This document shows, in pieces, positions 1-64,000 of a stretch of DNA of 64,000 nt; positions within the stretch are counted from its first letter, which is position 1; each line of letters starts with the position of its first letter. The position numbers and the translations under genes are program-made. The notes under the pieces are model-generated. The model did no database searches. It had not been told where the DNA came from and saw only the letters and a list, made by a program, of their open reading frames with translations. Origin of the DNA: Acidimicrobiaceae bacterium (GTDB lineage Bacteria; Actinomycetota; Acidimicrobiia; Acidimicrobiales; Poriferisodalaceae); NCBI GenBank assembly GCA_002721305.1, contig PBKA01000006.1, positions 1 through 64,000 of the forward strand, given 5' to 3'.

Positions 1-1
1 A

Positions 2-709
2 GGAAGAGCGACTGCCGTTCGCTTTGCCGAACAAGGAGCAGTAGCGGTAGTCGTAGACATCGATGCAAAGGGAGCCGCTGCCACCGTCGAGCTGATCGAG
101 AAAGACGGAGGAACCGCCTGCTGGTTCGAATGCGATGTGACAGACGTCGAAGGGGTAGACAGCGTCACGAAATCAGTCATTGAACGATATGGGGCTGTAG
201 ATGTTCTGGTGACTGCGGCGGCTATTTCCGTGGGCAAGAAAATCCCCGACACACTGCCTGAAGAATGGGATCAAGTGTTCGCAGTTAATGTCAAGGGAAC
301 GTACCTATGGATGAGGGCGTGCATTCCTTTGATGACCAAAGGCACAGGGTCCATAGTGGCGCTCGCCTCGCAATTGGCAGTCTCCGGGGGACTATCGAAC
401 GCGGCGTACGTCGCATCCAAAGGCGCCATCGTGAGCCTCTGTCGCACAGCTGCTAACGATCACGCGTCGGCCGGGATTCGTATTAATTGCATTCTGCCCG
501 GGGCAACTGAAACCCCGCTTCTGGATCGGTCCTTTGCCCGCTTTGAAAATCCGACCCCCTACATAGAGCGGTCGCTGTCAAGACATCCGCTAGGTCGGTT
601 CGGGCAGCCTGAAGAAGTGGCTGAGGCAGCACTGTTTCTGGCATCGGACGAAGCCAGCTTCACGACTGGCACCGAATTGCGGGTCGATGGAGGTTGGATA
701 GGTGGCTAA
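2..709 (+). CDS. SDR family oxidoreductase, 5'-truncated by window edge
   Basis: The reading frame is open from base 2, so the ATG at 137 is internal and the true start lies outside the window; 235 residues are visible. It is a classical short-chain dehydrogenase/reductase: the second Rossmann strand ends VVVDID, whose acidic residue favours NAD(H) over NADP(H). It is followed by the active-site Asn in FAVNVKG, the Ser in ALASQ, the YVASK catalytic Tyr/Lys pair and a C-terminal GGW tail. The glycine-rich cofactor loop is mostly cut off. The usual NNAG motif reads TAAA here. Substrate cannot be told from sequence; surrounding genes suggest a catabolic hydroxy- or keto-compound. Confidence 0.9.
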   Translation, partial: GRATAVRFAEQGAVAVVVDIDAKGAAATVELIEKDGGTACWFECDVTDVEGVDSVTKSVIERYGAVDVLVTAAAISVGKKIPDTLPEEWDQVFAVNVKGTYLWMRACIPLMTKGTGSIVALASQLAVSGGLSNAAYVASKGAIVSLCRTAANDHASAGIRINCILPGATETPLLDRSFARFENPTPYIERSLSRHPLGRFGQPEEVAEAALFLASDEASFTTGTELRVDGGWIGG

Positions 710-832
710 GACCCTCCATACACACCCAATGTCGCATTACTGACCTAAAACGGGTCGTCATAGGGACGATTCAGGTCGAGAAGTGCTAGAACGGTGACCC
801 CCATTTGAACACTCGGGAAAGGTGGTCTAGAT

Positions 833-1444
833 ATGACGTATACAACGGTGCTTAGTTCGCGGGTAGCTGATCTCAACGGATTACAAACTGCTTGGAATGA
901 CTGGGCCAAGGAACACGTACTGGCTGAAAGCCAAACCGCAACGGGCGTTTCTATGACTCAGACAATGCTTGGTGGTGATCGTGCCGGTGAAGTGAACGCC
1001 TCATTCCAATGGGAATCCATTGACCAGGCGATGACGGGACTGGTGGCGATGAACCAGAGTTCCCGATTAATGGATCTGTACCAAAGCTGCGGTGTGGCCC
1101 CTCTCCGGCGCAGTATGGCAAGAGTGTTAGCGCAACGCGGAACGAGAGAAGGTCAATACACCTCGATATTGATGTGCACTGGCGACATGGCAGATGAAGC
1201 CACTGCTTCCTCCAATGCCGACACCATGTGGGACGGATTGAGCGGAGCCGCAAATGGTTACGCAGTTAACCAGGTCATAGCTGGCGGAGAATTCACAGGA
1301 ATGTATGCGCTCGTCAGTTGGACTGACTCTTTGGATGCTTTCATGGAGGCAGCTAACACCACTAATAGCTCTGCTCCGGTGCAACAGATCATGTCGAATC
1401 AGAACATCAAATTCGTCAGCCGAGGCTTGTCTCGGAGTCTGTAG
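833..1444 (+). CDS. Hypothetical protein with two tandem alpha/beta-barrel-like repeats
   Basis: A 203-residue protein that I do not recognise by family. Its two halves resemble each other. Residues about 3-100 begin YTTVLSS, contain GVSMTQTMLGG and end RRSMARVL. Residues about 107-203 begin YTSILMC, contain GYAVNQVIAGG and end VSRGLSRSL. Each half has the beta-alpha-beta-beta-alpha-beta look of small dimeric ferredoxin-like (ABM/EthD-type) domains, so this may be an internal duplication forming a pseudo-dimer. No signal peptide or membrane segment is visible. It stands alone, 123 nt after the SDR. The fold assignment is inference and no enzymatic residues can be named. Confidence 0.7.
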   Translation: MTYTTVLSSRVADLNGLQTAWNDWAKEHVLAESQTATGVSMTQTMLGGDRAGEVNASFQWESIDQAMTGLVAMNQSSRLMDLYQSCGVAPLRRSMARVLAQRGTREGQYTSILMCTGDMADEATASSNADTMWDGLSGAANGYAVNQVIAGGEFTGMYALVSWTDSLDAFMEAANTTNSSAPVQQIMSNQNIKFVSRGLSRSL

Positions 1445-1446
1445 TT

Positions 1447-1470
1447 AACCCGGTTCACCGCTATCGGGTT
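1447..1470. terminator. Possible weak terminator hairpin
   Basis: The arms AACCCG (1447-1452) and CGGGTT (1465-1470) are perfect complements around a 12-nt loop. They lie 3 nt after the stop of the plus-strand gene and just before the end of a short minus-strand reading frame, a place where a bidirectional terminator would fit. There is no run of T after it, so the call is weak. Confidence 0.25.
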
Positions 1471-1472
1471 TG

Positions 1473-1613
1473 TTACTCCTCGTCGAGTAGACCTTCGGGA
1501 TCTATTTCAATGTGCCGTCCACTGTTTGCCAAGATCGCCGCGATCCTCCGACGTTCCTCCAGTTCCTCTTCGTCGAGATCGTCATCTGGCCGCTCAGAGC
1601 CAGGCTCAGTCAC
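1473..1613 (-). CDS. Small acidic hypothetical protein (46 aa)
   Basis: A GTG-started frame of 46 codons reading on the minus strand, 47 nt downstream of the acyl-CoA dehydrogenase and in the same direction. The product is very acidic at both ends (PDDDLDEEELEE and a closing LLDEE) with a central predicted helix RRRIAAILAN. No Shine-Dalgarno sequence is clear upstream of the GTG. It fills most of an otherwise empty 216-nt gap. It could be a genuine small protein cotranscribed with the dehydrogenase, or chance. No function can be suggested. Confidence 0.35.
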   Translation of the reverse strand: MTEPGSERPDDDLDEEELEERRRIAAILANSGRHIEIDPEGLLDEE

Positions 1614-1660
1614 CGATCAACCAATCTTGGCTCACACCGCATCTAAACAAGCCGCATAGA

Positions 1661-2845
1661 TCAATCAAGTAACGAACGACTAATCACTACGTCTTGGATT
1701 TCGGTTGCTCCATCAACGTAATGGGTTAGCCGCGAAGCAGCGAGATGACGAGGTAAAGGGTGGTCTCTTCGCGCGCCGTTTGCTCCCATCACTTGCATGC
1801 ATGAAGCGATGCCACTTTCGGCGACGCGAGTCGAAAACTTTTTTGCGTGCGCTGCTTCCACTGCAGCATCACGGCCCTCTTGGAACGTGCGAGCGGCACG
1901 ATAGGTGAGAAGACGCGACGCTTCGAGATCAGTAGAGACATCTGCCAGTTTGAACCGCACACCCTGTAGATCTGCAAGACGGCCACCGAAAGCCAGACGT
2001 TCGCGAACGTAATCTGAAGCTGTGGTCAGGGCTGTTCGGAGCATCCCACAACACATAGCGCCGACCAGCACTCGTGCTAAATCGATTCCCTCCATCGCAG
2101 CGCGGAAACCTTCCCCTACGGGAACAAAGAGAGATTCTGCTGGCACCTGGCAGTTATCGAAACGGATGCTGTTGGCACCCAAACCGTGACCTCCCAACAT
2201 CTGATAGCCGGGGGTTTTGATTACGCCTGGACCATTTGCATCAATGAGGAACGTCGCTATACCTCGATGTCCAAGGGAAGAGTCTGTTTGTGCGTAAACG
2301 GAAAGAACATCAGCGTCGGTGCCGTTGGTGGCCCAGGCTTTCTCACCGTTGAGGACCCATTCTTCTCCGTCTTGTGCTGCGCTCACTGTTATGGCTGCCG
2401 CGTCGGACCCGACGTTGGGCTCGGTTAACAGGAACGCACCGAGCGAACTTCCGTTTACGAGTCCAGGCAGAACTTTGGTGCGAAGGGACCCCTCGGCGCG
2501 CCGCGCGACCGCTCCTGCCAGGTTGTTGTGGCAGACCAGGGAGAAAGCAACTGCAAAATCCACCGCAGCTATTTCTTCCAACACGCGGGCTAACCCAACG
2601 ACGCTCACCTGTTCGCCGCCATCTTCGGAAGAGACCAAAAGCCCAGTCAAACGATTCTGGCCAGCGCTCTCAAACGCTTCGGTTGCGAACCGGCGTTCTG
2701 CTTCCCAGGTCTCGGCCATAGGCGCCACCACATCTTTTGCCCAGTCGTGAGCGCGTTGGACAGCTCCAATATCGCGACCCTCTAAACCACCGTCGAGATC
2801 TAATTCCACGTTTGGAGGGTAGCTAACAGCGGCCCAGCCGTGCAT
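1661..2845 (-). CDS. Acyl-CoA dehydrogenase
   Basis: A 394-residue FAD-dependent acyl-CoA dehydrogenase of normal length. The FAD/substrate strand region shows LLTEPNVGSDAAA and WVLNGEKAWATNG; the C-terminal domain shows RLAFGGRLADLQGVRF, then QVMGANG and RLTHYVDGATEIQ. Where many family members have the catalytic Glu in a YEGT motif this protein has Asp (YVDGAT), so either Asp acts as base or the base sits in another helix as in the isovaleryl-CoA type. Expected role: alpha,beta-desaturation of an acyl-CoA with electrons passed to ETF. The chain length cannot be told. It is transcribed opposite to its upstream neighbour. Confidence 0.88.
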   Translation of the reverse strand: MHGWAAVSYPPNVELDLDGGLEGRDIGAVQRAHDWAKDVVAPMAETWEAERRFATEAFESAGQNRLTGLLVSSEDGGEQVSVVGLARVLEEIAAVDFAVAFSLVCHNNLAGAVARRAEGSLRTKVLPGLVNGSSLGAFLLTEPNVGSDAAAITVSAAQDGEEWVLNGEKAWATNGTDADVLSVYAQTDSSLGHRGIATFLIDANGPGVIKTPGYQMLGGHGLGANSIRFDNCQVPAESLFVPVGEGFRAAMEGIDLARVLVGAMCCGMLRTALTTASDYVRERLAFGGRLADLQGVRFKLADVSTDLEASRLLTYRAARTFQEGRDAAVEAAHAKKFSTRVAESGIASCMQVMGANGARRDHPLPRHLAASRLTHYVDGATEIQDVVISRSLLD

Positions 2846-2935
2846 TGAGCGTTCTCAATCAGGGTTCTGGTTCGTTAGGGGAATTCAGCTAACTATCGCC
2901 ATCGGAACTGCGGCCGATGAGTGTTGGATAGATGG

Positions 2936-3319
2936 CTAAGACTCTTGCTCTGTATAGAACTTTGCTTCAACATCGAACTTGTTGGGTTTGAGAAAGAACC
3001 CCAAAATTACTGCACCATCGACACTTCGAGCCTCGTGTCTGTTCCCGGCCGGCCGCCAGATGTAATGACCCGGCAGAGCCTTCCCTTCAGCGTCTTCGAA
3101 AGACCCCGAAATCACCCAAGTTTGTTCGATGTCGGTGTGTTCGTGTTTAGGAACTACGGCACCGGGTTCGAGCTTGAACAGGATCGTAGATCGGCCAGAT
3201 TCCGGATCAGACCAGAGAACCTTGTGTTGAATGCCAGGGAAATCTGAAGTGCTCCATTCCATGTCTTCGGGATCGATGTACACAGACTTCAATTCAGGTG
3301 GATTTCTGATGACTTCCAT
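2936..3319 (-). CDS. Cupin domain protein
   Basis: A single-domain cupin of 127 residues. Motif 1 is visible as GAVVPKHEHTDIEQTWVISG, giving the metal ligands H-x-H and the following Glu, and motif 2 as PAGNRHEA with the fourth histidine. This pattern is that of ChrR-type anti-sigma cupins and of dihydroxyacetophenone-dioxygenase-like cupins. A metal site is therefore expected, but whether it is an enzyme, a binding protein or a sensor is open. No sigma factor lies next to it, which argues against an anti-sigma role. It is divergent from the methyltransferase that follows. Confidence 0.8.
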   Translation of the reverse strand: MEVIRNPPELKSVYIDPEDMEWSTSDFPGIQHKVLWSDPESGRSTILFKLEPGAVVPKHEHTDIEQTWVISGSFEDAEGKALPGHYIWRPAGNRHEARSVDGAVILGFFLKPNKFDVEAKFYTEQES

Positions 3320-3400
3320 TCTTTGCCCCCTCCAGCGCTCTAGAGTTCAACACAAATACTTGGGTCGTGTGCGACCGTGTGCCCTGGGGTTGTGATTGTG

Positions 3401-4183
3401 ATGAGTTGGAAAGATGTAGACAAAGGTTGGGGTGACCAAGCAAAGGTTTGGGCATCAATTATGGAACCTCGCTGGTGGCCGGAATTCGATGCGGTTCTCA
3501 GAGCCACTGATGTTGGCGAAGCTACCCAATACTTGGATATAGCGTGTGGCTCTGGCCTGATGGTGAACATGGCATCCAGACGTGGTGCTCAGGCTCATGG
3601 ACTAGATGCTTCGGATCGACTACTTGCTCTGGCGAGGCGACGTACCCCAACGGCTGATATTCAGCACGGAGATATGAACGACCTACCGTGGGAAGAGGGA
3701 ACTTTCGATGTAGCGACCAGTTGTCGCGGAATTTGGGGACCCAACCAGGATGCCGTTCATGAAGCAGCGCGGGTGTTGAAGCCCGGTGGTTGTTTGGGAC
3801 TCAGTTTTTTTGCTGCTGGTCGTGAGAGCAATCAAATCGGGAAAGCCTTCCATGCAATTCGCCGTGTCTCAGAACACGAAATCGAATGGTCCCAGCAACT
3901 GGGACAAATCGGGCAGACAGGTCGGGCCGAGGAAATGTGCGAGACGGCAGGCCTTATTCCTGGCGAAAGACAGTCATTAGAGTTCGACCTTGAGGGCGCC
4001 GACATCGAACATGAGGTGAAAGCCTGGATGTCCGCGGGGCCAGCCTGGATGGCGATCCAAGAACGCGGCGCCGAAGACGTCGAACACTCATTGCGCACCG
4101 AGCTAGCAGAGCTCGAAGAAGAAGGCATCGGCGTTCGAACCCAGGTGATCATTGAATTTGTTGTGGCCCAAAAACCGTCCTGA
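3401..4183 (+). CDS. Class I SAM-dependent methyltransferase
   Basis: About 260 residues when begun at the ATG at 3401; an in-frame ATG at 3377 would add eight residues. I prefer 3401 because MSWKD is the more usual beginning and a GGGG stretch lies upstream. The SAM-binding motif I is LDIACGSG near residue 50, the acidic residue ending strand 2 is HGLDAS, motif II lies in HGDMNDLPWEEGTFD, and motif III in AARVLKPGG. The C-terminal half is rich in acidic helices. It resembles UbiE/COQ5-type small-molecule methyltransferases. The substrate is not deducible. Confidence 0.82.
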   Translation: MSWKDVDKGWGDQAKVWASIMEPRWWPEFDAVLRATDVGEATQYLDIACGSGLMVNMASRRGAQAHGLDASDRLLALARRRTPTADIQHGDMNDLPWEEGTFDVATSCRGIWGPNQDAVHEAARVLKPGGCLGLSFFAAGRESNQIGKAFHAIRRVSEHEIEWSQQLGQIGQTGRAEEMCETAGLIPGERQSLEFDLEGADIEHEVKAWMSAGPAWMAIQERGAEDVEHSLRTELAELEEEGIGVRTQVIIEFVVAQKPS

Positions 4184-4264
4184 ATTGTTCAGGAATTGGA
4201 CTGCCAGTTCCGACGCCGCTAACAGCCGGATGACCCGCAACCAAAAAATAGCTAGCGTTCTGGA

Positions 4265-4630
4265 ATGAGCGAAGTTATTGAGGAACTAGAACAGCGTCGT
4301 TGGCAAGCGATGATTGAAGCAGATTTGGCGACCTTGGATCGCCTGCTTCATCCCAACCTCAGATACACCCATTCAACCGCTGCCGTGGATTCGAAGGAGT
4401 CCTATATGGCAGCTATCGATGCCGGTGTTTTTGATTATCGAGAGGTAAACGCCAGCGAAGTTGAGATCCAAACCTTTGAGGATCTAGCGTTGGTGAACGG
4501 AACCGCTGAGATAACTGTCGTTGCTCGCGGCAAGGAATTCTTGCTACGAAGTCGCTACACCTGTGTTTGGGTGAACCAAAGCGATGAATGGAAATTCCTT
4601 GCCTGGCAAAACACGCCGATACCCGGATAA
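4265..4630 (+). CDS. NTF2-like (DUF4440-type) protein
   Basis: A 121-residue protein with the cone-shaped NTF2-like fold pattern: an N-terminal helix (EELEQRRWQAMIEADLATLD), the LLHPNLRYTHS turn, a middle SKESYMAAI helix and a closing beta sheet with a VWVNQSDEWKFLAWQ tail. Such proteins act as small isomerases, hydratases or ligand-binding domains. The active-site residues are not distinctive enough to choose. It starts 81 nt after the methyltransferase and precedes the APH-family kinase in the same direction, so it may belong to one transcript. Confidence 0.78.
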   Translation: MSEVIEELEQRRWQAMIEADLATLDRLLHPNLRYTHSTAAVDSKESYMAAIDAGVFDYREVNASEVEIQTFEDLALVNGTAEITVVARGKEFLLRSRYTCVWVNQSDEWKFLAWQNTPIPG

Positions 4631-4755
4631 ATGTTTCTCATGAAAGTTATTCAGTCGAGGGTTCAGCAAAAAAGAAGATCACAAAGCTCCGACGCTCAAA
4701 GGGTCGCCAAGTTCGCGTATGGTCGTATGACAGTCTCAGATCAAATGGGGAACAC

Positions 4756-5805
4756 ATGAGTGAGGGCGCTGAGATCGTCGGCTATGACGTTGCAGCCGTC
4801 GAAAAGTGGATCAATGAAAACACAGAAGGGCTGGAACCACCCTTTGGGTGGACCCGTCTAGAAGGCGGTCACAGCAACCTCACCTACGCTCTGAGAGACC
4901 AGAACGGTCGTACTGCTGTTGTTCGTCGCCCTCCAATGGGGGAGTTGTTGCCGAAGGCCCATGACATGGGACGCGAGTTTTCTATCATCAGCGGTCTGGG
5001 GCCCACCGCAGTTCCCGTACCAGTTGCGTACGGGTATTGCGAAAGTCCAGACGTTACGGGAGCCCACTTTTATGTAATGAGTCAAGTTGATGGCAAGGCG
5101 CTCTTTGAACTTGAGGATGCTCACGAATACCTAGATGTGAATGCCAGAGCCAACGTGGGTCTTTCGTTTATGGATGTATTGGCAGCGCTTCATTCCGTAG
5201 ACCCTGACGAGGTGGGCTTAGGTGATCTAGGAAAGAAAGAAGATTACGTGGGTAGACAAATTCGAACCTGGTATCGAAGCTGGCAGGCGTCGGCTGAAGG
5301 TGCGGCGTATGACGACCCTGACCTACACGAGTTACACAGCTTTCTCGAAGCGAGGCGTCCGGAACAAGGACCAGCGCGTGTAGTTCACGGCGACTATGGC
5401 TTACACAACTGTCTCGTAGACGAAAACGGCCAGATAACAGCGGTCTTAGATTGGGAAATTTCGACACTCGGCGATCCGATGGCTGACTTCGCGTACGCCT
5501 TGAACACTTGGGCAGAACCGGCGGATGAACTAGTTAACAAAGAAAATTCTCCAACGTTGGCTGAAGGTTTCCTCGGACGCTCGGAACTCATCGAACGCTA
5601 TGAATCAAAGACCCGGTGCGATCTAAGTAATCTTCCGTACTACCTCAGCTTCAATCACTTTAAGACTGCATGCATTGTTCACGGCGTTTATGCCCGCTAC
5701 ATGCAGGGACAGAAGTCCACTGAAGGAGTTGACCTCGACTACTACAGAACTCGGATAGGAGTATCGATCGAGTTAAGCAAGCAAGCTGCTGCGGACCTTA
5801 GCTGA
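4756..5805 (+). CDS. Phosphotransferase family protein (APH/ACAD10-like kinase)
   Basis: A 349-residue aminoglycoside-phosphotransferase-fold protein. The ATG at 4756 follows a GGGG stretch at a suitable distance and gives the normal family length; the frame stays open 56 codons further upstream but that stretch is basic and unlike the family. Visible are the nucleotide loop GGHSNLTYAL, the Brenner-type catalytic loop HGDYGLHNCL and the metal-binding VLDWEISTLGDP. Relatives in actinobacteria and the ACAD10/11 kinase domains phosphorylate hydroxy-acyl groups on the way to beta-oxidation, which would suit this acyl-CoA-rich region. Antibiotic resistance is less likely. Confidence 0.87.
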   Translation: MSEGAEIVGYDVAAVEKWINENTEGLEPPFGWTRLEGGHSNLTYALRDQNGRTAVVRRPPMGELLPKAHDMGREFSIISGLGPTAVPVPVAYGYCESPDVTGAHFYVMSQVDGKALFELEDAHEYLDVNARANVGLSFMDVLAALHSVDPDEVGLGDLGKKEDYVGRQIRTWYRSWQASAEGAAYDDPDLHELHSFLEARRPEQGPARVVHGDYGLHNCLVDENGQITAVLDWEISTLGDPMADFAYALNTWAEPADELVNKENSPTLAEGFLGRSELIERYESKTRCDLSNLPYYLSFNHFKTACIVHGVYARYMQGQKSTEGVDLDYYRTRIGVSIELSKQAAADLS

Positions 5806-5807
5806 GG
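5804..5807 (+). promoter_or_regulatory. Ribosome binding site supporting the TTG start of ung
   Basis: GAGG overlaps the TGA stop codon of the upstream kinase gene (5803-5805) and lies 8 nt before a TTG codon at 5816. It is the reason for accepting the TTG start and suggests translational coupling of the two genes. Confidence 0.6.
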
Positions 5808-5815
5808 ATCCGAAT

Positions 5816-6481
5816 TTGCGAACGGATTGGAATCCTCTGTTACGACAGCAATTTGCTGAGCCGTATTGGGCACAGCTCCAAGGATTCGTGCAACACGAAC
5901 GGGAGACAACTGAGGTCTATCCACCAGATGACGACGTCTACGTAGCCCTGCACCTCACTTCGTTCGCTGAGGTCAAAGTGCTAATTCTCGGGCAGGACCC
6001 ATACCACGGTGAAGGGCAAGCCCATGGTTTGTGTTTCTCTGTTCGCCACGGGATTGAGATCCCACCATCCTTACAAAACATCTACAAGGAAATGCATTCA
6101 GACTTAGGTGTTGTGCCGCCGAACCATGGGAATCTTGAAGGATGGGCGAGGCAAGGGGTGCTGCTCCTTAACGCGGTATTGACGGTTCGAGCAAGAAACG
6201 CAGGATCCCATCGAAACAGAGGTTGGGAAAGCTTCACAGATGAAATCATCCGCGTCGTTAACAGCAAAGAAGACCGAGTGGTGTTCATTTTGTGGGGAGC
6301 GTTTGCTCAGAAGAAAAAGATGCTTATCGATGCCTCTCAGCACGTTGTCATTGAAGCGCCGCACCCTTCCCCACTTAGCGCGCATAGAGGCTTTTTCGGT
6401 AGCCGCCCGTTTTCTCGGACTAACGCAGCTTTGGTCGAAGCAGGAATAGATCCCGTCGATTGGGCCCTACCTCATAACTGA
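5816..6481 (+). CDS. ung: Uracil-DNA glycosylase, family 1
   Basis: A 221-residue protein carrying both diagnostic motifs of family 1 uracil-DNA glycosylase: GQDPYHG at residues 59-65 with the catalytic Asp, and HPSPLS in the minor-groove loop near residue 183. PPSLQNIYKE and GVLLLNAVLTV are also typical. It removes uracil from DNA to start base-excision repair. The start is a TTG with a GAGG sequence overlapping the previous stop codon. Its 3' end overlaps the end of the convergent gene by 10 nt. No uracil-DNA glycosylase inhibitor or phage gene is nearby, so this looks like the housekeeping copy. Confidence 0.97.
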   Translation: MRTDWNPLLRQQFAEPYWAQLQGFVQHERETTEVYPPDDDVYVALHLTSFAEVKVLILGQDPYHGEGQAHGLCFSVRHGIEIPPSLQNIYKEMHSDLGVVPPNHGNLEGWARQGVLLLNAVLTVRARNAGSHRNRGWESFTDEIIRVVNSKEDRVVFILWGAFAQKKKMLIDASQHVVIEAPHPSPLSAHRGFFGSRPFSRTNAALVEAGIDPVDWALPHN

Positions 6482-7302
6482 TTTTGAGTTAAATGAGGTT
6501 CAAATCCGTTGCGAGTCTCAACCCATTCGATCTGGGTCAAGGTAACGCAGTCCGTTTTCTCAGAAACACTGATAGTAAAGCATCCCCGGTGAACCGAAAC
6601 CCCGCGAGCCCAGACTTCGCTAAGCCAACGGGGATGCAACAACATTTCGATGCGGCTATTCCGGCCTGAGATCTTGCCCTTGACTGTGGGTTCCCTAGAT
6701 AAGTCAACATGGCAGACGAAAGGCAGCAAAGCCGGATTAGGGATGGCGGGTCTCTGATGGCTGAGGGCCCGCACGAATGACCGGCGCGCTCTAAGTTTGG
6801 TCGCATCTGAAAGATGACGACTCACAGCAGGTGCGAAGTCCCATCCGCGTTGGTGACCCTCATCAACCACCGTTGCCATTGCCCTATCAAGAAAGTCATG
6901 AGGCAATGTGGTGACGACTTCGCCCATCTTCATGGCGCGATCTCGGGGAAGGTCATAGAGAAAATCTTGAACTCCTTCAGAACGGAATCGCTCGAGAGCT
7001 GTTTTGAGCCACCAGCGCCGCTGATGGTCTGCCTCGTGCCAAGGGGCCCATTCTTCGACGAAACCCCCATCGGAAACTGCCAATTCCCACAATTCGAATA
7101 TCTCTAAGCACCGAGGTTTAGGTCCACCGAGCGCTACGAGCGTTTTCTCTGCACGAATGTCAGGGTGGTGTATGAGTTGGAGCTCACCAGTGGACCAAGT
7201 AATGGTGTGCCGTTGTCCTTCGCAATCTACATCGAAGCTCGCGTCAACTGCGTGGTCATACCAGGGCACTGTTCTTACCGAGAACCTTTGAAAGAAGCAC
7301 AA
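6472..7302 (-). CDS. Hypothetical protein (276 aa)
   Basis: I do not recognise this protein. It is rich in Trp and His (TITWSTGELQLIHHPDI, EEWAPWHEADHQRRWW), and ends in a beta-rich part (SRIEMLLHPRWLSEVWARG, then ISVSEKTDCVTLTQIEWVE). There is no signal peptide or membrane helix. The pattern HHPD near residue 45 and LGGPKPRCLEIFELW look conserved-like rather than random, and codon use is like the neighbours, so it is probably a real gene. Its end overlaps the end of ung tail to tail. The start could lie a few codons further in. Confidence 0.6.
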   Translation of the reverse strand: MCFFQRFSVRTVPWYDHAVDASFDVDCEGQRHTITWSTGELQLIHHPDIRAEKTLVALGGPKPRCLEIFELWELAVSDGGFVEEWAPWHEADHQRRWWLKTALERFRSEGVQDFLYDLPRDRAMKMGEVVTTLPHDFLDRAMATVVDEGHQRGWDFAPAVSRHLSDATKLRARRSFVRALSHQRPAIPNPALLPFVCHVDLSREPTVKGKISGRNSRIEMLLHPRWLSEVWARGVSVHRGCFTISVSEKTDCVTLTQIEWVETRNGFEPHLTQNQL

Positions 7303-7463
7303 TTTTGGCCGTCAAACCGCACGGTAACGAAGCTAGTCATCCCAACACTTCGTCGTTCGACTTCCCTGCACGTTTCCCTGGTCAGGTTTGGCTCCGGCCC
7401 ACGGATGCCTGTGTAGACGCTAATTCGAATCTGTCGCCACAATGGTGGCTACGCTTTCGGGTG

Positions 7464-9173
7464 ATGCATGACTTAGTGGTACGAAACGCTCGAATTGTCG
7501 ATGGAAGCGGAACCCCTGAATTTGTCGGGGATCTAGCCGTTTCCGAAGGGCTTGTGACAACAGTTGGCAATGTCGAAGGCGCAAGTCACAGGGAAGTTGA
7601 TGCCGACGGTCAACTCCTTTTACCGGGGTGGGTGGACATCCACACTCATTACGATGGGCAAGCGACTTGGGACCCGGAGATGACGCCATCGTCGTGGCAT
7701 GGAGTTACGACAGCAGTATTTGGTAACTGCGGTGTGGGTTTCGCGCCGGTTCGACCAGGGAGCGAAGAATTCCTGATCAATTTGATGGAGGGCGTCGAGG
7801 ATATTCCGGGAACAGTTCTTGCTGAGGGAATCGATTTCTCATGGCAAAGTTATCCCGAATACCTCGATGTCTTAGAGAGCATGCCTCGTGTCATGGACGT
7901 AGGAAGTCAGATCCCACATGGGGCTCTCCGGTTTTTTGTCATGGGCGACCGAGGTGCAGATCACCTTGAGGTGCCTACGTCCGAAGAACTCTCACAATTG
8001 GAGCATTTGATAGGCGAAGCGCTAGAAGCTGGGGCGCTTGGATTCAGCACCAGTCGAACCACCAAACACAAGGCGGCTGACGGTCGGTTGACACCATCCT
8101 TGAGCGCCGGAGACCCAGAGTTGACCGCAATTGCCAATGCTATGCGCGACGCCGCAGCGGGAGTTCTACAGGTCAACAGTGATTTTGGCCCAGGCGAATT
8201 CGAGGCTCTGCAAGGAGCGGCTGAAATTTCTGGGAGGCCTTTGTCTGCCCTAATCATTCAAGTTGACCAGTCTCCGGATCTCTGGAGGCAGACGTTAAAG
8301 CAAATAGGCAATGCGAACGCCAAGGGAATTCGGGCTACGGGCCAAGTCGGCTGTCGGCCCATCGGAGTTTTGCTCGGGCTTGACGCGACTGTTAATCCCT
8401 TTGGGAACCATCCTGCGTACAAAGCCATTTCGCACCTCCCGATCGGTGAGCGAGCAGCATTGTTGCGCGATGACCGAGAGTTACGGAGGGAACTAATAGA
8501 CCAGCGTCCAGCAGATGGCTTTAGCGAGTGGATGAATTATGCATTAACGCGCGCGTTTGAATTGGGCCCTGATCTGAACTACGAACCTGAACCCGAGACC
8601 TCAGTAGCGCTTCGAGCCACAACAATGGGGGTTAGTCCATGGGAGTTGGCCCTTGATCTCTTGGCTAGCGGAACTGGCGAAACACTCTTGCTGTATCCAT
8701 TTGAAAATTACAGTTCCGGCTCATTAAACGAAGTATTCGAAATGCTTACCGACCCACACACCATTTGTGGAGTTGGAGACGCAGGCGCTCATGTCGGAAC
8801 GATTTGTGATGCTTCCTATCCCACCTATTTACTTACTCACTGGGGACGTGACAGGACCCGCGGAGATCGTCTTCCCCTAGAATTCTTAGTCAACAAGCAA
8901 ACCCGTCGAACAGCTGAGACCTACGGATTATTCGACAGAGGACTGTTAAGGCCGGGCTATAAAGCTGATTTCAACATTGTTGATTTCGAACGTCTTTCCG
9001 TTGGATCGCCCGAATTGATTTACGATTTACCAGCTGGCGGAAAGCGCCTAGTTCAAAGACCCGAAGGCTACAGCAACACGTTTGTCTCTGGCGTAGAGGT
9101 CGCTAACGGGGGTGAGGCCACAGGAGAGCGCCCGGGGCGACTAATACGAGGCGCTCAGAACGGCCCGAGGTAA
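7464..9173 (+). CDS. N-acyl-D-amino-acid deacylase-like amidohydrolase
   Basis: 569 residues from the ATG at 7464 (a GTG directly before it is also possible); the open frame reaches 53 codons further upstream without family likeness. The N-terminus [13 protein letters not shown] and the metal site [15 protein letters not shown] are hallmarks of the D-aminoacylase/dihydroorotase-like branch. Further support comes from [25 protein letters not shown], and GDAGAHVG near the C-terminus with the conserved catalytic Asp. It would hydrolyse an N-acyl or cyclic amide bond using one or two zinc ions. A close paralog lies at 52512-54236. It is followed after 6 nt by a CoA-transferase, which hints that the released acid is activated to its CoA ester. 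Confidence 0.88.
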
Positions 9174-9179
9174 AGGCAA

Positions 9180-10367
9180 ATGGGTGGGCCACTTCCGCTG
9201 AACGACGTTACGGTGATCGATTTGACCATCGCGCGCGCCGGACCCACTGCGGTACGACAACTCGCGGATTGGGGTGCAAATGTCGTCCGCGTTGAATCAC
9301 CCGAAGGTGGATTCGAGGCAGGAGGACGCTCCTCACCTGACTACCTGAATCTTCATCGGAACAAGCGGTCAGTCGTGATCGACCTGAAACATCCCGAAGG
9401 TCGGTCAACGCTTCATCGAATGGTGCAATCCGCAGATGTAGTAGTTGAAAATATGCGTAGTGCGGTCAAACACAAGCTGGGGTTTGATTTTGAGACTCTT
9501 GCGGGCGTTAACCCCAGCGTCATCCTCGGATCAATTTCAGGATTCGGTCAAGACGGACCATATGGGCATCGAGGCGGAGTGGACCAGATAGCCCAAGGAA
9601 TGGGCGGGATGATGAGTGTCACCGGGCTACCCGGTCAAGGCCCAGTTCGAGCGGGAGTTGCAATCAGCGACGTTACAGCGGGACTGCAACTTGCGATAGG
9701 AATCTTGGTAGCACTCCATGAACGCCAGAAAACAGGTAAAGGGCGTTGGGTTCATACTTCCTTGCTTGAATCCATGATCGGAATGCTCGATTTCCAAGCT
9801 GCCCGTTGGACGGTTGAGCGCGACAATCCGCCTCAGGCGGGAAATGATCACCCGACGATGGGACCAATGGGGATGTATGCAACCGCTGATGGCTTTATAA
9901 ATATTGCGGCTTCGGGCGGACGTCTTTGGGAAGAATTCTGTCGAGAGTTGGGAGTTGCGGATTGGCTAGACGATGCGAGATTCTCCACCGTTTCTGCTAG
10001 GCGCGACAACAGAGATGAACTGAATCGACTGATCGAGAAAGAGTTGTCGAACGACACGACTGAGAACTGGGTTCTTCGTCTCAATGACGTAGGTGTTCCT
10101 TGTGGTCCCGTGAATACGGTCGCTGAAACTTTCTCGGACCCACAAGTGAGACACCTGGGTATGGCAACGCCAGTGCAACATCCGTCGGCCGGGCAAATCG
10201 AGATAGTCAGAAACGCAACCAATATCGAAGGCGTCGCCCCCGACATCCGAATGCCAAGCCCACTAAAGGGTCAACATTCTTGGGAACTCCTAATCGAATT
10301 CGGTTTCACCGAAGATGAAATCGATGAGTTAGCTCAGTGCGAAGCTATTCAGTTCAACCCCGGGTAA
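9180..10367 (+). CDS. Class III CoA-transferase (CaiB/BaiF family)
   Basis: A 395-residue formyl-CoA-transferase-type protein. The N-terminus VTVIDLTIARAGPTAVRQLADWGANVVRVE, split by eye into the usual strand-helix-strand start, leads into LNLHRNKRSVVIDLKHPEG and VVVENMRSAVKHKLG, then ISGFGQDGPYGHRGG and GKGRWVHTSLLES. These are the stretches that bind CoA and carry the acyl intermediates. It moves CoA between two carboxylic acids. The gene starts 6 nt after the amidohydrolase, so the two are likely cotranslated. Donor and acceptor are unknown. Confidence 0.9.
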   Translation: MGGPLPLNDVTVIDLTIARAGPTAVRQLADWGANVVRVESPEGGFEAGGRSSPDYLNLHRNKRSVVIDLKHPEGRSTLHRMVQSADVVVENMRSAVKHKLGFDFETLAGVNPSVILGSISGFGQDGPYGHRGGVDQIAQGMGGMMSVTGLPGQGPVRAGVAISDVTAGLQLAIGILVALHERQKTGKGRWVHTSLLESMIGMLDFQAARWTVERDNPPQAGNDHPTMGPMGMYATADGFINIAASGGRLWEEFCRELGVADWLDDARFSTVSARRDNRDELNRLIEKELSNDTTENWVLRLNDVGVPCGPVNTVAETFSDPQVRHLGMATPVQHPSAGQIEIVRNATNIEGVAPDIRMPSPLKGQHSWELLIEFGFTEDEIDELAQCEAIQFNPG

Positions 10368-10408
10368 GCGGCGCGTCAGGCGGAGTTTCGGTCATTGGGT
10401 AAAGGAAC

Positions 10409-11416
10409 TTAGAACCCTGCCTTTTTGTCGACTACCCCTTCGAATGGCCGTCCCTCTCGCAGGGCCACGAGATTTCGGCAGAACCTTTCGAGGTTTCGGC
10501 GACCTCGATGTTGACTAGCTCCAGCGGTATGTGGGGTCATTACGCAGTTGTCGAAGGCCCATAGGGGACTTTCGGGCGGCAACGGTTCAACCGGGGCCAC
10601 GTCAAGTGCCGCTCCACCGATGATGCCCTCTGCCAGCGCCTTCTCAAGGCCTGGGCCGTCGATGATCTCTCCCCTCGTGACATTCAGAAATATGGCGGTT
10701 GGTTTCATTTGCTGGAAGAACTCATAGTCGCACATCCCTCTGGTGTCATCAGTCAAAGGAAGCCCCACAGCGAGGACATCGCTTGACTCGACGATGTCAG
10801 ACATAGAGTTCATGTCTTCTACTATTGCTACCCCGTCGCTAGGTTCGACTGGGAAGGCGTCCAATGCGCGGACCTTCATCCCAAAAGCTATGGCTCGCCG
10901 TGCTAGGTGTCGGCCGGTTCCCCCGAACCCGACAATTCCCATGGTTAGACCCTCGAGTTCGATCTCGGAGAACCTCATCATTTCTCGATTCTCGAGAGTC
11001 CACCCGTCGGACCCGAGTTCAATTGCTGTTTTGATCCTTCGGGTCAAGGCCAACAGCAACCCAAAGGCAGTGTCGGCTAAATGACCACCTACGAGACCCT
11101 TTTCTCCAGTCAGAATGACGTTGCTTTCGACGAACTCGTCATACATAAACATGTCCACGCCGGAGGCCGTGGCATGAACCCACAGCAGGTTTGGCGCAGC
11201 CTCAAAAAGCCATTTGGGAGTGATACCCAAAATCACATCGGCGTTGGAGGCGAATTCGACGCCTTCCTTAGCGCTGTCGACGATGGTCACAGTCGATCCT
11301 GGGCCCGCGGCGTCTCGGATCATCGACTCTTCCTCAGGAGATACTTCGGGCAAGGTAAGTGTTTTTGTCACCAAGACGTTGAGGGGTTCATCGGGAACAG
11401 GTAGTTGAGAACTCAT
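10409..11416 (-). CDS. D-2-hydroxyacid dehydrogenase family protein
   Basis: 335 residues with the layout of NAD(P)-dependent D-isomer-specific 2-hydroxyacid dehydrogenases. Visible are the cofactor loop GIVGFGGTGRHLARRA, the substrate Arg in NVTRGEIIDG, the Glu in VAPVEPLP and the catalytic His in MTPHTAG. The residue ending the second strand is RALDAFP, where Asp suggests NAD(H). It shares a 4-nt ATGA overlap with the upstream hydratase gene, so both are translated from one transcript. The substrate is probably a 2-oxo or 2-hydroxy acid linked to that hydratase. Confidence 0.9.
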   Translation of the reverse strand: MSSQLPVPDEPLNVLVTKTLTLPEVSPEEESMIRDAAGPGSTVTIVDSAKEGVEFASNADVILGITPKWLFEAAPNLLWVHATASGVDMFMYDEFVESNVILTGEKGLVGGHLADTAFGLLLALTRRIKTAIELGSDGWTLENREMMRFSEIELEGLTMGIVGFGGTGRHLARRAIAFGMKVRALDAFPVEPSDGVAIVEDMNSMSDIVESSDVLAVGLPLTDDTRGMCDYEFFQQMKPTAIFLNVTRGEIIDGPGLEKALAEGIIGGAALDVAPVEPLPPESPLWAFDNCVMTPHTAGASQHRGRRNLERFCRNLVALREGRPFEGVVDKKAGF

Positions 11417-12237
11417 GTATAACTCGTTTCAACATGGCCGATTTGTGAATACTCAGCAAGCCAATGTTCCCCTGCTTCTACTCGATGGCGCGTGTAGGCG
11501 CCGGTAATAACTTTTTGTCCAGCTTCGATACTTAACCCGAAGCGGTGCAAAGTAGCAGCTAGTCGAGAGATCGAAATGAAGGGATTGTCAACCTCTTGTC
11601 TATGGACGCAACGAAAGCACTCTTCCCCGTTTCGGTAAAGCACGATTTCAGTGTCGTCAATGTCTTGAACATCGTGCACAGGAACACCGGTTCCTTCGAC
11701 GATGGCCCAGTTAGTGAGATTGTCGGCGACCAACATTGCAAGATTTCCGCCTACAACTGCGCGTCTCTCATTAAGTTCGTAGCCTGCTGCGACTTGCGCT
11801 AGTCGACTCGGAACGGTTTCTGGGTCCACGTCAGGTCCCGAGATGGTTTCACCGACGGTGAAACACATTTCGGGTTCAATGGTCGCCCCTGCCGTTGATG
11901 CGGCGGACAATGAGATACCGCTTTCAAAGCGTTGCATCAGATGCCCAAAGGGTCGATCATCAATCCCAACTTGTTTTCTGGCCCGATCAGAAGTCAGTCC
12001 GACTTTCCATCCGATTTGAGTTAGCCCGCTTTCGATTCGTCTCCTGCGGATCTCAGCCTGGATTGTTAGCCCGTCGTTGAAGTCAAGATCAGCAAAGGCT
12101 TCGTCAGAAAGCTCATGGCCTGTCTGGTAATGATCCCAGAGGACATCTGCCGCATGCGACTGGGAGCGGTTGAGCGAATTCACTGAACTGACGGTAGTCG
12201 GGGTTACGTTGTGTGCGCTTCTTTGCTGTGCTTGCAA
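11413..12237 (-). CDS. 2-oxopent-4-enoate hydratase-type protein (FAH superfamily)
   Basis: A 274-residue protein of the hydratase/decarboxylase branch of the fumarylacetoacetate hydrolase fold. Visible are GWKVGLTSDRARKQVGID, FGHLMQ, IEPEMCFTVGE with the metal-binding Glu-x-Glu type pair, and a VITGAYTRH C-terminus. Relatives (MhpD, DmpE, HpaH) hydrate 2-hydroxypenta-2,4-dienoate made by meta-cleavage of aromatics. No ring-cleavage dioxygenase or aldolase is present in the window, so the true substrate may differ. It lies between an acyl-CoA dehydrogenase (6 nt upstream) and the hydroxyacid dehydrogenase it overlaps. Confidence 0.87.
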   Translation of the reverse strand: MQAQQRSAHNVTPTTVSSVNSLNRSQSHAADVLWDHYQTGHELSDEAFADLDFNDGLTIQAEIRRRRIESGLTQIGWKVGLTSDRARKQVGIDDRPFGHLMQRFESGISLSAASTAGATIEPEMCFTVGETISGPDVDPETVPSRLAQVAAGYELNERRAVVGGNLAMLVADNLTNWAIVEGTGVPVHDVQDIDDTEIVLYRNGEECFRCVHRQEVDNPFISISRLAATLHRFGLSIEAGQKVITGAYTRHRVEAGEHWLAEYSQIGHVETSYT

Positions 12238-12243
12238 AGAGGT

Positions 12244-13440
12244 TCAGATCAGACCGCGGCGGCTCTCACTCCAGGGAACATCCCGATCTAAGCGAGGTTC
12301 CCCCGGAAGGCCAAGTACTCGTTCACCCAGAATGTTCCGTTGAATTTCATCCGTACCGCCTCGGATCGACATTGACGGTGCAGTCATGGTCTCTATGTAG
12401 CCGTGCCCGTCTTCGAGCATGCCGTGAGCGCCTGAAGTCATGTTGGTGAGATATGAACGACCTTTGTAGGACTTAACGCTTCGCAGCTTTGCTCCACTGC
12501 CGGCTGGTCCCGGGGAACCACTAGACCGGGCTTCATCGGCAGCCCTCTGTGATGTCCATCTACTGGTCGCATCGTGGGCATAGAGGTTGGCAACTTGATT
12601 TCGCCAAGCTCCGCTTTGTTCGTTGGCTAACCCTTGGAGGTCCACTATCCAACTCGGCAGCTTTAGACCGCGGGCGTTACCGTCACCTCCGCCGCGACTG
12701 CCCCCTCCAGCACGTTCGTGAGCGAGGACCGTCATAGCAACTCTCCAGCCTTCACCGATATCGCCGATGCGCCATCGGTCAAGAACGCGAGCGCCATCGA
12801 CGAATACCTCGCTGAAATGAGCATCGCGGTTCATTTGCATCAGAGGGCGAATCTCGACACCGTCTAGGGACATAGGTAATGCGAACATTGTGAGGCCCTT
12901 GTGTTTGGGTTGCCCAGGGTCGGTACGGGCGAGACATATGGCCCAATCGGCCCACATGGCTCTGCTGGTCCAGGTTTTTTGGCCACCCACTATCCACTCT
13001 TCACCATCTTGTTGTGCGCTGAGGGCAACGTTGGCGAGGTCGGACCCAGCTTCGGGTTCCGAAAACATTTGACACCAGATCGATTCACCGGAAGCAATGG
13101 GTTTCAACCACTCGCGTTGTTGTGCGCTGTTGCCATGTGTCAGCAGCGCCGGCCCGACCATTCCTAAGCCAATGGCAAATGGATAGAGGTCAGGGACAAC
13201 GAATTCGCGAAGGACGCGACCGATACGAGCATTATGGCTAGCAGAAGCATCTTGGCCCCCATGTTCCTCAGGCCAAGTCGGAACATGCCAACCTCCGTTC
13301 ACGGTATTGGCGAGGTAGCTTCGGCCTTCGTTGAGATCATCAGAGCCCGCACCCATCGTGGTTAATCGTGTGTCGGCGTTCCGCCGCTCAAGGATGAGGT
13401 CCAGTTCCGCCCTGATCTGCTCCTCGCTTAGCTCACTCAC
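12244..13440 (-). CDS. Acyl-CoA dehydrogenase
   Basis: 398 residues, full length for the family. FAD/substrate segments are MFSEPEAGSDLANVAL and WIVGGQKTWTSRAMWADWAICLART, typical of the actinobacterial FadE group acting on larger or cyclic acyl chains. The C-terminal domain has VKSYKGRSYLTNMTSGAHGML and IRGGTDEIQRNILGERVLGLPGEP. Gly replaces the Glu of the classical YEGT motif, so the base probably comes from another helix. The gene is 6 nt upstream of the hydratase gene and 28 nt downstream of the enoyl-CoA hydratase gene on the same strand. Confidence 0.92.
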   Translation of the reverse strand: MSELSEEQIRAELDLILERRNADTRLTTMGAGSDDLNEGRSYLANTVNGGWHVPTWPEEHGGQDASASHNARIGRVLREFVVPDLYPFAIGLGMVGPALLTHGNSAQQREWLKPIASGESIWCQMFSEPEAGSDLANVALSAQQDGEEWIVGGQKTWTSRAMWADWAICLARTDPGQPKHKGLTMFALPMSLDGVEIRPLMQMNRDAHFSEVFVDGARVLDRWRIGDIGEGWRVAMTVLAHERAGGGSRGGGDGNARGLKLPSWIVDLQGLANEQSGAWRNQVANLYAHDATSRWTSQRAADEARSSGSPGPAGSGAKLRSVKSYKGRSYLTNMTSGAHGMLEDGHGYIETMTAPSMSIRGGTDEIQRNILGERVLGLPGEPRLDRDVPWSESRRGLI

Positions 13441-13468
13441 AATAGAAAGCTCCGTGATCCATTCGTTT

Positions 13469-14269
13469 CTACTTTCGCGAGAAGTTAGGAACGCGTCGTT
13501 CGTTCATTGCGGTGACGCCTTCCTTCCAGTCTTCGGTTCCACGCAAACGATCTTGCTCTTCCTTTTCGTGATCAGTTGCAGCTTTGATCGCTTGAGGTAG
13601 ATGTCCCCTCATGGTTTGTCGAATCGACTCGACGGCCAACGGTGCGGATGCGGCGATTTCCGATGCGAAGTCATTAGCGGCTGAGCGCAGCTCGGCAAGC
13701 GGAACCAACTTGTCGACCAAGCCAATTTCGGCAGCTTGAGCACCTTTGATTCGCGCACCGGTATAGAGCAACTCCAAAGCTTTCTGTTGTCCTACGAGTG
13801 AGGGCAGAGTGACCGTCAATCCGAAACCATGGTGAAATCCGAGTCGAGCGAAGTTTGCCGTGAACCGTGCCTCCGGAGCGGCTATTCGAAAGTCAGCAAA
13901 ACATGCCACACCTAAGCCACCGCCCACAGCTGCTCCCTGTACCGCTGCCACTACTGGAGTTTTGCAACTGAACAGGTCGAATGCTGCATCGTAGAGATGA
14001 CGGTTCGAACCGTCAGAGTTCTTTGCCGTGATTTCTCCGCCTCGGCTGCCATCGTTGTGGAACTGTGCGCCAGCGCAAAAATTCTTTCCTTCGGCGCAGA
14101 GGACTATTGCGCGACAGTTTTCATCGTCGTCTAGATCACCGAACGCTGACACAAGTCCATCAATCAGCTCTAAGTCGAAGAAGTTGTTAGGTGGACGACG
14201 GATCTCCGCAGTCGCTACATGATTTTCTAGGGAGACATGAAGGTCTCCGTATATGCCGAATTCACTCAT
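13469..14269 (-). CDS. Enoyl-CoA hydratase/isomerase family protein
   Basis: 266 residues of crotonase fold. The substrate/oxyanion regions are CAEGKNFCAGAQF and AVQGAAVGGGLGVACFADFRIA; further on, ARLGFHHGFGLT and GLVDKLV are typical. The position of the first catalytic Glu of true hydratases (normally near GFHxxxG) is occupied by His-Gly here, so hydratase activity is less certain than for the family type and an isomerase or lyase role is possible. It closely resembles the protein at 42969-43751. It is in line with the other minus-strand catabolic genes. Confidence 0.9.
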   Translation of the reverse strand: MSEFGIYGDLHVSLENHVATAEIRRPPNNFFDLELIDGLVSAFGDLDDDENCRAIVLCAEGKNFCAGAQFHNDGSRGGEITAKNSDGSNRHLYDAAFDLFSCKTPVVAAVQGAAVGGGLGVACFADFRIAAPEARFTANFARLGFHHGFGLTVTLPSLVGQQKALELLYTGARIKGAQAAEIGLVDKLVPLAELRSAANDFASEIAASAPLAVESIRQTMRGHLPQAIKAATDHEKEEQDRLRGTEDWKEGVTAMNERRVPNFSRK

Positions 14270-14316
14270 GTAAGGATGCTAGATCTGATTGGGACATCTG
14301 CGCCCGAGATCCATCT

Positions 14317-15396
14317 CTAATTGAAGTTTGCCGATCCACCTGTAATCAGGGGATATAGCTGATCGGCGCCCTGAGATACGGCGACTTTGCCCAGCCACTT
14401 GGTCCACTCAGCGTCTCCTCCGTATTCCTTCCGCCATGACCAGAGGCGGCGACTCAGATGGTGAAGCGGGTATTCCTGGGTCATGCCCATCGCGCCATGA
14501 GCTTGGTGACACGCCTTCGTAGCTCGGGCTGCGGCCTGGTTCGCTATCAACTTGGCGGCAGCAATTTCGAATTGTGCTGCCCCGCGATTCGCTTCCCGCG
14601 CAGCAGTTTCTGCCACCATTCGCGCTAGAGCCGCATCCTGGGCTCCCCAAACTAAGTGTTGTTGCACCGCTTGGAATTTGGCGACAGGGCGACCGAATTG
14701 CACGCGGTCGTTCGTGTAGGAGACTGTCAGTTGGCTCATCTTTTCGATGGCGCCAGCCATGAGAGCGGCTCGAGAGAGCGCGCCGCGGAATCGAAATGCT
14801 TCCAGATCAATTCCCGACTCCGTTGGCGCGACAGGTACGTGGACCTCGTCGAAGTCCACGGTGTCGCGAGGTTCGCCCGCCATGTTAGTCATGGGTTCAA
14901 CGTGGCAATCTTCAACGTCGATTGAAGCAACCACTGTCTGTCCATCAACTTCTAGGGGAACAACAATCCTTTCCGCAACGCGGGCCCAGGGCACACGAAG
15001 AGCGCGTCCAGAAACGGTCAGTTCATCACCGGATACTGATCCCCTTAATTCGCTTCCGCCGTTGGGGACGACGGTAACGATTCCTGCAGGTAGCTCCTGA
15101 CCTGAACTGGCGAGGAGCCAACCTCCAAGTATTCCCGTCTCTGCGGCAGGAATCGGAGCGGCATGGTACCCGACCACTCGCAGCACCTCCAACGCGTCGA
15201 GCAGAGATCCTCCAGAACCTCCGGCTGCTTCGTCGATTGATACCCAAGGAAAGCCAGTGTCTGCGAACGCATTCCAAATTTCGGGTGCCTCGCCCCTCGT
15301 TTCGGCCAGTTGGACCGCCTCGTGGCCACAAATTTCTGAGAAGAGACGATCGGCGGTTTCGGTGACTAAAGGGTCAACATGAACGGGGTCTGTCAT
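14317..15396 (-). CDS. Acyl-CoA dehydrogenase, short partner subunit type
   Basis: 359 residues, shorter than standard acyl-CoA dehydrogenases. The middle beta domain is degenerate (no TEPxxGSD stretch) while the C-terminal helical domain is clear: NDRVQFGRPVAKFQAVQQHL, then CHQAHGAMGMTQEYPLHHLSRRL. The start codon overlaps the stop of the next acyl-CoA dehydrogenase (ATGA, 15393-15396). Paired unequal subunits of this sort form alpha2beta2 heterotetramers in actinobacterial steroid side-chain breakdown (FadE28/FadE29-like, ChsE). The same arrangement here is inference from size, overlap and degenerate FAD region. Confidence 0.88.
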   Translation of the reverse strand: MTDPVHVDPLVTETADRLFSEICGHEAVQLAETRGEAPEIWNAFADTGFPWVSIDEAAGGSGGSLLDALEVLRVVGYHAAPIPAAETGILGGWLLASSGQELPAGIVTVVPNGGSELRGSVSGDELTVSGRALRVPWARVAERIVVPLEVDGQTVVASIDVEDCHVEPMTNMAGEPRDTVDFDEVHVPVAPTESGIDLEAFRFRGALSRAALMAGAIEKMSQLTVSYTNDRVQFGRPVAKFQAVQQHLVWGAQDAALARMVAETAAREANRGAAQFEIAAAKLIANQAAARATKACHQAHGAMGMTQEYPLHHLSRRLWSWRKEYGGDAEWTKWLGKVAVSQGADQLYPLITGGSANFN

Positions 15397-16544
15397 GTCG
15401 GTAGCCCTTTCAGTCCCTTCGAGGCAACGGATCGAAGAATTTCAATAGTTCCGCCCCTGATGGTGTTACCTGGGAAAGTAACAACGCATTGCGCCAAGAG
15501 TCGTTCAAACAGTGATTCTGAGTCCGGTGAATACTCAAGGTCAATGAGATGAACGAGCTTCTCAACTACCTCTTGTTCGAATCGGGTACCCATTTCTTTG
15601 ACGAGTGACGATTCAACCGAGGGAGCTTCTCCGGTGTCAATCAAGCGGGCTACCGAAAGAGAAAGGTTGCGTATACCCCACCAGCGCGCCGCTAATTCGC
15701 CGAAGAGGTCCGCAACCGTGTCCTCGAGTTCTGTTCCCCGAGCCTCTCGAAGTAGCTGTTCAACGGTGGAAAAAGGCGACAGCCAGCGATCGGGACCGCC
15801 TCTCTCATACGCCATTTCGGTCGTATTTTGATGCCAACCCATTCCTAGGTCGCCGACCACATTCGTGTCTGGAACAAAGACTTCATTAAATGTGACTTCG
15901 TTGAAGTGATGAGAGCCGTCAAGGAAAGGTATGGGACTGATTTCTAATCCGGGTGACCTCAGATCGATGAGAATTTGAGACAAACCAGCATGTTTGTTGC
16001 CGTCTTCCATTGGGGAGGTACGTAAGAGACAAACGAACCAGTCGTTTTCATGGGCCCCCGAGGTCCAGATTTTTGTGCCATTGATTATCCAACCATCAGA
16101 GGCTCGCTCAGCTTTGGTGGACACCGAAGCCAAGTCCGATCCGCTGTCGGGTTCGCTCATTCCGATAGAGAATCCGAGTTCTCCGCGACAGATCGCGGGT
16201 AGGAAACGTTCGCGTTGTTCCTCGGTGCCGAATTTGAGAATTACGTTTCCCGTTTGTCGATCGCCGACCCAGTGATGACCGACCGGGGCTCCCCACCTGA
16301 GCATCTCTTCAACCACGATGAATCGGTCGACCGCTGTGCGATCCGAGCCGCCCCATTCTTTCGGCAAGGCCATACCGACCCAACCACGTGCAGCCATCTT
16401 CAGAGAAAAGTCCTTGTCCTTTCGAGCGGCCATCCCAAGGCAAGGTTCATGTGATCCAGGGGGCAGTTCCTCGGCAAGAAACTCTCGCACCTCTTGCTGG
16501 AGATCTAACTCTTCTTGGGTCAGTTCAGTTGGGGTAAAACGCAT
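15393..16544 (-). CDS. Acyl-CoA dehydrogenase, long partner subunit type
   Basis: 383 residues from the ATG at 16544, chosen because GGAG lies about 10 nt upstream; in-frame ATGs at 16553 and 16580 would give 386 or 395. Visible are IGMSEPDSGSDLASVST and WIINGTKIWTSGAHENDWFVCLLRT, then a C-terminus FPGNTIRGGTIEILRSVASKGLKGLP. This is the FAD-binding partner expected of a FadE28/29-like heterotetramer with the following overlapping gene. Divergent from the thioesterase at 16697, with about 150 nt between the starts in which promoters for both must lie. Confidence 0.9.
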   Translation of the reverse strand: MRFTPTELTQEELDLQQEVREFLAEELPPGSHEPCLGMAARKDKDFSLKMAARGWVGMALPKEWGGSDRTAVDRFIVVEEMLRWGAPVGHHWVGDRQTGNVILKFGTEEQRERFLPAICRGELGFSIGMSEPDSGSDLASVSTKAERASDGWIINGTKIWTSGAHENDWFVCLLRTSPMEDGNKHAGLSQILIDLRSPGLEISPIPFLDGSHHFNEVTFNEVFVPDTNVVGDLGMGWHQNTTEMAYERGGPDRWLSPFSTVEQLLREARGTELEDTVADLFGELAARWWGIRNLSLSVARLIDTGEAPSVESSLVKEMGTRFEQEVVEKLVHLIDLEYSPDSESLFERLLAQCVVTFPGNTIRGGTIEILRSVASKGLKGLPT

Positions 16545-16696
16545 GACGATCATTCTCCGCACAGGCAGTGACGAAGTCAATCTAACCTCGCAACCGACGC
16601 TTTAACTTTTCAAGTGTGTGGTGTGACAAATTGTTTAACGAGCCGGCATCTGCTGGTATTCGACCCTCCAATTAAGTTGTAGGTAAAGATCGGAGC

Positions 16697-17191
16697 GTGA
16701 ATTACGTGGAGAGCCCGTTTCAGGGACATTCGGCTGTAGTGAAATCGGAATGGATTGATTTCAACGGACACTTCAACGCCGGCTATTACTTGGTGTGTTT
16801 CGACGATGCGATTGAGTCCTGGATGGATTTCATCGGATTAGGACGTTCCCATCGAGACCGACATGCCGTCACTACTTTTTCCGCTCAGAACCACGTGACT
16901 TATGTGCGCGAAGTCCATGAAGGCGCACAGTTAACCATCAGTACCCAACTCTTAGGGTTCGATAGGAAACGCATTCACGCAATGCAAATCATGGTGAACA
17001 GTGACGAAGACTTCGTTGCTGCGACATGTGAAGTGATGTCGCTTCACGTCTCGGAGGAAAGTCGACGTGTTGCCGAGATGCATTCCGACGCGTATGCCCG
17101 GTTGGGTGAAATATGGGAGAGCCACAAGAAACTTGATGTCCCACCCCAAGTCGGCCAGGTGATGGCCGTCCCCGGGTGGTCGACGGATTGA
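16697..17191 (+). CDS. Hotdog-fold thioesterase, carnitine-pathway (CdhB-like) candidate
   Basis: 164 residues from a GTG. The N-terminal motif EWIDFNGHFNAGYYL matches the DYNGHMN-type signature of a 4-hydroxybenzoyl-CoA-thioesterase-like branch that includes betainyl-CoA thioesterase (CdhB), either free or fused to L-carnitine dehydrogenase. The L-carnitine dehydrogenase in this window (24978-25964) lacks such a fused domain and its operon lacks a thioesterase, so this gene is a natural candidate to release glycine betaine. That link is inference. An SDR follows 22 nt later on the same strand. Confidence 0.8.
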   Translation: MNYVESPFQGHSAVVKSEWIDFNGHFNAGYYLVCFDDAIESWMDFIGLGRSHRDRHAVTTFSAQNHVTYVREVHEGAQLTISTQLLGFDRKRIHAMQIMVNSDEDFVAATCEVMSLHVSEESRRVAEMHSDAYARLGEIWESHKKLDVPPQVGQVMAVPGWSTD

Positions 17192-17213
17192 GATTCAGTA
17201 GGGAGAGTAGGGA

Positions 17214-17978
17214 ATGACACAAAGACTAGAAGGCAAGCGGGCCGTCATCACCGGTGGCGGCAGAGGGATAGGTCGAGCAATAGCACTTGCCTATGCCAGA
17301 GAAGGAGCGCTGTGCGTCATTACCAGCCGCAAGTTAGAGGACCTCGAAGCGACTGCAGAGCAGGCCCCCCCGGGGGCGCTCAGGCCCGTCGTGTGCGATG
17401 TTTCCGATGACGCTTCAGTTAGCGCCATGGCCGACTTCGTTCATGAGCAATTTGGAGGGGCGGACATTGTCGTCAACAACGCGGGCATACACGCGGCTGG
17501 GAGATTCCTGGATATTGATCCGGCTACCTATTCTCGCCTTTTCGAGGTAAATGTTGTTGGAATCGTCCGAGTGAGCCATGCCTTTTTGGAAGGAATGATC
17601 GAAAGAGGGCGCGGAAGCATAGTGAATATCGCGTCGACAGCAGGGCTCTTTGAATCACCAGGTCAAGCACCCTACAACGCCTCAAAACATGGGGCTGTGG
17701 GCCTTACCAGATGTATGGGACTTGAATTGGCAGCGAGTGGCGTTACCTGTAACGCCATTTGTCCGGGATTCGTCGACACACCGATGCTCGAAGGGTTCGC
17801 CGAACTTGTTGGGGCGGAATCCGACGAACTTCGAGCGCAGCTTGCGCAACGAACGCCCATGGGTCGGATCCTGTCACCGGACGAGGTAGCAAATCTCGCC
17901 ATCTATTTGGGTAGTGACGAGTCGTCAGGTATGACGGGACAAACTATGGCAATAAGTAACGGCATGCGGATGTCGTGA
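17214..17978 (+). CDS. SDR family oxidoreductase
   Basis: A 254-residue classical short-chain dehydrogenase. The glycine loop is GGGRGIG, the second strand ends ITSRKLED, where the basic residue suggests NADP(H), then DVSD, NNAGIHAAG, the Ser of NIASTAG, the catalytic YNASKHG and the IxPGFVDTPM segment. A strong GGGAG Shine-Dalgarno stands before the ATG. It is in a run with the thioesterase and the small unknown gene that overlaps its stop. It would oxidise or reduce a hydroxyl/keto group; the substrate is not known. Confidence 0.92.
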   Translation: MTQRLEGKRAVITGGGRGIGRAIALAYAREGALCVITSRKLEDLEATAEQAPPGALRPVVCDVSDDASVSAMADFVHEQFGGADIVVNNAGIHAAGRFLDIDPATYSRLFEVNVVGIVRVSHAFLEGMIERGRGSIVNIASTAGLFESPGQAPYNASKHGAVGLTRCMGLELAASGVTCNAICPGFVDTPMLEGFAELVGAESDELRAQLAQRTPMGRILSPDEVANLAIYLGSDESSGMTGQTMAISNGMRMS

Positions 17979-18367
17979 AAGATGACGGCACGGATGTGGT
18001 TCAGGCGTTCGTTCGGGTCGGTGACGTGTGCCCCAGCGACGAGAAATTTCGTGAAGCCACCAAGTACTGGACCGGAAGTCTATGGATAGGCATAGGAGCA
18101 CGGTTTATCGTCTTCCGCTTCGACTCAGGCAATCTTCAGTCCGTTAACGAAACATGCGGGTCGCTTGAGGAAATCGAAAGCCAGTTCGGACTTGTTGCTT
18201 CAGCTGACACCTGGCGCAGAGTCCTATTGACCGGGACCGGTAACGGTGCATCAGAAGGCGAAGGCTGGGTTTCTGAGGTTTCTCGAGTGGGGGACAGGGA
18301 CGTCTATTGGCGGTATCACATAGCGTTGCGGCGGCTGATCGAACTTGCACAGGTAGAAATGCGGTAA
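17975..18367 (+). CDS. Hypothetical protein (130 aa)
   Basis: It begins with a GTG overlapping the SDR stop (GTGA), which supports real translation. The 130-residue product has a mixed alpha/beta character with a beta stretch WIGIGARFIVFRFDSG, then VSRVGDRDVYWRYHIALRRLIELAQ as a long C-terminal helix. It faintly recalls sterol-carrier-protein-2 domains by size and strand order, but no signature is present and I do not assign it. Context: an SDR/thioesterase group before, ilvD after. Confidence 0.6.
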   Translation: MKDDGTDVVQAFVRVGDVCPSDEKFREATKYWTGSLWIGIGARFIVFRFDSGNLQSVNETCGSLEEIESQFGLVASADTWRRVLLTGTGNGASEGEGWVSEVSRVGDRDVYWRYHIALRRLIELAQVEMR

Positions 18368-18431
18368 CGCTCGAATCCGGCCCTGACAGAATTTCTCTCC
18401 AAGCGTGGGCTGATGCTTCTAGGCTGGAGTC

Positions 18432-20267
18432 ATGCCTCAGTATCGTTCAACCACATCGACGGCTGGTCGAAATCAGGCGGGAGCGCGAGCGTTGTGGCGC
18501 GCCACCGGCATGACTGACGAAGACTTCCACAAGCCGATCATCGCTATTTCCAATTCGTTTACACAATTTGTCCCCGGACATGTCCATCTCAAGGATCTTG
18601 GCCAGATGGTCGCGCGTGAGATTGAAGAGGCGGGTGGAGTGGCCAAAGAATTCAACACCATCGCCGTCGACGATGGGATCGCTATGGGTCACGATGGCAT
18701 GTTGTACAGCCTGCCCAGCCGCGATCTCATAGCCGACTCGGTCGAGTATATGGTCGAGGCGCACTGTGCCGATGCTCTTGTCTGTATCAGCAACTGCGAC
18801 AAGATCACTCCTGGAATGCTTAATGCAGCCATGCGTTTGAACATTCCAACCGTGTTCGTCTCCGGTGGCCCTATGGAGGCAGGAAAGACGAAGCTTGCTG
18901 AGAACAAGGTGGATTTGATCAACGTCATGATCGTTGCGGCAGACGACTCGGTTAGTGATGAAGATGTGGCCGAAATGGAACGCTCCGGGTGTCCCACCTG
19001 CGGATCGTGTTCAGGCATGTTCACAGCGAACTCAATGAATTGCTTGACCGAAGCGCTGGGGCTCTCTTTGCCCGGCAATGGAACCGTCGTAGCTACACAT
19101 GCCGACAGAAAAGAGCTCTTCTTGAGGGCTGGCCGGTTGATTGTGGACTTGTGCCGTCGTTACTACGACGAGGACGACGATTCGGTGCTGCCTCGCAATG
19201 TTGCTAGTTTCGAGGCTTTCGAAAACGCCATGTCTTTGGATATAGCGATGGGAGGATCTACCAACACGATTCTGCACCTGCTCGCGGCCGCTCAAGAAGG
19301 CGGCGTGGATTTCACCATGGCTGATATCGACCGCCTATCAAAGAAAGTGCCCAACATCTGCAAAGTTGCGCCAGCCACGGAGTTGTTCCACGTCGAAGAC
19401 GTGCACAGGGCCGGGGGAGTAATGGCGATTCTCGCGGAATTGAACCGCGCCGGCTTGTTGAACAATCAAACTCCAACTGTCTACGAGTCGAGTCTTTTTG
19501 AAGCCTTAATGAAATACGACATATCCAGCAATGACGACGATGCTTTGCACGAGTTCTATCGGGCTGGGCCGGCCGGGATCCCGACTCAGGTAGCGTTCAG
19601 CCAAGCTGAGCGGTACAAGACCTTGGATCTAGATCGGCAACAGGGATGCATTCGTTCAATAGACCATGCGTACAGTGCTGATGGCGGCCTCGCTGTTCTT
19701 TACGGCAATTTGGCCGAAGACGGCTGCGTGGTCAAGACAGCAGGGGTCGACGAATCCAACCTTGTTTTCACCGGCACAGCGCATGTGGTCGAAAGCCAAG
19801 ACGAAGCTGTGGACCACATTCTCAATGACAAGGTGAGCGAGGGGTCGGTCGTGGTGGTTCGTTATGAGGGGCCGCGAGGTGGACCAGGCATGCAAGAGAT
19901 GCTGTATCCGACCTCCTATTTGAAATCGAAAGGTCTGGGTAAGGCGTGCGCACTGCTTACAGATGGTCGCTTCTCTGGCGGCACTTCTGGTCTGTCCATA
20001 GGCCACGTCTCGCCTGAAGCCGCCGCTGGGGGAACAATCGGTCTCGTTCGAGATGGAGACATCATTCACATTGATATTCCGAATCGATCGATCCATCTGG
20101 AAGTCGACGATGACCGAATTGCCGAACGGAGAAAGTTGCAAGACGAGTTGGGCTGGAAGCCGGAGATGCAGCGACCGAGGAAGGTGTCGCTTGCGCTCAA
20201 GGCCTATGGCTTAATGGCCACGAGTGCAGACAAGGGCGCTGTTCGCGATCTGAGTGTGTTCCTGTAA
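18432..20267 (+). CDS. ilvD: Dihydroxy-acid dehydratase
   Basis: 611 residues, matching the long enterobacterial form of IlvD closely. The N-terminus [14 protein letters not shown], then [11 protein letters not shown], the iron-sulfur ligands in [12 protein letters not shown] and [19 protein letters not shown], and the C-terminal [15 protein letters not shown] all agree. It makes 2-oxoisovalerate or 2-oxo-3-methylvalerate from the 2,3-dihydroxy acids, the third step of branched-chain amino acid synthesis. No other ilv gene lies in the window. Because relatives dehydrate sugar acids, the name rests on the near end-to-end likeness to the E. coli type. Confidence 0.97.
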
Positions 20268-20282
20268 CTTCAGGCTCCCGAG

Positions 20283-21500
20283 GTGAGCAGCACCTTTGAG
20301 AGTCTGTCAATCCCAGCGTTTCGTCGCTTGTGGGCGGGCGGTTATCTCTTTTCGCTAGCCATATTTGCTCAGATGGTTGCCCGAGGAGCTCTAGCAAAAG
20401 ACCTGGAGGGGAGCAACGCGGCATTAGGAGCGGTCACGCTCGTCTTCGGCGTTACTGGGCTGGTGACGACACCTCTTGGTGGCGTAGTAGCTGACCGTTT
20501 TCCTAAACGCTTGATTTTGCTTATTTCCAACGCATTGTTGCTCGCCTCATCACTCTGGATCGCTTTAGCGGTTCAACTCGAATTTGTTACCTTCTGGATG
20601 TTGCTGGGGGCTTCAGCCATTCAATCGGCCGGATTCAGTGGCCTACTACCAGCTCGAATGGCATTCACGGCCGAGCTAGTGGGGCCTGAACGTCTGGCAA
20701 ATGGAGTGGTGTTATCGCAGATCTCTATGAACTTGAACAGGGTTGTTGGACCCGTGCTGGCCGGCTTGTTCTTAGGGTTTCCAAATCTGGGAATCGGCGC
20801 TATTTACTGGATGAGTAGTTGCATCACAGCTGTCGGATGTTTCTTCTTCTTGTCGTTACCTCACGGCCGCCCACAATCTGATCTGAGGAAGCGGTCAGCG
20901 GTCAAGGACTTGGTGGATGGAGTTCGATACGGCTTCAAGACGTGGCCGCTTCCGCTGCTCCTCAGCACCTCGGCTCTAGCATTATTGTTCGGCTTCCCGT
21001 ATGTAGCCTTCCTCCCCAGCGTCGCGGAAGACCTATTCGGTGCTGGTGATACTGGTTACGCGTGGCTCTCCGCTGTAGGAGCAAGCGGCGGCTTAGTCGC
21101 AGCATTGTCGATAGCTGGTAGGGCCAAAGGGCCCATCGCCTGGAAAATACACAATGTCGCTGTTTTTGGCTTCGGGCTCGGCATTATAGCTACAGGAGCG
21201 GCGCCGACCTTCGCCGTAGCCATGCTTGTCATGCTTTGTCTGGGGGCGGCTACGGCCGCGTTTCAGTCGATGAATGCGACCCTGACGTTGGCTAGCAGCG
21301 AGCCGGTCTATCACGGCCGTATGCAGTCACTATTACAACTGGGGTTCAACCTTTTTGGTGTGGCCGCGTTGCCTTTAGGGCTGTGCGCGGACAAGTATGG
21401 GCTCCGTGAAACCCTGATAGTTATGGGGCTTTCCGTCGTGATCGTCGGAACAGTTTCGAACTTCCTATATAAAACAAAAGTTCGACCGGAAGACCAATAA
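20283..21500 (+). CDS. MFS transporter
   Basis: A 405-residue membrane protein with about 12 hydrophobic segments, begun by GTG in a GAGGTG context 15 nt after ilvD. The N-terminal LSIPAFRRLWAGGYLFSL and the loop GGVVADRFPKR between helices 2 and 3 are typical of the MFS_3 (enterobactin-exporter/macrolide-efflux-like) group. It is likely a proton-linked exporter in the cytoplasmic membrane; the cargo is unknown. Cotranscription with ilvD is probable from spacing but a functional tie is not obvious. Confidence 0.88.
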   Translation: MSSTFESLSIPAFRRLWAGGYLFSLAIFAQMVARGALAKDLEGSNAALGAVTLVFGVTGLVTTPLGGVVADRFPKRLILLISNALLLASSLWIALAVQLEFVTFWMLLGASAIQSAGFSGLLPARMAFTAELVGPERLANGVVLSQISMNLNRVVGPVLAGLFLGFPNLGIGAIYWMSSCITAVGCFFFLSLPHGRPQSDLRKRSAVKDLVDGVRYGFKTWPLPLLLSTSALALLFGFPYVAFLPSVAEDLFGAGDTGYAWLSAVGASGGLVAALSIAGRAKGPIAWKIHNVAVFGFGLGIIATGAAPTFAVAMLVMLCLGAATAAFQSMNATLTLASSEPVYHGRMQSLLQLGFNLFGVAALPLGLCADKYGLRETLIVMGLSVVIVGTVSNFLYKTKVRPEDQ

Positions 21501-21527
21501 GCGATGGGCTGACGGTAACTTCCATTC

Positions 21528-22316
21528 ATGGAGATTTTCGGGGTGGTTAATGCTTCTCCAGACTCGCTGGCGAAGTTCTCGGTTGTCTCCACTGAAGAAG
21601 AAGCAAAAGAATACGGAGCGGCTCTTCTCGCTCAGGGAGCCGACCATTTAGATATAGGTGCTCAGGCTTCTCACGGTGATGCCACTTTTGTGACCGCTGA
21701 TGAGGAGTGGAAAATCATAGAAGGACCCCTCAAAGGGCTTCTCTCACTCGGCGTCGATGTGGCTATTGACACCTGGCAAGTTGAAACTGCGCGCAGAGCA
21801 TTAGAGGCTGGCGCTCAAATTCTCAATGCGGCTGATGCGTTGCAGACAGAGGCAATGATGGAATTGGTGGCGAGTCGGGAGATTCAAGTTGTGCTGCCGT
21901 TCATGTTGGGTCCCGATCCGCGACATCTAAAGCACGTAGAAGGCGACCCAGTCCAAGTAATGGTTGATTGGTTTGATTTACAACTGGAACGTGCAGAGCG
22001 GTGGGGGGTCCGGGAACGTCTTGTACTAGACCCTGGTACCGGATTCGCGCCAGCCCATTGGGACTGGGAGGAGAGGTACGAGTACCAAAAAGCGATCTAC
22101 ACGGGTTTGGATCGCCTACGGCGGTTTGATCTTCCCATATACGTACCCATCGCTTGGAAGCAGACAGCAGACAGACTCGAACTCATCGATCTGGTACTGG
22201 TTCAGGAAGTGGAGTATGTGCGGGCGCATATACCGCAACAAATCCGTGATCGACATGCTGCTATTCGCAAAGGCAAGCCATTACCCACTTCCGACGTTTG
22301 GGACGGCTATGACTGA
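21528..22316 (+). CDS. Dihydropteroate synthase-like (pterin-binding domain) protein, non-canonical
   Basis: 262 residues with a recognisable FolP TIM-barrel pattern: GVVNASPDSLAKFS for the usual N-x-TPDSFSDGG loop, HLDIGAQASHGD for DVGGESTRPG, IDTWQVETARRAL for SIDTxxxxVAxxAL, LDPGTGFA for DPGxGFGK, and a C-terminal VRAH near the usual RVHD. Several substrate-contacting positions differ, notably the loss of Arg in the STRPG loop and of Lys after GFG. Actinobacteria often carry a second FolP homolog without synthase activity; this may be one, or a different pterin-binding or methyltransfer enzyme. No other folate genes are nearby. Confidence 0.78.
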   Translation: MEIFGVVNASPDSLAKFSVVSTEEEAKEYGAALLAQGADHLDIGAQASHGDATFVTADEEWKIIEGPLKGLLSLGVDVAIDTWQVETARRALEAGAQILNAADALQTEAMMELVASREIQVVLPFMLGPDPRHLKHVEGDPVQVMVDWFDLQLERAERWGVRERLVLDPGTGFAPAHWDWEERYEYQKAIYTGLDRLRRFDLPIYVPIAWKQTADRLELIDLVLVQEVEYVRAHIPQQIRDRHAAIRKGKPLPTSDVWDGYD

Positions 22317-22320
22317 AGAC

Positions 22321-24618
22321 TTATCCAGGTATTGCTTCCAAACGCGCCCTCACATGTTTGTGGTGAGGTGTTAAAGCCAACCAGTCACGGTCTTCTAGGT
22401 CGGTTAACTCATTCACTGCAACACCGTGAATCTTGTGTTCCCCGTTCTCGTCGGGGTACTCCATACCGAAGCCGTGAGGCAAACTCACTTGCCCCTCCAT
22501 CATTGTGTCGGTGATGTCGGCGGGAGCTTCGGCTTCACCCCGCTTAGTGATGACCCGCACTCTTTGGCCATCGGCCACCCCCAGCCGGTCGGCGTCAAGA
22601 GGATTGATTCGCAGAGCACCATCCTTGTCCTTTTTGCGCCAGAACGGATCGCGAATAATGTCATTGACCGTTGACCCTCGATGTTCTCCAGCGGTTAACA
22701 CGAATGGGTAGGCATCAGTAGGTGACGCTGGTTCTTCTGAGGCTAAACCGCGTAACTCTGCCACTAACTCTTCTATGTGAATGTGGATCTTGCCGTCAGG
22801 AGTCCTGATTCGATCGAAACTGGTTGAATAATCACTGGTGCTAAACACCATGCCGGATTTGGCGTTAAGGAGCGCATCAAAGAGATTATTGGCGAGCTCG
22901 AGACCGTCGCCTTTCACGCCCGCTGCTCTAATGGCATCCGGGAAACGCATAGATGCCTGCATAGCGGACCCAAACATCACTGCGGCGGGTGCCATTGCCC
23001 CGAGGCTTTGTCCAAGAGAGCGGTACAGCGCGGTTGGAAGCTTGGCACCCAGATCCGGATTATCTGTCGACAAACGCGTAAAGGTTTCAATAAAGGCTTC
23101 ACGACTTTCATCAGCAGCTTCGGCTAGCTCGTGAATGCCCTCTGGTTCTCCACCCATTGCTTCTACGAGCCGGGCATGAATTTCTGCCTCCGGTAACGTG
23201 TCACCCAGCGGTTCAAAAATTGGTTGGCGAATATGGAAAACATTTGACGGCATCTCACCAGCAAAAAACGTCGCTTCTGGTTTTTCGTATTGAGAACAAG
23301 CAGGTAGTACGTAGTGGGCTTGGCGGGCCGTTTCGGTCATCGCTACATCGATGACAACAAGACATTCAAGTTTCGCGAAGGCTTCGCGGAACCGCTTCGA
23401 ATCGGGCAACGAATGAACCGGGTTTGACGATTCGACAATCATGCCCCTGAACCGATCTGGATGATCGGTGTCGATAGCGTCAGGTATGGCAGCGCAGGCG
23501 AACAGCCCACACAGTAGTGGTGTGCCCGTTACGGGCTCGGTTGCGCCGTCGGCACTATGACCACAAATCGGGGCCAACCTGTTAGGAATATTCATTCCTC
23601 CTTCATTTCCAAAGTTACCGGTGAGCAGGTAGAGGAGGCGTTGCAGCCAACTGTTCAGTGTGGAGTGCGGCGCCATTTCGATGCCAAGGTCTTCTTCTGT
23701 GGCCATTGACCGGGCATTTGCCATGGTGCGAGCAGCGGCCCTCAACTCTTCTTCAGGGATCCCGCACTTTCGCGCGTAATCCGTGATGTCGACTTCGTCC
23801 AACAAGGGTTTGAGTTCATCCCATCCGACACATTGGTCGTTCAAAAATTTGTCATCCGTTAGTCCCTCTTTAACCATTGTTGAAAGGACTGCCGCTAAAG
23901 CCCAGGCGTCCGTCCCTGGCCTTACCCGAAGATGGTGGTCAGAGATGTTGGCTGTCTCTGATATGCGAGGGTCGAAGACAACGATCTTGCGGGTCTCATC
24001 GTTCTTTATGGCGTTCAAAACATTGCGAGCCTCAGGAAATCCATGACTGTGCCACGGGTTCTTACCTATGAATACGGCGCAATCCGTGTGGTGAAAATCT
24101 GGAGACGCCCCAATATCTTGACGACCAAAGAACTTGCCTTGTACCCAATACATTCCCGTCTTTTCTTGAGCCAGAGCGTTACTCCGGTATTGGACGCCGA
24201 GAGTCTGCAAGACGCTCCGGGCATAGGCACCGGGGAAGTGGTTGCCCTGTCCGCCACCGCCGTAATACATAATCTTGTCGCCACCATAGGTGTCTCGGAT
24301 TCCGACCAATTGGTCGGCGACCTCTTTGATCGCCTGATCCCAGCTGATCTCCGCGAAAGTTCCGTCTTCCATCCTCTTCAACGGGGCCGTGAGACGATCG
24401 CGGCCATTTTGGTAGTGGTTAACTCTTAAGCCCTTCTCGCACGTGTACCCCTTGCTAGACGGATGTTCCTTGTCGCCCCGCACCCGAACAATCTCTCGGC
24501 CATCTATGCGTACTTCAATTCCACAGTTAGCCGAACATAGGACGCAAGCTGTCTTATGCCACTCCTTTGTGGGATCGGTTTCAGGGTCGACGGTGGTAGG
24601 TGCATCAATTTCAGCCAC
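22321..24618 (-). CDS. Molybdopterin-dependent oxidoreductase (formate dehydrogenase/nitrate reductase-like)
   Basis: 765 residues of the DMSO-reductase superfamily. The N-terminal cluster motif CVLCSANCG followed by GYTCEKG can bind a 4Fe-4S cluster. NHYQNGRDRLTAPLKR, GKNPWHSHGFPEARN and VVFDPRISETA are molybdopterin contacts; the C-terminal dinucleotide-binding domain has LTAGEHRGSTVNDI and NPLDADRLGVADGQRV. Where assimilatory nitrate reductases and formate dehydrogenases have a Cys or Sec ligand to molybdenum, this one reads NALAQEKTG with no Cys. There is no Tat signal, so it should be cytoplasmic. A ferredoxin gene is divergent from it and may supply or take electrons. Confidence 0.88.
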   Translation of the reverse strand: MAEIDAPTTVDPETDPTKEWHKTACVLCSANCGIEVRIDGREIVRVRGDKEHPSSKGYTCEKGLRVNHYQNGRDRLTAPLKRMEDGTFAEISWDQAIKEVADQLVGIRDTYGGDKIMYYGGGGQGNHFPGAYARSVLQTLGVQYRSNALAQEKTGMYWVQGKFFGRQDIGASPDFHHTDCAVFIGKNPWHSHGFPEARNVLNAIKNDETRKIVVFDPRISETANISDHHLRVRPGTDAWALAAVLSTMVKEGLTDDKFLNDQCVGWDELKPLLDEVDITDYARKCGIPEEELRAAARTMANARSMATEEDLGIEMAPHSTLNSWLQRLLYLLTGNFGNEGGMNIPNRLAPICGHSADGATEPVTGTPLLCGLFACAAIPDAIDTDHPDRFRGMIVESSNPVHSLPDSKRFREAFAKLECLVVIDVAMTETARQAHYVLPACSQYEKPEATFFAGEMPSNVFHIRQPIFEPLGDTLPEAEIHARLVEAMGGEPEGIHELAEAADESREAFIETFTRLSTDNPDLGAKLPTALYRSLGQSLGAMAPAAVMFGSAMQASMRFPDAIRAAGVKGDGLELANNLFDALLNAKSGMVFSTSDYSTSFDRIRTPDGKIHIHIEELVAELRGLASEEPASPTDAYPFVLTAGEHRGSTVNDIIRDPFWRKKDKDGALRINPLDADRLGVADGQRVRVITKRGEAEAPADITDTMMEGQVSLPHGFGMEYPDENGEHKIHGVAVNELTDLEDRDWLALTPHHKHVRARLEAIPG

Positions 24619-24771
24619 GGGTTTACTCCTTGTGCTTTTCCTATGTTAGATGGATTTGCGAAGCACTACCTTCGTGTAGCGCAACGACACTCTGTGTCTT
24701 TTTGACGTACTGAGGTCTGCTCTCGAATGGCGCTAGGTTATGGGTACGGGACGTGGTGGGAGGAGCTACAT

Positions 24772-24966
24772 ATGCGTGTGAAGGTTGACGCTGACAAATG
24801 CCAAGGACATAACCGGTGCTTTTCTCTTGCGGTAGAGCTTTTCGATGTGGACGAATACGGGTATGCGACTGAACTCGGCGATGGGGAAGTCCCTCAAGAA
24901 CTAGAAGAGAAGGCTCGCTTGGCGGTTGCCAACTGCCCTGAATTCGCTATTTCCATTGAGGAGTAA
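24772..24966 (+). CDS. Ferredoxin, 3Fe-4S type
   Basis: 64 residues from the ATG at 24772, preceded by an excellent GGGAGGAG (24758-24765); an upstream ATG at 24727 is not supported. The motif KCQGHNRC with a distal CPEFAI gives C-x2-H-x2-C...CP, where His replaces the second cysteine of a 4Fe-4S site, as in single 3Fe-4S ferredoxins that feed cytochromes P450. FDVDEYGYA is also typical. No P450 gene is in the window; the divergent molybdopterin oxidoreductase is a possible partner. Confidence 0.92.
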   Translation: MRVKVDADKCQGHNRCFSLAVELFDVDEYGYATELGDGEVPQELEEKARLAVANCPEFAISIEE

Positions 24967-24977
24967 TTAGGACATCA

Positions 24978-25964
24978 TCAGCCGTCGCGCAGAGTGCTCA
25001 CCGACAGGCCGGCTCCCCATGAGTTGCTTTCCAAAGCGAGCAACACGTCAACCAAATTGTTATCTCGAATTCTTTCTAGTTCGCGAATTGTGTGATGGCC
25101 TGATTGTTCATCTGATTGCTCACTAATTCGGTCAATGAGTTCGTCAGTTAATTCTGGCGTATCGGTTAATTTCGACCACGGCCACTCGAGGGAAGGTCCG
25201 AACTGTTCGATGAAGTGTTTCATCCCACCCTCGCCCCCGGCTATTCGGTAGTTTTCGAAAAGACCCATTTGCGCCCATCGCAACCCAAATCCAAATCGGA
25301 TAATGTCATCGATTTCGTGAGTTGTGGCCACTCCATCGTTGATGAGCCACAACGCCTCTCGCCACACGGCTTCCAAAAGTCGGTCAGCTACAAACGCATC
25401 GATTTCAACTCGCACGTGCACAGGCTTCATCCCCGCGATCTCATAGAACTGAATCGCGGAGGAAATAGCTTCGTCGCTGGTTCTGTCGCCTCCTACTACT
25501 TCAACCATGGGTAGAAGATAAACAGGGTTAAACGGGTGGCCGACGAGAAACCGTTCAGGGTTGTTCATGTCCTCTTGAAGTCGAGAAGGGAGAAGCCCCG
25601 AAGTTGAAGAGGCGATCAGTGCCGATGCTGGTGCTGATTTCTCTATTTGGTTCAAAGCGTTCTTCTTCGCCCCCACGTCTTCTGGAATGCTCTCTTGGAT
25701 GAGAACGGCCCCTTCTGACGCCTCTTCGACTGAATTAGCGAACGTCAAAGAACCCTCCTGTAGTGGAGCGACACCCATTCGTTCCCACGAATGCCGAGCA
25801 TTGTTTAAGACTTCATTAACCAATCGCTCCGTTGCCGCAGCTGGATCAAAAATGGAGACATCAGAGCCACGTAAAAGCCATCTTGCACTCCATGCCGCGC
25901 CGATGACTCCGGCCCCGATGATCCCAACACGGTCAGGTTGGGAGGGTTTCCCTAAGGAGCCCAT
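24978..25964 (-). CDS. lcdH: L-carnitine dehydrogenase
   Basis: 328 residues of the 3-hydroxyacyl-CoA-dehydrogenase fold. The N-terminal NAD loop is GIIGAGVIGAAW. The stretches STSGLLPS, HPFNPVYLLPMVEVVGG, GMKPVHV, RLLEAVWREALWLINDG, LRWAQMGLFENYRIAGGEGG and IRELERIRD follow the pattern of characterised L-carnitine 3-dehydrogenases rather than fatty-acid enzymes. It would oxidise L-carnitine to 3-dehydrocarnitine with NAD+. The C-terminal thioesterase domain found in some relatives is absent. The gene overlaps by 13 nt the end of the cleavage-enzyme gene, which makes the substrate for the next step explicit. Confidence 0.93.
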   Translation of the reverse strand: MGSLGKPSQPDRVGIIGAGVIGAAWSARWLLRGSDVSIFDPAAATERLVNEVLNNARHSWERMGVAPLQEGSLTFANSVEEASEGAVLIQESIPEDVGAKKNALNQIEKSAPASALIASSTSGLLPSRLQEDMNNPERFLVGHPFNPVYLLPMVEVVGGDRTSDEAISSAIQFYEIAGMKPVHVRVEIDAFVADRLLEAVWREALWLINDGVATTHEIDDIIRFGFGLRWAQMGLFENYRIAGGEGGMKHFIEQFGPSLEWPWSKLTDTPELTDELIDRISEQSDEQSGHHTIRELERIRDNNLVDVLLALESNSWGAGLSVSTLRDG

Positions 25965-26845
25965 TTCGTTAATTCCAGCTTCTCGCGAACTTGGTCTGGA
26001 CCGATGACATCAAAGTTCATCGCTTCGAGTATCTGCCTGGCCCTAGCGGTGAGACTTTGATTGGTGGCTAATTCGCCTCGATCCATATAGAGGTTGTCCT
26101 CTAGACCGACGCGGGCATTACCTCCCGCTACAGCCGCTAGAGCGACGTAGGGAAGCTGATCTCTGCCAAGGGAAAAAGCTGAGAATGTCCAGTCTGATGG
26201 AACATTGTTGACGAGTGCCATAAAGGTGTTTAAGTCGTTCGGTGCACCCCATCTAACACCCATACACAGCTGAACCATCACCGGGGTATCAATTAGGCCT
26301 TGATCCACCAACGCTTTGGCCTCCCACAATTGCCCGGTATCGAAAACCTCGATTTCGGGGCGAACCCCAGCGGCTTGTATTTGGCGTGCCATCTCAGCGA
26401 GAGTGTCGTGGGTGTTTGTGGCAACATAATTCCCTTCACCGAAGTTCATGGTCCCGCAGTCGAGAGTGCAGATTTCTGGATGCAAAAGCCTTACGTGGTC
26501 AAGACGCTCAGTAGCGCCGGCCAGATCAGTTTGGTTCGAGTTGAGTGGCAGAGGCTCCTCCACTGATCCGATGACAAGATCTCCGCCCATTCCGGCAGTG
26601 AGATTGAGAACGACGTCTGTGCCAGAAGCTCTAATGCGTTCCACCACTTCTTGGTAGTAGTCGATTTGGCGATCAGGATCACCCGTGATTGGGTCCCGGA
26701 CGTGGATATGGGCGATGGCCGCACCTGCTTGGGCTGCAGCAATCACATCGTTTGCGATGGCTTCCGGGGTGAAAGGCACCTTGTCCGACTTGCCAACGGT
26801 ATCCCCCGCACCGGTAACGGCACATGTGATGAAAACTTCAGGCAT
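25952..26845 (-). CDS. cdhC: Beta-keto acid cleavage enzyme (DUF849), probable 3-dehydrocarnitine-cleaving CdhC
   Basis: 297 residues of the BKACE family. Visible are ITCAVTGAGDT, the zinc ligands in AHIHVRDP, NLTAGMGGD, DCGTMNFGE, and GLEDNLYMDRG near the C-terminus. In characterised pathways the subgroup next to L-carnitine dehydrogenase condenses 3-dehydrocarnitine with acetyl-CoA to give betainyl-CoA and acetoacetate. The assignment to this substrate comes from position: it overlaps the carnitine dehydrogenase gene by 13 nt and the dioxygenase gene by 8 nt. The fold assignment is firm; the substrate is inference. Confidence 0.88.
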   Translation of the reverse strand: MPEVFITCAVTGAGDTVGKSDKVPFTPEAIANDVIAAAQAGAAIAHIHVRDPITGDPDRQIDYYQEVVERIRASGTDVVLNLTAGMGGDLVIGSVEEPLPLNSNQTDLAGATERLDHVRLLHPEICTLDCGTMNFGEGNYVATNTHDTLAEMARQIQAAGVRPEIEVFDTGQLWEAKALVDQGLIDTPVMVQLCMGVRWGAPNDLNTFMALVNNVPSDWTFSAFSLGRDQLPYVALAAVAGGNARVGLEDNLYMDRGELATNQSLTARARQILEAMNFDVIGPDQVREKLELTKWAP

Positions 26846-28055
26846 TGCTGTCCTTTCTAGCTACGGAGAAAGCTAGTGAGTGTTGGAGTCCAGGTACGGA
26901 ATGGTGCAAAACACGCATTCTCGAGTACACCTCGTCAGAGTCCATGTAGGTACCACGAAGCTGTCTCGTGCCTTCAGTGGAATCAAATGACTCTCGACCA
27001 TGCAATACCCGGCGGTTATCGAAAGCAATTAGATCACCAGGGTGTAACTCATAACGGATCTGAAAATCGTCACTGTTCGCAACGTGACCGAATCTTTGTA
27101 TAGCGAAGTATGCGTCACCTATCTCCTCTTGCGGCATGGCCGGAAAGCCGCGAACGGGATGGAATGCTCTAAACGTCCATGGAACTCGCCCATCACCTCT
27201 ATCAATTATCGGACCTGTCCACCGGTGATCATGCTCCTCATCTCGATTGAAAAATATCCATTCGCTTTTGAGAAGCGACTGAAGCACCTCTGGCTCGTTC
27301 TGCTCCAAGTGTTGGACCACTGCGAGCCCGTCGGTCATTGTCGAGTGACCACCTGCCACGGTGTTTTCCTGGCAATGCAATAGCTGGAACCCCGGAGGAG
27401 TCTCTCTTGATGGGAGGTCACTGTGGGCCGGCAACCGAACATCAGTATTTGCTGTGGAGTTAGGGTCAAGATCGACGCTTACATGCCACGTCAACCCAAA
27501 GTTGGAATCACGCAAAACCCCTATTCGCCTCCCAACTAACTCGACAACGCCGGCATCCGTAGGCAGAGAAACTAAACGCGCTAGACCAAATTCAAGAAGA
27601 TCGTTGAGCCACTTTGCTAAAGCTGCATCGTCTTGCAGAACCAGAGGACCTTCGTGAGTTGGGGGTTCGGGAAGATCCTGGGATTTCCAAATTTGGGGAT
27701 CGGGTAACAAAGCAAAGGGTTGGTGTTGTCCGTCCGCCACGTGCCTCAGCCAGCCTGGATGAAAGGATGCTCGACGGCCTTCAGGATGAAATTCGACGAC
27801 CAACGCGCCGTCTTCAACAAACGCAACTCCCAACCGGATGTCAAGATCCAGCTTCGCTACATCAAGATCATTTTCTTTAGATCGTGGGTCTATGCCTTCG
27901 GGACCGGGAGAGTTCTCGCGTAACCACAAGGGATGACACTCCAGGCTTTGTCCATCTGGCCAAATAAGCAATGCGCCGCCGCTAGGCATGAGCGAAACGG
28001 ATTCAAGGGGTACCCACTCATATTCGTAATAGTCAGGGGTCAGGAGATCAGCCAC
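26838..28055 (-). CDS. Gamma-butyrobetaine dioxygenase
   Basis: 405 residues from a GTG preceded by AAAGGGG. An N-terminal DUF971-like domain with HPLWLRENS is followed by a TauD-fold domain. The iron site is visible as AHSD (H-x-D) near residue 220 and NRRVLHGRESF, and the 2-oxoglutarate Arg as RQLRGTYMD. This two-domain layout is that of gamma-butyrobetaine hydroxylase, which makes L-carnitine with O2 and 2-oxoglutarate. It is the first gene of an operon continuing into dehydrocarnitine cleavage and carnitine dehydrogenase. Trimethyllysine hydroxylase shares the fold, but context favours gamma-butyrobetaine. Confidence 0.92.
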   Translation of the reverse strand: MADLLTPDYYEYEWVPLESVSLMPSGGALLIWPDGQSLECHPLWLRENSPGPEGIDPRSKENDLDVAKLDLDIRLGVAFVEDGALVVEFHPEGRRASFHPGWLRHVADGQHQPFALLPDPQIWKSQDLPEPPTHEGPLVLQDDAALAKWLNDLLEFGLARLVSLPTDAGVVELVGRRIGVLRDSNFGLTWHVSVDLDPNSTANTDVRLPAHSDLPSRETPPGFQLLHCQENTVAGGHSTMTDGLAVVQHLEQNEPEVLQSLLKSEWIFFNRDEEHDHRWTGPIIDRGDGRVPWTFRAFHPVRGFPAMPQEEIGDAYFAIQRFGHVANSDDFQIRYELHPGDLIAFDNRRVLHGRESFDSTEGTRQLRGTYMDSDEVYSRMRVLHHSVPGLQHSLAFSVARKDSNA

Positions 28056-28078
28056 ACAGCACCCCTTTGTTCAAGACA

Positions 28079-28100
28079 GCAGAGAGCGGACGCTCTCTGC
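28079..28100. promoter_or_regulatory. Perfect 9-bp inverted repeat upstream of the carnitine operon
   Basis: GCAGAGAGC (28079-28087) and GCTCTCTGC (28092-28100) are perfect complements separated by GGAC. The element lies 24-45 nt before the GTG of the gamma-butyrobetaine dioxygenase and inside the 176-nt divergent region shared with the methyltransferase. It could be an operator for a dimeric regulator or a hairpin in the leader RNA. No regulator gene is adjacent. Confidence 0.5.
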
Positions 28101-28231
28101 GGCTGATCAACGACATCACGATGTTCATGGTCCATCAGGCAGTGCCATCCGATAACCGTACTCAACGAAAATTAACGTGTTGACCATGCTTGACAGGTGA
28201 CGACGTACTCCGAATCTCGTAGGTTTTGGGA

Positions 28232-29038
28232 ATGGTTAAACGCGACGTCTACACCCACGGGCATCAACCAGCGGCAGTTAACCAACACGCCAAGAGGACC
28301 GCCGAAACGTCCGCAGCGTTTTGTCGTCACGTCATCTCGGCTACTTCCCGGGTCCTTGACGTGGGGTGCGGCCCGGGATCAATCACTGTTGGCTTAGCTA
28401 AATGGGCCGCTAGGGGATCGGTGACAGGGATTGACTTGGGGGATCAAATCCTCGAAATAGCCCAGCAGGCCGTCGAAGGGGCAGGTATTACAAATGTCTT
28501 TTTGGAACAAGCATCTGTCTACGAACTCCCATATGACGATGAATCATTTGATGTGACGTACGCCCACCAGGTTCTCCAGCATCTCACTGACCCTGTTTTT
28601 GCTATAGGGGAGATGGCAAGGGTGACGAAGAAAGGTGGATACGTAGCCGTTCGCGATGCCGACTACTACACGATGTCGTGTAGTCCCGAGTCGGAAATTA
28701 TCGACGAATGGAGACGTATTTATCGACGGGTTGCGCGACACAACGGTGCTGAACCCGACGCCGGACGGCATCTTCTGCGGTGGTTCCACCAGGCAGGCAT
28801 ACAAAAGGTCGAATGTTCCGCATCCGCGGGGGTTTACGCAACAAAAGAAGAACGAGAGAACTGGGGTCTCTCTTGGGCAGACCGGTGTTTACACACGAGC
28901 TTTTCCGAACAGGCCGTTGAGTATGGCTACGCAACGCGGGAGGATCTTGAAGCGTTGGCCGGCGGATGGCGCGAGTGGGCCACCAATCCTGATGGCTATT
29001 TTCAGTTCATCAATGGCGAAGTCATCGCTGAAATTTGA
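28232..29038 (+). CDS. Class I SAM-dependent methyltransferase
   Basis: 268 residues from the ATG at 28232; a TTG at 28226 is less likely. Motif I is VLDVGCGPGSITVGLA, the strand-2 acid is TGIDLGD, motif II is LPYDDESFDVTYAHQVLQHL and post-II is EMARVTKKGGYVAVRD. The opening YTHGHQPAAVNQHAKRTAE is the pattern of UbiE-like small-molecule methyltransferases. It is divergent from the carnitine operon, and the 30-nt gap to the acyl-CoA ligase suggests cotranscription with it. The substrate is unknown. Confidence 0.88.
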   Translation: MVKRDVYTHGHQPAAVNQHAKRTAETSAAFCRHVISATSRVLDVGCGPGSITVGLAKWAARGSVTGIDLGDQILEIAQQAVEGAGITNVFLEQASVYELPYDDESFDVTYAHQVLQHLTDPVFAIGEMARVTKKGGYVAVRDADYYTMSCSPESEIIDEWRRIYRRVARHNGAEPDAGRHLLRWFHQAGIQKVECSASAGVYATKEERENWGLSWADRCLHTSFSEQAVEYGYATREDLEALAGGWREWATNPDGYFQFINGEVIAEI

Positions 29039-29068
29039 ATCTTGGCTAGAGGTAGACCGAGGAGATCC

Positions 29069-30655
29069 ATGACTGAATCACTTCCCGACAATTTTCCTGC
29101 GTTGGTAGAGCGCGCTTCGAGGGAGTTTGGAGCAAGTGAAGCGATTTCTGACGGTGATGTGAGTCTCGATTTTGCCGAATTGGGTCGGCGGATCGATCGT
29201 GCCTCAGCGGCCCTAGTCGCTTCAGGAATTAGTCCCGGGGACCGGGTAGCAGTGTGGGCACCCAATTCCTGGGAGTGGGTGGTAGCGGCTATGGCGGTTT
29301 TTGGTGCGGGTGCGGTCCTTGTCCCGGTGAACACGCGTTTCAAGGGTCGGGAAGCAGCCTTCGTCCTGCAAAAAGCCGAGGTGAAAACTCTCTTTACAGT
29401 GGTGGGTTTCTTAGGAAACGACTACGTCACCGAGTTGAGCGAATCGGGTGAAAACGTCGAGTCGTTAGAGGACGTCGTGATCCTTCGCGGAGACACACCA
29501 GAAGGAACAGTTTCTTTCCAAGATTTCCTCAATCGAGGTAGTGACGCTGACCAGCGCGAAGCGCGAGATCGCGCATCACGGGTCCTGGGGTCCGACTTAG
29601 GTCTAATCATGTTCACCTCGGGCACCACGGGCGTTCCCAAGGGTGTCATGGTTGAACAAGGACCCATCATTCGCGGGTTTAGTCACTATGCACGGGAACT
29701 GGGGATGCGCCAGGGCGACAGAATGTTGATCGTCAATCCTTTCTTTCATGCCTTCGGGTTTAACGGAGCTATCAACCCGTGCTTTATTCACGGGGCAACG
29801 ATGCTGCCGCACCCAGTTTTCGACGTGCCGGCCGTGTTGCAGCGTATTCAAGATGACAAAGTCACTGTGTTTCCTGGTCCCCCCGCAATCTTTCAAGGGC
29901 TGATCAATTACAAAGAGCTTGACCGTTACGACATCTCGTCATTGCGGTCGGCGGTGACAGGAGCCGCCAGCATCCCGGTTGAAACCGTGGTTGATATGAG
30001 AGATCTCTTGGGATTTGACACTGTCGTCACCGCCTACGGAATGACAGAAACGCATGGTCTGGTAACTATATGCGCTGCCGATGATCCACCCGAGGTGGTG
30101 GCTGCAACCAGTGGGAAAGCTTTACCTGGAATCGAATTGAAACTAATTGATGACGACGGAGACGAAGTGGCGGTGGGCCAACCAGGAGAACTATTAGTGA
30201 AGGGCTATGCGGTAATGCGTGGGTACCTTGATGAGCCGGAACAAACAGCAGAAACTATCGACAAAGACGGATGGATGCGCACAGGCGACATCTGCGTGAT
30301 GAACCCAGCGGGCTATATCGATATCACCGACCGGAAAAAAGACATGTTCATTAACGGCGGATTCAACACGTATCCCGCCGAAATAGAAAGCACCATGCTT
30401 GAGCATGAGGCCGTCGGGCAGGTCGCGGTAATCGGAGTTCCAGATGAACGGCTTGGTGAAGTCGGGGCCGCTTTCGTTGTCGCGGCGCCGACTGGTGAAC
30501 CCGACTTGGACGAGCTAGCGCGATGGTGCAAAAAAGAGATGGCGAACTACAAGGTTCCTCGCTACTTCTGGATCGTCGAAGAACTACCACTCAACCCTTC
30601 GAACAAGGTTTTGAAGACGGAACTTCGGGAAAAGGCGGCGACCCTTTTAGCCTGA
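29069..30655 (+). CDS. Acyl-CoA synthetase (AMP-dependent ligase, FadD3-like)
   Basis: 528 residues from the ATG at 29069, which follows GAGGAG; an in-frame start at 29042 is not supported. The ATP/AMP motif is MFTSGTTGVPKG, then YGMTETHG, GWMRTGDIC, DRKKDMFINGGFNTYPAEIE and the C-terminal catalytic Lys in NPSNKVLKTELR. It activates a carboxylic acid to its CoA thioester through an acyl-adenylate. The general look is that of FadD3/FadD17-type ligases that handle cyclic or medium acids, but the acid cannot be named. Confidence 0.92.
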   Translation: MTESLPDNFPALVERASREFGASEAISDGDVSLDFAELGRRIDRASAALVASGISPGDRVAVWAPNSWEWVVAAMAVFGAGAVLVPVNTRFKGREAAFVLQKAEVKTLFTVVGFLGNDYVTELSESGENVESLEDVVILRGDTPEGTVSFQDFLNRGSDADQREARDRASRVLGSDLGLIMFTSGTTGVPKGVMVEQGPIIRGFSHYARELGMRQGDRMLIVNPFFHAFGFNGAINPCFIHGATMLPHPVFDVPAVLQRIQDDKVTVFPGPPAIFQGLINYKELDRYDISSLRSAVTGAASIPVETVVDMRDLLGFDTVVTAYGMTETHGLVTICAADDPPEVVAATSGKALPGIELKLIDDDGDEVAVGQPGELLVKGYAVMRGYLDEPEQTAETIDKDGWMRTGDICVMNPAGYIDITDRKKDMFINGGFNTYPAEIESTMLEHEAVGQVAVIGVPDERLGEVGAAFVVAAPTGEPDLDELARWCKKEMANYKVPRYFWIVEELPLNPSNKVLKTELREKAATLLA

Positions 30656-30694
30656 AAATCACGCCTGCGTGATGCAGCTGACTCGCTAGGCGTG

Positions 30695-31483
30695 CTAATT
30701 GAGGAAGTCTGGATTCTCGGCGAGAATCTTGTCGTAGATTGGTTGGTAGCTGAACCATCCGGCCAAATGACTACCGATCTGAGTTGCCGTGTACCGGGCA
30801 ACATCTTCACGAATTGGCATTGGTGTGCCCGCCGCTTCAGCTAGAAGTTGACTCTGGCAAGTTCGCTCCATAGTGATGAACCACCATGCCGCCTCGTCAA
30901 CTGTGTGGCCGACGGTCAGTAAACCATGATTCTTCAAAATTACGGCTTTCTTGTCTCCTAAAGCGGCACCGATTCGGTCCCCTTCATCTGTGTCCAATAC
31001 CACACCCGTGAAGTCGTCGAACAGAGCATGATCTTCGAAAAAGGCGCAAGAGTCTTGTGTCAGCGGATCTAACAAACGCCCCAAACTTGACCAGGTTTTG
31101 CCATACAGGGAGTGGGTATGTGCGGCGGCGATGACGTCCGGTCTTGCTTTATGGACGCGGCTATGGATGGCGAACGCCGCCTGGTTCAGAGGATGGCGAC
31201 CTTCGACGATGTTGCCGTCGTGGTCGACAAGCAGAAGATCCGACGTTTTTATGTGGGCAAACGGAACACCAAACGGATTCACCCAGAAATGATCCTCTAA
31301 CTCGGGATCGCGCGCAGTGACGTGACCGGCTAGCCCTTCTTCGAACCCAAACTTAGAGAAAACGCGGAACACGGACGCTAAGCGTTCCTTTCTGTGGTGC
31401 CTCTCCTGTTCGATTGAGTCGAACGTCGGGGCACTGGGGATCATCTGATCGATGGTGTCTATAGGTTCGGTGGTATCGGTCAT
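30695..31483 (-). CDS. Class II aldolase/adducin family protein
   Basis: 262 residues with the metal site AAAHTHSLYGKTW (H-x-H) and a later LKNHGLLTVGHTVDEA His, the common pattern of class II aldolases and adducin-like proteins. The early GHVTARDPE and the FWVNPFGVPF segment are typical of the bacterial subgroup of unknown substrate. Expected: divalent-metal-dependent aldol cleavage or decarboxylation in the cytoplasm. It is convergent with the acyl-CoA ligase and divergent from the double CoA-transferase. Confidence 0.88.
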   Translation of the reverse strand: MTDTTEPIDTIDQMIPSAPTFDSIEQERHHRKERLASVFRVFSKFGFEEGLAGHVTARDPELEDHFWVNPFGVPFAHIKTSDLLLVDHDGNIVEGRHPLNQAAFAIHSRVHKARPDVIAAAHTHSLYGKTWSSLGRLLDPLTQDSCAFFEDHALFDDFTGVVLDTDEGDRIGAALGDKKAVILKNHGLLTVGHTVDEAAWWFITMERTCQSQLLAEAAGTPMPIREDVARYTATQIGSHLAGWFSYQPIYDKILAENPDFLN

Positions 31484-31589
31484 ACAGTCGAGCTTAGAAG
31501 CTACTCAGGAGACCCGCACTTGTTCTGTTTGTTGGCTACGGAGTTGGGTATCGTGAACGACCACAGCAATTTCGACGATCGGGGAGTCG

Positions 31590-33617
31590 GTGACCGGATT
31601 TGGCGCCTTCAGCGGTATTCGCGTAATCGAACTTACTGAAGGAATAGCAGGTCCTTACGCGGCGCGTTTTCTGGCTGACCAGAGTGCCGACGTCATCAAA
31701 GTTGAGAGGATCGAAGGTGACAGTTACAGGAGCGATCCAGGTTTCCAAGTACTGAATAGAAATAAGCGGTCCGTCGTGGTTGAGGACGACACCGAGCTGC
31801 TGAAAACAGCAGATGTAGTCATTGTTAGCAACGCGGCCGAAGCTGACCGGGCACGTTCGGTTGCTCCAGGTTCCGTAATTGTCGCGATGCCCACCTGGGG
31901 ATCCGCAGGACCCATGACGGGCGAGAGTGGCTCATGGCAGCAGGTAGCCGCGGCAACCGGCATCGCGTGGAACCAGGTGAGTTGGACCGAAGGACCCGTC
32001 CACGTGGTGCTGCCATTGGCTTCTTACGGTGCCGGCATGTTGGGTGCGCTAGCGGTCGCCGCCGGCTTGTATGCCCGCGAAGCTCATGGTTCGGCGCCTA
32101 CCTATGAGGTTTCTGAAGTTGCTGGTTCCGGAGTGATGCAGATAGGCGACTTTTGGTCACCTGAGATCCCTAAAGAGAGGGACGGGGCGAGTCCTCTTGG
32201 CCCGGCCGGCCGTGCCCCTGCGTACCGCCCGTTTCGAACAGCTGATAACAGTTGGTTCTTCGTCGCTTGCGGAACCTATCGCTTTTACCGGTCGATGCTT
32301 GAAGCTATTGAGCGCTTAGATCTGCTCGACGACCCTCGTCTGCCGAATCCTCCATGGGGTCTTATTGAGCCTGACCCGCTGGCGTACATAACTCCGATTC
32401 TTGAGAGCGCGTTTATGAGTCGATCACGCAACGAATGGATAGAGATCCTTCGAAAGCACGATGTTCCCTGTCAGCCGATTCAAACACGCGAAGAATTTCT
32501 CGGATCAGACCTTGCCAAGAGAAATCAGTTGATTCAAAGCATCGATCATCCAGAATTTGGTCATTTGTCCATGCCGATCCAACCGTTGCACCTAGATGCA
32601 TGTCCCGCTGAGCCGATGCTGCCTGCACCCACAATCGGCCAACACACTGACGAAGTGCTCCGCGAATCTCATGAGCCTGCAGTCGGATCTGGTCAAGGAG
32701 GCCCACCCTTGGCGGGAACCTTGGCGATTGATCTGGCCTCCTTTATCGCAGGACCTGTCATTACTCGTCATTTGGCGATGCTTGGATCTGAAGTAGTGAA
32801 GGTCGAGCCCCCCGATGCCGACCCGTTCCGTAGCTTTAGCCCCATGTTCAATGGCTGGAATCAAGGGAAGAGGGGAATCACCCTCGACTTGAAACATCCA
32901 TCAGATAGAGAATTCCTCTACCAGATGGTCCGCTCTTCTGACATCGTCGTGGAGAACTTCCGCCCCGGGGTAGCGGAAAGACTGGGTTGCTCGTCCCAAG
33001 ACCTGCGTGAAGCGCGTGACGATGTGGTCTTGGTCAAAAGCCCTGGTTATGGAGCCGATGAGTCCCGCGCTGATCAGCCAGCATTCGATCCGTTACTCCA
33101 GGCGCTCGGAGGCATGATGGCGGCTCAAGGAGGTGATGATGATCCCGTTTTCCTGACCGTACCGGTGCACGATGCAGCAACGCCCGTTATCGCCGCGTTT
33201 GGAGTGGTCACTGCTCTCTATCACCGACTGACCACTGGGACAACCCAGACTGTTCACACCTCACTGGTCCAAACAACAACAGCTGCTCAGGTCGCAGAAT
33301 TTGTCAACTATGAGGAGAGACCAGACCCAGTTTTTGGGGGGTTTGACCATAAGGGCCCTGATGAAACTCACCGATACATAGAGGAGAACGGAAGCTGGTT
33401 CTGGTCTGATGACCAAGGGCAAACTCCTGTCGAGATCAACGGATTTGTTGGAAGTCCATTAGCTCTCGCTAATGGTTTGGTCTGCGAGCATCCCGATTCA
33501 CCAGGGTGGGGACCATTAACCCAAGTCGGACAGTTGATCAAAGGGGCCGGACCACACCCGAATCGGGCGCCTCACCTGAATGAACATGAAGGCGAACTCA
33601 GAGCCGAATTTAAATAG
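31590..33617 (+). CDS. Tandem-domain class III CoA-transferase
   Basis: 675 residues, much longer than the usual 390-400, because two CaiB/BaiF-type N-terminal Rossmann domains are present. Domain 1 begins GIRVIELTEGIAGPYAARFL with VLNRNKRSVVVED; domain 2 begins near residue 375 with LAIDLASFIAGPVITRHL, then GWNQGKRGITLDLKHPS and VVENFRPGVAERLG. Domain 1 has a shortened central part (about residues 50-120). Such fusions occur in actinobacteria and probably mimic the interlocked dimer within one chain. The carboxylic acid is unknown. Transcription is opposite to both neighbours. Confidence 0.87.
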   Translation: MTGFGAFSGIRVIELTEGIAGPYAARFLADQSADVIKVERIEGDSYRSDPGFQVLNRNKRSVVVEDDTELLKTADVVIVSNAAEADRARSVAPGSVIVAMPTWGSAGPMTGESGSWQQVAAATGIAWNQVSWTEGPVHVVLPLASYGAGMLGALAVAAGLYAREAHGSAPTYEVSEVAGSGVMQIGDFWSPEIPKERDGASPLGPAGRAPAYRPFRTADNSWFFVACGTYRFYRSMLEAIERLDLLDDPRLPNPPWGLIEPDPLAYITPILESAFMSRSRNEWIEILRKHDVPCQPIQTREEFLGSDLAKRNQLIQSIDHPEFGHLSMPIQPLHLDACPAEPMLPAPTIGQHTDEVLRESHEPAVGSGQGGPPLAGTLAIDLASFIAGPVITRHLAMLGSEVVKVEPPDADPFRSFSPMFNGWNQGKRGITLDLKHPSDREFLYQMVRSSDIVVENFRPGVAERLGCSSQDLREARDDVVLVKSPGYGADESRADQPAFDPLLQALGGMMAAQGGDDDPVFLTVPVHDAATPVIAAFGVVTALYHRLTTGTTQTVHTSLVQTTTAAQVAEFVNYEERPDPVFGGFDHKGPDETHRYIEENGSWFWSDDQGQTPVEINGFVGSPLALANGLVCEHPDSPGWGPLTQVGQLIKGAGPHPNRAPHLNEHEGELRAEFK

Positions 33618-33629
33618 CCGTCAAGGGCG

Positions 33630-34478
33630 TTAGTCAACGTGAGTGACTTTAGCTACGGGCGCGTTTTCGACATCAACCCAGCCGGAAAGCAACCCTGAGG
33701 TGTATCCACCATCGGCCACGAGGTGATGTCCGTTGACCCACCCGGACTCTCCAATTGCCAACCATTCGATCGCCTGAGCTATTTCGTCTGCTTTTGCAGC
33801 ACGTCCCGAGTGACTCAAGACCCAATCGATTCGATCATCACCAATCTGTTCCCTGAACGTCGGCAGTAGTGGTGTCTCGACAGGTCCCGGGCTTAGCACA
33901 TTGCAACGAATTCCTGTGCCTCGAAGTTCACCGGCATGCAACATGCTCCAAACGATGACAGCTTCTTTCGAAAAGGTGTACGGATCGACCCCAATCGACT
34001 TGTTGCGGTCATTCCACCATTCCCGAGCATCGCTGTTGCTGAGCTCAAGTAACGAACGATAAATCTCCACGCGTTCTTGCCAACCATTTCCAGAGATTGA
34101 GCCGACGTTGACGATGCTGCTACCAGATCTCAAATGGGGGGCTAACGAACGACTCAGCTGCCTAACCGCCAAGACGTTTACCTCTAAAACCTTCATTGCC
34201 GGTTGGGTTCCTGGAACACCAGCGACGTTGATCAAAGAGGAAACCAAATGAAGATCGAAATCATCTACGAGAGCCTCAACGAGTTCGTTGATTTCGGACT
34301 CTGTGCCAAGGTCGCATACAAAGTGTTGTTCAACATCAAGATCCGGGGGCTGCTCACCTATATCAACAGTGATTAGAGACCTGCCTGCTGATTTCAGCCG
34401 CCGACACACTGCGTGACCGATACCCGAAGACGCGCCGGTGACGATTACGGTGCCTTCTGAGATGCTCGGGCTAGGCAT
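33630..34478 (-). CDS. SDR family oxidoreductase (coniferyl-alcohol/3-alpha-hydroxysteroid dehydrogenase-like)
   Basis: 282 residues. The cofactor loop is VTGASSGIGHAVC with LITVDIG (acid, suggesting NAD). NVAGVPG stands for NNAG, and the catalytic site is VGSISG ... YTFSKEAVIVWSM. The latter, with a long insertion between the Ser and Tyr segments (WQERVEIYRSLLE), is the pattern of coniferyl-alcohol dehydrogenase and bacterial 3-alpha-hydroxysteroid dehydrogenase. It would oxidise an aromatic or steroid alcohol. It is convergent with the double CoA-transferase and divergent from metY. Confidence 0.9.
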   Translation of the reverse strand: MPSPSISEGTVIVTGASSGIGHAVCRRLKSAGRSLITVDIGEQPPDLDVEQHFVCDLGTESEINELVEALVDDFDLHLVSSLINVAGVPGTQPAMKVLEVNVLAVRQLSRSLAPHLRSGSSIVNVGSISGNGWQERVEIYRSLLELSNSDAREWWNDRNKSIGVDPYTFSKEAVIVWSMLHAGELRGTGIRCNVLSPGPVETPLLPTFREQIGDDRIDWVLSHSGRAAKADEIAQAIEWLAIGESGWVNGHHLVADGGYTSGLLSGWVDVENAPVAKVTHVD

Positions 34479-34492
34479 TGTGTCACGCTACT

Positions 34493-34533
34493 CCCGTCTG
34501 AGGGTCGCCGAAAGCAATTGGGTCAGATACGGG
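34493..34533 (+). other. Possible structured leader stem before metY
   Basis: CCCGT-CTGA (34493-34501) can pair with TCAG-AT-ACGGG (34523-34533), giving 5 plus 4 base pairs with an AT bulge on one side and a purine-rich 21-nt interior. It lies in the 152-nt region before the metY start. I could not match it to any SAM riboswitch consensus, so it is recorded only as a possible RNA structure. Confidence 0.25.
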
Positions 34534-34630
34534 AAACCCTTCCCCGTGGCATAGCGGGTAACTGCTGTCGCCGTTGAGGATCATGCTGTTGAGGCGTAGC
34601 ATCTTTGTCTAACGAGTGAGAGAAAGCATC

Positions 34631-35926
34631 ATGGTTGAACCGGATTACCTGAAATTCGACACACTGTCTCTGCATGCAGGTCAAGAGCCAGACCCAACCA
34701 CTGGGTCTCGAGGAGTGCCTATCTATCAGACCACGTCATACAGTTTCGTCGACACCGAACAGGCAGCTGGGCTTTTCAACCTGGAACAACCAGGGCACAT
34801 TTACAGCCGCATTTCAAATCCCACAGTCGCTGTTTTGGAAGAACGCCTCGCGGCACTTGAGGGCGGGGTGGGCGCAGTCTGCACGGCAAGTGGAATGGCT
34901 GCCTTTCATCTGGCGTGTGCAACGATCATGAGCGCTGGGAACCATGTGGTCGCCAGTCGCAACATTTACGGTGGTTCACACAATATGTTGAATCTAACGA
35001 TGCCCCGATTCGGCATCAGAACAACATTCGTCGATCCGCGCGATCTGGACGCTTGGCGAACAGCAATCACCCCGGACACTCGCGTTCTATTTGCCGAAAC
35101 CCTCGGAAATCCAGGAATCGAAGTTCTCGACGTTTCCGCCGTAGCGGACATAGCTCATGAACACGGCATCCCACTTATGGTGGACGCAACGTTCACAACT
35201 CCGTATTTGATGAGGCCGATCGAGTTAGGTGCGGACATCGTGATGCATTCGGTCACAAAGTTCCTAGGAGGCCACGGAATTGCGCTTGGAGGTGTGATCG
35301 TTGACGGGGGCCGCTTCGACTGGGCAGCTAACGACAAGTTCCCGACGTTGTCTCAGCCTTACGACGGGTACCACGGGATTACTTTCTCAGAGGAATACGG
35401 TCATCAGGCACTATCAATGCGCGCACGGGCTGAAGGCCTTCGCGACTTCGGAGCTGCCATGAGTCCCGCAAACGCATTTCACTTACTTCAAGGAGTGGAG
35501 ACCCTGCCGCTTAGAATGCGCCGCCACGTTGAAAACACTGACGCCGTTATCGACTTTCTGCAAGGTAATGACGCTGTCTCTTGGGTAAGTCACCCTTCGG
35601 TTTCTAGCCACCCTGACCACGAATTAGCTAAGTCGCTGTTGCCCAAAGGGGCCGGGGCGATTTTTTCTTTCGGGATCTCAGGAGGTCGAGACGCCGGCCG
35701 CAGGTTTATCGAAAGCGTCAAACTTGCATCACATGTAGCGAATGTTGGCGACGCTAAAACGCTGGTCATTCATCCAGCTTCGACGACCCACCAGCAGCTA
35801 AGCGCTGAAGACTTGACAGCGTCTGGAGTCGGCGAAGATCTCATTCGGCTTTCAGTGGGTCTGGAAGATCCATCGGACATCATCTCCGACCTCGCCCGAG
35901 CGCTTCGCGCCTCACAGAAGGGCTAG
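34631..35926 (+). CDS. metY: O-acetylhomoserine sulfhydrylase / Cys-Met metabolism PLP enzyme
   Basis: 431 residues from the ATG at 34631 with a GAGAGAAAG sequence upstream; a GTG at 34616 would add five residues. Features are FDTLSLHAGQEPDPTTGSRG, PIYQTTSYSF, YSRISNPTVAVLEERLAALEGG, the PLP Lys in HSVTKFLGGHG, and the C-terminal HPASTTHQQL. Length and these signatures fit the MetY branch, which makes homocysteine from O-acetylhomoserine and sulfide. An alpha/beta hydrolase gene begins 2 nt after the stop, so they form one unit, but that hydrolase is not MetX. Confidence 0.95.
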   Translation: MVEPDYLKFDTLSLHAGQEPDPTTGSRGVPIYQTTSYSFVDTEQAAGLFNLEQPGHIYSRISNPTVAVLEERLAALEGGVGAVCTASGMAAFHLACATIMSAGNHVVASRNIYGGSHNMLNLTMPRFGIRTTFVDPRDLDAWRTAITPDTRVLFAETLGNPGIEVLDVSAVADIAHEHGIPLMVDATFTTPYLMRPIELGADIVMHSVTKFLGGHGIALGGVIVDGGRFDWAANDKFPTLSQPYDGYHGITFSEEYGHQALSMRARAEGLRDFGAAMSPANAFHLLQGVETLPLRMRRHVENTDAVIDFLQGNDAVSWVSHPSVSSHPDHELAKSLLPKGAGAIFSFGISGGRDAGRRFIESVKLASHVANVGDAKTLVIHPASTTHQQLSAEDLTASGVGEDLIRLSVGLEDPSDIISDLARALRASQKG

Positions 35927-35928
35927 CC

Positions 35929-36717
35929 ATGCAAATTCAATGTCGAGAGACCCCAGTTAATATCGCGACAGGAGGAGTGCAATTAGACAAGAGTCTTCCA
36001 CCAGTAGTGCTTCTCCACGGCGCTGGCATGGATCGCACCGTATGGAGCCAACAAACCCGGTACTTGGCACATCACGGATTCGCCCCCATGGCGGTAGACC
36101 TACCAGGTCACGGCGAGTCAGCAGGACCTCTCATTCCCGCGATCGCAGAGATGGCTGACTGGGTAGCCGAATTTCTTGAAACGATTGACGTAGGTCCAGT
36201 CCGGCTAGTTGGCCATTCAATGGGCAGTTTGATCTCCCTAGAAGTAGCGGCGCGTTACCCCCGTTTAACCGAACGCATCGTTTTGATGGGCGCTGCTGCC
36301 GCTATGCCGGTGCATCCCGACCTTCTAGGGGCAGCAGAACGCAACGAAATCCTGGCCCCCCAACTAATGACATCGTGGGCCCATGGAAACCGAGCACATG
36401 TAGCAGGTAACCCGACGCCCGGACTCTGGATGCGGAGCGGATGTCAAGCACTTCTCGAACGGGCAGCCGATGGTGTCATCTACAACGATCTGGCAGCTTG
36501 TAATGCCTATGACGCGGGTGATGTCGCGGGTCGTATCGAATGCCCCGTAACAGTGATCGTTGGTAGCGAAGACAAAATGACCCCTCCCAAAGCGACGTCA
36601 CAGCTCGTAGCCGGGTTCTCTGAAGTTGATTTGCAGCATCTGGATGGCATCGGCCACATGATGATGATTGAAGCTCCTGATCAGATCAGAGTGCTATTGC
36701 TTCAGGCTTTGCTGTAA
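35929..36717 (+). CDS. Alpha/beta fold hydrolase
   Basis: 262 residues with the oxyanion region VVLLHGAGMDRTVWSQQ, DLPGHGESAG, the nucleophile elbow GHSMGS, an acid near GSEDKMTP and the final His in GIGHMMMIEAP. It lacks the insertion and length of homoserine acetyltransferase, so despite sitting 2 nt after metY it should be an esterase or similar hydrolase. No secretion signal. Substrate unknown. Confidence 0.88.
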   Translation: MQIQCRETPVNIATGGVQLDKSLPPVVLLHGAGMDRTVWSQQTRYLAHHGFAPMAVDLPGHGESAGPLIPAIAEMADWVAEFLETIDVGPVRLVGHSMGSLISLEVAARYPRLTERIVLMGAAAAMPVHPDLLGAAERNEILAPQLMTSWAHGNRAHVAGNPTPGLWMRSGCQALLERAADGVIYNDLAACNAYDAGDVAGRIECPVTVIVGSEDKMTPPKATSQLVAGFSEVDLQHLDGIGHMMMIEAPDQIRVLLLQALL

Positions 36718-36784
36718 CTCGGGGCGACAAGAGGCGCTGAAAGTGCCATGATCAGACAAACCTCAATGACGAAAAGGGGGAGGT

Positions 36785-37306
36785 ATGGCAGTTGAACGTT
36801 TCCCGGTCGAAGCCTCGCACATCTTGATGTTTGCTCGGTCGATTGGAGATTCAAACCTCATATATTCAGACGAGTCGCATGCCGCAGGCACAGAGGTGGG
36901 GTCGATAATCGCTCCGCCGACGTTTGCGCAGGCGAGCGCTCAGTTCGACCCCGACTATTTCCTACGGCCCAAAGACGGCCAGAAATGGTTCGGTAGTGGA
37001 GGGACTGCTTCAGGAACACTGGTCAAAGACAAGAGTGATGAGGCTGATGACTCCGACGATGAGAAGTCCGGCTCCTCGGCCGGAGGACTCCACGCAGAGC
37101 AACACTTCACTTATCATCGGCACCTGAAGCCAGGTGACGTGCTCAGCGGAGAAACAAAACCAGGTGAGAGTTGGGAAAAAGAATCCAAGCGCGCTGGTGT
37201 CCTCAAATTCAGTGAAAGCATCACCGAGTACCGCGACCAAAATGGCGACCTTGTTGTGACAGCGCGGAGCGTGGGCGTTGTTACTGAAAAAGTGATCGAA
37301 CAATAG
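36785..37306 (+). CDS. MaoC-like dehydratase, N-terminal (HadA/HadC) type
   Basis: 173 residues of hotdog fold. The opening VEASHILMFARSIGDSN and APPTFAQASAQFDPDYF match the FAS1-like/HadA-type dehydratase domain that lacks the catalytic dyad and serves as substrate-binding partner. A strongly acidic insertion (DKSDEADDSDDEKSG, about residues 82-96) is unusual. An AGGAG sequence follows and the next gene codes for the catalytic-type partner, so the two probably form a HadAB-like heterodimer acting on 3-hydroxyacyl thioesters. Confidence 0.88.
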   Translation: MAVERFPVEASHILMFARSIGDSNLIYSDESHAAGTEVGSIIAPPTFAQASAQFDPDYFLRPKDGQKWFGSGGTASGTLVKDKSDEADDSDDEKSGSSAGGLHAEQHFTYHRHLKPGDVLSGETKPGESWEKESKRAGVLKFSESITEYRDQNGDLVVTARSVGVVTEKVIEQ

Positions 37307-37315
37307 GAGTTGGCA

Positions 37316-37735
37316 ATGGGATTAACTGCAAATGAACTCGAAGTTGGCGACTCCTATTCCGAGGTCGTGGTAGAGGATCTAACAAGAACCCAGATCGTCC
37401 AGTACGCCGGAGCATCCGGGGATTACAACCCTGTCCATAGTGACGAAAAGTTCGTTACTGAAGTAGCGGGCTATCCCACAGTATTTGCCCACGGCATGTT
37501 GACCATGGGGATGACGGGGCGCATGTTGACGAATTACGTCGGAGATGGACGATTGACATACTACGGAGTCCGTTTTGTGAATCAGGTGTGGCCCGGCGAC
37601 ACGTTGACAGCTAGAGCTGAAGTGGCAGCGCTCCGTGAAGAAGATGGCGAAACCCTGGTCGATTTGACGATTACGACAACGAACCAAGACGAGAAGTTCG
37701 TGTTAACAGGCAACGCGACAGCTCGAGTGGACTAG
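37316..37735 (+). CDS. MaoC-like dehydratase, catalytic (HadB) type
   Basis: 139 residues from the ATG at 37316, which has AGGAG 7 nt upstream; the TTG at 37310 is not needed. The hydratase-2 motif YAGASGDYNPVHSDEKF carries the catalytic Asp and His, and AHGMLTMGMTGRML is typical. Paired with the preceding HadA-like gene it would dehydrate (3R)-hydroxyacyl-ACP or hydrate enoyl-CoA. In an actinobacterium without mycolic acids the natural partner could be fatty-acid synthesis or breakdown of branched acids. Confidence 0.92.
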   Translation: MGLTANELEVGDSYSEVVVEDLTRTQIVQYAGASGDYNPVHSDEKFVTEVAGYPTVFAHGMLTMGMTGRMLTNYVGDGRLTYYGVRFVNQVWPGDTLTARAEVAALREEDGETLVDLTITTTNQDEKFVLTGNATARVD

Positions 37736-37783
37736 AAATACCGTCCAACATCACTCCAACGCACAGGAGGGCATTGGCGGCTC

Positions 37784-39040
37784 TCAGCCCTTAGCGCGCC
37801 CCGAATAACCAAAGAGTTTTCCGGCGACCTTACGAATCTGGATTTCCTCAGCTCCCTCAGTTATTCGGTAGCGCCGATGGTGACGATAGATGTGTTCGAA
37901 GGGCATCTTTCGGCCGTAGCCAATACCACCACAACTTTGCATTGCTCGATCCGCAGCATCGCAACAAAATCGATTACCGCGGTAGTTGCACATAGCCACC
38001 CGGTCTGTGATTTCCATATGGTCCACGCCTTCGTCCATTTCCCAAGCCGTTTTCCATATCAGGGCCCGAATCATTTCCGCTTCGGTGTACAACTCCGCTA
38101 ACGGAAATTGGATTGCTTGATTCTGGGAGAGTGGTTTTCCAAAGGTCGTTCTGTTGTTCACATAGTCGACTGCAAGGTCAATGCAGTGAAGCCCCGCTCC
38201 AACAGATGAAGCAGCTTGACGAATTCGATTCTCATGGACGAATAATTGAGCGGTTTGAAGCCCCCTGCCTTCTTCACCCAGTATGTCGTCGTTATGAACG
38301 CGAACTTCCGTCAAGCGAACATGAGCATGGTCAGTGGGCATGTTGAAGGTCCACATAAATTCTTCAACACTGAAGCCCGGGGACTCGACAGGAACGATAA
38401 AACAAGTGATCCCGTGACCTTCGCCGGGGGAACCTGATGTCCTAGCGAAGATGTAGTCATGCGTTGCATGGTGGAGGCCGGTATTCCAGTACTTTTCTCC
38501 GTTGATTATCCACTCATCGCCATCCCGCACCGCGGTGGTTTCCATCCAAGTGGCGTCCGAACCATGGAGCGGTTCCGTCAATCCAAACCCAATTCGCGCT
38601 GTGCCTTCGAGCATCTTGGGAATCCAGTGTGTCTGTTGCTGCTCGGATCCGTATTTTTCCATCATGAGAACTGTCGGGAAGTTGCCGATGATTGAATTTT
38701 CGTTTTGAAGGTCGTTATGAAGGCCCAACCCTTTTCTAGCAAGATGCTCGCGAACGATCGCCATCCCCAGATTTGTTCCGTCCTGACCGCCAAACCGTTC
38801 AGGTAGATGCCATCGAAGAAACCCAGCTGCATCAGCCTCTTGGCGCATACGGCCGAGCAAAGCCTCCCATTCTGCATTGGGTAGACCGTCTCGATCCCAG
38901 TCAGTTCTAGAGTCTTCCCGTCGATGGTCGAAGAACCGTATGTTGTCGTTTTCGTTCTCGATTGGCTTGATGACCTCTTCTATAAAATCATCGAGGTCGT
39001 TCAGTAATTTTTGAATGTCAGTGGGAATTACGAAATCCAT
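37784..39040 (-). CDS. Acyl-CoA dehydrogenase
   Basis: 418 residues. FGLTEPLHGSDATWMETTA and WIINGEKYWNTGLHHATHDYIFART cover the FAD/substrate region. RTTFGKPLSQNQAIQFPLAELYTEAEMIR and QSCGGIGYGRKMPFEHIYRHHRRYRITEGAEEIQ make the C-terminal domain, where the Glu of ITEGAEEIQ can be the catalytic base. The early FGGQDGTNLGMAIVREH stretch is shared with FadE2-like enzymes. Only 31 nt separate its start from the GTG of the divergent DsbA-like gene, so promoters must overlap. Confidence 0.93.
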   Translation of the reverse strand: MDFVIPTDIQKLLNDLDDFIEEVIKPIENENDNIRFFDHRREDSRTDWDRDGLPNAEWEALLGRMRQEADAAGFLRWHLPERFGGQDGTNLGMAIVREHLARKGLGLHNDLQNENSIIGNFPTVLMMEKYGSEQQQTHWIPKMLEGTARIGFGLTEPLHGSDATWMETTAVRDGDEWIINGEKYWNTGLHHATHDYIFARTSGSPGEGHGITCFIVPVESPGFSVEEFMWTFNMPTDHAHVRLTEVRVHNDDILGEEGRGLQTAQLFVHENRIRQAASSVGAGLHCIDLAVDYVNNRTTFGKPLSQNQAIQFPLAELYTEAEMIRALIWKTAWEMDEGVDHMEITDRVAMCNYRGNRFCCDAADRAMQSCGGIGYGRKMPFEHIYRHHRRYRITEGAEEIQIRKVAGKLFGYSGRAKG

Positions 39041-39071
39041 AGCCAGCGAACGTATACCGTCAGGAATTGTG

Positions 39072-39674
39072 GTGCTGCCGATTATCGTATGGTCTGACTA
39101 TCTGTGACCATGGTGTCACCTAGCGCGAGCCCGGGCGGCACGCCTCAAAGAACGCCATGCAGTGCAAATTTCATGGCTCCCTTATGAGCTACATCCAGAA
39201 ATTCCGGCCGGCGGAACGCCCAACAGTCGAAAGTTTTCAGCGCTAGTTCCTTTAGCTGAAGAACTAGAGATAGTGATGCGTCCTCCCGACCGTTTCCGCC
39301 CGACGCGTCAGGCCCATCAGGCAGCTTTAGTGGTGGAACATGCCTCGCCAGATGAGGCAGACAAATACCACGACCGTCTCTACGCCGCCGTGTGGACCGA
39401 AGAGCAAGACATCGAGGATCCGGAGGTTCTTTCGGAGTTAGCAGCCGACTTGGCTGTCCCCAAGGAACTGATTGAGAGGGTTGTCACCCGAGACGAATTA
39501 TGGCCGGCGGTCACTTCTTCCATGGACCGAGCTCACGCCTGGGGAGCTACGGGTACCCCTAGTTGGGTAATCGACAACAAACTCATGGTGCCGGGACTCC
39601 AAGATGACGACTTCTTCGATCGGGTAATAGAGAGGTTGCAAAATATCAGACTCGACGAAGGCGACGCTGATTAA
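39072..39674 (+). CDS. DsbA/FrnE-family thioredoxin-fold protein, probable selenoprotein (UGA at 39105-39107)
   Basis: Without readthrough the frame would begin at a GTG at 39162 and lack the active site. Read through the TGA at 39105-39107 from a GTG at 39072 (AGGA 6 nt upstream), the protein has 200 residues and opens VLPIIVWSDYL-U-PWCHLARARA. This is the FrnE/DsbA motif D-x-x-CPWC with the first Cys coded by UGA. Downstream agree WLPYELHPEIP and the cis-Pro loop GATGTPSWVID. UGA is a normal stop elsewhere here (for example 5803-5805), and a hairpin follows 5 nt after the UGA. Role: thiol/selenol oxidoreductase or isomerase in the cytoplasm. A TGC/TGT to TGA mutation or sequencing error would be the alternative. 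Confidence 0.82.
39113..39141 (+). promoter_or_regulatory. SECIS-like hairpin after the UGA of the DsbA-like gene
   Basis: GTGTC (39113-39117) pairs with GGCAC (39137-39141); after one mismatch CCT (39119-39121) pairs with GGG (39133-39135), and GC (39123-39124) with GC (39129-39130), closing a GCGA tetraloop at 39125-39128. Two of the ten pairs are G-U. Seventeen nt separate the UGA from the loop, and the loop opens with G, as bacterial SECIS elements require. The fold is by hand. Confidence 0.55.
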
Positions 39675-39708
39675 TCATTCTCTCAAAAGGTCGGGTACTG
39701 TCCTTTGT

Positions 39709-40959
39709 ATGCAGCCGACTTATTCTGAAGAAGCAGAGGCCTACCGGGACCAAATCCAAGAGTTCATTTCGAATAATCTGCCTGCGAACTGGCAAGGAAT
39801 TGGCTCTTTGACTGGTGACGCCAAAGCTGAGTTTATGAATGAATGGCGAAACATCTTGAGTGACAACCAACTTCTCGCCACGATGTGGCCCACCGATTAC
39901 GGAGGCCCAGGTCTATCCGCTAACGAAAATGTGATCATCGCCGAAGAGTTCACGAAGGCGGGTTTACCAACCGGCGGATCTAACGACGGCTTTGGGATCG
40001 GCATGGTTGGGAACACCCTCATCGAATGGGGAACTGAAGAGCAAAAGAAGCACTACCTGCCACGAATTCTTGAAGGAGAGGATCTTTGGTGCCAAGGATA
40101 TTCTGAACCTAGTGCTGGATCCGACCTAGCGAATCTTGGTTGCAAAGCCGAATTAGATGGCGACGAATGGGTACTCAATGGCCAGAAAATTTGGACCTCC
40201 AGTGGTCATCTCGCCAACTGGATTTTTGTACTAGGACGTACCGCTCCAGAACACGCCAAACATCAAGGCATCACCTTTTTCCTTTGTCCTATGGATCAGC
40301 CAGGAATTGAAGTACGACCCATTGTCAACATCGCTGGTCACAGCCACTTCAACGAAGTCTTCTTTTCCGATGCACGAGTTCCAAAGGCGAATGTGATCGG
40401 GCAGGTAAACGGCGGTTGGGCCGTGGCAATGACCCTCTTGGGATACGAACGCGGATTTGGAGCTACCACCACCTATTTCCGCTATCGAGCGGAGCTGGAT
40501 CGCCTCGTGGCAATGGCACAAGAACGGGGGCGCACCCAGGAAAGCAGCATTCGGCAACGCCTAGCTTGGTGCCACAGCAAAGTTGAAATTATGCGCTGGT
40601 TAGGTCAACAAGTTCTGACGTCATTCCTGAATGGGGAACCCCCAGGACCGAAAAGTTCGATCGGCAAACTCAATTGGAGTGAATACCACCGAACGGTCAC
40701 CGAACTTTCCCTCGACATTCTGGGTGCTGATGCAATGGTGTTGGATGGAGATCCCGCTTATGCGGCCGGATTAGGAGCAGCAGACGCGGGAACCCCAAAC
40801 ACAACCTCAGCGTGGATCAACAGCTTCCTAGCTGCGCGATCAGGAACTATTTACGCTGGAACGAGCCAAGTTCAACGCAACATTATTGGCGAACGAATTC
40901 TCGGACTCCCTAAAGAACCACGGGCTGACGAGGGTCCTTGGAACGAGACGCCACGCTAG
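39709..40959 (+). CDS. Acyl-CoA dehydrogenase
   Basis: 416 residues. GYSEPSAGSDLANLG and WVLNGQKIWTSSGHLANWIFVLGRT fit the FadE group seen repeatedly in this window. The C-terminus has FLAARSGTIYAGTSQVQRNIIGERILGLPKEP; the classical YEGT Glu is Ala (YAGTSQ), so the base must come from another helix. The start is 34 nt after the selenoprotein-like gene on the same strand, and the uridine kinase gene follows directly. The acyl substrate is unknown. Confidence 0.93.
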   Translation: MQPTYSEEAEAYRDQIQEFISNNLPANWQGIGSLTGDAKAEFMNEWRNILSDNQLLATMWPTDYGGPGLSANENVIIAEEFTKAGLPTGGSNDGFGIGMVGNTLIEWGTEEQKKHYLPRILEGEDLWCQGYSEPSAGSDLANLGCKAELDGDEWVLNGQKIWTSSGHLANWIFVLGRTAPEHAKHQGITFFLCPMDQPGIEVRPIVNIAGHSHFNEVFFSDARVPKANVIGQVNGGWAVAMTLLGYERGFGATTTYFRYRAELDRLVAMAQERGRTQESSIRQRLAWCHSKVEIMRWLGQQVLTSFLNGEPPGPKSSIGKLNWSEYHRTVTELSLDILGADAMVLDGDPAYAAGLGAADAGTPNTTSAWINSFLAARSGTIYAGTSQVQRNIIGERILGLPKEPRADEGPWNETPR

Positions 40960-40960
40960 C

Positions 40961-41554
40961 GTGCTCCTAGGACTCGGAGGCGGTGCCTGTGCTGGGAAAA
41001 CGACGCTAGCGCGAGCCTTGCTGGATCTTGACCCGAACGCCAGCGTTCTTTCCTTCGACGACTACTACCACGATCTTTCGCACATAAGTCCCGAAAAGAG
41101 AGCACAGGTTAACTACGACCACCCAGACGCACTAGACACCGACCTCTTTATTGCTCATATGGACGAATTGGCGGCGGGTAGACCGATCAACGTCCCTATT
41201 TACGACATGTCCACCCACACTCGACCCGGAGGCACCTACGTTGTCGAACCGGCGCCCCGGGTGATCGTCGATGGAATCCTGCTACTGACACTCGAGGAGT
41301 GCAGGCAACGACTCGACTTTAAAATATTTATAGAAGCACCCAAGGACATTCGTCTGCAGCGCCGACTGATACGTGATGTTGAAGAACGAGGGAGAGACAA
41401 AGCTGGGATAGAGAAACAATTTTATACATCGGTAGAACCAATGCATCAGCAACTCGTAGCCCCGAGCTCAAGGCATGCGGATTTGATCGTCAATCATCCG
41501 TTTGATGCCGAAGGAGTTGCCAGCGTCGTCCTTGAGAAGCTGCAAAACCTTTAG
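40961..41554 (+). CDS. udk: Uridine kinase
   Basis: About 197 residues from a GTG at 40961, one base after the acyl-CoA dehydrogenase stop; the open frame extends upstream inside that gene without family likeness. The P-loop is GGGACAGKTT, followed by SFDDYYHDLSHISPEKRAQVNYDHP, split by the usual DxYY and NxDHPDA signatures, and PIYDMSTHTR. It phosphorylates uridine and cytidine with ATP or GTP for pyrimidine salvage. The middle lid region IRDVEERGRDK is typical. The start is uncertain by a few codons. Confidence 0.9.
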   Translation: MLLGLGGGACAGKTTLARALLDLDPNASVLSFDDYYHDLSHISPEKRAQVNYDHPDALDTDLFIAHMDELAAGRPINVPIYDMSTHTRPGGTYVVEPAPRVIVDGILLLTLEECRQRLDFKIFIEAPKDIRLQRRLIRDVEERGRDKAGIEKQFYTSVEPMHQQLVAPSSRHADLIVNHPFDAEGVASVVLEKLQNL

Positions 41555-41567
41555 CAAATTCAAGTAC

Positions 41568-41972
41568 CTATCGTTCGATAAACTCAACCCAATTCCCGTC
41601 AGGGTCTTCCACCATTCCCACAACGACCCCCGGTCGGGCCTCCCGCCGATCCCAAATGATCACGGCATCAACCGCAACACACGAATCCAATGCAGCCTGG
41701 ACATTGGCTACAGCGAGAGTGAAATAACGCATCCCGGTCGCTCCCATCATGCCGCCGCCAACGCCCGACCCGACGTCTTTGGTTGGTACCACGATCTTGA
41801 GCAAGCTGTCGTTAGCCCACAAACGGTGCATCGCTGCGACCCCGAGGGCTTCCATGCTAATGGTCGCCTCAAACTCAAGGCCGATGACGTCCCGATAGAA
41901 CGCCAGCATTTCATCACCATTGGTAGTCACAATTCCCAGATCAAAACCGGCTTTGGTAAATGTATTACTCAC
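41568..41972 (-). CDS. VOC (glyoxalase/bleomycin-resistance) family protein
   Basis: 134 residues of vicinal-oxygen-chelate fold. The first repeat has FDLGIVTTNGDEMLAFYRDVIGLEF, split around the usual strand and helix; the second has MRYFTLAVANVQ and ends VEDPDGNWVEFIE, with the closing Glu that serves as metal ligand in many members. It could be a glyoxalase, an epimerase or a dioxygenase-like protein. It is convergent with udk. The substrate is unknown. Confidence 0.88.
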   Translation of the reverse strand: MSNTFTKAGFDLGIVTTNGDEMLAFYRDVIGLEFEATISMEALGVAAMHRLWANDSLLKIVVPTKDVGSGVGGGMMGATGMRYFTLAVANVQAALDSCVAVDAVIIWDRREARPGVVVGMVEDPDGNWVEFIER

Positions 41973-41999
41973 AGACCCTCCATGATTTTCATAGCTATC

Positions 42000-42797
42000 T
42001 CAGTTGTAACTCACGCCTAACCCGGCTCGGGCGTCGCTTTGAATACCGTAATTGGGAATTGGGTAACGGAATCCGTTTCGCGAAAGGAATTCCATTCCCT
42101 CGACAGCAACGAGCAAATCTTGAGCACTCAACGCCATCAACAGCTCATCCTCCATAACTCCGCCATATCTCCGCTCCGCAAAGCAAGGTATGGACAAGCT
42201 CGGTTCGCCAGTAGCGAGAGCCCGACCCCAACTGTCCGCACAGGCTGATTCTCCGACACAACCCCATTCAAGTTTCTTATAGCCACGCCACTGCAATCCG
42301 TTGATCAACAGAATCATCTGAGCGGGCGTCGCGTAGACGAGGCAAATATCAGGAGGGTCAAGTCGCTTCGCTGAAAGCGGCGCCACAGCCATCGCTGCGA
42401 ACGTCCCGAACGGAACACAATGCATAGCCTCCTGATGAGATGCGCTGTCCTCGAGAGATTCGAACCAAACACCTTGCATCTGCTCGCCTGATAGCCACTG
42501 GTCATCCTGAGGATGGAGTCCAATAACAGCGCCGCATTGATCACCGACCAAATCAGAACGGGTGATACCGACCGTCCAATTCAAGCGACTCGCCATTCCC
42601 ACGATTTGGTCAGTCGTGTGAATTGAATCGGGTCTGCGGATACGAGGGACCTCCTCCATTTCTTCAACGGTCGTAAACAATTTCATACCGATCGGAGTGG
42701 TCCGAATCCGCAGAAGTGCTTGAAGTCGGGCCAATAGGTCATCCCAATCGATTTGTTCGGTACGGAGATGCACCTGCTGTTCGTCGCTGTCGCTCAT
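42000..42797 (-). CDS. DUF169 family protein
   Basis: 265 residues. It shows the DUF169/COG2043 pattern: PIGMKLFTTVEEMEEVP near residue 38, a Cys-containing GDQCGAVIGLHP, an RLDPPDICLVYATPAQMILLINGL segment, and the C-terminal CFAERRYGG followed by MEDELLMALSAQDL. The biochemical role of this family is not established; conserved Cys suggest metal or cofactor binding. It is transcribed with the VOC gene on the same strand after 27 nt. No membrane segment or signal peptide. Confidence 0.78.
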   Translation of the reverse strand: MSDSDEQQVHLRTEQIDWDDLLARLQALLRIRTTPIGMKLFTTVEEMEEVPRIRRPDSIHTTDQIVGMASRLNWTVGITRSDLVGDQCGAVIGLHPQDDQWLSGEQMQGVWFESLEDSASHQEAMHCVPFGTFAAMAVAPLSAKRLDPPDICLVYATPAQMILLINGLQWRGYKKLEWGCVGESACADSWGRALATGEPSLSIPCFAERRYGGVMEDELLMALSAQDLLVAVEGMEFLSRNGFRYPIPNYGIQSDARAGLGVSYN

Positions 42798-42968
42798 AGT
42801 TCCCCCTAACGCGCTCAGGTCAAGTTACCGCGGTATGTCAACAGATTGAGATACCAATGGGTAACGGTCGCTATTCAGAAGCTATACGGGATTTCATAGT
42901 TTGTTGGATTAGGGTGGCTAGTCGGTCATCTGAGATGGCTAAAGCGATAAGAGGCTGAGGAGAACGCA

Positions 42969-43751
42969 ATGGCCGATGGTCTTCGCATTGAGGCTCATGG
43001 AAATGTCGGAGTGGTGATCATGGATCGACCACCCCACAATTTCTTAAATTTCAGGCAGATTCACGACATAGCCGACGCACTCGAGGAGATGCAAAATGAC
43101 ATGTCTATCAGGTGCGCGGTATTAGCTGCTGATGGCCGTTCCTTTTGTGCAGGAGCTGACTTCGCCGGTGATGGCGTGGGCGGGGGCGACAACGAAGTGG
43201 TCGGCGGCGACGCGACTCTCGCCTTGTATCAAGGCTCCGGACGTCTCTTTGATGTGACGCTACCCATTGTCGGGGCAATACAGGGACCAGCTGTTGGGGG
43301 TGGGTTGGGACTGGCAATGGTCCCCGATATCCGGATTACTTGCCCGGACGCTCGATTTTCGGCCAATTTCGCATCGCTTGGAATCCATCAAGGCTTCGGG
43401 ATGAGTATCACTCTCCCTAACTTGCTCGGCCCGTCTCGCGCTGCTCAGGTCCTCTACAGTGCCAAACGCTACAAGGGCGAAGAAGCAGTAGCGATAGGGC
43501 TAGCCGACGAATGTGTCCCAAATGACCAAGTACGGGAGCGGGCGATACAAGTCGCAGCAGAAATTGCGGCCAACGCTCCTTTAGCTCTAAGAGCAATCAA
43601 ATCCACCCTCCGGCTGGGCTTAGGAGACCAAGTTAGAGAAATAACTCAGCGAGAAGCTCAGATCCAAGCAGAGCTATCTGCCACAGACGATGCCAAAGAA
43701 GGCATCGCAGCTGTGAGTGATCGTCGGCCCGGTAACTTCACGGGAAAATAA
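42969..43751 (+). CDS. Enoyl-CoA hydratase/isomerase family protein
   Basis: 260 residues, preceded by GAGGAG. CAVLAADGRSFCAGADF and IQGPAVGGGLGLAMVPDIRI make the CoA/oxyanion site; ASLGIHQGFGMSITLP and GLADECVP follow. As in the gene at 13469-14269, His-Gln-Gly stands where the catalytic Glu of hydratases is expected, so the exact reaction (hydratase, isomerase or lyase) is uncertain. It stands in a plus-strand run with the epimerase-like and esterase genes. Confidence 0.92.
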   Translation: MADGLRIEAHGNVGVVIMDRPPHNFLNFRQIHDIADALEEMQNDMSIRCAVLAADGRSFCAGADFAGDGVGGGDNEVVGGDATLALYQGSGRLFDVTLPIVGAIQGPAVGGGLGLAMVPDIRITCPDARFSANFASLGIHQGFGMSITLPNLLGPSRAAQVLYSAKRYKGEEAVAIGLADECVPNDQVRERAIQVAAEIAANAPLALRAIKSTLRLGLGDQVREITQREAQIQAELSATDDAKEGIAAVSDRRPGNFTGK

Positions 43752-43806
43752 CGAGTTCGATACGCGGAGGTCGAGGCCCGTTGATCAGACGAGGCGTTGA
43801 ATCGAA

Positions 43807-44679
43807 ATGAACATTCTCATCAGTGGAGCCAGCGGGCTAATCGGGTCAGCGCTCACAGCGGCGCTCCAAAACCGCGGCGACCAAGTGACGGGAGTGTCCC
43901 GAACTCCATCACCAAACCAAGTTCGCTGGGAAGAAGTGACGCCTGAATTGATGAATGACTTCGACGCGGTGATTAATCTAGCTGGCGAATCCATTTCCGG
44001 GCGGTGGACCAAAAGCAAGAAGCGACGAATTCTCGATAGTCGAGTGAATTCCACCTCAGCGATGGCAACGGCGATTACCGGCTCTAAAGACCCACCCAGA
44101 TGCATAATTCAGGCTTCAGCAGCAGGATTCTATGGTGATCGCAATGACCAAATCCTGAATGAGGAAGCCGGAAGCGGTGACGGTTTCCTGTCAGAAGTGT
44201 GTCAGCAGTGGGAGGCTGCGGCATCTCCCGTAACGAACGTGGGAACTCGACTGGTAGCGGCACGTTTTGGAATCGTTCTGGCTGTGGGTCCAGGGGCGTT
44301 GGGAAGACTGGTTTTGGTGACCCGATTGTTCCTGGGAGGCCCATTAGGAACAGGACGGCAGTGGTGGAGCTGGATTTCTCTCAATGACACGGTCAGAGCA
44401 GTCCTTTTTCTACTAGATAAGGAAATTTCGGGAGCAGTAAACATCGCAACAGTTAACCCACAGCCTCAAAAGGTGTTTGCTTCCACTTTGGGGCGAGTCC
44501 TACACAGGCCAACGTTGACCCCAGCCCCTCGATTCGCGATTAAGGCTGCCTTAGGGGAAATGGGCGCAGCTTTATTACTCGAATCGACGCGACTGAATCC
44601 GTCGGTACTTGCTGAAAACGGCTTCGAATTCCAAGACCCCGACCTAGAAAGCGCGCTCCGAAAAATTTTGGCAACCTGA
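43807..44679 (+). CDS. TIGR01777-type NAD-dependent epimerase/SulA-YfcH-like protein
   Basis: 290 residues. The N-terminus MNILISGASGLIGSAL gives the Rossmann loop; VINLAGESISGRWTKSKKRRILDSR is the unmistakable stretch of the YfcH/SulA-like group, along with ASAAGFYGDR and WWSWISLNDTVRAVLFLL. The function of these NAD(P)-binding proteins is not firmly known; some are linked to cell division control by homology only. The gene is 55 nt after the enoyl-CoA hydratase gene. Confidence 0.92.
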   Translation: MNILISGASGLIGSALTAALQNRGDQVTGVSRTPSPNQVRWEEVTPELMNDFDAVINLAGESISGRWTKSKKRRILDSRVNSTSAMATAITGSKDPPRCIIQASAAGFYGDRNDQILNEEAGSGDGFLSEVCQQWEAAASPVTNVGTRLVAARFGIVLAVGPGALGRLVLVTRLFLGGPLGTGRQWWSWISLNDTVRAVLFLLDKEISGAVNIATVNPQPQKVFASTLGRVLHRPTLTPAPRFAIKAALGEMGAALLLESTRLNPSVLAENGFEFQDPDLESALRKILAT

Positions 44680-44718
44680 GTCGAGATAAGTACATCAAGC
44701 AAGGACGGCACCACGACC

Positions 44719-45663
44719 ATGACACTCCAACCAGATACGCAAGTCTTCGTCGACATGGTGGAGGCCGCGCGCGCCTCCGCCCCCCCTGTAGCGGAACAGA
44801 CACCAGAATTTTCGCGGGATCGTTATCGAGCGATGGCCCACATTCTGGGAAAGGGACCTGAAGTCCCTGGGGGGATCGTAGACGCAGAAATTCCCGGACC
44901 CGCTGGTCACATTCCAGTGAGGATTTATCGACCCAATACTGAAGGACCGCACCCCGTTTTGGTTTTCTTTCACGGTGGAGGTTTCGTCATTGGAGATTTA
45001 GAAACTCATGACAAAGAATGCCGACTGCTGTGCACGAAAGCTGAGTGCATGGTCGTCGCCATTGATTACCGGTTGGCCCCTGAAGCGGAATTTCCAGCAG
45101 CTGTCGAAGATGCTTGGGCGGCGGTCGAATGGGTTGCGACATCTGGTGGGGAGATTCAGGCAGATACGAACCGCGTAGCAGTAGGAGGAGATTCCGCGGG
45201 CGGCAATCTAGCCGCAGTTGTCGCGTTGATGGCACGAGACGCGGGGATAGCTCTGAAGCTCCAAATGTTGGTGTACCCAGCAACTGATGCTTCTCAGCAT
45301 TACGAGTCGTTTACTGAAAACGAAGCGGGTCCGTTGCTAACGGTGGAGGTAATCAACTGGTTTTGGTCTCATTATCTTGGACAGCAGTCACTGAACGAAA
45401 CTCGCACTGATTGGCGTTTTTCGCCGGCTCTCGCTGACAGTCACAGCGGCGTAGCTCCAGCTTACGTGGCGACCTGTTCAGCTGATCCGCTTAGAGACGA
45501 AGGAAACGCTTATGCGAACACCCTTTCCTCGGCCGGTGTGCCTGTCAAACACTCACTCTTTGATGGTGAACCGCACGCCTTGTTCCAGATGTTCAACACT
45601 TGTGCTGGTGCGAAAAGACTCATCGAAGAATGCGCTGCAGCCCTCGTGGCGGCATTCGAGTGA
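44719..45663 (+). CDS. Hormone-sensitive-lipase-type esterase
   Basis: 314 residues. FFHGGGFVIGDLETHD carries the oxyanion HGGG motif, GGDSAGGNLA the nucleophile Ser, and SADPLRDEG and DGEPHALFQ the Asp and His of the triad. This is the bacterial HSL family (carboxylesterase, EC 3.1.1). No signal peptide is seen. Its stop overlaps the GTG of the penicillin-acylase-like gene (GTGA, 45660-45663), so the two hydrolases are translated together. Confidence 0.93.
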   Translation: MTLQPDTQVFVDMVEAARASAPPVAEQTPEFSRDRYRAMAHILGKGPEVPGGIVDAEIPGPAGHIPVRIYRPNTEGPHPVLVFFHGGGFVIGDLETHDKECRLLCTKAECMVVAIDYRLAPEAEFPAAVEDAWAAVEWVATSGGEIQADTNRVAVGGDSAGGNLAAVVALMARDAGIALKLQMLVYPATDASQHYESFTENEAGPLLTVEVINWFWSHYLGQQSLNETRTDWRFSPALADSHSGVAPAYVATCSADPLRDEGNAYANTLSSAGVPVKHSLFDGEPHALFQMFNTCAGAKRLIEECAAALVAAFE

Positions 45664-47870
45664 CTACCCAAGTACAAAGGGATAAATGGGGCATTGCCCA
45701 TGTGGAGGCCTCAGACCAGCTAGCGGCATTTGAAGCTCAGGGTTGGATAGCCGCGGCTGATCGAATGTGGCAAATGGACTTCGATCGCCTCAGGGCACAG
45801 GGGCGTTGGGCAGAAACGGCTGGACCCAAAGCCGTCAAAGAAGACGCATTTTTTCGACGCCTTGGTCTGGCAGAAATAGCGGAACGGCATTGGGCCACGC
45901 TGACAGTGGAAACCAAAGAAATAACCCAGGCTTACGCCCGTGGCGTTAATCGCTGGCTTGAGGAAAATGCAGATGAGCTACCCGAAGAATTTGACCATCA
46001 TGCTGCGACGCCTGGCCCATGGGAGCCTTGGCACTGCCTAGCCGTCTACAAAGTGCGACACATCTTTATGGGAACCCTCAACCGAAAGCTTTGGCAAGGA
46101 TTCCTGCTAGCTGAAGGACACCCTGAACTCCTGCAAGCAATGCGAGGACCCGCTGTCGAGGGTTCGGTGATTACAGCAACTGGTGTTCCCATGCAAGAGC
46201 ACTTGTCGAACTTGGGCGTGCTTCTGCAATCCAGCGCTGATCTGTTGGAGGGTCTCGTCGACATCGATGGAGGTTCCAACTCTTGGGCCATCCATGGATC
46301 GCGCACTTCAACCGGCCTACCGCTACTCGCCGGTGATCCCCACAGAGGCATCGAATTCCCAAACGTATATCACCAGTTCCATATGACCTGCCCGGAGTTC
46401 AATGCCATTGGACTCGCCTTCCCAGGGGTACCTGGGTTTCCTCATTTCGCTCATAACGAAGATGTGGCGTGGTGCATCACCCATGGAATGGCGGACGACA
46501 CTGACCTTTTCGTAGAGACAGAAGACCTAGAAGCCGTTGAATGGACCTCCGAGACACTATCTGTCAGAGGAGAAGGAGACTTCCCCACATATCGCGGCTC
46601 CACCGAGAACGGCCCAGTGGTTATCGGAGATCCGTCGGATGGGATAGCGCTATCCATCGCCTGGACGGGCATGAACGGTCAGGACACGACGTTTAACGCA
46701 TTATTACCAATGTTGAAGGCAACGACCTGCGAGGAACTTGAAGCAGCAGTTGAGCCGTGGGTAATCCCTGTGAACAACCTTCTCTCAGCGGACCGTAATG
46801 GTCATATTTCATTCAAGGTGCGAGGACGGGTGATTGAGCGACCAACTGAAAATAGGTGGATTCCCGTACCCGCGAAGCTCTCAACTAATTGGTCAGAATT
46901 AGATCCAGTCCCATTCGAAGATTTACCCGGGGAAAGCGATCCAGCAAAGGGTTATCTAGTTACGGCTAACAACAGGATTTCCGATGGAGGTCCGTATATC
47001 TCACTCGATTTCGCAGGACCGGCGAGGTACGACCGCATAGTGGAATTGCTTGAAGAGCTACCCAATGCATCTGTACGCGACATGGAGCACATCCATAGCG
47101 ATGTCGTCTCACTTCGAGCACCCGCCGTCATCGACGCAGTAGTGGCACGAGCATCAAAATACACCCACCCATTCGGAGCTTGGTTGATTCGGTCCTTGAC
47201 TGATTGGGATTGCGCAGTCTCAGAAGACTCGGTTGAGGCGTCGATCTACGCCGTAATCCGCCGTCGTTGGGGCGAAAGTGTCGGCGAACGCATTGGCGCG
47301 GCGAAACCAGATTTTGGTGCTCCGCAGTGGCCATCACCTGAGGCGGCTAGCCGCATGCTTTCTGAGGCAGCGATACATCTCCTCGTAGAAGACGCGTGGC
47401 ATCTGATCCCAGGGCTTGAGTCAGAAGAAAAACTAGATCGGGCCCTGTCCTCGTGCATTGACGAAACCCTCCAAGAGCTAGAGCAGCGACTGGGGGAAGA
47501 TACATCACAGTGGACTTGGGGTCGCGTCCACAGAATGGCATGCCCTCACCCTCTGGCATCAGCACTCGAAGAAGCGCGGCACCTGCATCCTCCAATTGAT
47601 GGTTGCCCGGGTGACAGCGACACGGTGCGTTGCGGATCCGTGATCCCTGAAACAGGTGAGCGGTCGGCGGCTGCATCGGTAGCCCGGTACGCGTTCGATC
47701 TCGCCGATTGGGATAGATCCGGCTGGGTAGTCCCTCATGGCGTGTCTGGGGGACGCGGAGGAGGACATGACACCGATCAACGGTCTGCTTGGTTGGATTG
47801 CACACTCATCCCAATGGCGTTCAGCGTCGCGGCAATCAGCGAGGTCGAAGCTGAGCACTTTGAGCTATAA
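45660..47870 (+). CDS. Penicillin acylase family protein (Ntn amidohydrolase)
   Basis: 736 residues from the GTG at 45660. The alpha part has RDKWGIAHVEA and AQGWIAAADRMWQMDFDRLRAQG. The autoprocessing point is DGGSNSWAIHGSRTSTG, so Ser would become the N-terminal nucleophile of the beta chain; LLAGDPHRG follows. ANNRISDGG carries a conserved Asn. Such enzymes cleave amide bonds of penicillins, acyl-homoserine lactones or other N-acyl compounds. No signal peptide precedes the alpha chain, unlike secreted relatives, so it probably works in the cytoplasm. The end of the protein is somewhat short. Confidence 0.9.
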   Translation: MTTQVQRDKWGIAHVEASDQLAAFEAQGWIAAADRMWQMDFDRLRAQGRWAETAGPKAVKEDAFFRRLGLAEIAERHWATLTVETKEITQAYARGVNRWLEENADELPEEFDHHAATPGPWEPWHCLAVYKVRHIFMGTLNRKLWQGFLLAEGHPELLQAMRGPAVEGSVITATGVPMQEHLSNLGVLLQSSADLLEGLVDIDGGSNSWAIHGSRTSTGLPLLAGDPHRGIEFPNVYHQFHMTCPEFNAIGLAFPGVPGFPHFAHNEDVAWCITHGMADDTDLFVETEDLEAVEWTSETLSVRGEGDFPTYRGSTENGPVVIGDPSDGIALSIAWTGMNGQDTTFNALLPMLKATTCEELEAAVEPWVIPVNNLLSADRNGHISFKVRGRVIERPTENRWIPVPAKLSTNWSELDPVPFEDLPGESDPAKGYLVTANNRISDGGPYISLDFAGPARYDRIVELLEELPNASVRDMEHIHSDVVSLRAPAVIDAVVARASKYTHPFGAWLIRSLTDWDCAVSEDSVEASIYAVIRRRWGESVGERIGAAKPDFGAPQWPSPEAASRMLSEAAIHLLVEDAWHLIPGLESEEKLDRALSSCIDETLQELEQRLGEDTSQWTWGRVHRMACPHPLASALEEARHLHPPIDGCPGDSDTVRCGSVIPETGERSAAASVARYAFDLADWDRSGWVVPHGVSGGRGGGHDTDQRSAWLDCTLIPMAFSVAAISEVEAEHFEL

Positions 47871-47895
47871 GGACCCCCAAATTACTTTTTGGTCC
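47871..47895 (+). terminator. Weak hairpin after the penicillin acylase gene
   Basis: GGACC (47871-47875) and GGTCC (47891-47895) can pair, with AAA/TTT contact inside. It begins directly after the stop codon. No T-run follows, so it may act only as a stabilising 3' end structure. Confidence 0.2.
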
Positions 47896-47937
47896 ACAGC
47901 TTGACATTCAACGCATGGGAGCGACTAGGTTCCGTTC

Positions 47938-49032
47938 ATGACCCTGACCGAGTCTGAGAACTACCTCAAATTGGGGGCCCAACTGACCGACACCCACGAG
48001 AGTATTTGGCAGCGTTTGGGTGCCTGTGGGACATGGTGGACCGGTGCCGATCGGGTCGCAGCGATGGCAGAAGTTCGCAGCGCTCTCCAGTGCAATCTTT
48101 GCGACAAACGCTCAGAAGCCCTGAGTCCCATGATGGTCACCGGCGAACACGACTCAATATCGAATCTGTCCCCAGAGGCAATAGATCTAGTCCACCGGTT
48201 GACCACCGACCCAGGCCGCCTATCCAAGGAATGGGCCCTAGGAATCATCGAGTCGATCGGAGAAGAGGCCTACGTTGAATTAGCGACACTGGTCTGTGTC
48301 CAGTACGTGATCGATAGTTTCGCGCGTTCACTGGATCTTCCACTTCGCGAGTTACCCGCACCGGGAACGGGGCAACCCAGCAGAGTACGACCTGAAGGAG
48401 TGGGAGACGTCGGTGCATGGGTCAGTCAGACTGTGGACAAAACTCTGGCGAATGTTTCGCGCGCTGGGTCCTTGGTCCCAGAGACCGAAAGTCTCTGGCG
48501 TGAGGTTGTGCAAGCCCATTACAGTCGCGGACCGCAATTTGCGGAACTTGTGTGGGATAGAGAGCTTTCCAGACCTCAAGTAGAACTCCTCGCATCTACA
48601 GTGTCAGCTCTCAACGAATGCTTCTACTGAACGGCGGCGCACGTATCGCTGCTCCGTGCGAGCAGCGAAGCTATGGACTGTGAAGTCAATATCGATCAAC
48701 TCGAAGCCGGTGCAAAGATTCCTAGCGGAGAGTTGCTTGTTCGCTATGGTGAATCGGCCGTTCGACAAGATAGTGATCTTAAAAAAATACGCGGGGATCT
48801 AGAAGCAGAAGTCGGCTCAATGGGGATTATTGAAGCTGCAGCAACTATCTCTGCTTTTGAGGGCCTCAACCGGATAGCTGATGTCACCGGAATTCAACTT
48901 GACATCGGTCTGGCGGACGAATCTGCCGATTTCCGAATGACGTTGGGGTTGGATGCTTACGCCGGAGCGAGCAGCACTCAAACCGCGGGCAGTCCAGCTC
49001 GAGCCGATGACGTCATGGGTATCTTCCGCTGA
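47938..49032 (+). CDS. Two-domain AhpD/carboxymuconolactone-decarboxylase-type protein, probable selenoprotein (UGA at 48628-48630)
   Basis: Standard reading gives a 230-residue protein ending ALNECFY and a separate 119-residue frame. Both lie in one frame with a single TGA between. Read through, the product is 364 residues with U231 in E-C-F-Y-U-T-A-A-H, i.e. the CxxCxxxH catalytic motif of AhpD with the second, reactive Cys replaced. After it VSLLR, then IIEAAATISAFEGLNRIADVTGIQLD, the family C-terminus, confirm one domain. An N-terminal half-copy has C52-N-L-C55 with cysteines kept. A perfect 9-bp hairpin starts 15 nt after the UGA. Role inferred: peroxidase or thiol/selenol redox protein. 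Pseudogene or sequencing error are the alternatives. Confidence 0.88.
48646..48668 (+). promoter_or_regulatory. SECIS-like hairpin after the UGA of the AhpD-like gene
   Basis: TCGCTGCTC (48646-48654) and GAGCAGCGA (48660-48668) are perfectly complementary over 9 bp around the loop CGTGC (48655-48659). The loop starts 24 nt after the UGA and has G at its second position. Both agree with the rules for bacterial SECIS elements: apical loop about 16-37 nt downstream and a G in the first two loop bases. Confidence 0.75.
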
Positions 49033-49075
49033 TCTTCGAAAACTCCCGGGCAACAGAGACGAATAGCGAGTCGGG

Positions 49076-50200
49076 TTACTCGGAAGGTTGTGGTTCCCTG
49101 GGCAAGCCTAGGATTCTCTCACCAATGATGTTGCGTTGAATTTCGCTAGAACCCCCGGCGATTCGCATCCCTGGCGAGTACAAGAGATTCTCTGTAGAGG
49201 TCGAATTCAACATTGCGTCAGCACCTTGAAGTGAGGAGTTCAACTGCGCCTCGTCGTACCCGAGTTCGCTATTCATCAACTTGGCCACAGGGGCTATCAG
49301 CGGATCACCGCCACGGCGTTCCATTAGCGACTGAAGGGCTTTACCTCGGTTGAGAATCCGAGTAAGCCTCTCTGCTTTCACCGTATCTAGGGCGGTCGCG
49401 TTGTTGGCCATGAGTTCGAGACGCTTGCGAAGGCTGATGACGCCCGCAGATCCTGCTCCGCCCCGCTCATCTTCCAGCACAGCCATGGCAACGCCCCAAC
49501 CTTGATTGACTTCTCCGAGTAGGCAATCGGCGGGTATTGAGACATCGTCAAAAAAGACTTCGCAAAATTCGCTGTCGCCTGTCATTTGTTTAATCGGTCG
49601 AACTTCGATGCCTTCGAGTGTCATATCTAAAAGGAAAAAGGAGATGCCTTTGTGTTTCGGTTGATTGTTGTCTGTGCGAGCCATCAGGATTCCGAATTGA
49701 GCGAATTGGGCGTTCGAAGACCAAACTTTCTGTCCATTCAGGATGAACTGGTCCCCGTCGCTCACAGCTGATGTTTGTAAACCCGCTAGATCGGAACCAG
49801 CTCCAGGTTCACTAAAAAGTTGGCACCAAAGAATTTCGTTGCGGAGTGTGGGGCGAAGAAAGCGTTCTTTCTGTTCTTCGGTCCCAGAACGAAGTATTGC
49901 CTCGCCGGCGAGAACGAGTCCTTGAAGATTGAGATAAGGGGCGACCTCGGCAACAGCACATTCCTCGTGCCAAACCACGTTGTGAGGTGGATTTAGCCCC
50001 ATGCCTCCGTACTGGATCGGCCAGTGCACCCCAGCCCAATTCTTTTCGAAACAGAACCGCTGCCAATGCATCGCTCTCTCATAGAGGCTCGGAGGCAAGA
50101 TAGCTCCATAAGCGGGGCATGCATCGCCAGAGTCGATTGCATCACGAATGAACTCGGCTGCTTGAACGCGAAATTCGTTGAGAGCGATAACTTCTGCCAT
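49076..50200 (-). CDS. Acyl-CoA dehydrogenase
   Basis: 374 residues from the ATG at 50200; the open frame continues to 50299 but would run into the divergent peptidase start at 50262 and has no family likeness. LFSEPGAGSDLAGLQTSA and FILNGQKVWSSNAQFAQFGILMART make the FAD/substrate part; YSPGMRIAGGSSEIQRNIIGERILGLPREP closes it. Gly replaces the usual C-terminal Glu, as in several other dehydrogenases of this window. The substrate is unknown. Confidence 0.92.
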   Translation of the reverse strand: MAEVIALNEFRVQAAEFIRDAIDSGDACPAYGAILPPSLYERAMHWQRFCFEKNWAGVHWPIQYGGMGLNPPHNVVWHEECAVAEVAPYLNLQGLVLAGEAILRSGTEEQKERFLRPTLRNEILWCQLFSEPGAGSDLAGLQTSAVSDGDQFILNGQKVWSSNAQFAQFGILMARTDNNQPKHKGISFFLLDMTLEGIEVRPIKQMTGDSEFCEVFFDDVSIPADCLLGEVNQGWGVAMAVLEDERGGAGSAGVISLRKRLELMANNATALDTVKAERLTRILNRGKALQSLMERRGGDPLIAPVAKLMNSELGYDEAQLNSSLQGADAMLNSTSTENLLYSPGMRIAGGSSEIQRNIIGERILGLPREPQPSE

Positions 50201-50261
50201 ACCCAGAAGGTAGTGCCGACTTGTGCTGGCCGCCCGGCTGCTTCTTACATAGCATCTTGTT

Positions 50262-51626
50262 ATGAGTGATCTCGGCCACACAAATAGCCAACTAACCAAT
50301 GAGACAGTAGAACTCCTGCAACAGTTGATCCGTCACGAATGTGTCAACACCGGTGAAACCGATTCCGGTGAAGAACTTCGCAATAGTGACCTGCTAGAAA
50401 ACTTTCTGGCGGGCCCGGGCGTCGATGTCGAACACTTCGACTGTTTGCCCGGACGTCGCTCAATGGTCGCGCGAGTTCAAGGGACAGACCCATCAGCTCC
50501 GTCTTTGTGTCTAATGGGTCATACGGATGTCGTTCCGGTGAGCCCAGACGGTTGGAGTCGCGATCCCTTCGGCGGCGAGTTGGTTGATGGCGAGGTATGG
50601 GGTCGCGGTGCTGTAGACATGCTCAATCTCACCTCATCGATGGCTGTTGCCTTCCGACATCTAGCCGACAGTGACTTCAGACCGAAAGGTGACCTGGTGT
50701 TTTTTGGGGTCGCTGATGAAGAAGCTGGCGGAACTTATGGGGCTAAATGGATGGCCGAGAACCATTGGGATGCAATGGCAGCTGATTATGTTTTGACCGA
50801 ATTCGGCGGACTGCCTACCCAGACTCCCGAGGGGAAAAAGATCACTCTCGCGGCGGGTGAGAAAGGTCTTGGATGGCGTCGACTCACAGTTAAAGGGACA
50901 CCCGGACACGGATCAATGCCCTTTGGCTCTGATAACGCCGTCCTCAAGGCGGCCGAGATCATCCGAAGACTGGGGGAGTATCGACCTGAAGCGAAATTGA
51001 CCGAAATGTGGCAACACCAAATTTCAACTCTGGATCTTGACGCTGACGTGAAAGACGCCCTCTTGCATCCGGCGTCGGTTTGGGAGGCAATAGCGGGACT
51101 TGACTCACCTGCTCTTGCGCGCCACCTTCATGCCTGCAGCCACACCACGTTCTCGCCCAACGTTGTACATGGTGGTATCAAAACAAACGTGATCCCCGAT
51201 TCAGTAGAAATTGATGTGGACATTCGGACTGCGCCAGGCGACAGCGGCCAAGTTGACAAACACCTCCGTGACGCGCTTGGAGAGTTATTTGATGAAGTTG
51301 AGGTCCGACCTATTCATGATGATCCGGCCACCTTCTCGTCCACGGACACCCCAATGTGGCACCTCTTGCAGGAGATGATGCAAAAAGCACACCCTGGTGC
51401 GCCGCTGATACCCTCGCTGATCGTCGGAGCGACCGACGCACGTTTCTATCGCGACAAGGGATCCGTAGCTTACGGCGCAGGACTGTTCAGCGATCGTGTC
51501 AACTCATCGGATTTCATGGCGCGCTTCCATGGGCATGACGAACGGGTAGACGTTGATTCTCTGGCACTAACGACCCAACTATGGATCGATGTTGTGACTA
51601 ACTTCTGGGACAGAGTAGATAGCTGA
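50262..51626 (+). CDS. M20 family metallopeptidase/deacylase
   Basis: 454 residues. The dizinc site is clear: MGHTDVVPVSPDGW (His), WGRGAVDM (bridging Asp), and ADEEAGGTYG (catalytic Glu and metal Glu). SPNVVHGGIKTNVIPDSVEIDVDIRT is the dimerisation-domain signature, seen in peptidases of the M20/carboxypeptidase-G2/succinyl-diaminopimelate desuccinylase group. It would remove an N-acyl group or cleave a dipeptide in the cytoplasm. There is no signal peptide. Confidence 0.93.
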   Translation: MSDLGHTNSQLTNETVELLQQLIRHECVNTGETDSGEELRNSDLLENFLAGPGVDVEHFDCLPGRRSMVARVQGTDPSAPSLCLMGHTDVVPVSPDGWSRDPFGGELVDGEVWGRGAVDMLNLTSSMAVAFRHLADSDFRPKGDLVFFGVADEEAGGTYGAKWMAENHWDAMAADYVLTEFGGLPTQTPEGKKITLAAGEKGLGWRRLTVKGTPGHGSMPFGSDNAVLKAAEIIRRLGEYRPEAKLTEMWQHQISTLDLDADVKDALLHPASVWEAIAGLDSPALARHLHACSHTTFSPNVVHGGIKTNVIPDSVEIDVDIRTAPGDSGQVDKHLRDALGELFDEVEVRPIHDDPATFSSTDTPMWHLLQEMMQKAHPGAPLIPSLIVGATDARFYRDKGSVAYGAGLFSDRVNSSDFMARFHGHDERVDVDSLALTTQLWIDVVTNFWDRVDS

Positions 51627-51632
51627 GGGCGA

Positions 51633-52331
51633 CTAGCCGCCTGAGCAGCCGACCTTCGCAGTTACGTGAGGGATCCGTCCGGTTCGCAATGAGGTCACCA
51701 CACCAGTGGCGTCTAGTTCCCATATCACCCTCATCGACTTATCTCCGTCAGTCACGGGCACAAAGGTGACCGAGTCTCCAGAGGAGGATTCTTCGATCTT
51801 GGCCCCGAAAGCAGCCTTGATGGCTTCTTTAGTTGCGCCGATCCCGTAACCGGATTTGCTAGTGATCGGCCCACTTGAGATGTCTACTCGAACAATCTCC
51901 CCGTTGACCACCATGAAAGCTGCTCCTGTAGCTCCTGCCGCCGGCGTGTAATACTGACAGGCTTCACTGCCAGTAGATGCAGCGTTGAATGTGACGCCAG
52001 CTGCTTCCTGGGCTTCGGCGAGAGTTTGTCCAATTCGTACGGGCCCTAGTCCCGCGGTTGTGATGGTGTCGTCGTTCGTCAGTGTCGGAGGCGTGGTGGT
52101 TTCGGTAGTGGTTCCGTAACGTTCCGCCGCACTCTGAATGGCAGAGGTAGTTGTTGGGGCGTCATCGGTTGCCGTGCTGTCTGATGCTGCTGCAGACGTT
52201 GTGATGGTAGGTAGCGTCGTTGTGGAGTCACTGGCAGTGCTGCTCAGGGAACATCCACCGGTCAGAGCAACCGAGGCAATCAGGCCGAAGACAATTTTGT
52301 GCGCCGAGTATTTCCCGTTTGCGATTCTCAC
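51633..52331 (-). CDS. Predicted lipoprotein of unknown function
   Basis: 232 residues. The N-terminal signal has a hydrophobic stretch IVFGLIASVAL and a lipobox LTGGC, so lipid attachment to the Cys near residue 27 is expected. A long Ser/Thr-rich low-complexity linker follows, to about residue 85. The C-terminal domain TTAGLGPVRIGQTLAEAQEAAG with a later GYGIGATKEAIKAAFGAKIEE resembles the small repeats of secreted actinobacterial proteins in which a GxIRxGMTxxEA motif recurs. It is convergent with the M20 peptidase. Probably an exported, membrane-anchored binding protein. Confidence 0.85.
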   Translation of the reverse strand: MRIANGKYSAHKIVFGLIASVALTGGCSLSSTASDSTTTLPTITTSAAASDSTATDDAPTTTSAIQSAAERYGTTTETTTPPTLTNDDTITTAGLGPVRIGQTLAEAQEAAGVTFNAASTGSEACQYYTPAAGATGAAFMVVNGEIVRVDISSGPITSKSGYGIGATKEAIKAAFGAKIEESSSGDSVTFVPVTDGDKSMRVIWELDATGVVTSLRTGRIPHVTAKVGCSGG

Positions 52332-52511
52332 TTAGCTACCTCTCGTGGATCCAGATGTGTTGACGAACTTATCTCGCTCGCTTCCAGTCACGAGGGTACA
52401 TCTGTTCCGCTCAATGTGTCGCCTAGGCCCAGCGGATAGTCTGGGAATACCAAGTGGTTATGAGCACATGCAGCAATTCTTTGATTTGCGAGAGTGAGAT
52501 GGAGTTTCGTT

Positions 52512-54236
52512 ATGTCTGAGGTGCAGTTTGACATTGTGATCAGGGGAGGAGATGTCGTCGACGGCACTGGTGCAGCTCCCCAAAAGGCCGACATCGCAAT
52601 TAGCGGCGATCGAATCGTCGCAGTGGGAGAGGTCACAGGTAAAGGAGCCCGTGAGATTGATGCCCATGGTCGAGTAGTCACCCCGGGATTCGTTGACATC
52701 CATACCCACCTAGATGCCCAACTGGCATGGGACCCTATTGGCTCCAGTTCGTGCTGGCATGGAATCACATCAGTGGTGATGGGCAATTGCGGTGTCACAT
52801 TTGCCCCAGTCAAATCCGAAGACATTGTGCATCTAGCGGAAATGATGGAATCGGTTGAAGATATTCCGAGGGAAGCAATTTTGGAAGGTCTGCCCTGGGA
52901 TTGGCGAACTTACGGCGAGTACCTCGATTTTCTGGATCGCCTTCCTAAGGGGATCAACGTCGGAGGAATGGTGGGTCACGTGGCCGTCCGATGGAATGTC
53001 ATGGGTGAGGACAGCCTCAAAGAAGAGCCTGCATCCGAAAAGGAAATAGCTGCGATGTGCGAGTTGGTGGACGAAGCTATTGGTTCGGGCGCCTTAGGCT
53101 TTTCGACCTCTCGAACGTTGCTTCATCGAACACCAGACGGTAGGCCGATCCCCGGGACATTTGCGGATAATGATGAACTGTACGCATTTGCCGATGTTCT
53201 AGGCCGGCATGGACGTGGGGTGTTCGAGTCAGCTCCCCGATTCGAAAAAGCCGGTGCGGACTGGGCGGGTCTCAAACACGAAATTCGGACATTGGGTGAG
53301 ATCACTCGCAGGAGTGGCCGCCCTTCAACATTCGGGCTTGTCTACAACGCAGTTCGACCTGATATGAGCGATGTCGCCCTTGCAGAGGTGCTGGCGGAGA
53401 ACTCAAACGGTGCTGCGTTGAGGCCTCAGACAACTTGTCGGCCAATAGGAGTAGTTCTAGGCATCCAACATCGCACTCCTTGGGCACGCGCGGGTGCAAC
53501 CTGGAAATCGATGCAGGATATGGACCTATCACAGCGCCTTGCTCTAATTCGTGATGCTGAATCACGTAAGGCGTTGGTTCATGAAGCCAACAATCCAGAA
53601 CAAATTCACGGAGGCGGTAGCGCCATGGTGGATCTAAGCAGGCTGTACCTTTTGGATGCCGAAGATCCTAACTACAGGGTGGGTCCAGAAGGCACCTTGG
53701 AAGCTAAAGCGGCGGAAGCAGGCGTAACACCTGTCGAATATTTTCTGAATGAGACTGACAGGTCCGATGGTTCGGTGATGCTTTCGTTGCCGATCTTGAA
53801 TCAGGATTACGAGGCGATCGAAACGATGCTTCAAGATGATGCGATCATCATGGGGTTGGCTGATGCAGGGGCACACGTTGGGCAAATCATGGACTCTAGC
53901 CAACCTACTTATTTCCTAAGTCACTGGGTTCGAGACACCGGGTTCTTCTCAATTGAAGAAGGGGTGCGCAAAATTACCTCTGACACCGCTGATCTTTTCG
54001 GTCTAGTTGATCGAGGCCGCCTAGTCGAAGGAGCCTATGCCGACCTCAATATCATTGATTTCGAAAATCTCTCCCTGAATGGCCCCGAATACATTCATGA
54101 TTTCCCTGGTGGAGCTGGCAGGTACATACAACGCGGACGGGGCTATGACGCAACAATCGTCAACGGACGGGTCTTCATGGAAAACGGAGAACACACTGGT
54201 GAACTTGCCGGAGTAACGCTTCGCTCCACTGACTAG
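52512..54236 (+). CDS. N-acyl-D-amino-acid deacylase-like amidohydrolase
   Basis: 574 residues from the ATG at 52512. It is a paralog of the protein at 7464-9173 with the same order of motifs: [68 protein letters not shown], and GLADAGAHVGQIMDSSQPTYF. Two His of the HxH site, and the closing DAGAH Asp, are kept. It would hydrolyse an N-acyl or cyclic amide. The neighbour downstream is the cyclophilin, so no biochemical partner is suggested by context. Confidence 0.88.
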   Translation: MSEVQFDIVIRGGDVVDGTGAAPQKADIAISGDRIVAVGEVTGKGAREIDAHGRVVTPGFVDIHTHLDAQLAWDPIGSSSCWHGITSVVMGNCGVTFAPVKSEDIVHLAEMMESVEDIPREAILEGLPWDWRTYGEYLDFLDRLPKGINVGGMVGHVAVRWNVMGEDSLKEEPASEKEIAAMCELVDEAIGSGALGFSTSRTLLHRTPDGRPIPGTFADNDELYAFADVLGRHGRGVFESAPRFEKAGADWAGLKHEIRTLGEITRRSGRPSTFGLVYNAVRPDMSDVALAEVLAENSNGAALRPQTTCRPIGVVLGIQHRTPWARAGATWKSMQDMDLSQRLALIRDAESRKALVHEANNPEQIHGGGSAMVDLSRLYLLDAEDPNYRVGPEGTLEAKAAEAGVTPVEYFLNETDRSDGSVMLSLPILNQDYEAIETMLQDDAIIMGLADAGAHVGQIMDSSQPTYFLSHWVRDTGFFSIEEGVRKITSDTADLFGLVDRGRLVEGAYADLNIIDFENLSLNGPEYIHDFPGGAGRYIQRGRGYDATIVNGRVFMENGEHTGELAGVTLRSTD

Positions 54237-54265
54237 TTTTCGGTTCGGGCCGCTAGGGTGCTGCC

Positions 54266-54742
54266 ATGGCTTCAGTACCTCAGATGAACATCAATGAAGA
54301 GACCATATATCGCGTGACGGTCGGAACCAGCAAAGGTGCGATTGTGATGGACCTCGATCCTAAATTGGCGCCGAACACAGTCAACAACTTTGTAAATCTG
54401 GCGCGCGACGGTTATTACACCGGACTTACTTTCCATCGCGTGGTACCAGATTTCGTCGTTCAAGGTGGTTGTCCTGAGGGCACTGGAACCGGCGGTCCCG
54501 GGTACCGATTCGACGATGAACCAGTGACCGCCGAGTACACATTGGGAGCAGTAGCAATGGCTAATGCAGGTCCCAACACCAATGGCAGTCAGTTCTTCAT
54601 ATGCATCGACGACTGTCGATCAAAGCTTGCACCGGCCTACAACCTCTTCGGTTATGTATCGAGCGGTATGGAAGTGGCTTTGGAGATAGCAGTTGGCGAT
54701 GTCATGGAAAGTGTGGACATCGAAGAAGTCAGCGCTGCTTAG
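54266..54742 (+). CDS. ppiA: Cyclophilin-type peptidyl-prolyl cis-trans isomerase
   Basis: 158 residues, the size of a minimal bacterial cyclophilin. GAIVMDLDPKLAPNTVNNFV, FHRVVPDFVVQGGCP, the GTGTGGPGY turn, and MANAGPNTNGSQFFI cover the active site, where the catalytic Arg (FHR) and the Gln/Phe residues stand. CIDDCRSKLAPAYNLFG ends it. It speeds proline isomerisation in folding proteins. There is no signal peptide, so it should be cytoplasmic. Symbol by family only. Confidence 0.95.
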   Translation: MASVPQMNINEETIYRVTVGTSKGAIVMDLDPKLAPNTVNNFVNLARDGYYTGLTFHRVVPDFVVQGGCPEGTGTGGPGYRFDDEPVTAEYTLGAVAMANAGPNTNGSQFFICIDDCRSKLAPAYNLFGYVSSGMEVALEIAVGDVMESVDIEEVSAA

Positions 54743-54803
54743 CTAAGGCTGCGCCAAACGTCCCTGAACAGCTAACGTGTGAGCCTTGCCGAAAGGACGA
54801 CCA

Positions 54804-55598
54804 ATGGGCGACGTAGTTCTGTATGAAGAGGTTGATGGTGTAGCTCTAGTCACCCTTAATCGACCCGAGCGACTCAATTCATGGACAAATGAACTCGGTT
54901 CAGCGTATTTTGATGCGTTGGATCGAGCGTCAGCTTCAGCCGATGTACGAGCAGTCGTTGTTACGGGAGCGGGACGAGGCTTTTGCTCTGGGGCTGACAT
55001 GGACATGCTTCAGGGGATTGGCGCTCGCGATGGCGAAGAAGAATCACCCGTTCGACTTCGAGCCGAACGACACGACTATGCGCTGACTGTCCCCAAGCCG
55101 GTGATCGCCGCCATCAATGGGGCCTGTGCCGGACTCGGATTCGTACACGCAATGATGTGTGATATTCGGTTCGCAGCCGAGGGGGCAAAGTTCACTAGTG
55201 CTTTCGTTCGACGGGGCCTAATCGCTGAACACGGAATTTCGTACATGTTGCCCCGGGTGGTAGGGCCTTCAAATGCTTTGGATATCTTGATGTCCGGAAG
55301 GGTGTTCTTGGCGGAAGAAGCGAAAGAGATGGGTGTGGTCAGCCGTGTCCTGCCGCCTGAGGAGCTGGTCAGCACCACGATCGAATACGCGCAGCAGTTG
55401 GGCCGCTACAGCGCACCATGGTCGATGGCGCAAATGAAAAGCCAGGTTTGGAGTCAACTAGATATGGCCCGCACCCAATCTCTCGAGGAGTCGAACAGAA
55501 TCATGGCTCAATCTCTAAAGAGACCGGACTTCAAAGAGGGCGTGGCGAGCTTTGTCGAAAAGCGTGATCCATCTTTCGAGCCGGTGGTCGGCTCCTAA
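54804..55598 (+). CDS. Enoyl-CoA hydratase/isomerase family protein
   Basis: 264 residues from the ATG at 54804 with AAGGA 8 nt before. VALVTLNRPERLNSW, VVTGAGRGFCSGADM and AINGACAGLGFVHAMMCDIRFAA form the oxyanion hole and CoA contacts. Later RRGLIAEHGISYMLPRVVG keeps Glu near the position expected of the hydratase catalytic acid (AEHG). The C-terminal RPDFKEGVASFVEKRDPSF is typical. Function: hydration or isomerisation of an enoyl-CoA; the substrate is unknown. Confidence 0.93.
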   Translation: MGDVVLYEEVDGVALVTLNRPERLNSWTNELGSAYFDALDRASASADVRAVVVTGAGRGFCSGADMDMLQGIGARDGEEESPVRLRAERHDYALTVPKPVIAAINGACAGLGFVHAMMCDIRFAAEGAKFTSAFVRRGLIAEHGISYMLPRVVGPSNALDILMSGRVFLAEEAKEMGVVSRVLPPEELVSTTIEYAQQLGRYSAPWSMAQMKSQVWSQLDMARTQSLEESNRIMAQSLKRPDFKEGVASFVEKRDPSFEPVVGS

Positions 55599-55673
55599 AA
55601 CTTCCACAAGGTCCTTCCAGCTTGTCCTAAGAGGGCTAGCGTCGGTACCCCGGCGAGAGCTAGCGTCTCGGCG

Positions 55674-57284
55674 ATGACGGAGACCCTTGGAGCATTCGCG
55701 GTTCTCGCGTGGTTGGCATATTTGGCGAGTCGCGTGTTGGCGCGCCGACATTTGCCTGAGCTCGTAGGCTTCTTGATCGTCGGGGCGGTCCTTGGTCCTT
55801 CAGGAATAGAGCTGATCAGTGAGCACGAGCTTGCTGCCCTTCGTCCTTTGACTGAAATTGCTCTAGCGATTTTGATGTTCGTGATCGGTGAACGCGTATC
55901 AACTCGTGCCTTGCGTGCTGCTCGTTGGACCTTGACCACAGGAGCTACTCAATACGCGTTATGCGCTGTTTTGGTGTTCTGGGCAACTCGTGCTGTCGGT
56001 GCTGACCGGCCCGTAGCTTTGGTTCTAGCGGCTTTGGCGGGTGCAGGCGCCCCGATGACGATCGCTCACATTGTTAGTTCTGTTAAGGCAACAGGGAATT
56101 ACGCGGTAGGGGTAGTTGGTACTCACGCGGTCTCTGACGCGTTAGCAACCGTTACTTTCGCTGCAGTTCTCCCAATAGCGACCATCCTGGCTGAGCAGGA
56201 TGCGGATGTGTCGGCGGCGGTAATTGATTTTGTTCAACTCGGATTTGGGGGAGCGGTTCTCGGTCTCCTAGGTGGCTGGTTCATATCGCGGTTGGGTTTT
56301 CAGATTGAAACTTCAGGAGAGCTGCTGCTCTTTGTTTTGGTTCACATACTCTTAGGTTGGTCCATCGCGGATTGGTTAAATATTTCGCTGCCTCTGGCGG
56401 CTCTTATGGCAGGGGCCACAGCTGCATCAGTGTCTCCTGAAGCATTTTCGTTACGCCTCTTTCGGACGATTAAGAGTATCGAGCAGCCTCTCTATCTGCT
56501 GTTTTTCGCGTTGGCAGGTGCTTCTATCCATTTGGATGACCTTGGAGGGGTCGGAGTCGTTGGTGTCGTATATATCGGCGTCAGGGTAGGAGCCAAGATC
56601 TTTGGAGGACTGATAGGAGGCCTCTTCGGCGGCCTAGGGTGGAGAACCGCGCTACGGCTTGGGGTGAACTTGACTCCGCAAGCCGGTGTTGCCGTTGGTC
56701 TCGCAGTTCTAGCGAGCGAAGTTTTAGGAGACCCAGGGGCGGAAGCTGCAACCGTGGTTTTGGGGTCTGTTGTGCTTTTCGAGCTGATTGGACCTCTATT
56801 GGTGGCAAAAGACCTACATGGATCCAGTAGTGAGAGCGAGTCGGGATCCGTGGATTCAACTCGGGTTGAGTTACCTGCGCGAGTCTTGATCGCTTCCCCG
56901 ATGCCGATCGAAATCCCCGAATGGCTCATTGATCTAGCGGCACGGTGGCGTTCCCGTCTTGTGGTGTACCAACCGGGAGAAGCCGAGTCAGAACACATCG
57001 GAAACTTGTTGTCTAAGTGCGCTAGCAAGGATGTTGAAGTTGAATTTCGATCGCTGCGTACCGAGAGCTTCACAGGGGCTGTGGTTCGGACCAGATCTGA
57101 AGTGCAAGCAGACATGGTGGTCTTGTTTGCAGCACGACCACAAGGTGCTACGTCCAGGCTTGTACTTTTCCCCTCAGAGCGGATCGCTCGCGAGTTAACG
57201 GTCCCAGTGCTGACATTTCCCCTGACTACAGAAGGTCCTCCCGAGCCACTGCACAAGGGCCGTCGTTGGCCATGGTCTGGGTAA
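55674..57284 (+). CDS. CPA2-family cation/proton antiporter
   Basis: 536 residues with about 12 hydrophobic segments in the first 375, including GAVLGPSGIELISEHELAALRP, split in the usual helix 2-3 manner, the AILMFVIGE helix, and a VNLTPQAGVAVGLAVLA segment typical of Na+(K+)/H+ antiporters of the KefB/NhaS type. The C-terminal 150 residues are hydrophilic and have a universal-stress-like strand pattern (ARVLIASPMPIEIPEWL, MVVLFAARPQG), so they may bind a nucleotide. It would sit in the cytoplasmic membrane and serve ion or pH balance. Confidence 0.9.
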   Translation: MTETLGAFAVLAWLAYLASRVLARRHLPELVGFLIVGAVLGPSGIELISEHELAALRPLTEIALAILMFVIGERVSTRALRAARWTLTTGATQYALCAVLVFWATRAVGADRPVALVLAALAGAGAPMTIAHIVSSVKATGNYAVGVVGTHAVSDALATVTFAAVLPIATILAEQDADVSAAVIDFVQLGFGGAVLGLLGGWFISRLGFQIETSGELLLFVLVHILLGWSIADWLNISLPLAALMAGATAASVSPEAFSLRLFRTIKSIEQPLYLLFFALAGASIHLDDLGGVGVVGVVYIGVRVGAKIFGGLIGGLFGGLGWRTALRLGVNLTPQAGVAVGLAVLASEVLGDPGAEAATVVLGSVVLFELIGPLLVAKDLHGSSSESESGSVDSTRVELPARVLIASPMPIEIPEWLIDLAARWRSRLVVYQPGEAESEHIGNLLSKCASKDVEVEFRSLRTESFTGAVVRTRSEVQADMVVLFAARPQGATSRLVLFPSERIARELTVPVLTFPLTTEGPPEPLHKGRRWPWSG

Positions 57285-57354
57285 GTTGGGTTTAACAATT
57301 GCTCCAACTGCTCCCAAATGGGCACACTGTAATAACCGAGAGAAGGGCTGAGAG

Positions 57355-58173
57355 ATGTCGGACCGCGTGTTGGTGACCATTGAAGACGGGATTGCAGACG
57401 TCCGTCTCAATCGTCCTGAAAAATTGAATGCTTTAGACGGCCAGATGTTTAAGGCAATCGCGGATGCCGGGGAGAGTCTGAAAGAACGCTCTGATGTGCG
57501 AGCCGTTGTGTTGAGCGGAGCCGGACGTTCTTTTTGCGCGGGCCTCGATTTCGCATCCTTTCAAGCGATGGGTGACAGCGGTGATAGTGAATCGGGTGGA
57601 GTTGATGAAGGCGCTTCAACGACCGGCAACACCCTGGAAGGTCGCATCACTCACATGGGGCAACAAGCCGCTTGGGTCTGGCAAGAGCTAGAGGTACCGG
57701 TAATCGGTGCGATAACAGGGCATGCTTTAGGTGGTGGTTTTCAGATAGCAATGGGCCCCGATATTCGAATCGTTCATCCCGATACCAAAATGTCAGTTTT
57801 GGAAATTCGTTGGGGTTTGGTCCCGGACATGGGTGCCTCGGTGTTGCTTCCACCCTTAGTGGGTTTGGACGTGGCGAAAGAGATGTACTTTACGGGCAAA
57901 ATGATCTCTGGTACTGAGGCGGTTGAACTGGGAGTGGCCACTCGAGTTGATGATGACCCTCATACTGCAGCCTTAGAGTTAGCCCAAGAGATTGCCAGCA
58001 AGAACCCCGATGCGATACGGCGGATGAAGGACATCCTCAATGGATTATCGACACGAAACACGGCAGAGCGGTTTGCTGCTGAACGGCAGCACATCGGAGC
58101 ACTAATTGGTTCACCTAATCAAACTGAGGCAGTTGCTGCGTTCTTTGAAAAACGCCCCCCTGAATTTGACTGA
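57355..58173 (+). CDS. Enoyl-CoA hydratase/isomerase family protein
   Basis: 272 residues. IADVRLNRPEKLNALDGQMF, VVLSGAGRSFCAGLDF and ITGHALGGGFQIAMGPDIRI are the crotonase CoA/oxyanion motifs. LEIRWGLVPDMGASVLLPPLVG follows, in which Asp (PDMG) takes the place of the usual hydratase Glu, as in dienoyl-CoA isomerases. An acidic/Gly insertion (GDSGDSESGGVDEGA, about residues 75-90) is unusual. An isomerase role is therefore as likely as hydratase. Confidence 0.93.
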   Translation: MSDRVLVTIEDGIADVRLNRPEKLNALDGQMFKAIADAGESLKERSDVRAVVLSGAGRSFCAGLDFASFQAMGDSGDSESGGVDEGASTTGNTLEGRITHMGQQAAWVWQELEVPVIGAITGHALGGGFQIAMGPDIRIVHPDTKMSVLEIRWGLVPDMGASVLLPPLVGLDVAKEMYFTGKMISGTEAVELGVATRVDDDPHTAALELAQEIASKNPDAIRRMKDILNGLSTRNTAERFAAERQHIGALIGSPNQTEAVAAFFEKRPPEFD

Positions 58174-58201
58174 TTTGCAGAATGTTTGAGGTCCTAACGT
58201 C

Positions 58202-58984
58202 GTGACCGAATCCATCGAAAAGCTGCTCGCTGATGCAAGCGACCTAGCACAACAGGCCGGATCTCTTACTCTTGATTGGTTCCGGCAGACGGATCTCGAA
58301 GTTGAATCCAAGATCGATGGCACCGAAGTAACAGATGCAGATCGAGCAGCCGAACGTTTCATCAGGGAACAGCTTGGGCATCGCTATCCCGACCATGCCG
58401 TTTACGGAGAAGAAGAGGGAGGTGTAATCGACCCCAACAAATTGACGTGGATCATCGACCCAATCGATGGGACACGCGGGTTTACGCGAGGAGTGCCGTT
58501 GTACTCGACCCTCCTTGCAGTGGTCGACGATACGGGCCCTATCGTCGGTGTCATCTATGTTCCCGCCTTGAACTCGACCGTTGCTGCGGGGCGTGGACTT
58601 GGCTGCTGGCTCGATGGACAGCGGACTTCGGTGAGCGACACGAGCCAATTGAAAGGCGCACTAGTCAACACGAGTAGCTATGAGACGTTCGCCAACGAGT
58701 GGCTCATGGCCTTGAAGGGTTCAGGGGCAATGATGCGCACCTGGGGCGACGCGTTTGGTTATTACTTAGTGGCTGCAGGCCAAGCTGAGGCGATGATCGA
58801 TCCCGTTTGCTCGTCCTGGGACTTGGCGCCTATGCCAGTTATCTTGAAAGAAGCCGGTGGCCGATTTACCGACATGACTGGCGAGAGCTCTATCGACTTA
58901 AATGCGGCACCTGATTCGATAAGCGGCATAGCCTCAAATGGGTTCCTCCATGATGAATTACTTGAGGTATTGAAATCGACATGA
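58202..58984 (+). CDS. Inositol monophosphatase family phosphatase (HisN-like)
   Basis: 260 residues from a GTG. The magnesium sites are VTDADRAAE, YGEEEGG, the fingerprint WIIDPIDGTRGFTRG and the C-terminal SSWDLAPMPVILKEAGG. This last pattern with the middle WGDAFGYYLVAAG fits the histidinol-phosphatase branch found in actinobacteria (HisN), but inositol-phosphate or 3'-phosphoadenosine-phosphate phosphatases share it. No his genes are nearby. Its end overlaps the start of the membrane protein gene by 4 nt. Confidence 0.9.
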   Translation: MTESIEKLLADASDLAQQAGSLTLDWFRQTDLEVESKIDGTEVTDADRAAERFIREQLGHRYPDHAVYGEEEGGVIDPNKLTWIIDPIDGTRGFTRGVPLYSTLLAVVDDTGPIVGVIYVPALNSTVAAGRGLGCWLDGQRTSVSDTSQLKGALVNTSSYETFANEWLMALKGSGAMMRTWGDAFGYYLVAAGQAEAMIDPVCSSWDLAPMPVILKEAGGRFTDMTGESSIDLNAAPDSISGIASNGFLHDELLEVLKST

Positions 58985-60066
58985 CCAGCCCTAACGAAAA
59001 AATGCCCAAATGGGTTCCCCGGGTACTTGCTCTATTTCTTTGCGGTCTCGCACTTCTGGGGGCTTTCATATGGATGTTGATACAGGTTCGCTCGCTAATC
59101 ATTGTGGTCCTCGTTTCCCTTTTTCTCTCCTTTGCCATCGAACCTGCAGTTAATTGGCTGAGCCGCCGAGGCTGGCGGAGAGGTCCAGCGACATTAGGAA
59201 TGTTTGCAGTGATCCTCCTCGCGGTTGGCGGCTTCTTGTATGCCATGGGTTCGGTTCTTGCCGATCAAATAACTAAGTTGACTGCGGAAGCTCCCGGATA
59301 CATAAGAGAGATCGAACAGTGGCTAGAGAGCAAATTCGGGATCGTGCTGGAGACCGACTCCCTCGTCGCTGAATTCTCAAGTGGCGGAAGTGCCGCCCGC
59401 TTGGCGTCCAACATTGCCGGAGATCTGGTGTCGATCGGCACTGCTTTGATGTCACTTATTTTCCAGACACTGACGGTTTTGTTGTTCACGTTCTACCTAG
59501 TTGCTGACGGCCCCAAGCTCCGACGTCTCCTTTGTTCGACTCTTCCGCCTAAGAAACAAGCCCTGATGCTCAAAGGTTGGGAGATAGCAATAGATAAGAC
59601 CGGTGCCTACATCTATTCGCGGACACTGCTGGGTTTAGCAGCATTTCTTGTCCATTGGCTCGTGTTCGCCTTACTCGAGGTTCCTTCGCCAGTTCCGCTT
59701 GCCCTGTGGGTCGGGATCATGTCGCAGTTTGTGCCCGTCGCCGGAACCTACCTAGCGGGCCTGTTGCCAATATTGATCGCGCTGCTGCATCAGCCAATAA
59801 CTGCTTTGTGGGTTCTCCTAGCAATAGTGGTATATCAGCAGCTCGAGAATTACCTATTTGCACCTCGGATTACTTCTCAGACAATGAATATTCACCCGGC
59901 AGTGGCGTTCGGAACTGTCATCTTAGGAGCGGCTCTTCTAGGCGTAGTCGGAACCCTTCTCGCTGTCCCCGTTGCCGCTACCGTTCAAGCATTCGTTTCG
60001 ACTTACATCAGGCGCCATGAGCTAATTGAATCCGAACTCCTAGAGGACACCGAAGCCGACGACTAG
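58981..60066 (+). CDS. AI-2E family transporter
   Basis: 361 residues with seven to eight membrane segments: WVPRVLALFLCGLALLGAFI near the N-terminus, SLIIVVLVSLFLSFAIEPAV, then a soluble helical insert, and the C-terminal helices ending in WVLLAIVVYQQLENYLFAPRI and VAFGTVILGAALLGVVGTLLAVP. The PAVNWLSRRGWRRG stretch and the QQLENYLFAPRI motif are hallmarks of this family. Named after a putative autoinducer exporter; other members are Na+/H+ antiporters or of unknown cargo. It is translationally coupled to the phosphatase gene. Confidence 0.93.
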   Translation: MTSPNEKMPKWVPRVLALFLCGLALLGAFIWMLIQVRSLIIVVLVSLFLSFAIEPAVNWLSRRGWRRGPATLGMFAVILLAVGGFLYAMGSVLADQITKLTAEAPGYIREIEQWLESKFGIVLETDSLVAEFSSGGSAARLASNIAGDLVSIGTALMSLIFQTLTVLLFTFYLVADGPKLRRLLCSTLPPKKQALMLKGWEIAIDKTGAYIYSRTLLGLAAFLVHWLVFALLEVPSPVPLALWVGIMSQFVPVAGTYLAGLLPILIALLHQPITALWVLLAIVVYQQLENYLFAPRITSQTMNIHPAVAFGTVILGAALLGVVGTLLAVPVAATVQAFVSTYIRRHELIESELLEDTEADD

Positions 60067-60089
60067 CTGAGGTCCTCGTGGACCTATCT

Positions 60090-60641
60090 TTAGAGGTTGC
60101 CGATGATGAGTTCCACAACGTCAATGTCCGCCTTTGCGCTGCGAACAAGCAGGTCGATGGGCGTTGAATCAAAATCGGGTTGATCTAGGAACTCCAAAAC
60201 CATTGCGACTTCCTCTGGGCGTTCGACAACTAGGACGCGCAGGGCATCTGGGCGTTGACCGGCTGACGCGAGGACCATTTGGAGACGTCTCCGATGATCT
60301 GGCGTCGTTATGGTCGTCGAAACGATCTCGTTAAGTTGCTCAAAGGAGTGAACCGTGTTCGACTGATAGATCGGGGTCCAAGGGTTCTGTTTCGATCTTT
60401 GACGCAAACCCGACTCTCGGAGGCGTCGAACTAACTCCCGGCTACCAATAGAGATTGCACCCGCCTGTACTGCCAAAGCGTGTTCATCAACATTGATGTC
60501 ATAGTGGTCGCCTTGAAAGCCGATTCGGCGTTTGCCGATTCCTTGAGCGAAGTTGTGTAGCTCCGCCAAAGACGCGTCGGAGACCATATGTCCCCAAAGA
60601 CTTCCCCGCCAAGGCCAACTCGGCGTGTCCACAAAAATCAT
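60090..60641 (-). CDS. DUF4031 family protein
   Basis: 183 residues. The N-terminal pattern MIFVDTPSWPWRGSLWGHMVSD, broken by the conserved Trp residues, then ELHNFAQGIGKRRIGFQGDHYDI, matches the DUF4031 domain of about 80 residues, whose conserved Asp, His and Tyr suggest a small metal- or nucleotide-binding fold. The C-terminal half has a VERPEEVAMVLEFL helix. Its start overlaps the end of the glycosyltransferase-like gene (4 nt), which argues for a joint role. Confidence 0.8.
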   Translation of the reverse strand: MIFVDTPSWPWRGSLWGHMVSDASLAELHNFAQGIGKRRIGFQGDHYDINVDEHALAVQAGAISIGSRELVRRLRESGLRQRSKQNPWTPIYQSNTVHSFEQLNEIVSTTITTPDHRRRLQMVLASAGQRPDALRVLVVERPEEVAMVLEFLDQPDFDSTPIDLLVRSAKADIDVVELIIGNL

Positions 60642-61726
60642 TGTGAGGAGGCAACCATCTCGTCGACAATCAAATCATATTTAGGAGCTAGATTCTGCCA
60701 GCTAAAACAATCCACATGCCCTTGAGTCGCGGCCCTGTGAACGTGAAGTCGGTCTCTGTCTGATGCGAGGATCGGCCGGAGCGCATCGTGTAACGAGCCC
60801 TCATAAAGCAGGTCAGGATGCAGCGACGTTGGTAGAAGTTCCGGATAAGCGAGGCGCCAAGGCAAGACGGGTCGTGCCCCCGCGGCAATGGCCTCAGCTA
60901 TTGCCACACCGAAAAAGTCGTGTTGAGCGGTCGAGACCACCAAATCGGCTCTATGCAGGATGTCTCGGTAGTCACTCTTATTTTGAGCTCCACAACAGGC
61001 GAGGCGATCAGGCAGTTGGCGTTTCAGACGTTTGTGCGGCTCCGCTCCGCTGCGCTCGACCTCGCCCAATGCGAAGATCTCAAATTCAAGACCTTCCGCG
61101 GCCAGCTTCGTCATCGCGTGAACAAAATCTCCCGGTCGTTTGTCGTGGGACCATCGATGATTCCACAAGATTTTCGGCTTGCCATCGGCAGATTTGGGAT
61201 GCATCCCGAATGTTTTTATGCCCACAGGGAGAATTTCGATATTACTGAGGGCGGCTTCAACCTTCGATCCCGCCCCTCTAGTCAACTCTTCAATGAACAC
61301 GGGCAGCTCGCGCAGAAGCAAATCAGCATGAAAGCGGCTTGCAACAGCGGTTCTGTCTGCGCTCAAAATGGAACCCCAGTCAGCAATAATTCCGCGAAAT
61401 GCGCGCCCACCTTTTGGTCCTGGGGGATAGCCAATTTGGCTTTCGTGCATGTATAGCAACGTCGGTGGTCGAGGCGTGGAACGATGAAGTAACCCGAACA
61501 CCGTTGCGAGATCGATGGGTGTGCTGGCGACAAGCACATCCACTTCGCCGCTCGCATTGTCGATTTCCGCAGCGAAGATAGAAGGAGCGGTGATAAGAGA
61601 GCGACGCCAGCCCGAGTCAGAGCCGTCGACGACGGAAATCGAATGCTTACTCTTGGAGCGCCAACCCTCGACCCAACTTCGATGAGAACCCTGGTACCAC
61701 GGTTCCAGGATAAGAACATTTGCCAC
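60638..61726 (-). CDS. DUF3524-type glycosyltransferase (tRNA-queuosine mannosyltransferase-like)
   Basis: 362 residues from a GTG at 61726; the open frame continues to 61885 but would overlap the divergent gene and adds nothing family-like. The N-terminus VLILEPWYQGSHRSWVEGW and DSGWRRS agree with the DUF3524/GTDC1 domain whose animal member mannosylates queuosine in tRNA-Asp. The C-terminal half is a GT-B fold: PKILWNHRWSHDKRPGDFV, then VVSTAQHDFFGVAIAEAIAAG with the EAIAAG loop. It is the upstream partner of DUF4031. A tRNA-modifying role is inference. Confidence 0.85.
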   Translation of the reverse strand: MANVLILEPWYQGSHRSWVEGWRSKSKHSISVVDGSDSGWRRSLITAPSIFAAEIDNASGEVDVLVASTPIDLATVFGLLHRSTPRPPTLLYMHESQIGYPPGPKGGRAFRGIIADWGSILSADRTAVASRFHADLLLRELPVFIEELTRGAGSKVEAALSNIEILPVGIKTFGMHPKSADGKPKILWNHRWSHDKRPGDFVHAMTKLAAEGLEFEIFALGEVERSGAEPHKRLKRQLPDRLACCGAQNKSDYRDILHRADLVVSTAQHDFFGVAIAEAIAAGARPVLPWRLAYPELLPTSLHPDLLYEGSLHDALRPILASDRDRLHVHRAATQGHVDCFSWQNLAPKYDLIVDEMVASSQ

Positions 61727-61784
61727 ATGGATGAAGCTACAGGGTGCTTCCCATCTGAGTAATAACCCGGCAAACTGATCCATC

Positions 61785-63113
61785 GTGTTGAAAATGTCGG
61801 TTGTTCTTGCCGTAGCGTCCATAATCCTCTTCTCAGGGACCTCCGCGTCTGCGGTCAAGGTGGAAGCGGTGGGCACGGCTTTCACCTACGGTCAACCGGA
61901 CTCGGAATTGATGTCTTCGGCGGCAGGAGCAATGACCGCCAAATCAGACGGGAGTGGTTACTGGCTCGCGACAACTGAGGGTTCGGTCTTCGCGTTCGGC
62001 CAAGCCCTGCATTTCGGTGACATGACAAACACAGTTTTGAATCAACCGATCGTCGGAATGGCTGCAGCGCCAAGTGGAAATGGGTACTGGTTGGTAGCAA
62101 GTGATGGCGGCATCTTCTCATTCGGAGATGCCGTGTTTTACGGATCTACTGGAGCGTTAACTCTTAACAGTCCAATTGTCGGTATGGCGACCACGACCAC
62201 CGGAAATGGATATTGGCTCGTCGCTGCGGACGGCGGTGTGTTCTCGTACGGTGACGCGCAGTTCTATGGTTCGACCGGAGCAATCACGTTAAATCGACCG
62301 ATCGTCGGAATGCTCCCCACCAAATCCAGCGAAGGTTATTGGCTGTTAGCCGATGATGGGGGCATCTTCACCTTTGGGGATGCACACTTTTACGGGTCGG
62401 GGCCCGGGAAAGGCTTCACAGACCCGTTCGCGGGGATGATCCCAACAGCAGACGGAAGTGGTTATGCACTGGTTCACACCAACGGCCGCATTACACCTTT
62501 CGGGAGTTCCTCGCTTCAGAGAGGGGCCCTCTGTGATCCTTGGCCAGTCACTGATTTGTCCGTCGCCGGAGAGGGCGCTGTTCTGCTAAGAGCCTCAAGC
62601 AACACACCGACTGACGCTCCGTCGGAGAACTCGGCGCGAATGGATACCGAATACCTGCAGAGTCTAATTTTTCATTCACAGAGTTGTCAGAGCCCAGAAA
62701 CTTTGCTCCCAATGTCGCTGGGCTCTCCGCTCCTGGAACCGGTGACTACCTCCTCTTATGGGTGGCGCCGGCACCCCATTTGGGGCGCGATCTCCATGCA
62801 CAATGGAATCGACTTCATTGGGCCTAATAGGACGTCAGGTGGATCTGCCCTTGCAGTCCGAGACGGAACCGTATTGTCCGTAGTCGATCTCGTCGCTTAT
62901 GGCAAAACAGTCATCCTTGACCATGGGGGACAACTGGCCACGGTATACGGGCATCTCAAAGAGTCTCTGGTCGTAGCCGGCGAGGCAGTGAGTATGGGAG
63001 ATGCCGTTGGGTGGGTTGGATCCACGGGTCTGTCGACTGGGCCCCACCTTCATTTGGAGCTACGGGTGGGCAGTCGGGCTATCGACCCGAGTCCGTATCT
63101 TTTACTGCCCTAG
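61785..63113 (+). CDS. Secreted M23 (LytM) peptidase with GYWLV-type repeats
   Basis: About 442 residues; the GTG at 61785 gives a signal peptide with Lys near the start, and an ATG at 61794 is the alternative. The signal peptide ends near GTSASA. Four full 42-residue repeats and a fifth partial one (positions 61956-62510) carry GYWLVASDGGIFSFGDA-like units. The C-terminal M23 domain has the zinc ligands HNGIDF, then GLSTGPHLHLELRVG. It would cut peptidoglycan cross-links outside the cell. The repeat domain probably forms a beta-propeller-like binding module. It is divergent from the glycosyltransferase-like gene. Confidence 0.93.
   Translation: MLKMSVVLAVASIILFSGTSASAVKVEAVGTAFTYGQPDSELMSSAAGAMTAKSDGSGYWLATTEGSVFAFGQALHFGDMTNTVLNQPIVGMAAAPSGNGYWLVASDGGIFSFGDAVFYGSTGALTLNSPIVGMATTTTGNGYWLVAADGGVFSYGDAQFYGSTGAITLNRPIVGMLPTKSSEGYWLLADDGGIFTFGDAHFYGSGPGKGFTDPFAGMIPTADGSGYALVHTNGRITPFGSSSLQRGALCDPWPVTDLSVAGEGAVLLRASSNTPTDAPSENSARMDTEYLQSLIFHSQSCQSPETLLPMSLGSPLLEPVTTSSYGWRRHPIWGAISMHNGIDFIGPNRTSGGSALAVRDGTVLSVVDLVAYGKTVILDHGGQLATVYGHLKESLVVAGEAVSMGDAVGWVGSTGLSTGPHLHLELRVGSRAIDPSPYLLLP
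61956..62459 (+). repeat. Four tandem 126-bp coding repeats
   Basis: Units begin at 61956, 62082, 62208 and 62334, each opening GYW and holding FxxG and PIVGM or a variant. The period is exactly 42 codons. A fifth, shorter unit (GYALV) starts at 62460. The repeats differ by many silent and replacement changes, so they are old. Confidence 0.85.
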
Positions 63114-63126
63114 AGACAAGAACGCA

Positions 63127-63804
63127 TTAGAAGACATCTAGGTGTTCCAAAACCGCATCAATAAACCCGAAATTTTTTGGCGTGGCGAAATGATCGCAAC
63201 CTCTCAGTTCGGAATAACTCGGGTCAGAAAGAGCGTTTAGCAGCGGATCCGCAGGCCCAGCAAAGTCCTCAGTCCCTAAAACGACCCTCACGGGGTGAGT
63301 GATTCGTGCGAACTGCTCCTCCCCGAGGGGGTAGTGCTTGCGTCTCATGAATGCGGCCAACGCCTCACCATCTTGGTCTGGCTCGGCGGCGTAGCGAGCA
63401 AAGGTCTGAGCGTGGACATCATCTTGATCTGCTTGTCCCTGAACGCCCTTCGCTATTCGCTCGGCTTGTTCTTCGTCGCGCTCAAACAAATTTCGTCCGA
63501 CTCCAGCAACGACGAGTTTGCCGAATTTCTCGGGAGCGATCGCTGCCATGCACAGAAGTGTCCGTGCACCCATGGAAAACCCGACGCCGTCCACTTCGCC
63601 CTCAGGGAGGCGGGCCACTAGCCCTTCTTCCATGTCCGCATACAGTTTTGGATCGTGATGTTTGTCGGCGGAGCCATGACCAGGAAGGTCCCAGGCGATG
63701 ACCTCGCGACCGGCATCACTCAGAAGGTCGACGATCCCAGTAGGTATCCAAGTTGAATCGACGGAACCAGTAAATCCATGAAGAAGTAGGACGGGGTTAG
63801 ACAT
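63127..63804 (-). CDS. Alpha/beta fold hydrolase
   Basis: 225 residues. PVLLLHGFTGSVDSTW gives the oxyanion region, WDLPGHGSAD, the nucleophile elbow GFSMGARTLL, the acid in LGTEDFAG and the His in CDHFATP. It resembles the short MenH/BioH-like branch; no menaquinone genes are nearby. It is convergent with the M23 peptidase gene. The substrate is unknown. Confidence 0.9.
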   Translation of the reverse strand: MSNPVLLLHGFTGSVDSTWIPTGIVDLLSDAGREVIAWDLPGHGSADKHHDPKLYADMEEGLVARLPEGEVDGVGFSMGARTLLCMAAIAPEKFGKLVVAGVGRNLFERDEEQAERIAKGVQGQADQDDVHAQTFARYAAEPDQDGEALAAFMRRKHYPLGEEQFARITHPVRVVLGTEDFAGPADPLLNALSDPSYSELRGCDHFATPKNFGFIDAVLEHLDVF

Positions 63805-63911
63805 CTAGCAATTCTGTCAGAGCGACAGACACTTTGTGGAGTTCGTACCAGCGAGGAGGAACTCCTGAAATTCGATTACCGTAAAGTCCACCTATCTGAA
63901 AGAAGAGGAAA

Positions 63912-64000
63912 ATGACATCCTCAACCCACCAACCAATCCGTATCGCAAACTGCAGCGGATTTTTTGGAGACCGGTTATCCGCAGCGAGAGAAATGGTTCA
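63912..64000 (+). CDS. AtuA/DUF1446 family protein, 3'-truncated by window edge
   Basis: An ATG preceded by AGAGGA opens a frame running out of the window. The 29 visible codons include IRIANCSGFFGDRLSAAREM, the strongly conserved N-terminal signature of the DUF1446 family to which AtuA, of acyclic terpene (citronellol/geraniol) breakdown in Pseudomonas, belongs. In actinobacteria the gene often stands next to CoA-pathway genes. The call rests on this one signature. Confidence 0.8.
   Translation, partial: MTSSTHQPIRIANCSGFFGDRLSAAREMV

Follow-up and report, generated by a model that had tools for sequence, protein, structure and literature searches.

Two open reading frames on the forward strand of the window (the whole 64,000-nucleotide stretch of DNA analyzed here) raise the question of whether a TGA codon ends one protein or is read as selenocysteine (Sec) within a longer one. 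The sequence was re-read, and frames 47938–48630 and 48673–49032 are indeed one frame, with the TGA at 48628–48630 alone between them. Read-through of 47938–49032 gives 364 residues before a terminal TGA, and the TGA at 48628–48630 is the sole internal stop. The residues around it are NECFYUTAAH (C228-x-x-U231-x-x-x-H235), so that the join is, as the original prediction had it, a CxxCxxxH motif in which the TGA stands for the second Cys. The ATG at 48673, the start of the second open reading frame, is merely an internal Met. A standard gene caller would split the protein (230 aa + 119 aa) or truncate it at 230 residues. UGA231 is almost certainly recoded as Sec, in a gene of the AhpD-related family NF041238. 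The gene and its recoded codon are as follows:

47938–49032, + strand: full selenoprotein gene of 364 codons, with Sec at UGA231 and the terminal TGA stop at 49030–49032
48628–48630, + strand: Sec231 codon, an in-frame TGA, TGA in every aligned Acidimicrobiia orthologue

The source assembly of the window comprises 1.94 Mb in 31 contigs and is 89% complete; among named relatives, the closest are MAGs of marine Acidimicrobiia, for example MedAcidi-G3. No other convincing TGA read-through candidate emerged when the whole window was scanned, and an Rfam scan of the window returned no match. A promoter-like element conserved in the nearer orthologues lies directly upstream of the gene:

47900–47930, + strand: probable promoter, TTGACA-N19-TAGGTT, ending approximately 7 nt before the ATG; consensus reading only

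The gene therefore probably has its own promoter, and its spacing from the ATG makes a leaderless mRNA likely.

The protein is of a kind already known. It matches the NCBIfam model NF041238 ("AhpD_rel_CFYUT", alkylhydroperoxidase-related (seleno)protein) with 362.6 bits, over the cut-off of 175, residues 14–342 covering profile positions 3–356 of 357, and the family motif CFY[U/C]T is found as CFYUT at residues 228–232. As a full-length match with the same motif, it is a well-supported added member of this catalogued family, and nothing places it outside the family. All sequences in our family alignment (A3) match NF041238 with E-values no higher than 0.001. Against the curated model of the AhpD core domain, TIGR00778, the protein scores 24.0 bits, below the cut-off of 27.8, and is thus AhpD-related rather than AhpD itself. 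A 2026 review equates NF041238 with a member of the Sargasso Sea selenoproteome, the AhpD-related "hypothetical protein 1" with motif CxxU (PMC13188914); the 2005 paper reported four "hypothetical protein 1" sequences with SECIS elements and assigned no function (PMC1088965). Ocean metagenomes have also yielded the selenoproteins AhpD-like 1 (COG2128, CxxU) and AhpD-like 2 (pfam02627, CxxU) (PMC2398784). These are, like the window protein, AhpD-type CxxU selenoproteins of marine bacteria; they are catalogued as families apart from NF041238.

Conservation of the internal TGA was assessed in relatives. Of 61 whole genomes searched at the protein level (the window's own and its relatives), 41 contain homologues, and nearly all full-length ones have one in-frame TGA; a few paralogue rows show an extra stop, probably where alignments run beyond the gene end. 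In a class-wide sample the family is present in 19 of 198 genomes, every match having one TGA. Eighteen orthologues align without gaps around the TGA, with E216, C228, residue 231, and H235 invariant. The TGA occupies exactly codon 231 in every aligned Acidimicrobiia orthologue, at protein identities of 51–92% and in independent assemblies, and the same codon is found in named contigs, mostly marine Acidimicrobiales MAGs. The original prediction had proposed aligning the read-through product to homologues, and similarity proved unbroken across the codon, with Cys in the U231 column of one full-length homologue, that of Marinomonas sp. MED121 (TGT; L070). In a partial homologue from an Acidimicrobiales bin (L071), the codon at this position is TGC. 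Alignment of an in-frame UGA with Cys codons, here TGT in Marinomonas and TGC in the Acidimicrobiales bin, is the pattern that marks a bacterial selenoprotein.

These comparisons bear on the reading of the TGA as an error of sequencing or assembly, or as the stop of a pseudogene, in an ordinary Cys-type AhpD gene. Such faults are typical of metagenome bins, an argument that holds nothing specific to this gene, but the recurrence of the same TGA in many independent assemblies across that range of divergence refutes it. In pairwise comparison of 16 full-length orthologues, amino-acid identity averages 0.72 upstream of the TGA, 0.74 downstream of it, and 0.71 beyond the hairpin described below, while fourfold third positions are only approximately 0.35 identical and near saturation; selection at the protein level is therefore equal on both sides of the codon. 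With purifying selection on either side and a conserved hairpin behind it, a faulty or decayed stop is vanishingly improbable.

The region immediately downstream of the TGA contains a candidate bacterial SECIS (bSECIS) element:

48646–48668, + strand: bSECIS hairpin, arms 48646–48654 and 48660–48668, apical loop CGTGC at 48655–48659

The hairpin has 9 bp and a folding energy of −17.5 kcal/mol; its CGUGC loop lies 24 nt downstream of the UGA. All published bSECIS rules (PMC13188914), applied with a script in which the stem had to be contiguous, hold in the window gene and in 29 of the 33 sequences tested. Codons 236–244, directly after the UGA, vary less at synonymous sites than any other part of the gene: codons 239–244 rank lowest of 205 synonymous-entropy windows across 16 orthologues, and CTC CGT GCG is identical in all 16. 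Paralogues at 31–36% identity keep the hairpin with a GGUCU loop. Over 32 sequences, standard pairs fill 87.8% of pair cells; with the pairing partner slid, the share is 30–56%. Of 500 shuffles, 2 attained the covariation score; pair by pair the covariation is modest, and pairs changed on both sides are no more numerous than expected by chance, since the three innermost pairs are invariant. When the codons of the window gene were shuffled synonymously, 0.5% of trials gave as many as the 9 pairs seen. The hairpin is absent from the Cys homologues, which have 0–2 contiguous pairs at the equivalent place. This hairpin evidence goes beyond the tests suggested with the original prediction.

It also weighs on the possibility of two separate proteins, with a stop and a restart around 48630/48673. 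An ATG does stand at 48673, but the nucleotides between the UGA and this ATG are codons that include the most constrained synonymous stretch of the gene. The catalytic CxxUxxxH straddles the UGA and the AhpD domain fold runs across the point, making a stop and restart highly improbable.

A search of the same genome for the Sec machinery, the second test proposed, found all four genes:

contig G000:C26, 16068–17183: selA
contig G000:C26, 17208–18269: selB, directly after selA
contig G000:C22, 5911–6852 (L032): selD, with its own in-frame UGA (HGAG-U-ACK)
contigs G000:C1, 1–90, and G000:C26, 1–88 (L027, L028): tRNA-Sec pieces
contig G000:C18, 22897–23295 (L076): candidate Sec peroxiredoxin-like gene, UxxC in FTRSAVWUPPCRTQL, long C-terminal extension

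The selD gene is thus itself a selenoprotein gene. Contig C1 opens with 90 nt of a tRNA-Sec gene on the minus strand (54.8 bits against a gathering score of 47). The start of contig C26 likewise falls within this gene, approximately 16 kb from selA, a spacing also seen in relatives. As both contigs end inside one tRNA-Sec gene, they probably adjoin, the assembly having broken at selC. The full sequence of tRNA-Sec (UCA) was deduced from these two contig-end pieces and the relatives, in two of which ARAGORN identifies intact copies as tRNA-SeC(tca). The genome accordingly holds selA, selB, selC, and selD, the complement expected of a bacterium that makes selenoproteins, with selC cut at contig ends and scoring above the gathering threshold. 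The peroxiredoxin-like UxxC gene fits a selenium-based peroxide defence in this organism, but proves no partnership with the window protein.

Decoding of the UGA without Sec, by near-cognate readthrough or by genome-wide reassignment to another amino acid, would also account for the open frame beyond it. UGA is, however, the commonest stop in the window, ending 22 of 47 long ORFs, and it is the selenoprotein gene's own stop; UGA is not reassigned. The residue 231 column is Cys in homologues, the gene has a SECIS hairpin, and the genome has a full Sec system, which leaves non-Sec decoding a very slim chance. The Sec reading is very strongly supported because the Sec/Cys exchange, the SECIS element, the Sec machinery, and an unreassigned UGA agree. 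The identification of U231 as selenocysteine thus stands on unbroken similarity, a Cys homologue, the four sel genes, and the hairpin: the protein is a secure selenoprotein, of a known family, by every computational test available, and a sequencing error, a pseudogene, or two separate proteins are in practice excluded. UGA codon 231 would be read as Sec because SelB, carrying Sec-tRNA(UCA), would bind the hairpin 24 nt downstream on the message.

The AlphaFold2 model of the protein is all-helical and in two parts (pLDDT 80.9, pTM 0.82). Its C-terminal part contains the Sec residue:

48535–48930, + strand: C-terminal AhpD/CMD domain, residues ~200–331 (Pfam CMD, PF02627; profile match)
48583–48645, + strand: catalytic helix pair, with E216 at 48583–48585, C228 at 48619–48621, U231 at 48628–48630, and H235 at 48640–48642

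A profile search matches this part to AhpD (PDB entry 6k40) at E 2.3e-12, and Foldseek comparison of the model with the AhpD/CMD structures 6k40, 2gmy, and 2prr gives probabilities of 0.99–1.00 with weak E-values. The E216/C228/U231/H235 region aligns with the catalytic Glu/Cys/Cys/His region of 6k40 and 2prr. Both the AhpD fold and the catalytic set of Glu, CxxC/U, and His are therefore found. The window protein shares its C-terminal fold and Glu...CxxCxxxH site with AhpD/CMD-fold proteins (Deinococcus radiodurans AhpD, 6k40; 2prr; 3c1l), but differs from them in having Sec for the second Cys and an extra N-terminal domain of approximately 145 residues. Single-domain relatives (L035, L036, L072) have Cys, unlike the Sec of the window protein.

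In AhpD chemistry, Glu and His deprotonate the second CxxC residue, this residue attacks the substrate, and the first Cys is the resolving one. By analogy, the C-terminal domain would be an AhpD-type thiol/selenol oxidoreductase in which Sec231, activated by His235 and Glu216, acts as the attacking selenolate. Cys228 would close a Cys228–Sec231 selenenylsulfide, which a cellular dithiol would then reduce. The likely job would be to reduce an organic hydroperoxide, or an oxidized partner such as a peroxiredoxin. On this basis we infer which way the catalysis runs, what is reduced, and what donates the electrons, and regard these assignments as rather probable. A selenoprotein with a non-catalytic binding or sensor role, for example one holding a metal through two CxxC/U pairs, with no peroxidase or disulfide reductase activity, is unlikely. 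CxxC is found also in metal-binding proteins (PMC1088965), and the N-terminal CxLC has no catalytic partners, but the entire AhpD catalytic set is invariant and position 231 is Sec or Cys on every branch. Beyond this catalytic site, the gene neighborhood gives no evident functional link. The neighbors are penicillin amidase, acyl-CoA dehydrogenase, M20 peptidase, amidohydrolase, and enoyl-CoA hydratase genes; synteny is confined to close genera, and the neighbors differ in L062, L064, and Marinomonas.

The N-terminal part is less closely tied to AhpD:

47938–48372, + strand: N-terminal domain, residues 1–145, predicted AhpD-like fold, C52xLC55 at 48091–48102

Folded alone with AlphaFold2, this domain has a pLDDT of 90.1, and its first 13 Foldseek hits are all AhpD/CMD proteins (probability 0.38–0.97, TM ~0.5, weak E of 0.18–2.0). 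A profile search of PDB sequences gave chance matches only. Profile–profile comparison with the C-terminal domain was weak (probability 26%) and matched a single helix, and neither sequence method thus shows the domain to be an AhpD copy. The catalytic CxxCxxxH and Glu are absent from the domain: R58 follows C55, no His is found at +4 from C55, and there is no Glu 12 residues before C52. Judged by the order of secondary-structure elements rather than by superposition, C52xLC55 would open the helix equivalent to the catalytic helix. A tandem-AhpD architecture is probable from the models, with an N-terminal domain that lacks the catalytic Glu or His. The original prediction of an N-terminal copy with plain CNLC is thus right in part: the predicted fold agrees with it, and C52-N-L-C55 would begin the matching helix, but the domain has neither the catalytic Glu and His nor significant sequence similarity to AhpD, and the cysteines are missing in several relatives.

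The distribution of these cysteines is uneven. CxLC is present in the clade of the window gene and in the Marinomonas homologue, and is absent from several Sec paralogues; the N-terminal cysteines are lacking in L031, L037, L038, L068, L069, and others. Mapped on a tree of 33 proteins, the CxLC label requires approximately four changes, on long branches whose deep order is unsure. It is tempting to speculate that the protein, as a fused AhpD pair, forms an internal relay, in which the C52xLC55 dithiol, after loss of the Glu and His that activate it towards peroxide, would pass electrons to the Cys228–Sec231 selenenylsulfide. Such a self-contained selenoperoxidase, with some paralogues simplified by loss of the N-terminal Cys, is quite doubtful.

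For NF041238, the analysis adds a predicted AhpD-like N-terminal domain, the SECIS anatomy in an Acidimicrobiia lineage, and further Sec paralogues in relatives; the family gains a usable SECIS definition and a Cys counterpart with which the Sec form can be cleanly compared. Little selenocysteine literature was found for this marine Acidimicrobiia lineage. Most relatives have additional Sec paralogues, one or two each (35% and 31% identity), for example at 62393–63418 and 35401–36495 of contig G003:C37, and none was found in the window's own genome (89% complete). The presence of two such paralogues in several relatives suggests repeated use of selenium in AhpD-type chemistry. One paralogue (L034, contig G012:C30) appears to be missing the stretch that bears the catalytic CxxU, with the frame kept, through deletion, decay, or misassembly. 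The full-length Cys form of Marinomonas sp. MED121 stands isolated in a gammaproteobacterium, where it adjoins an HxlR-type regulator, and was possibly acquired horizontally.
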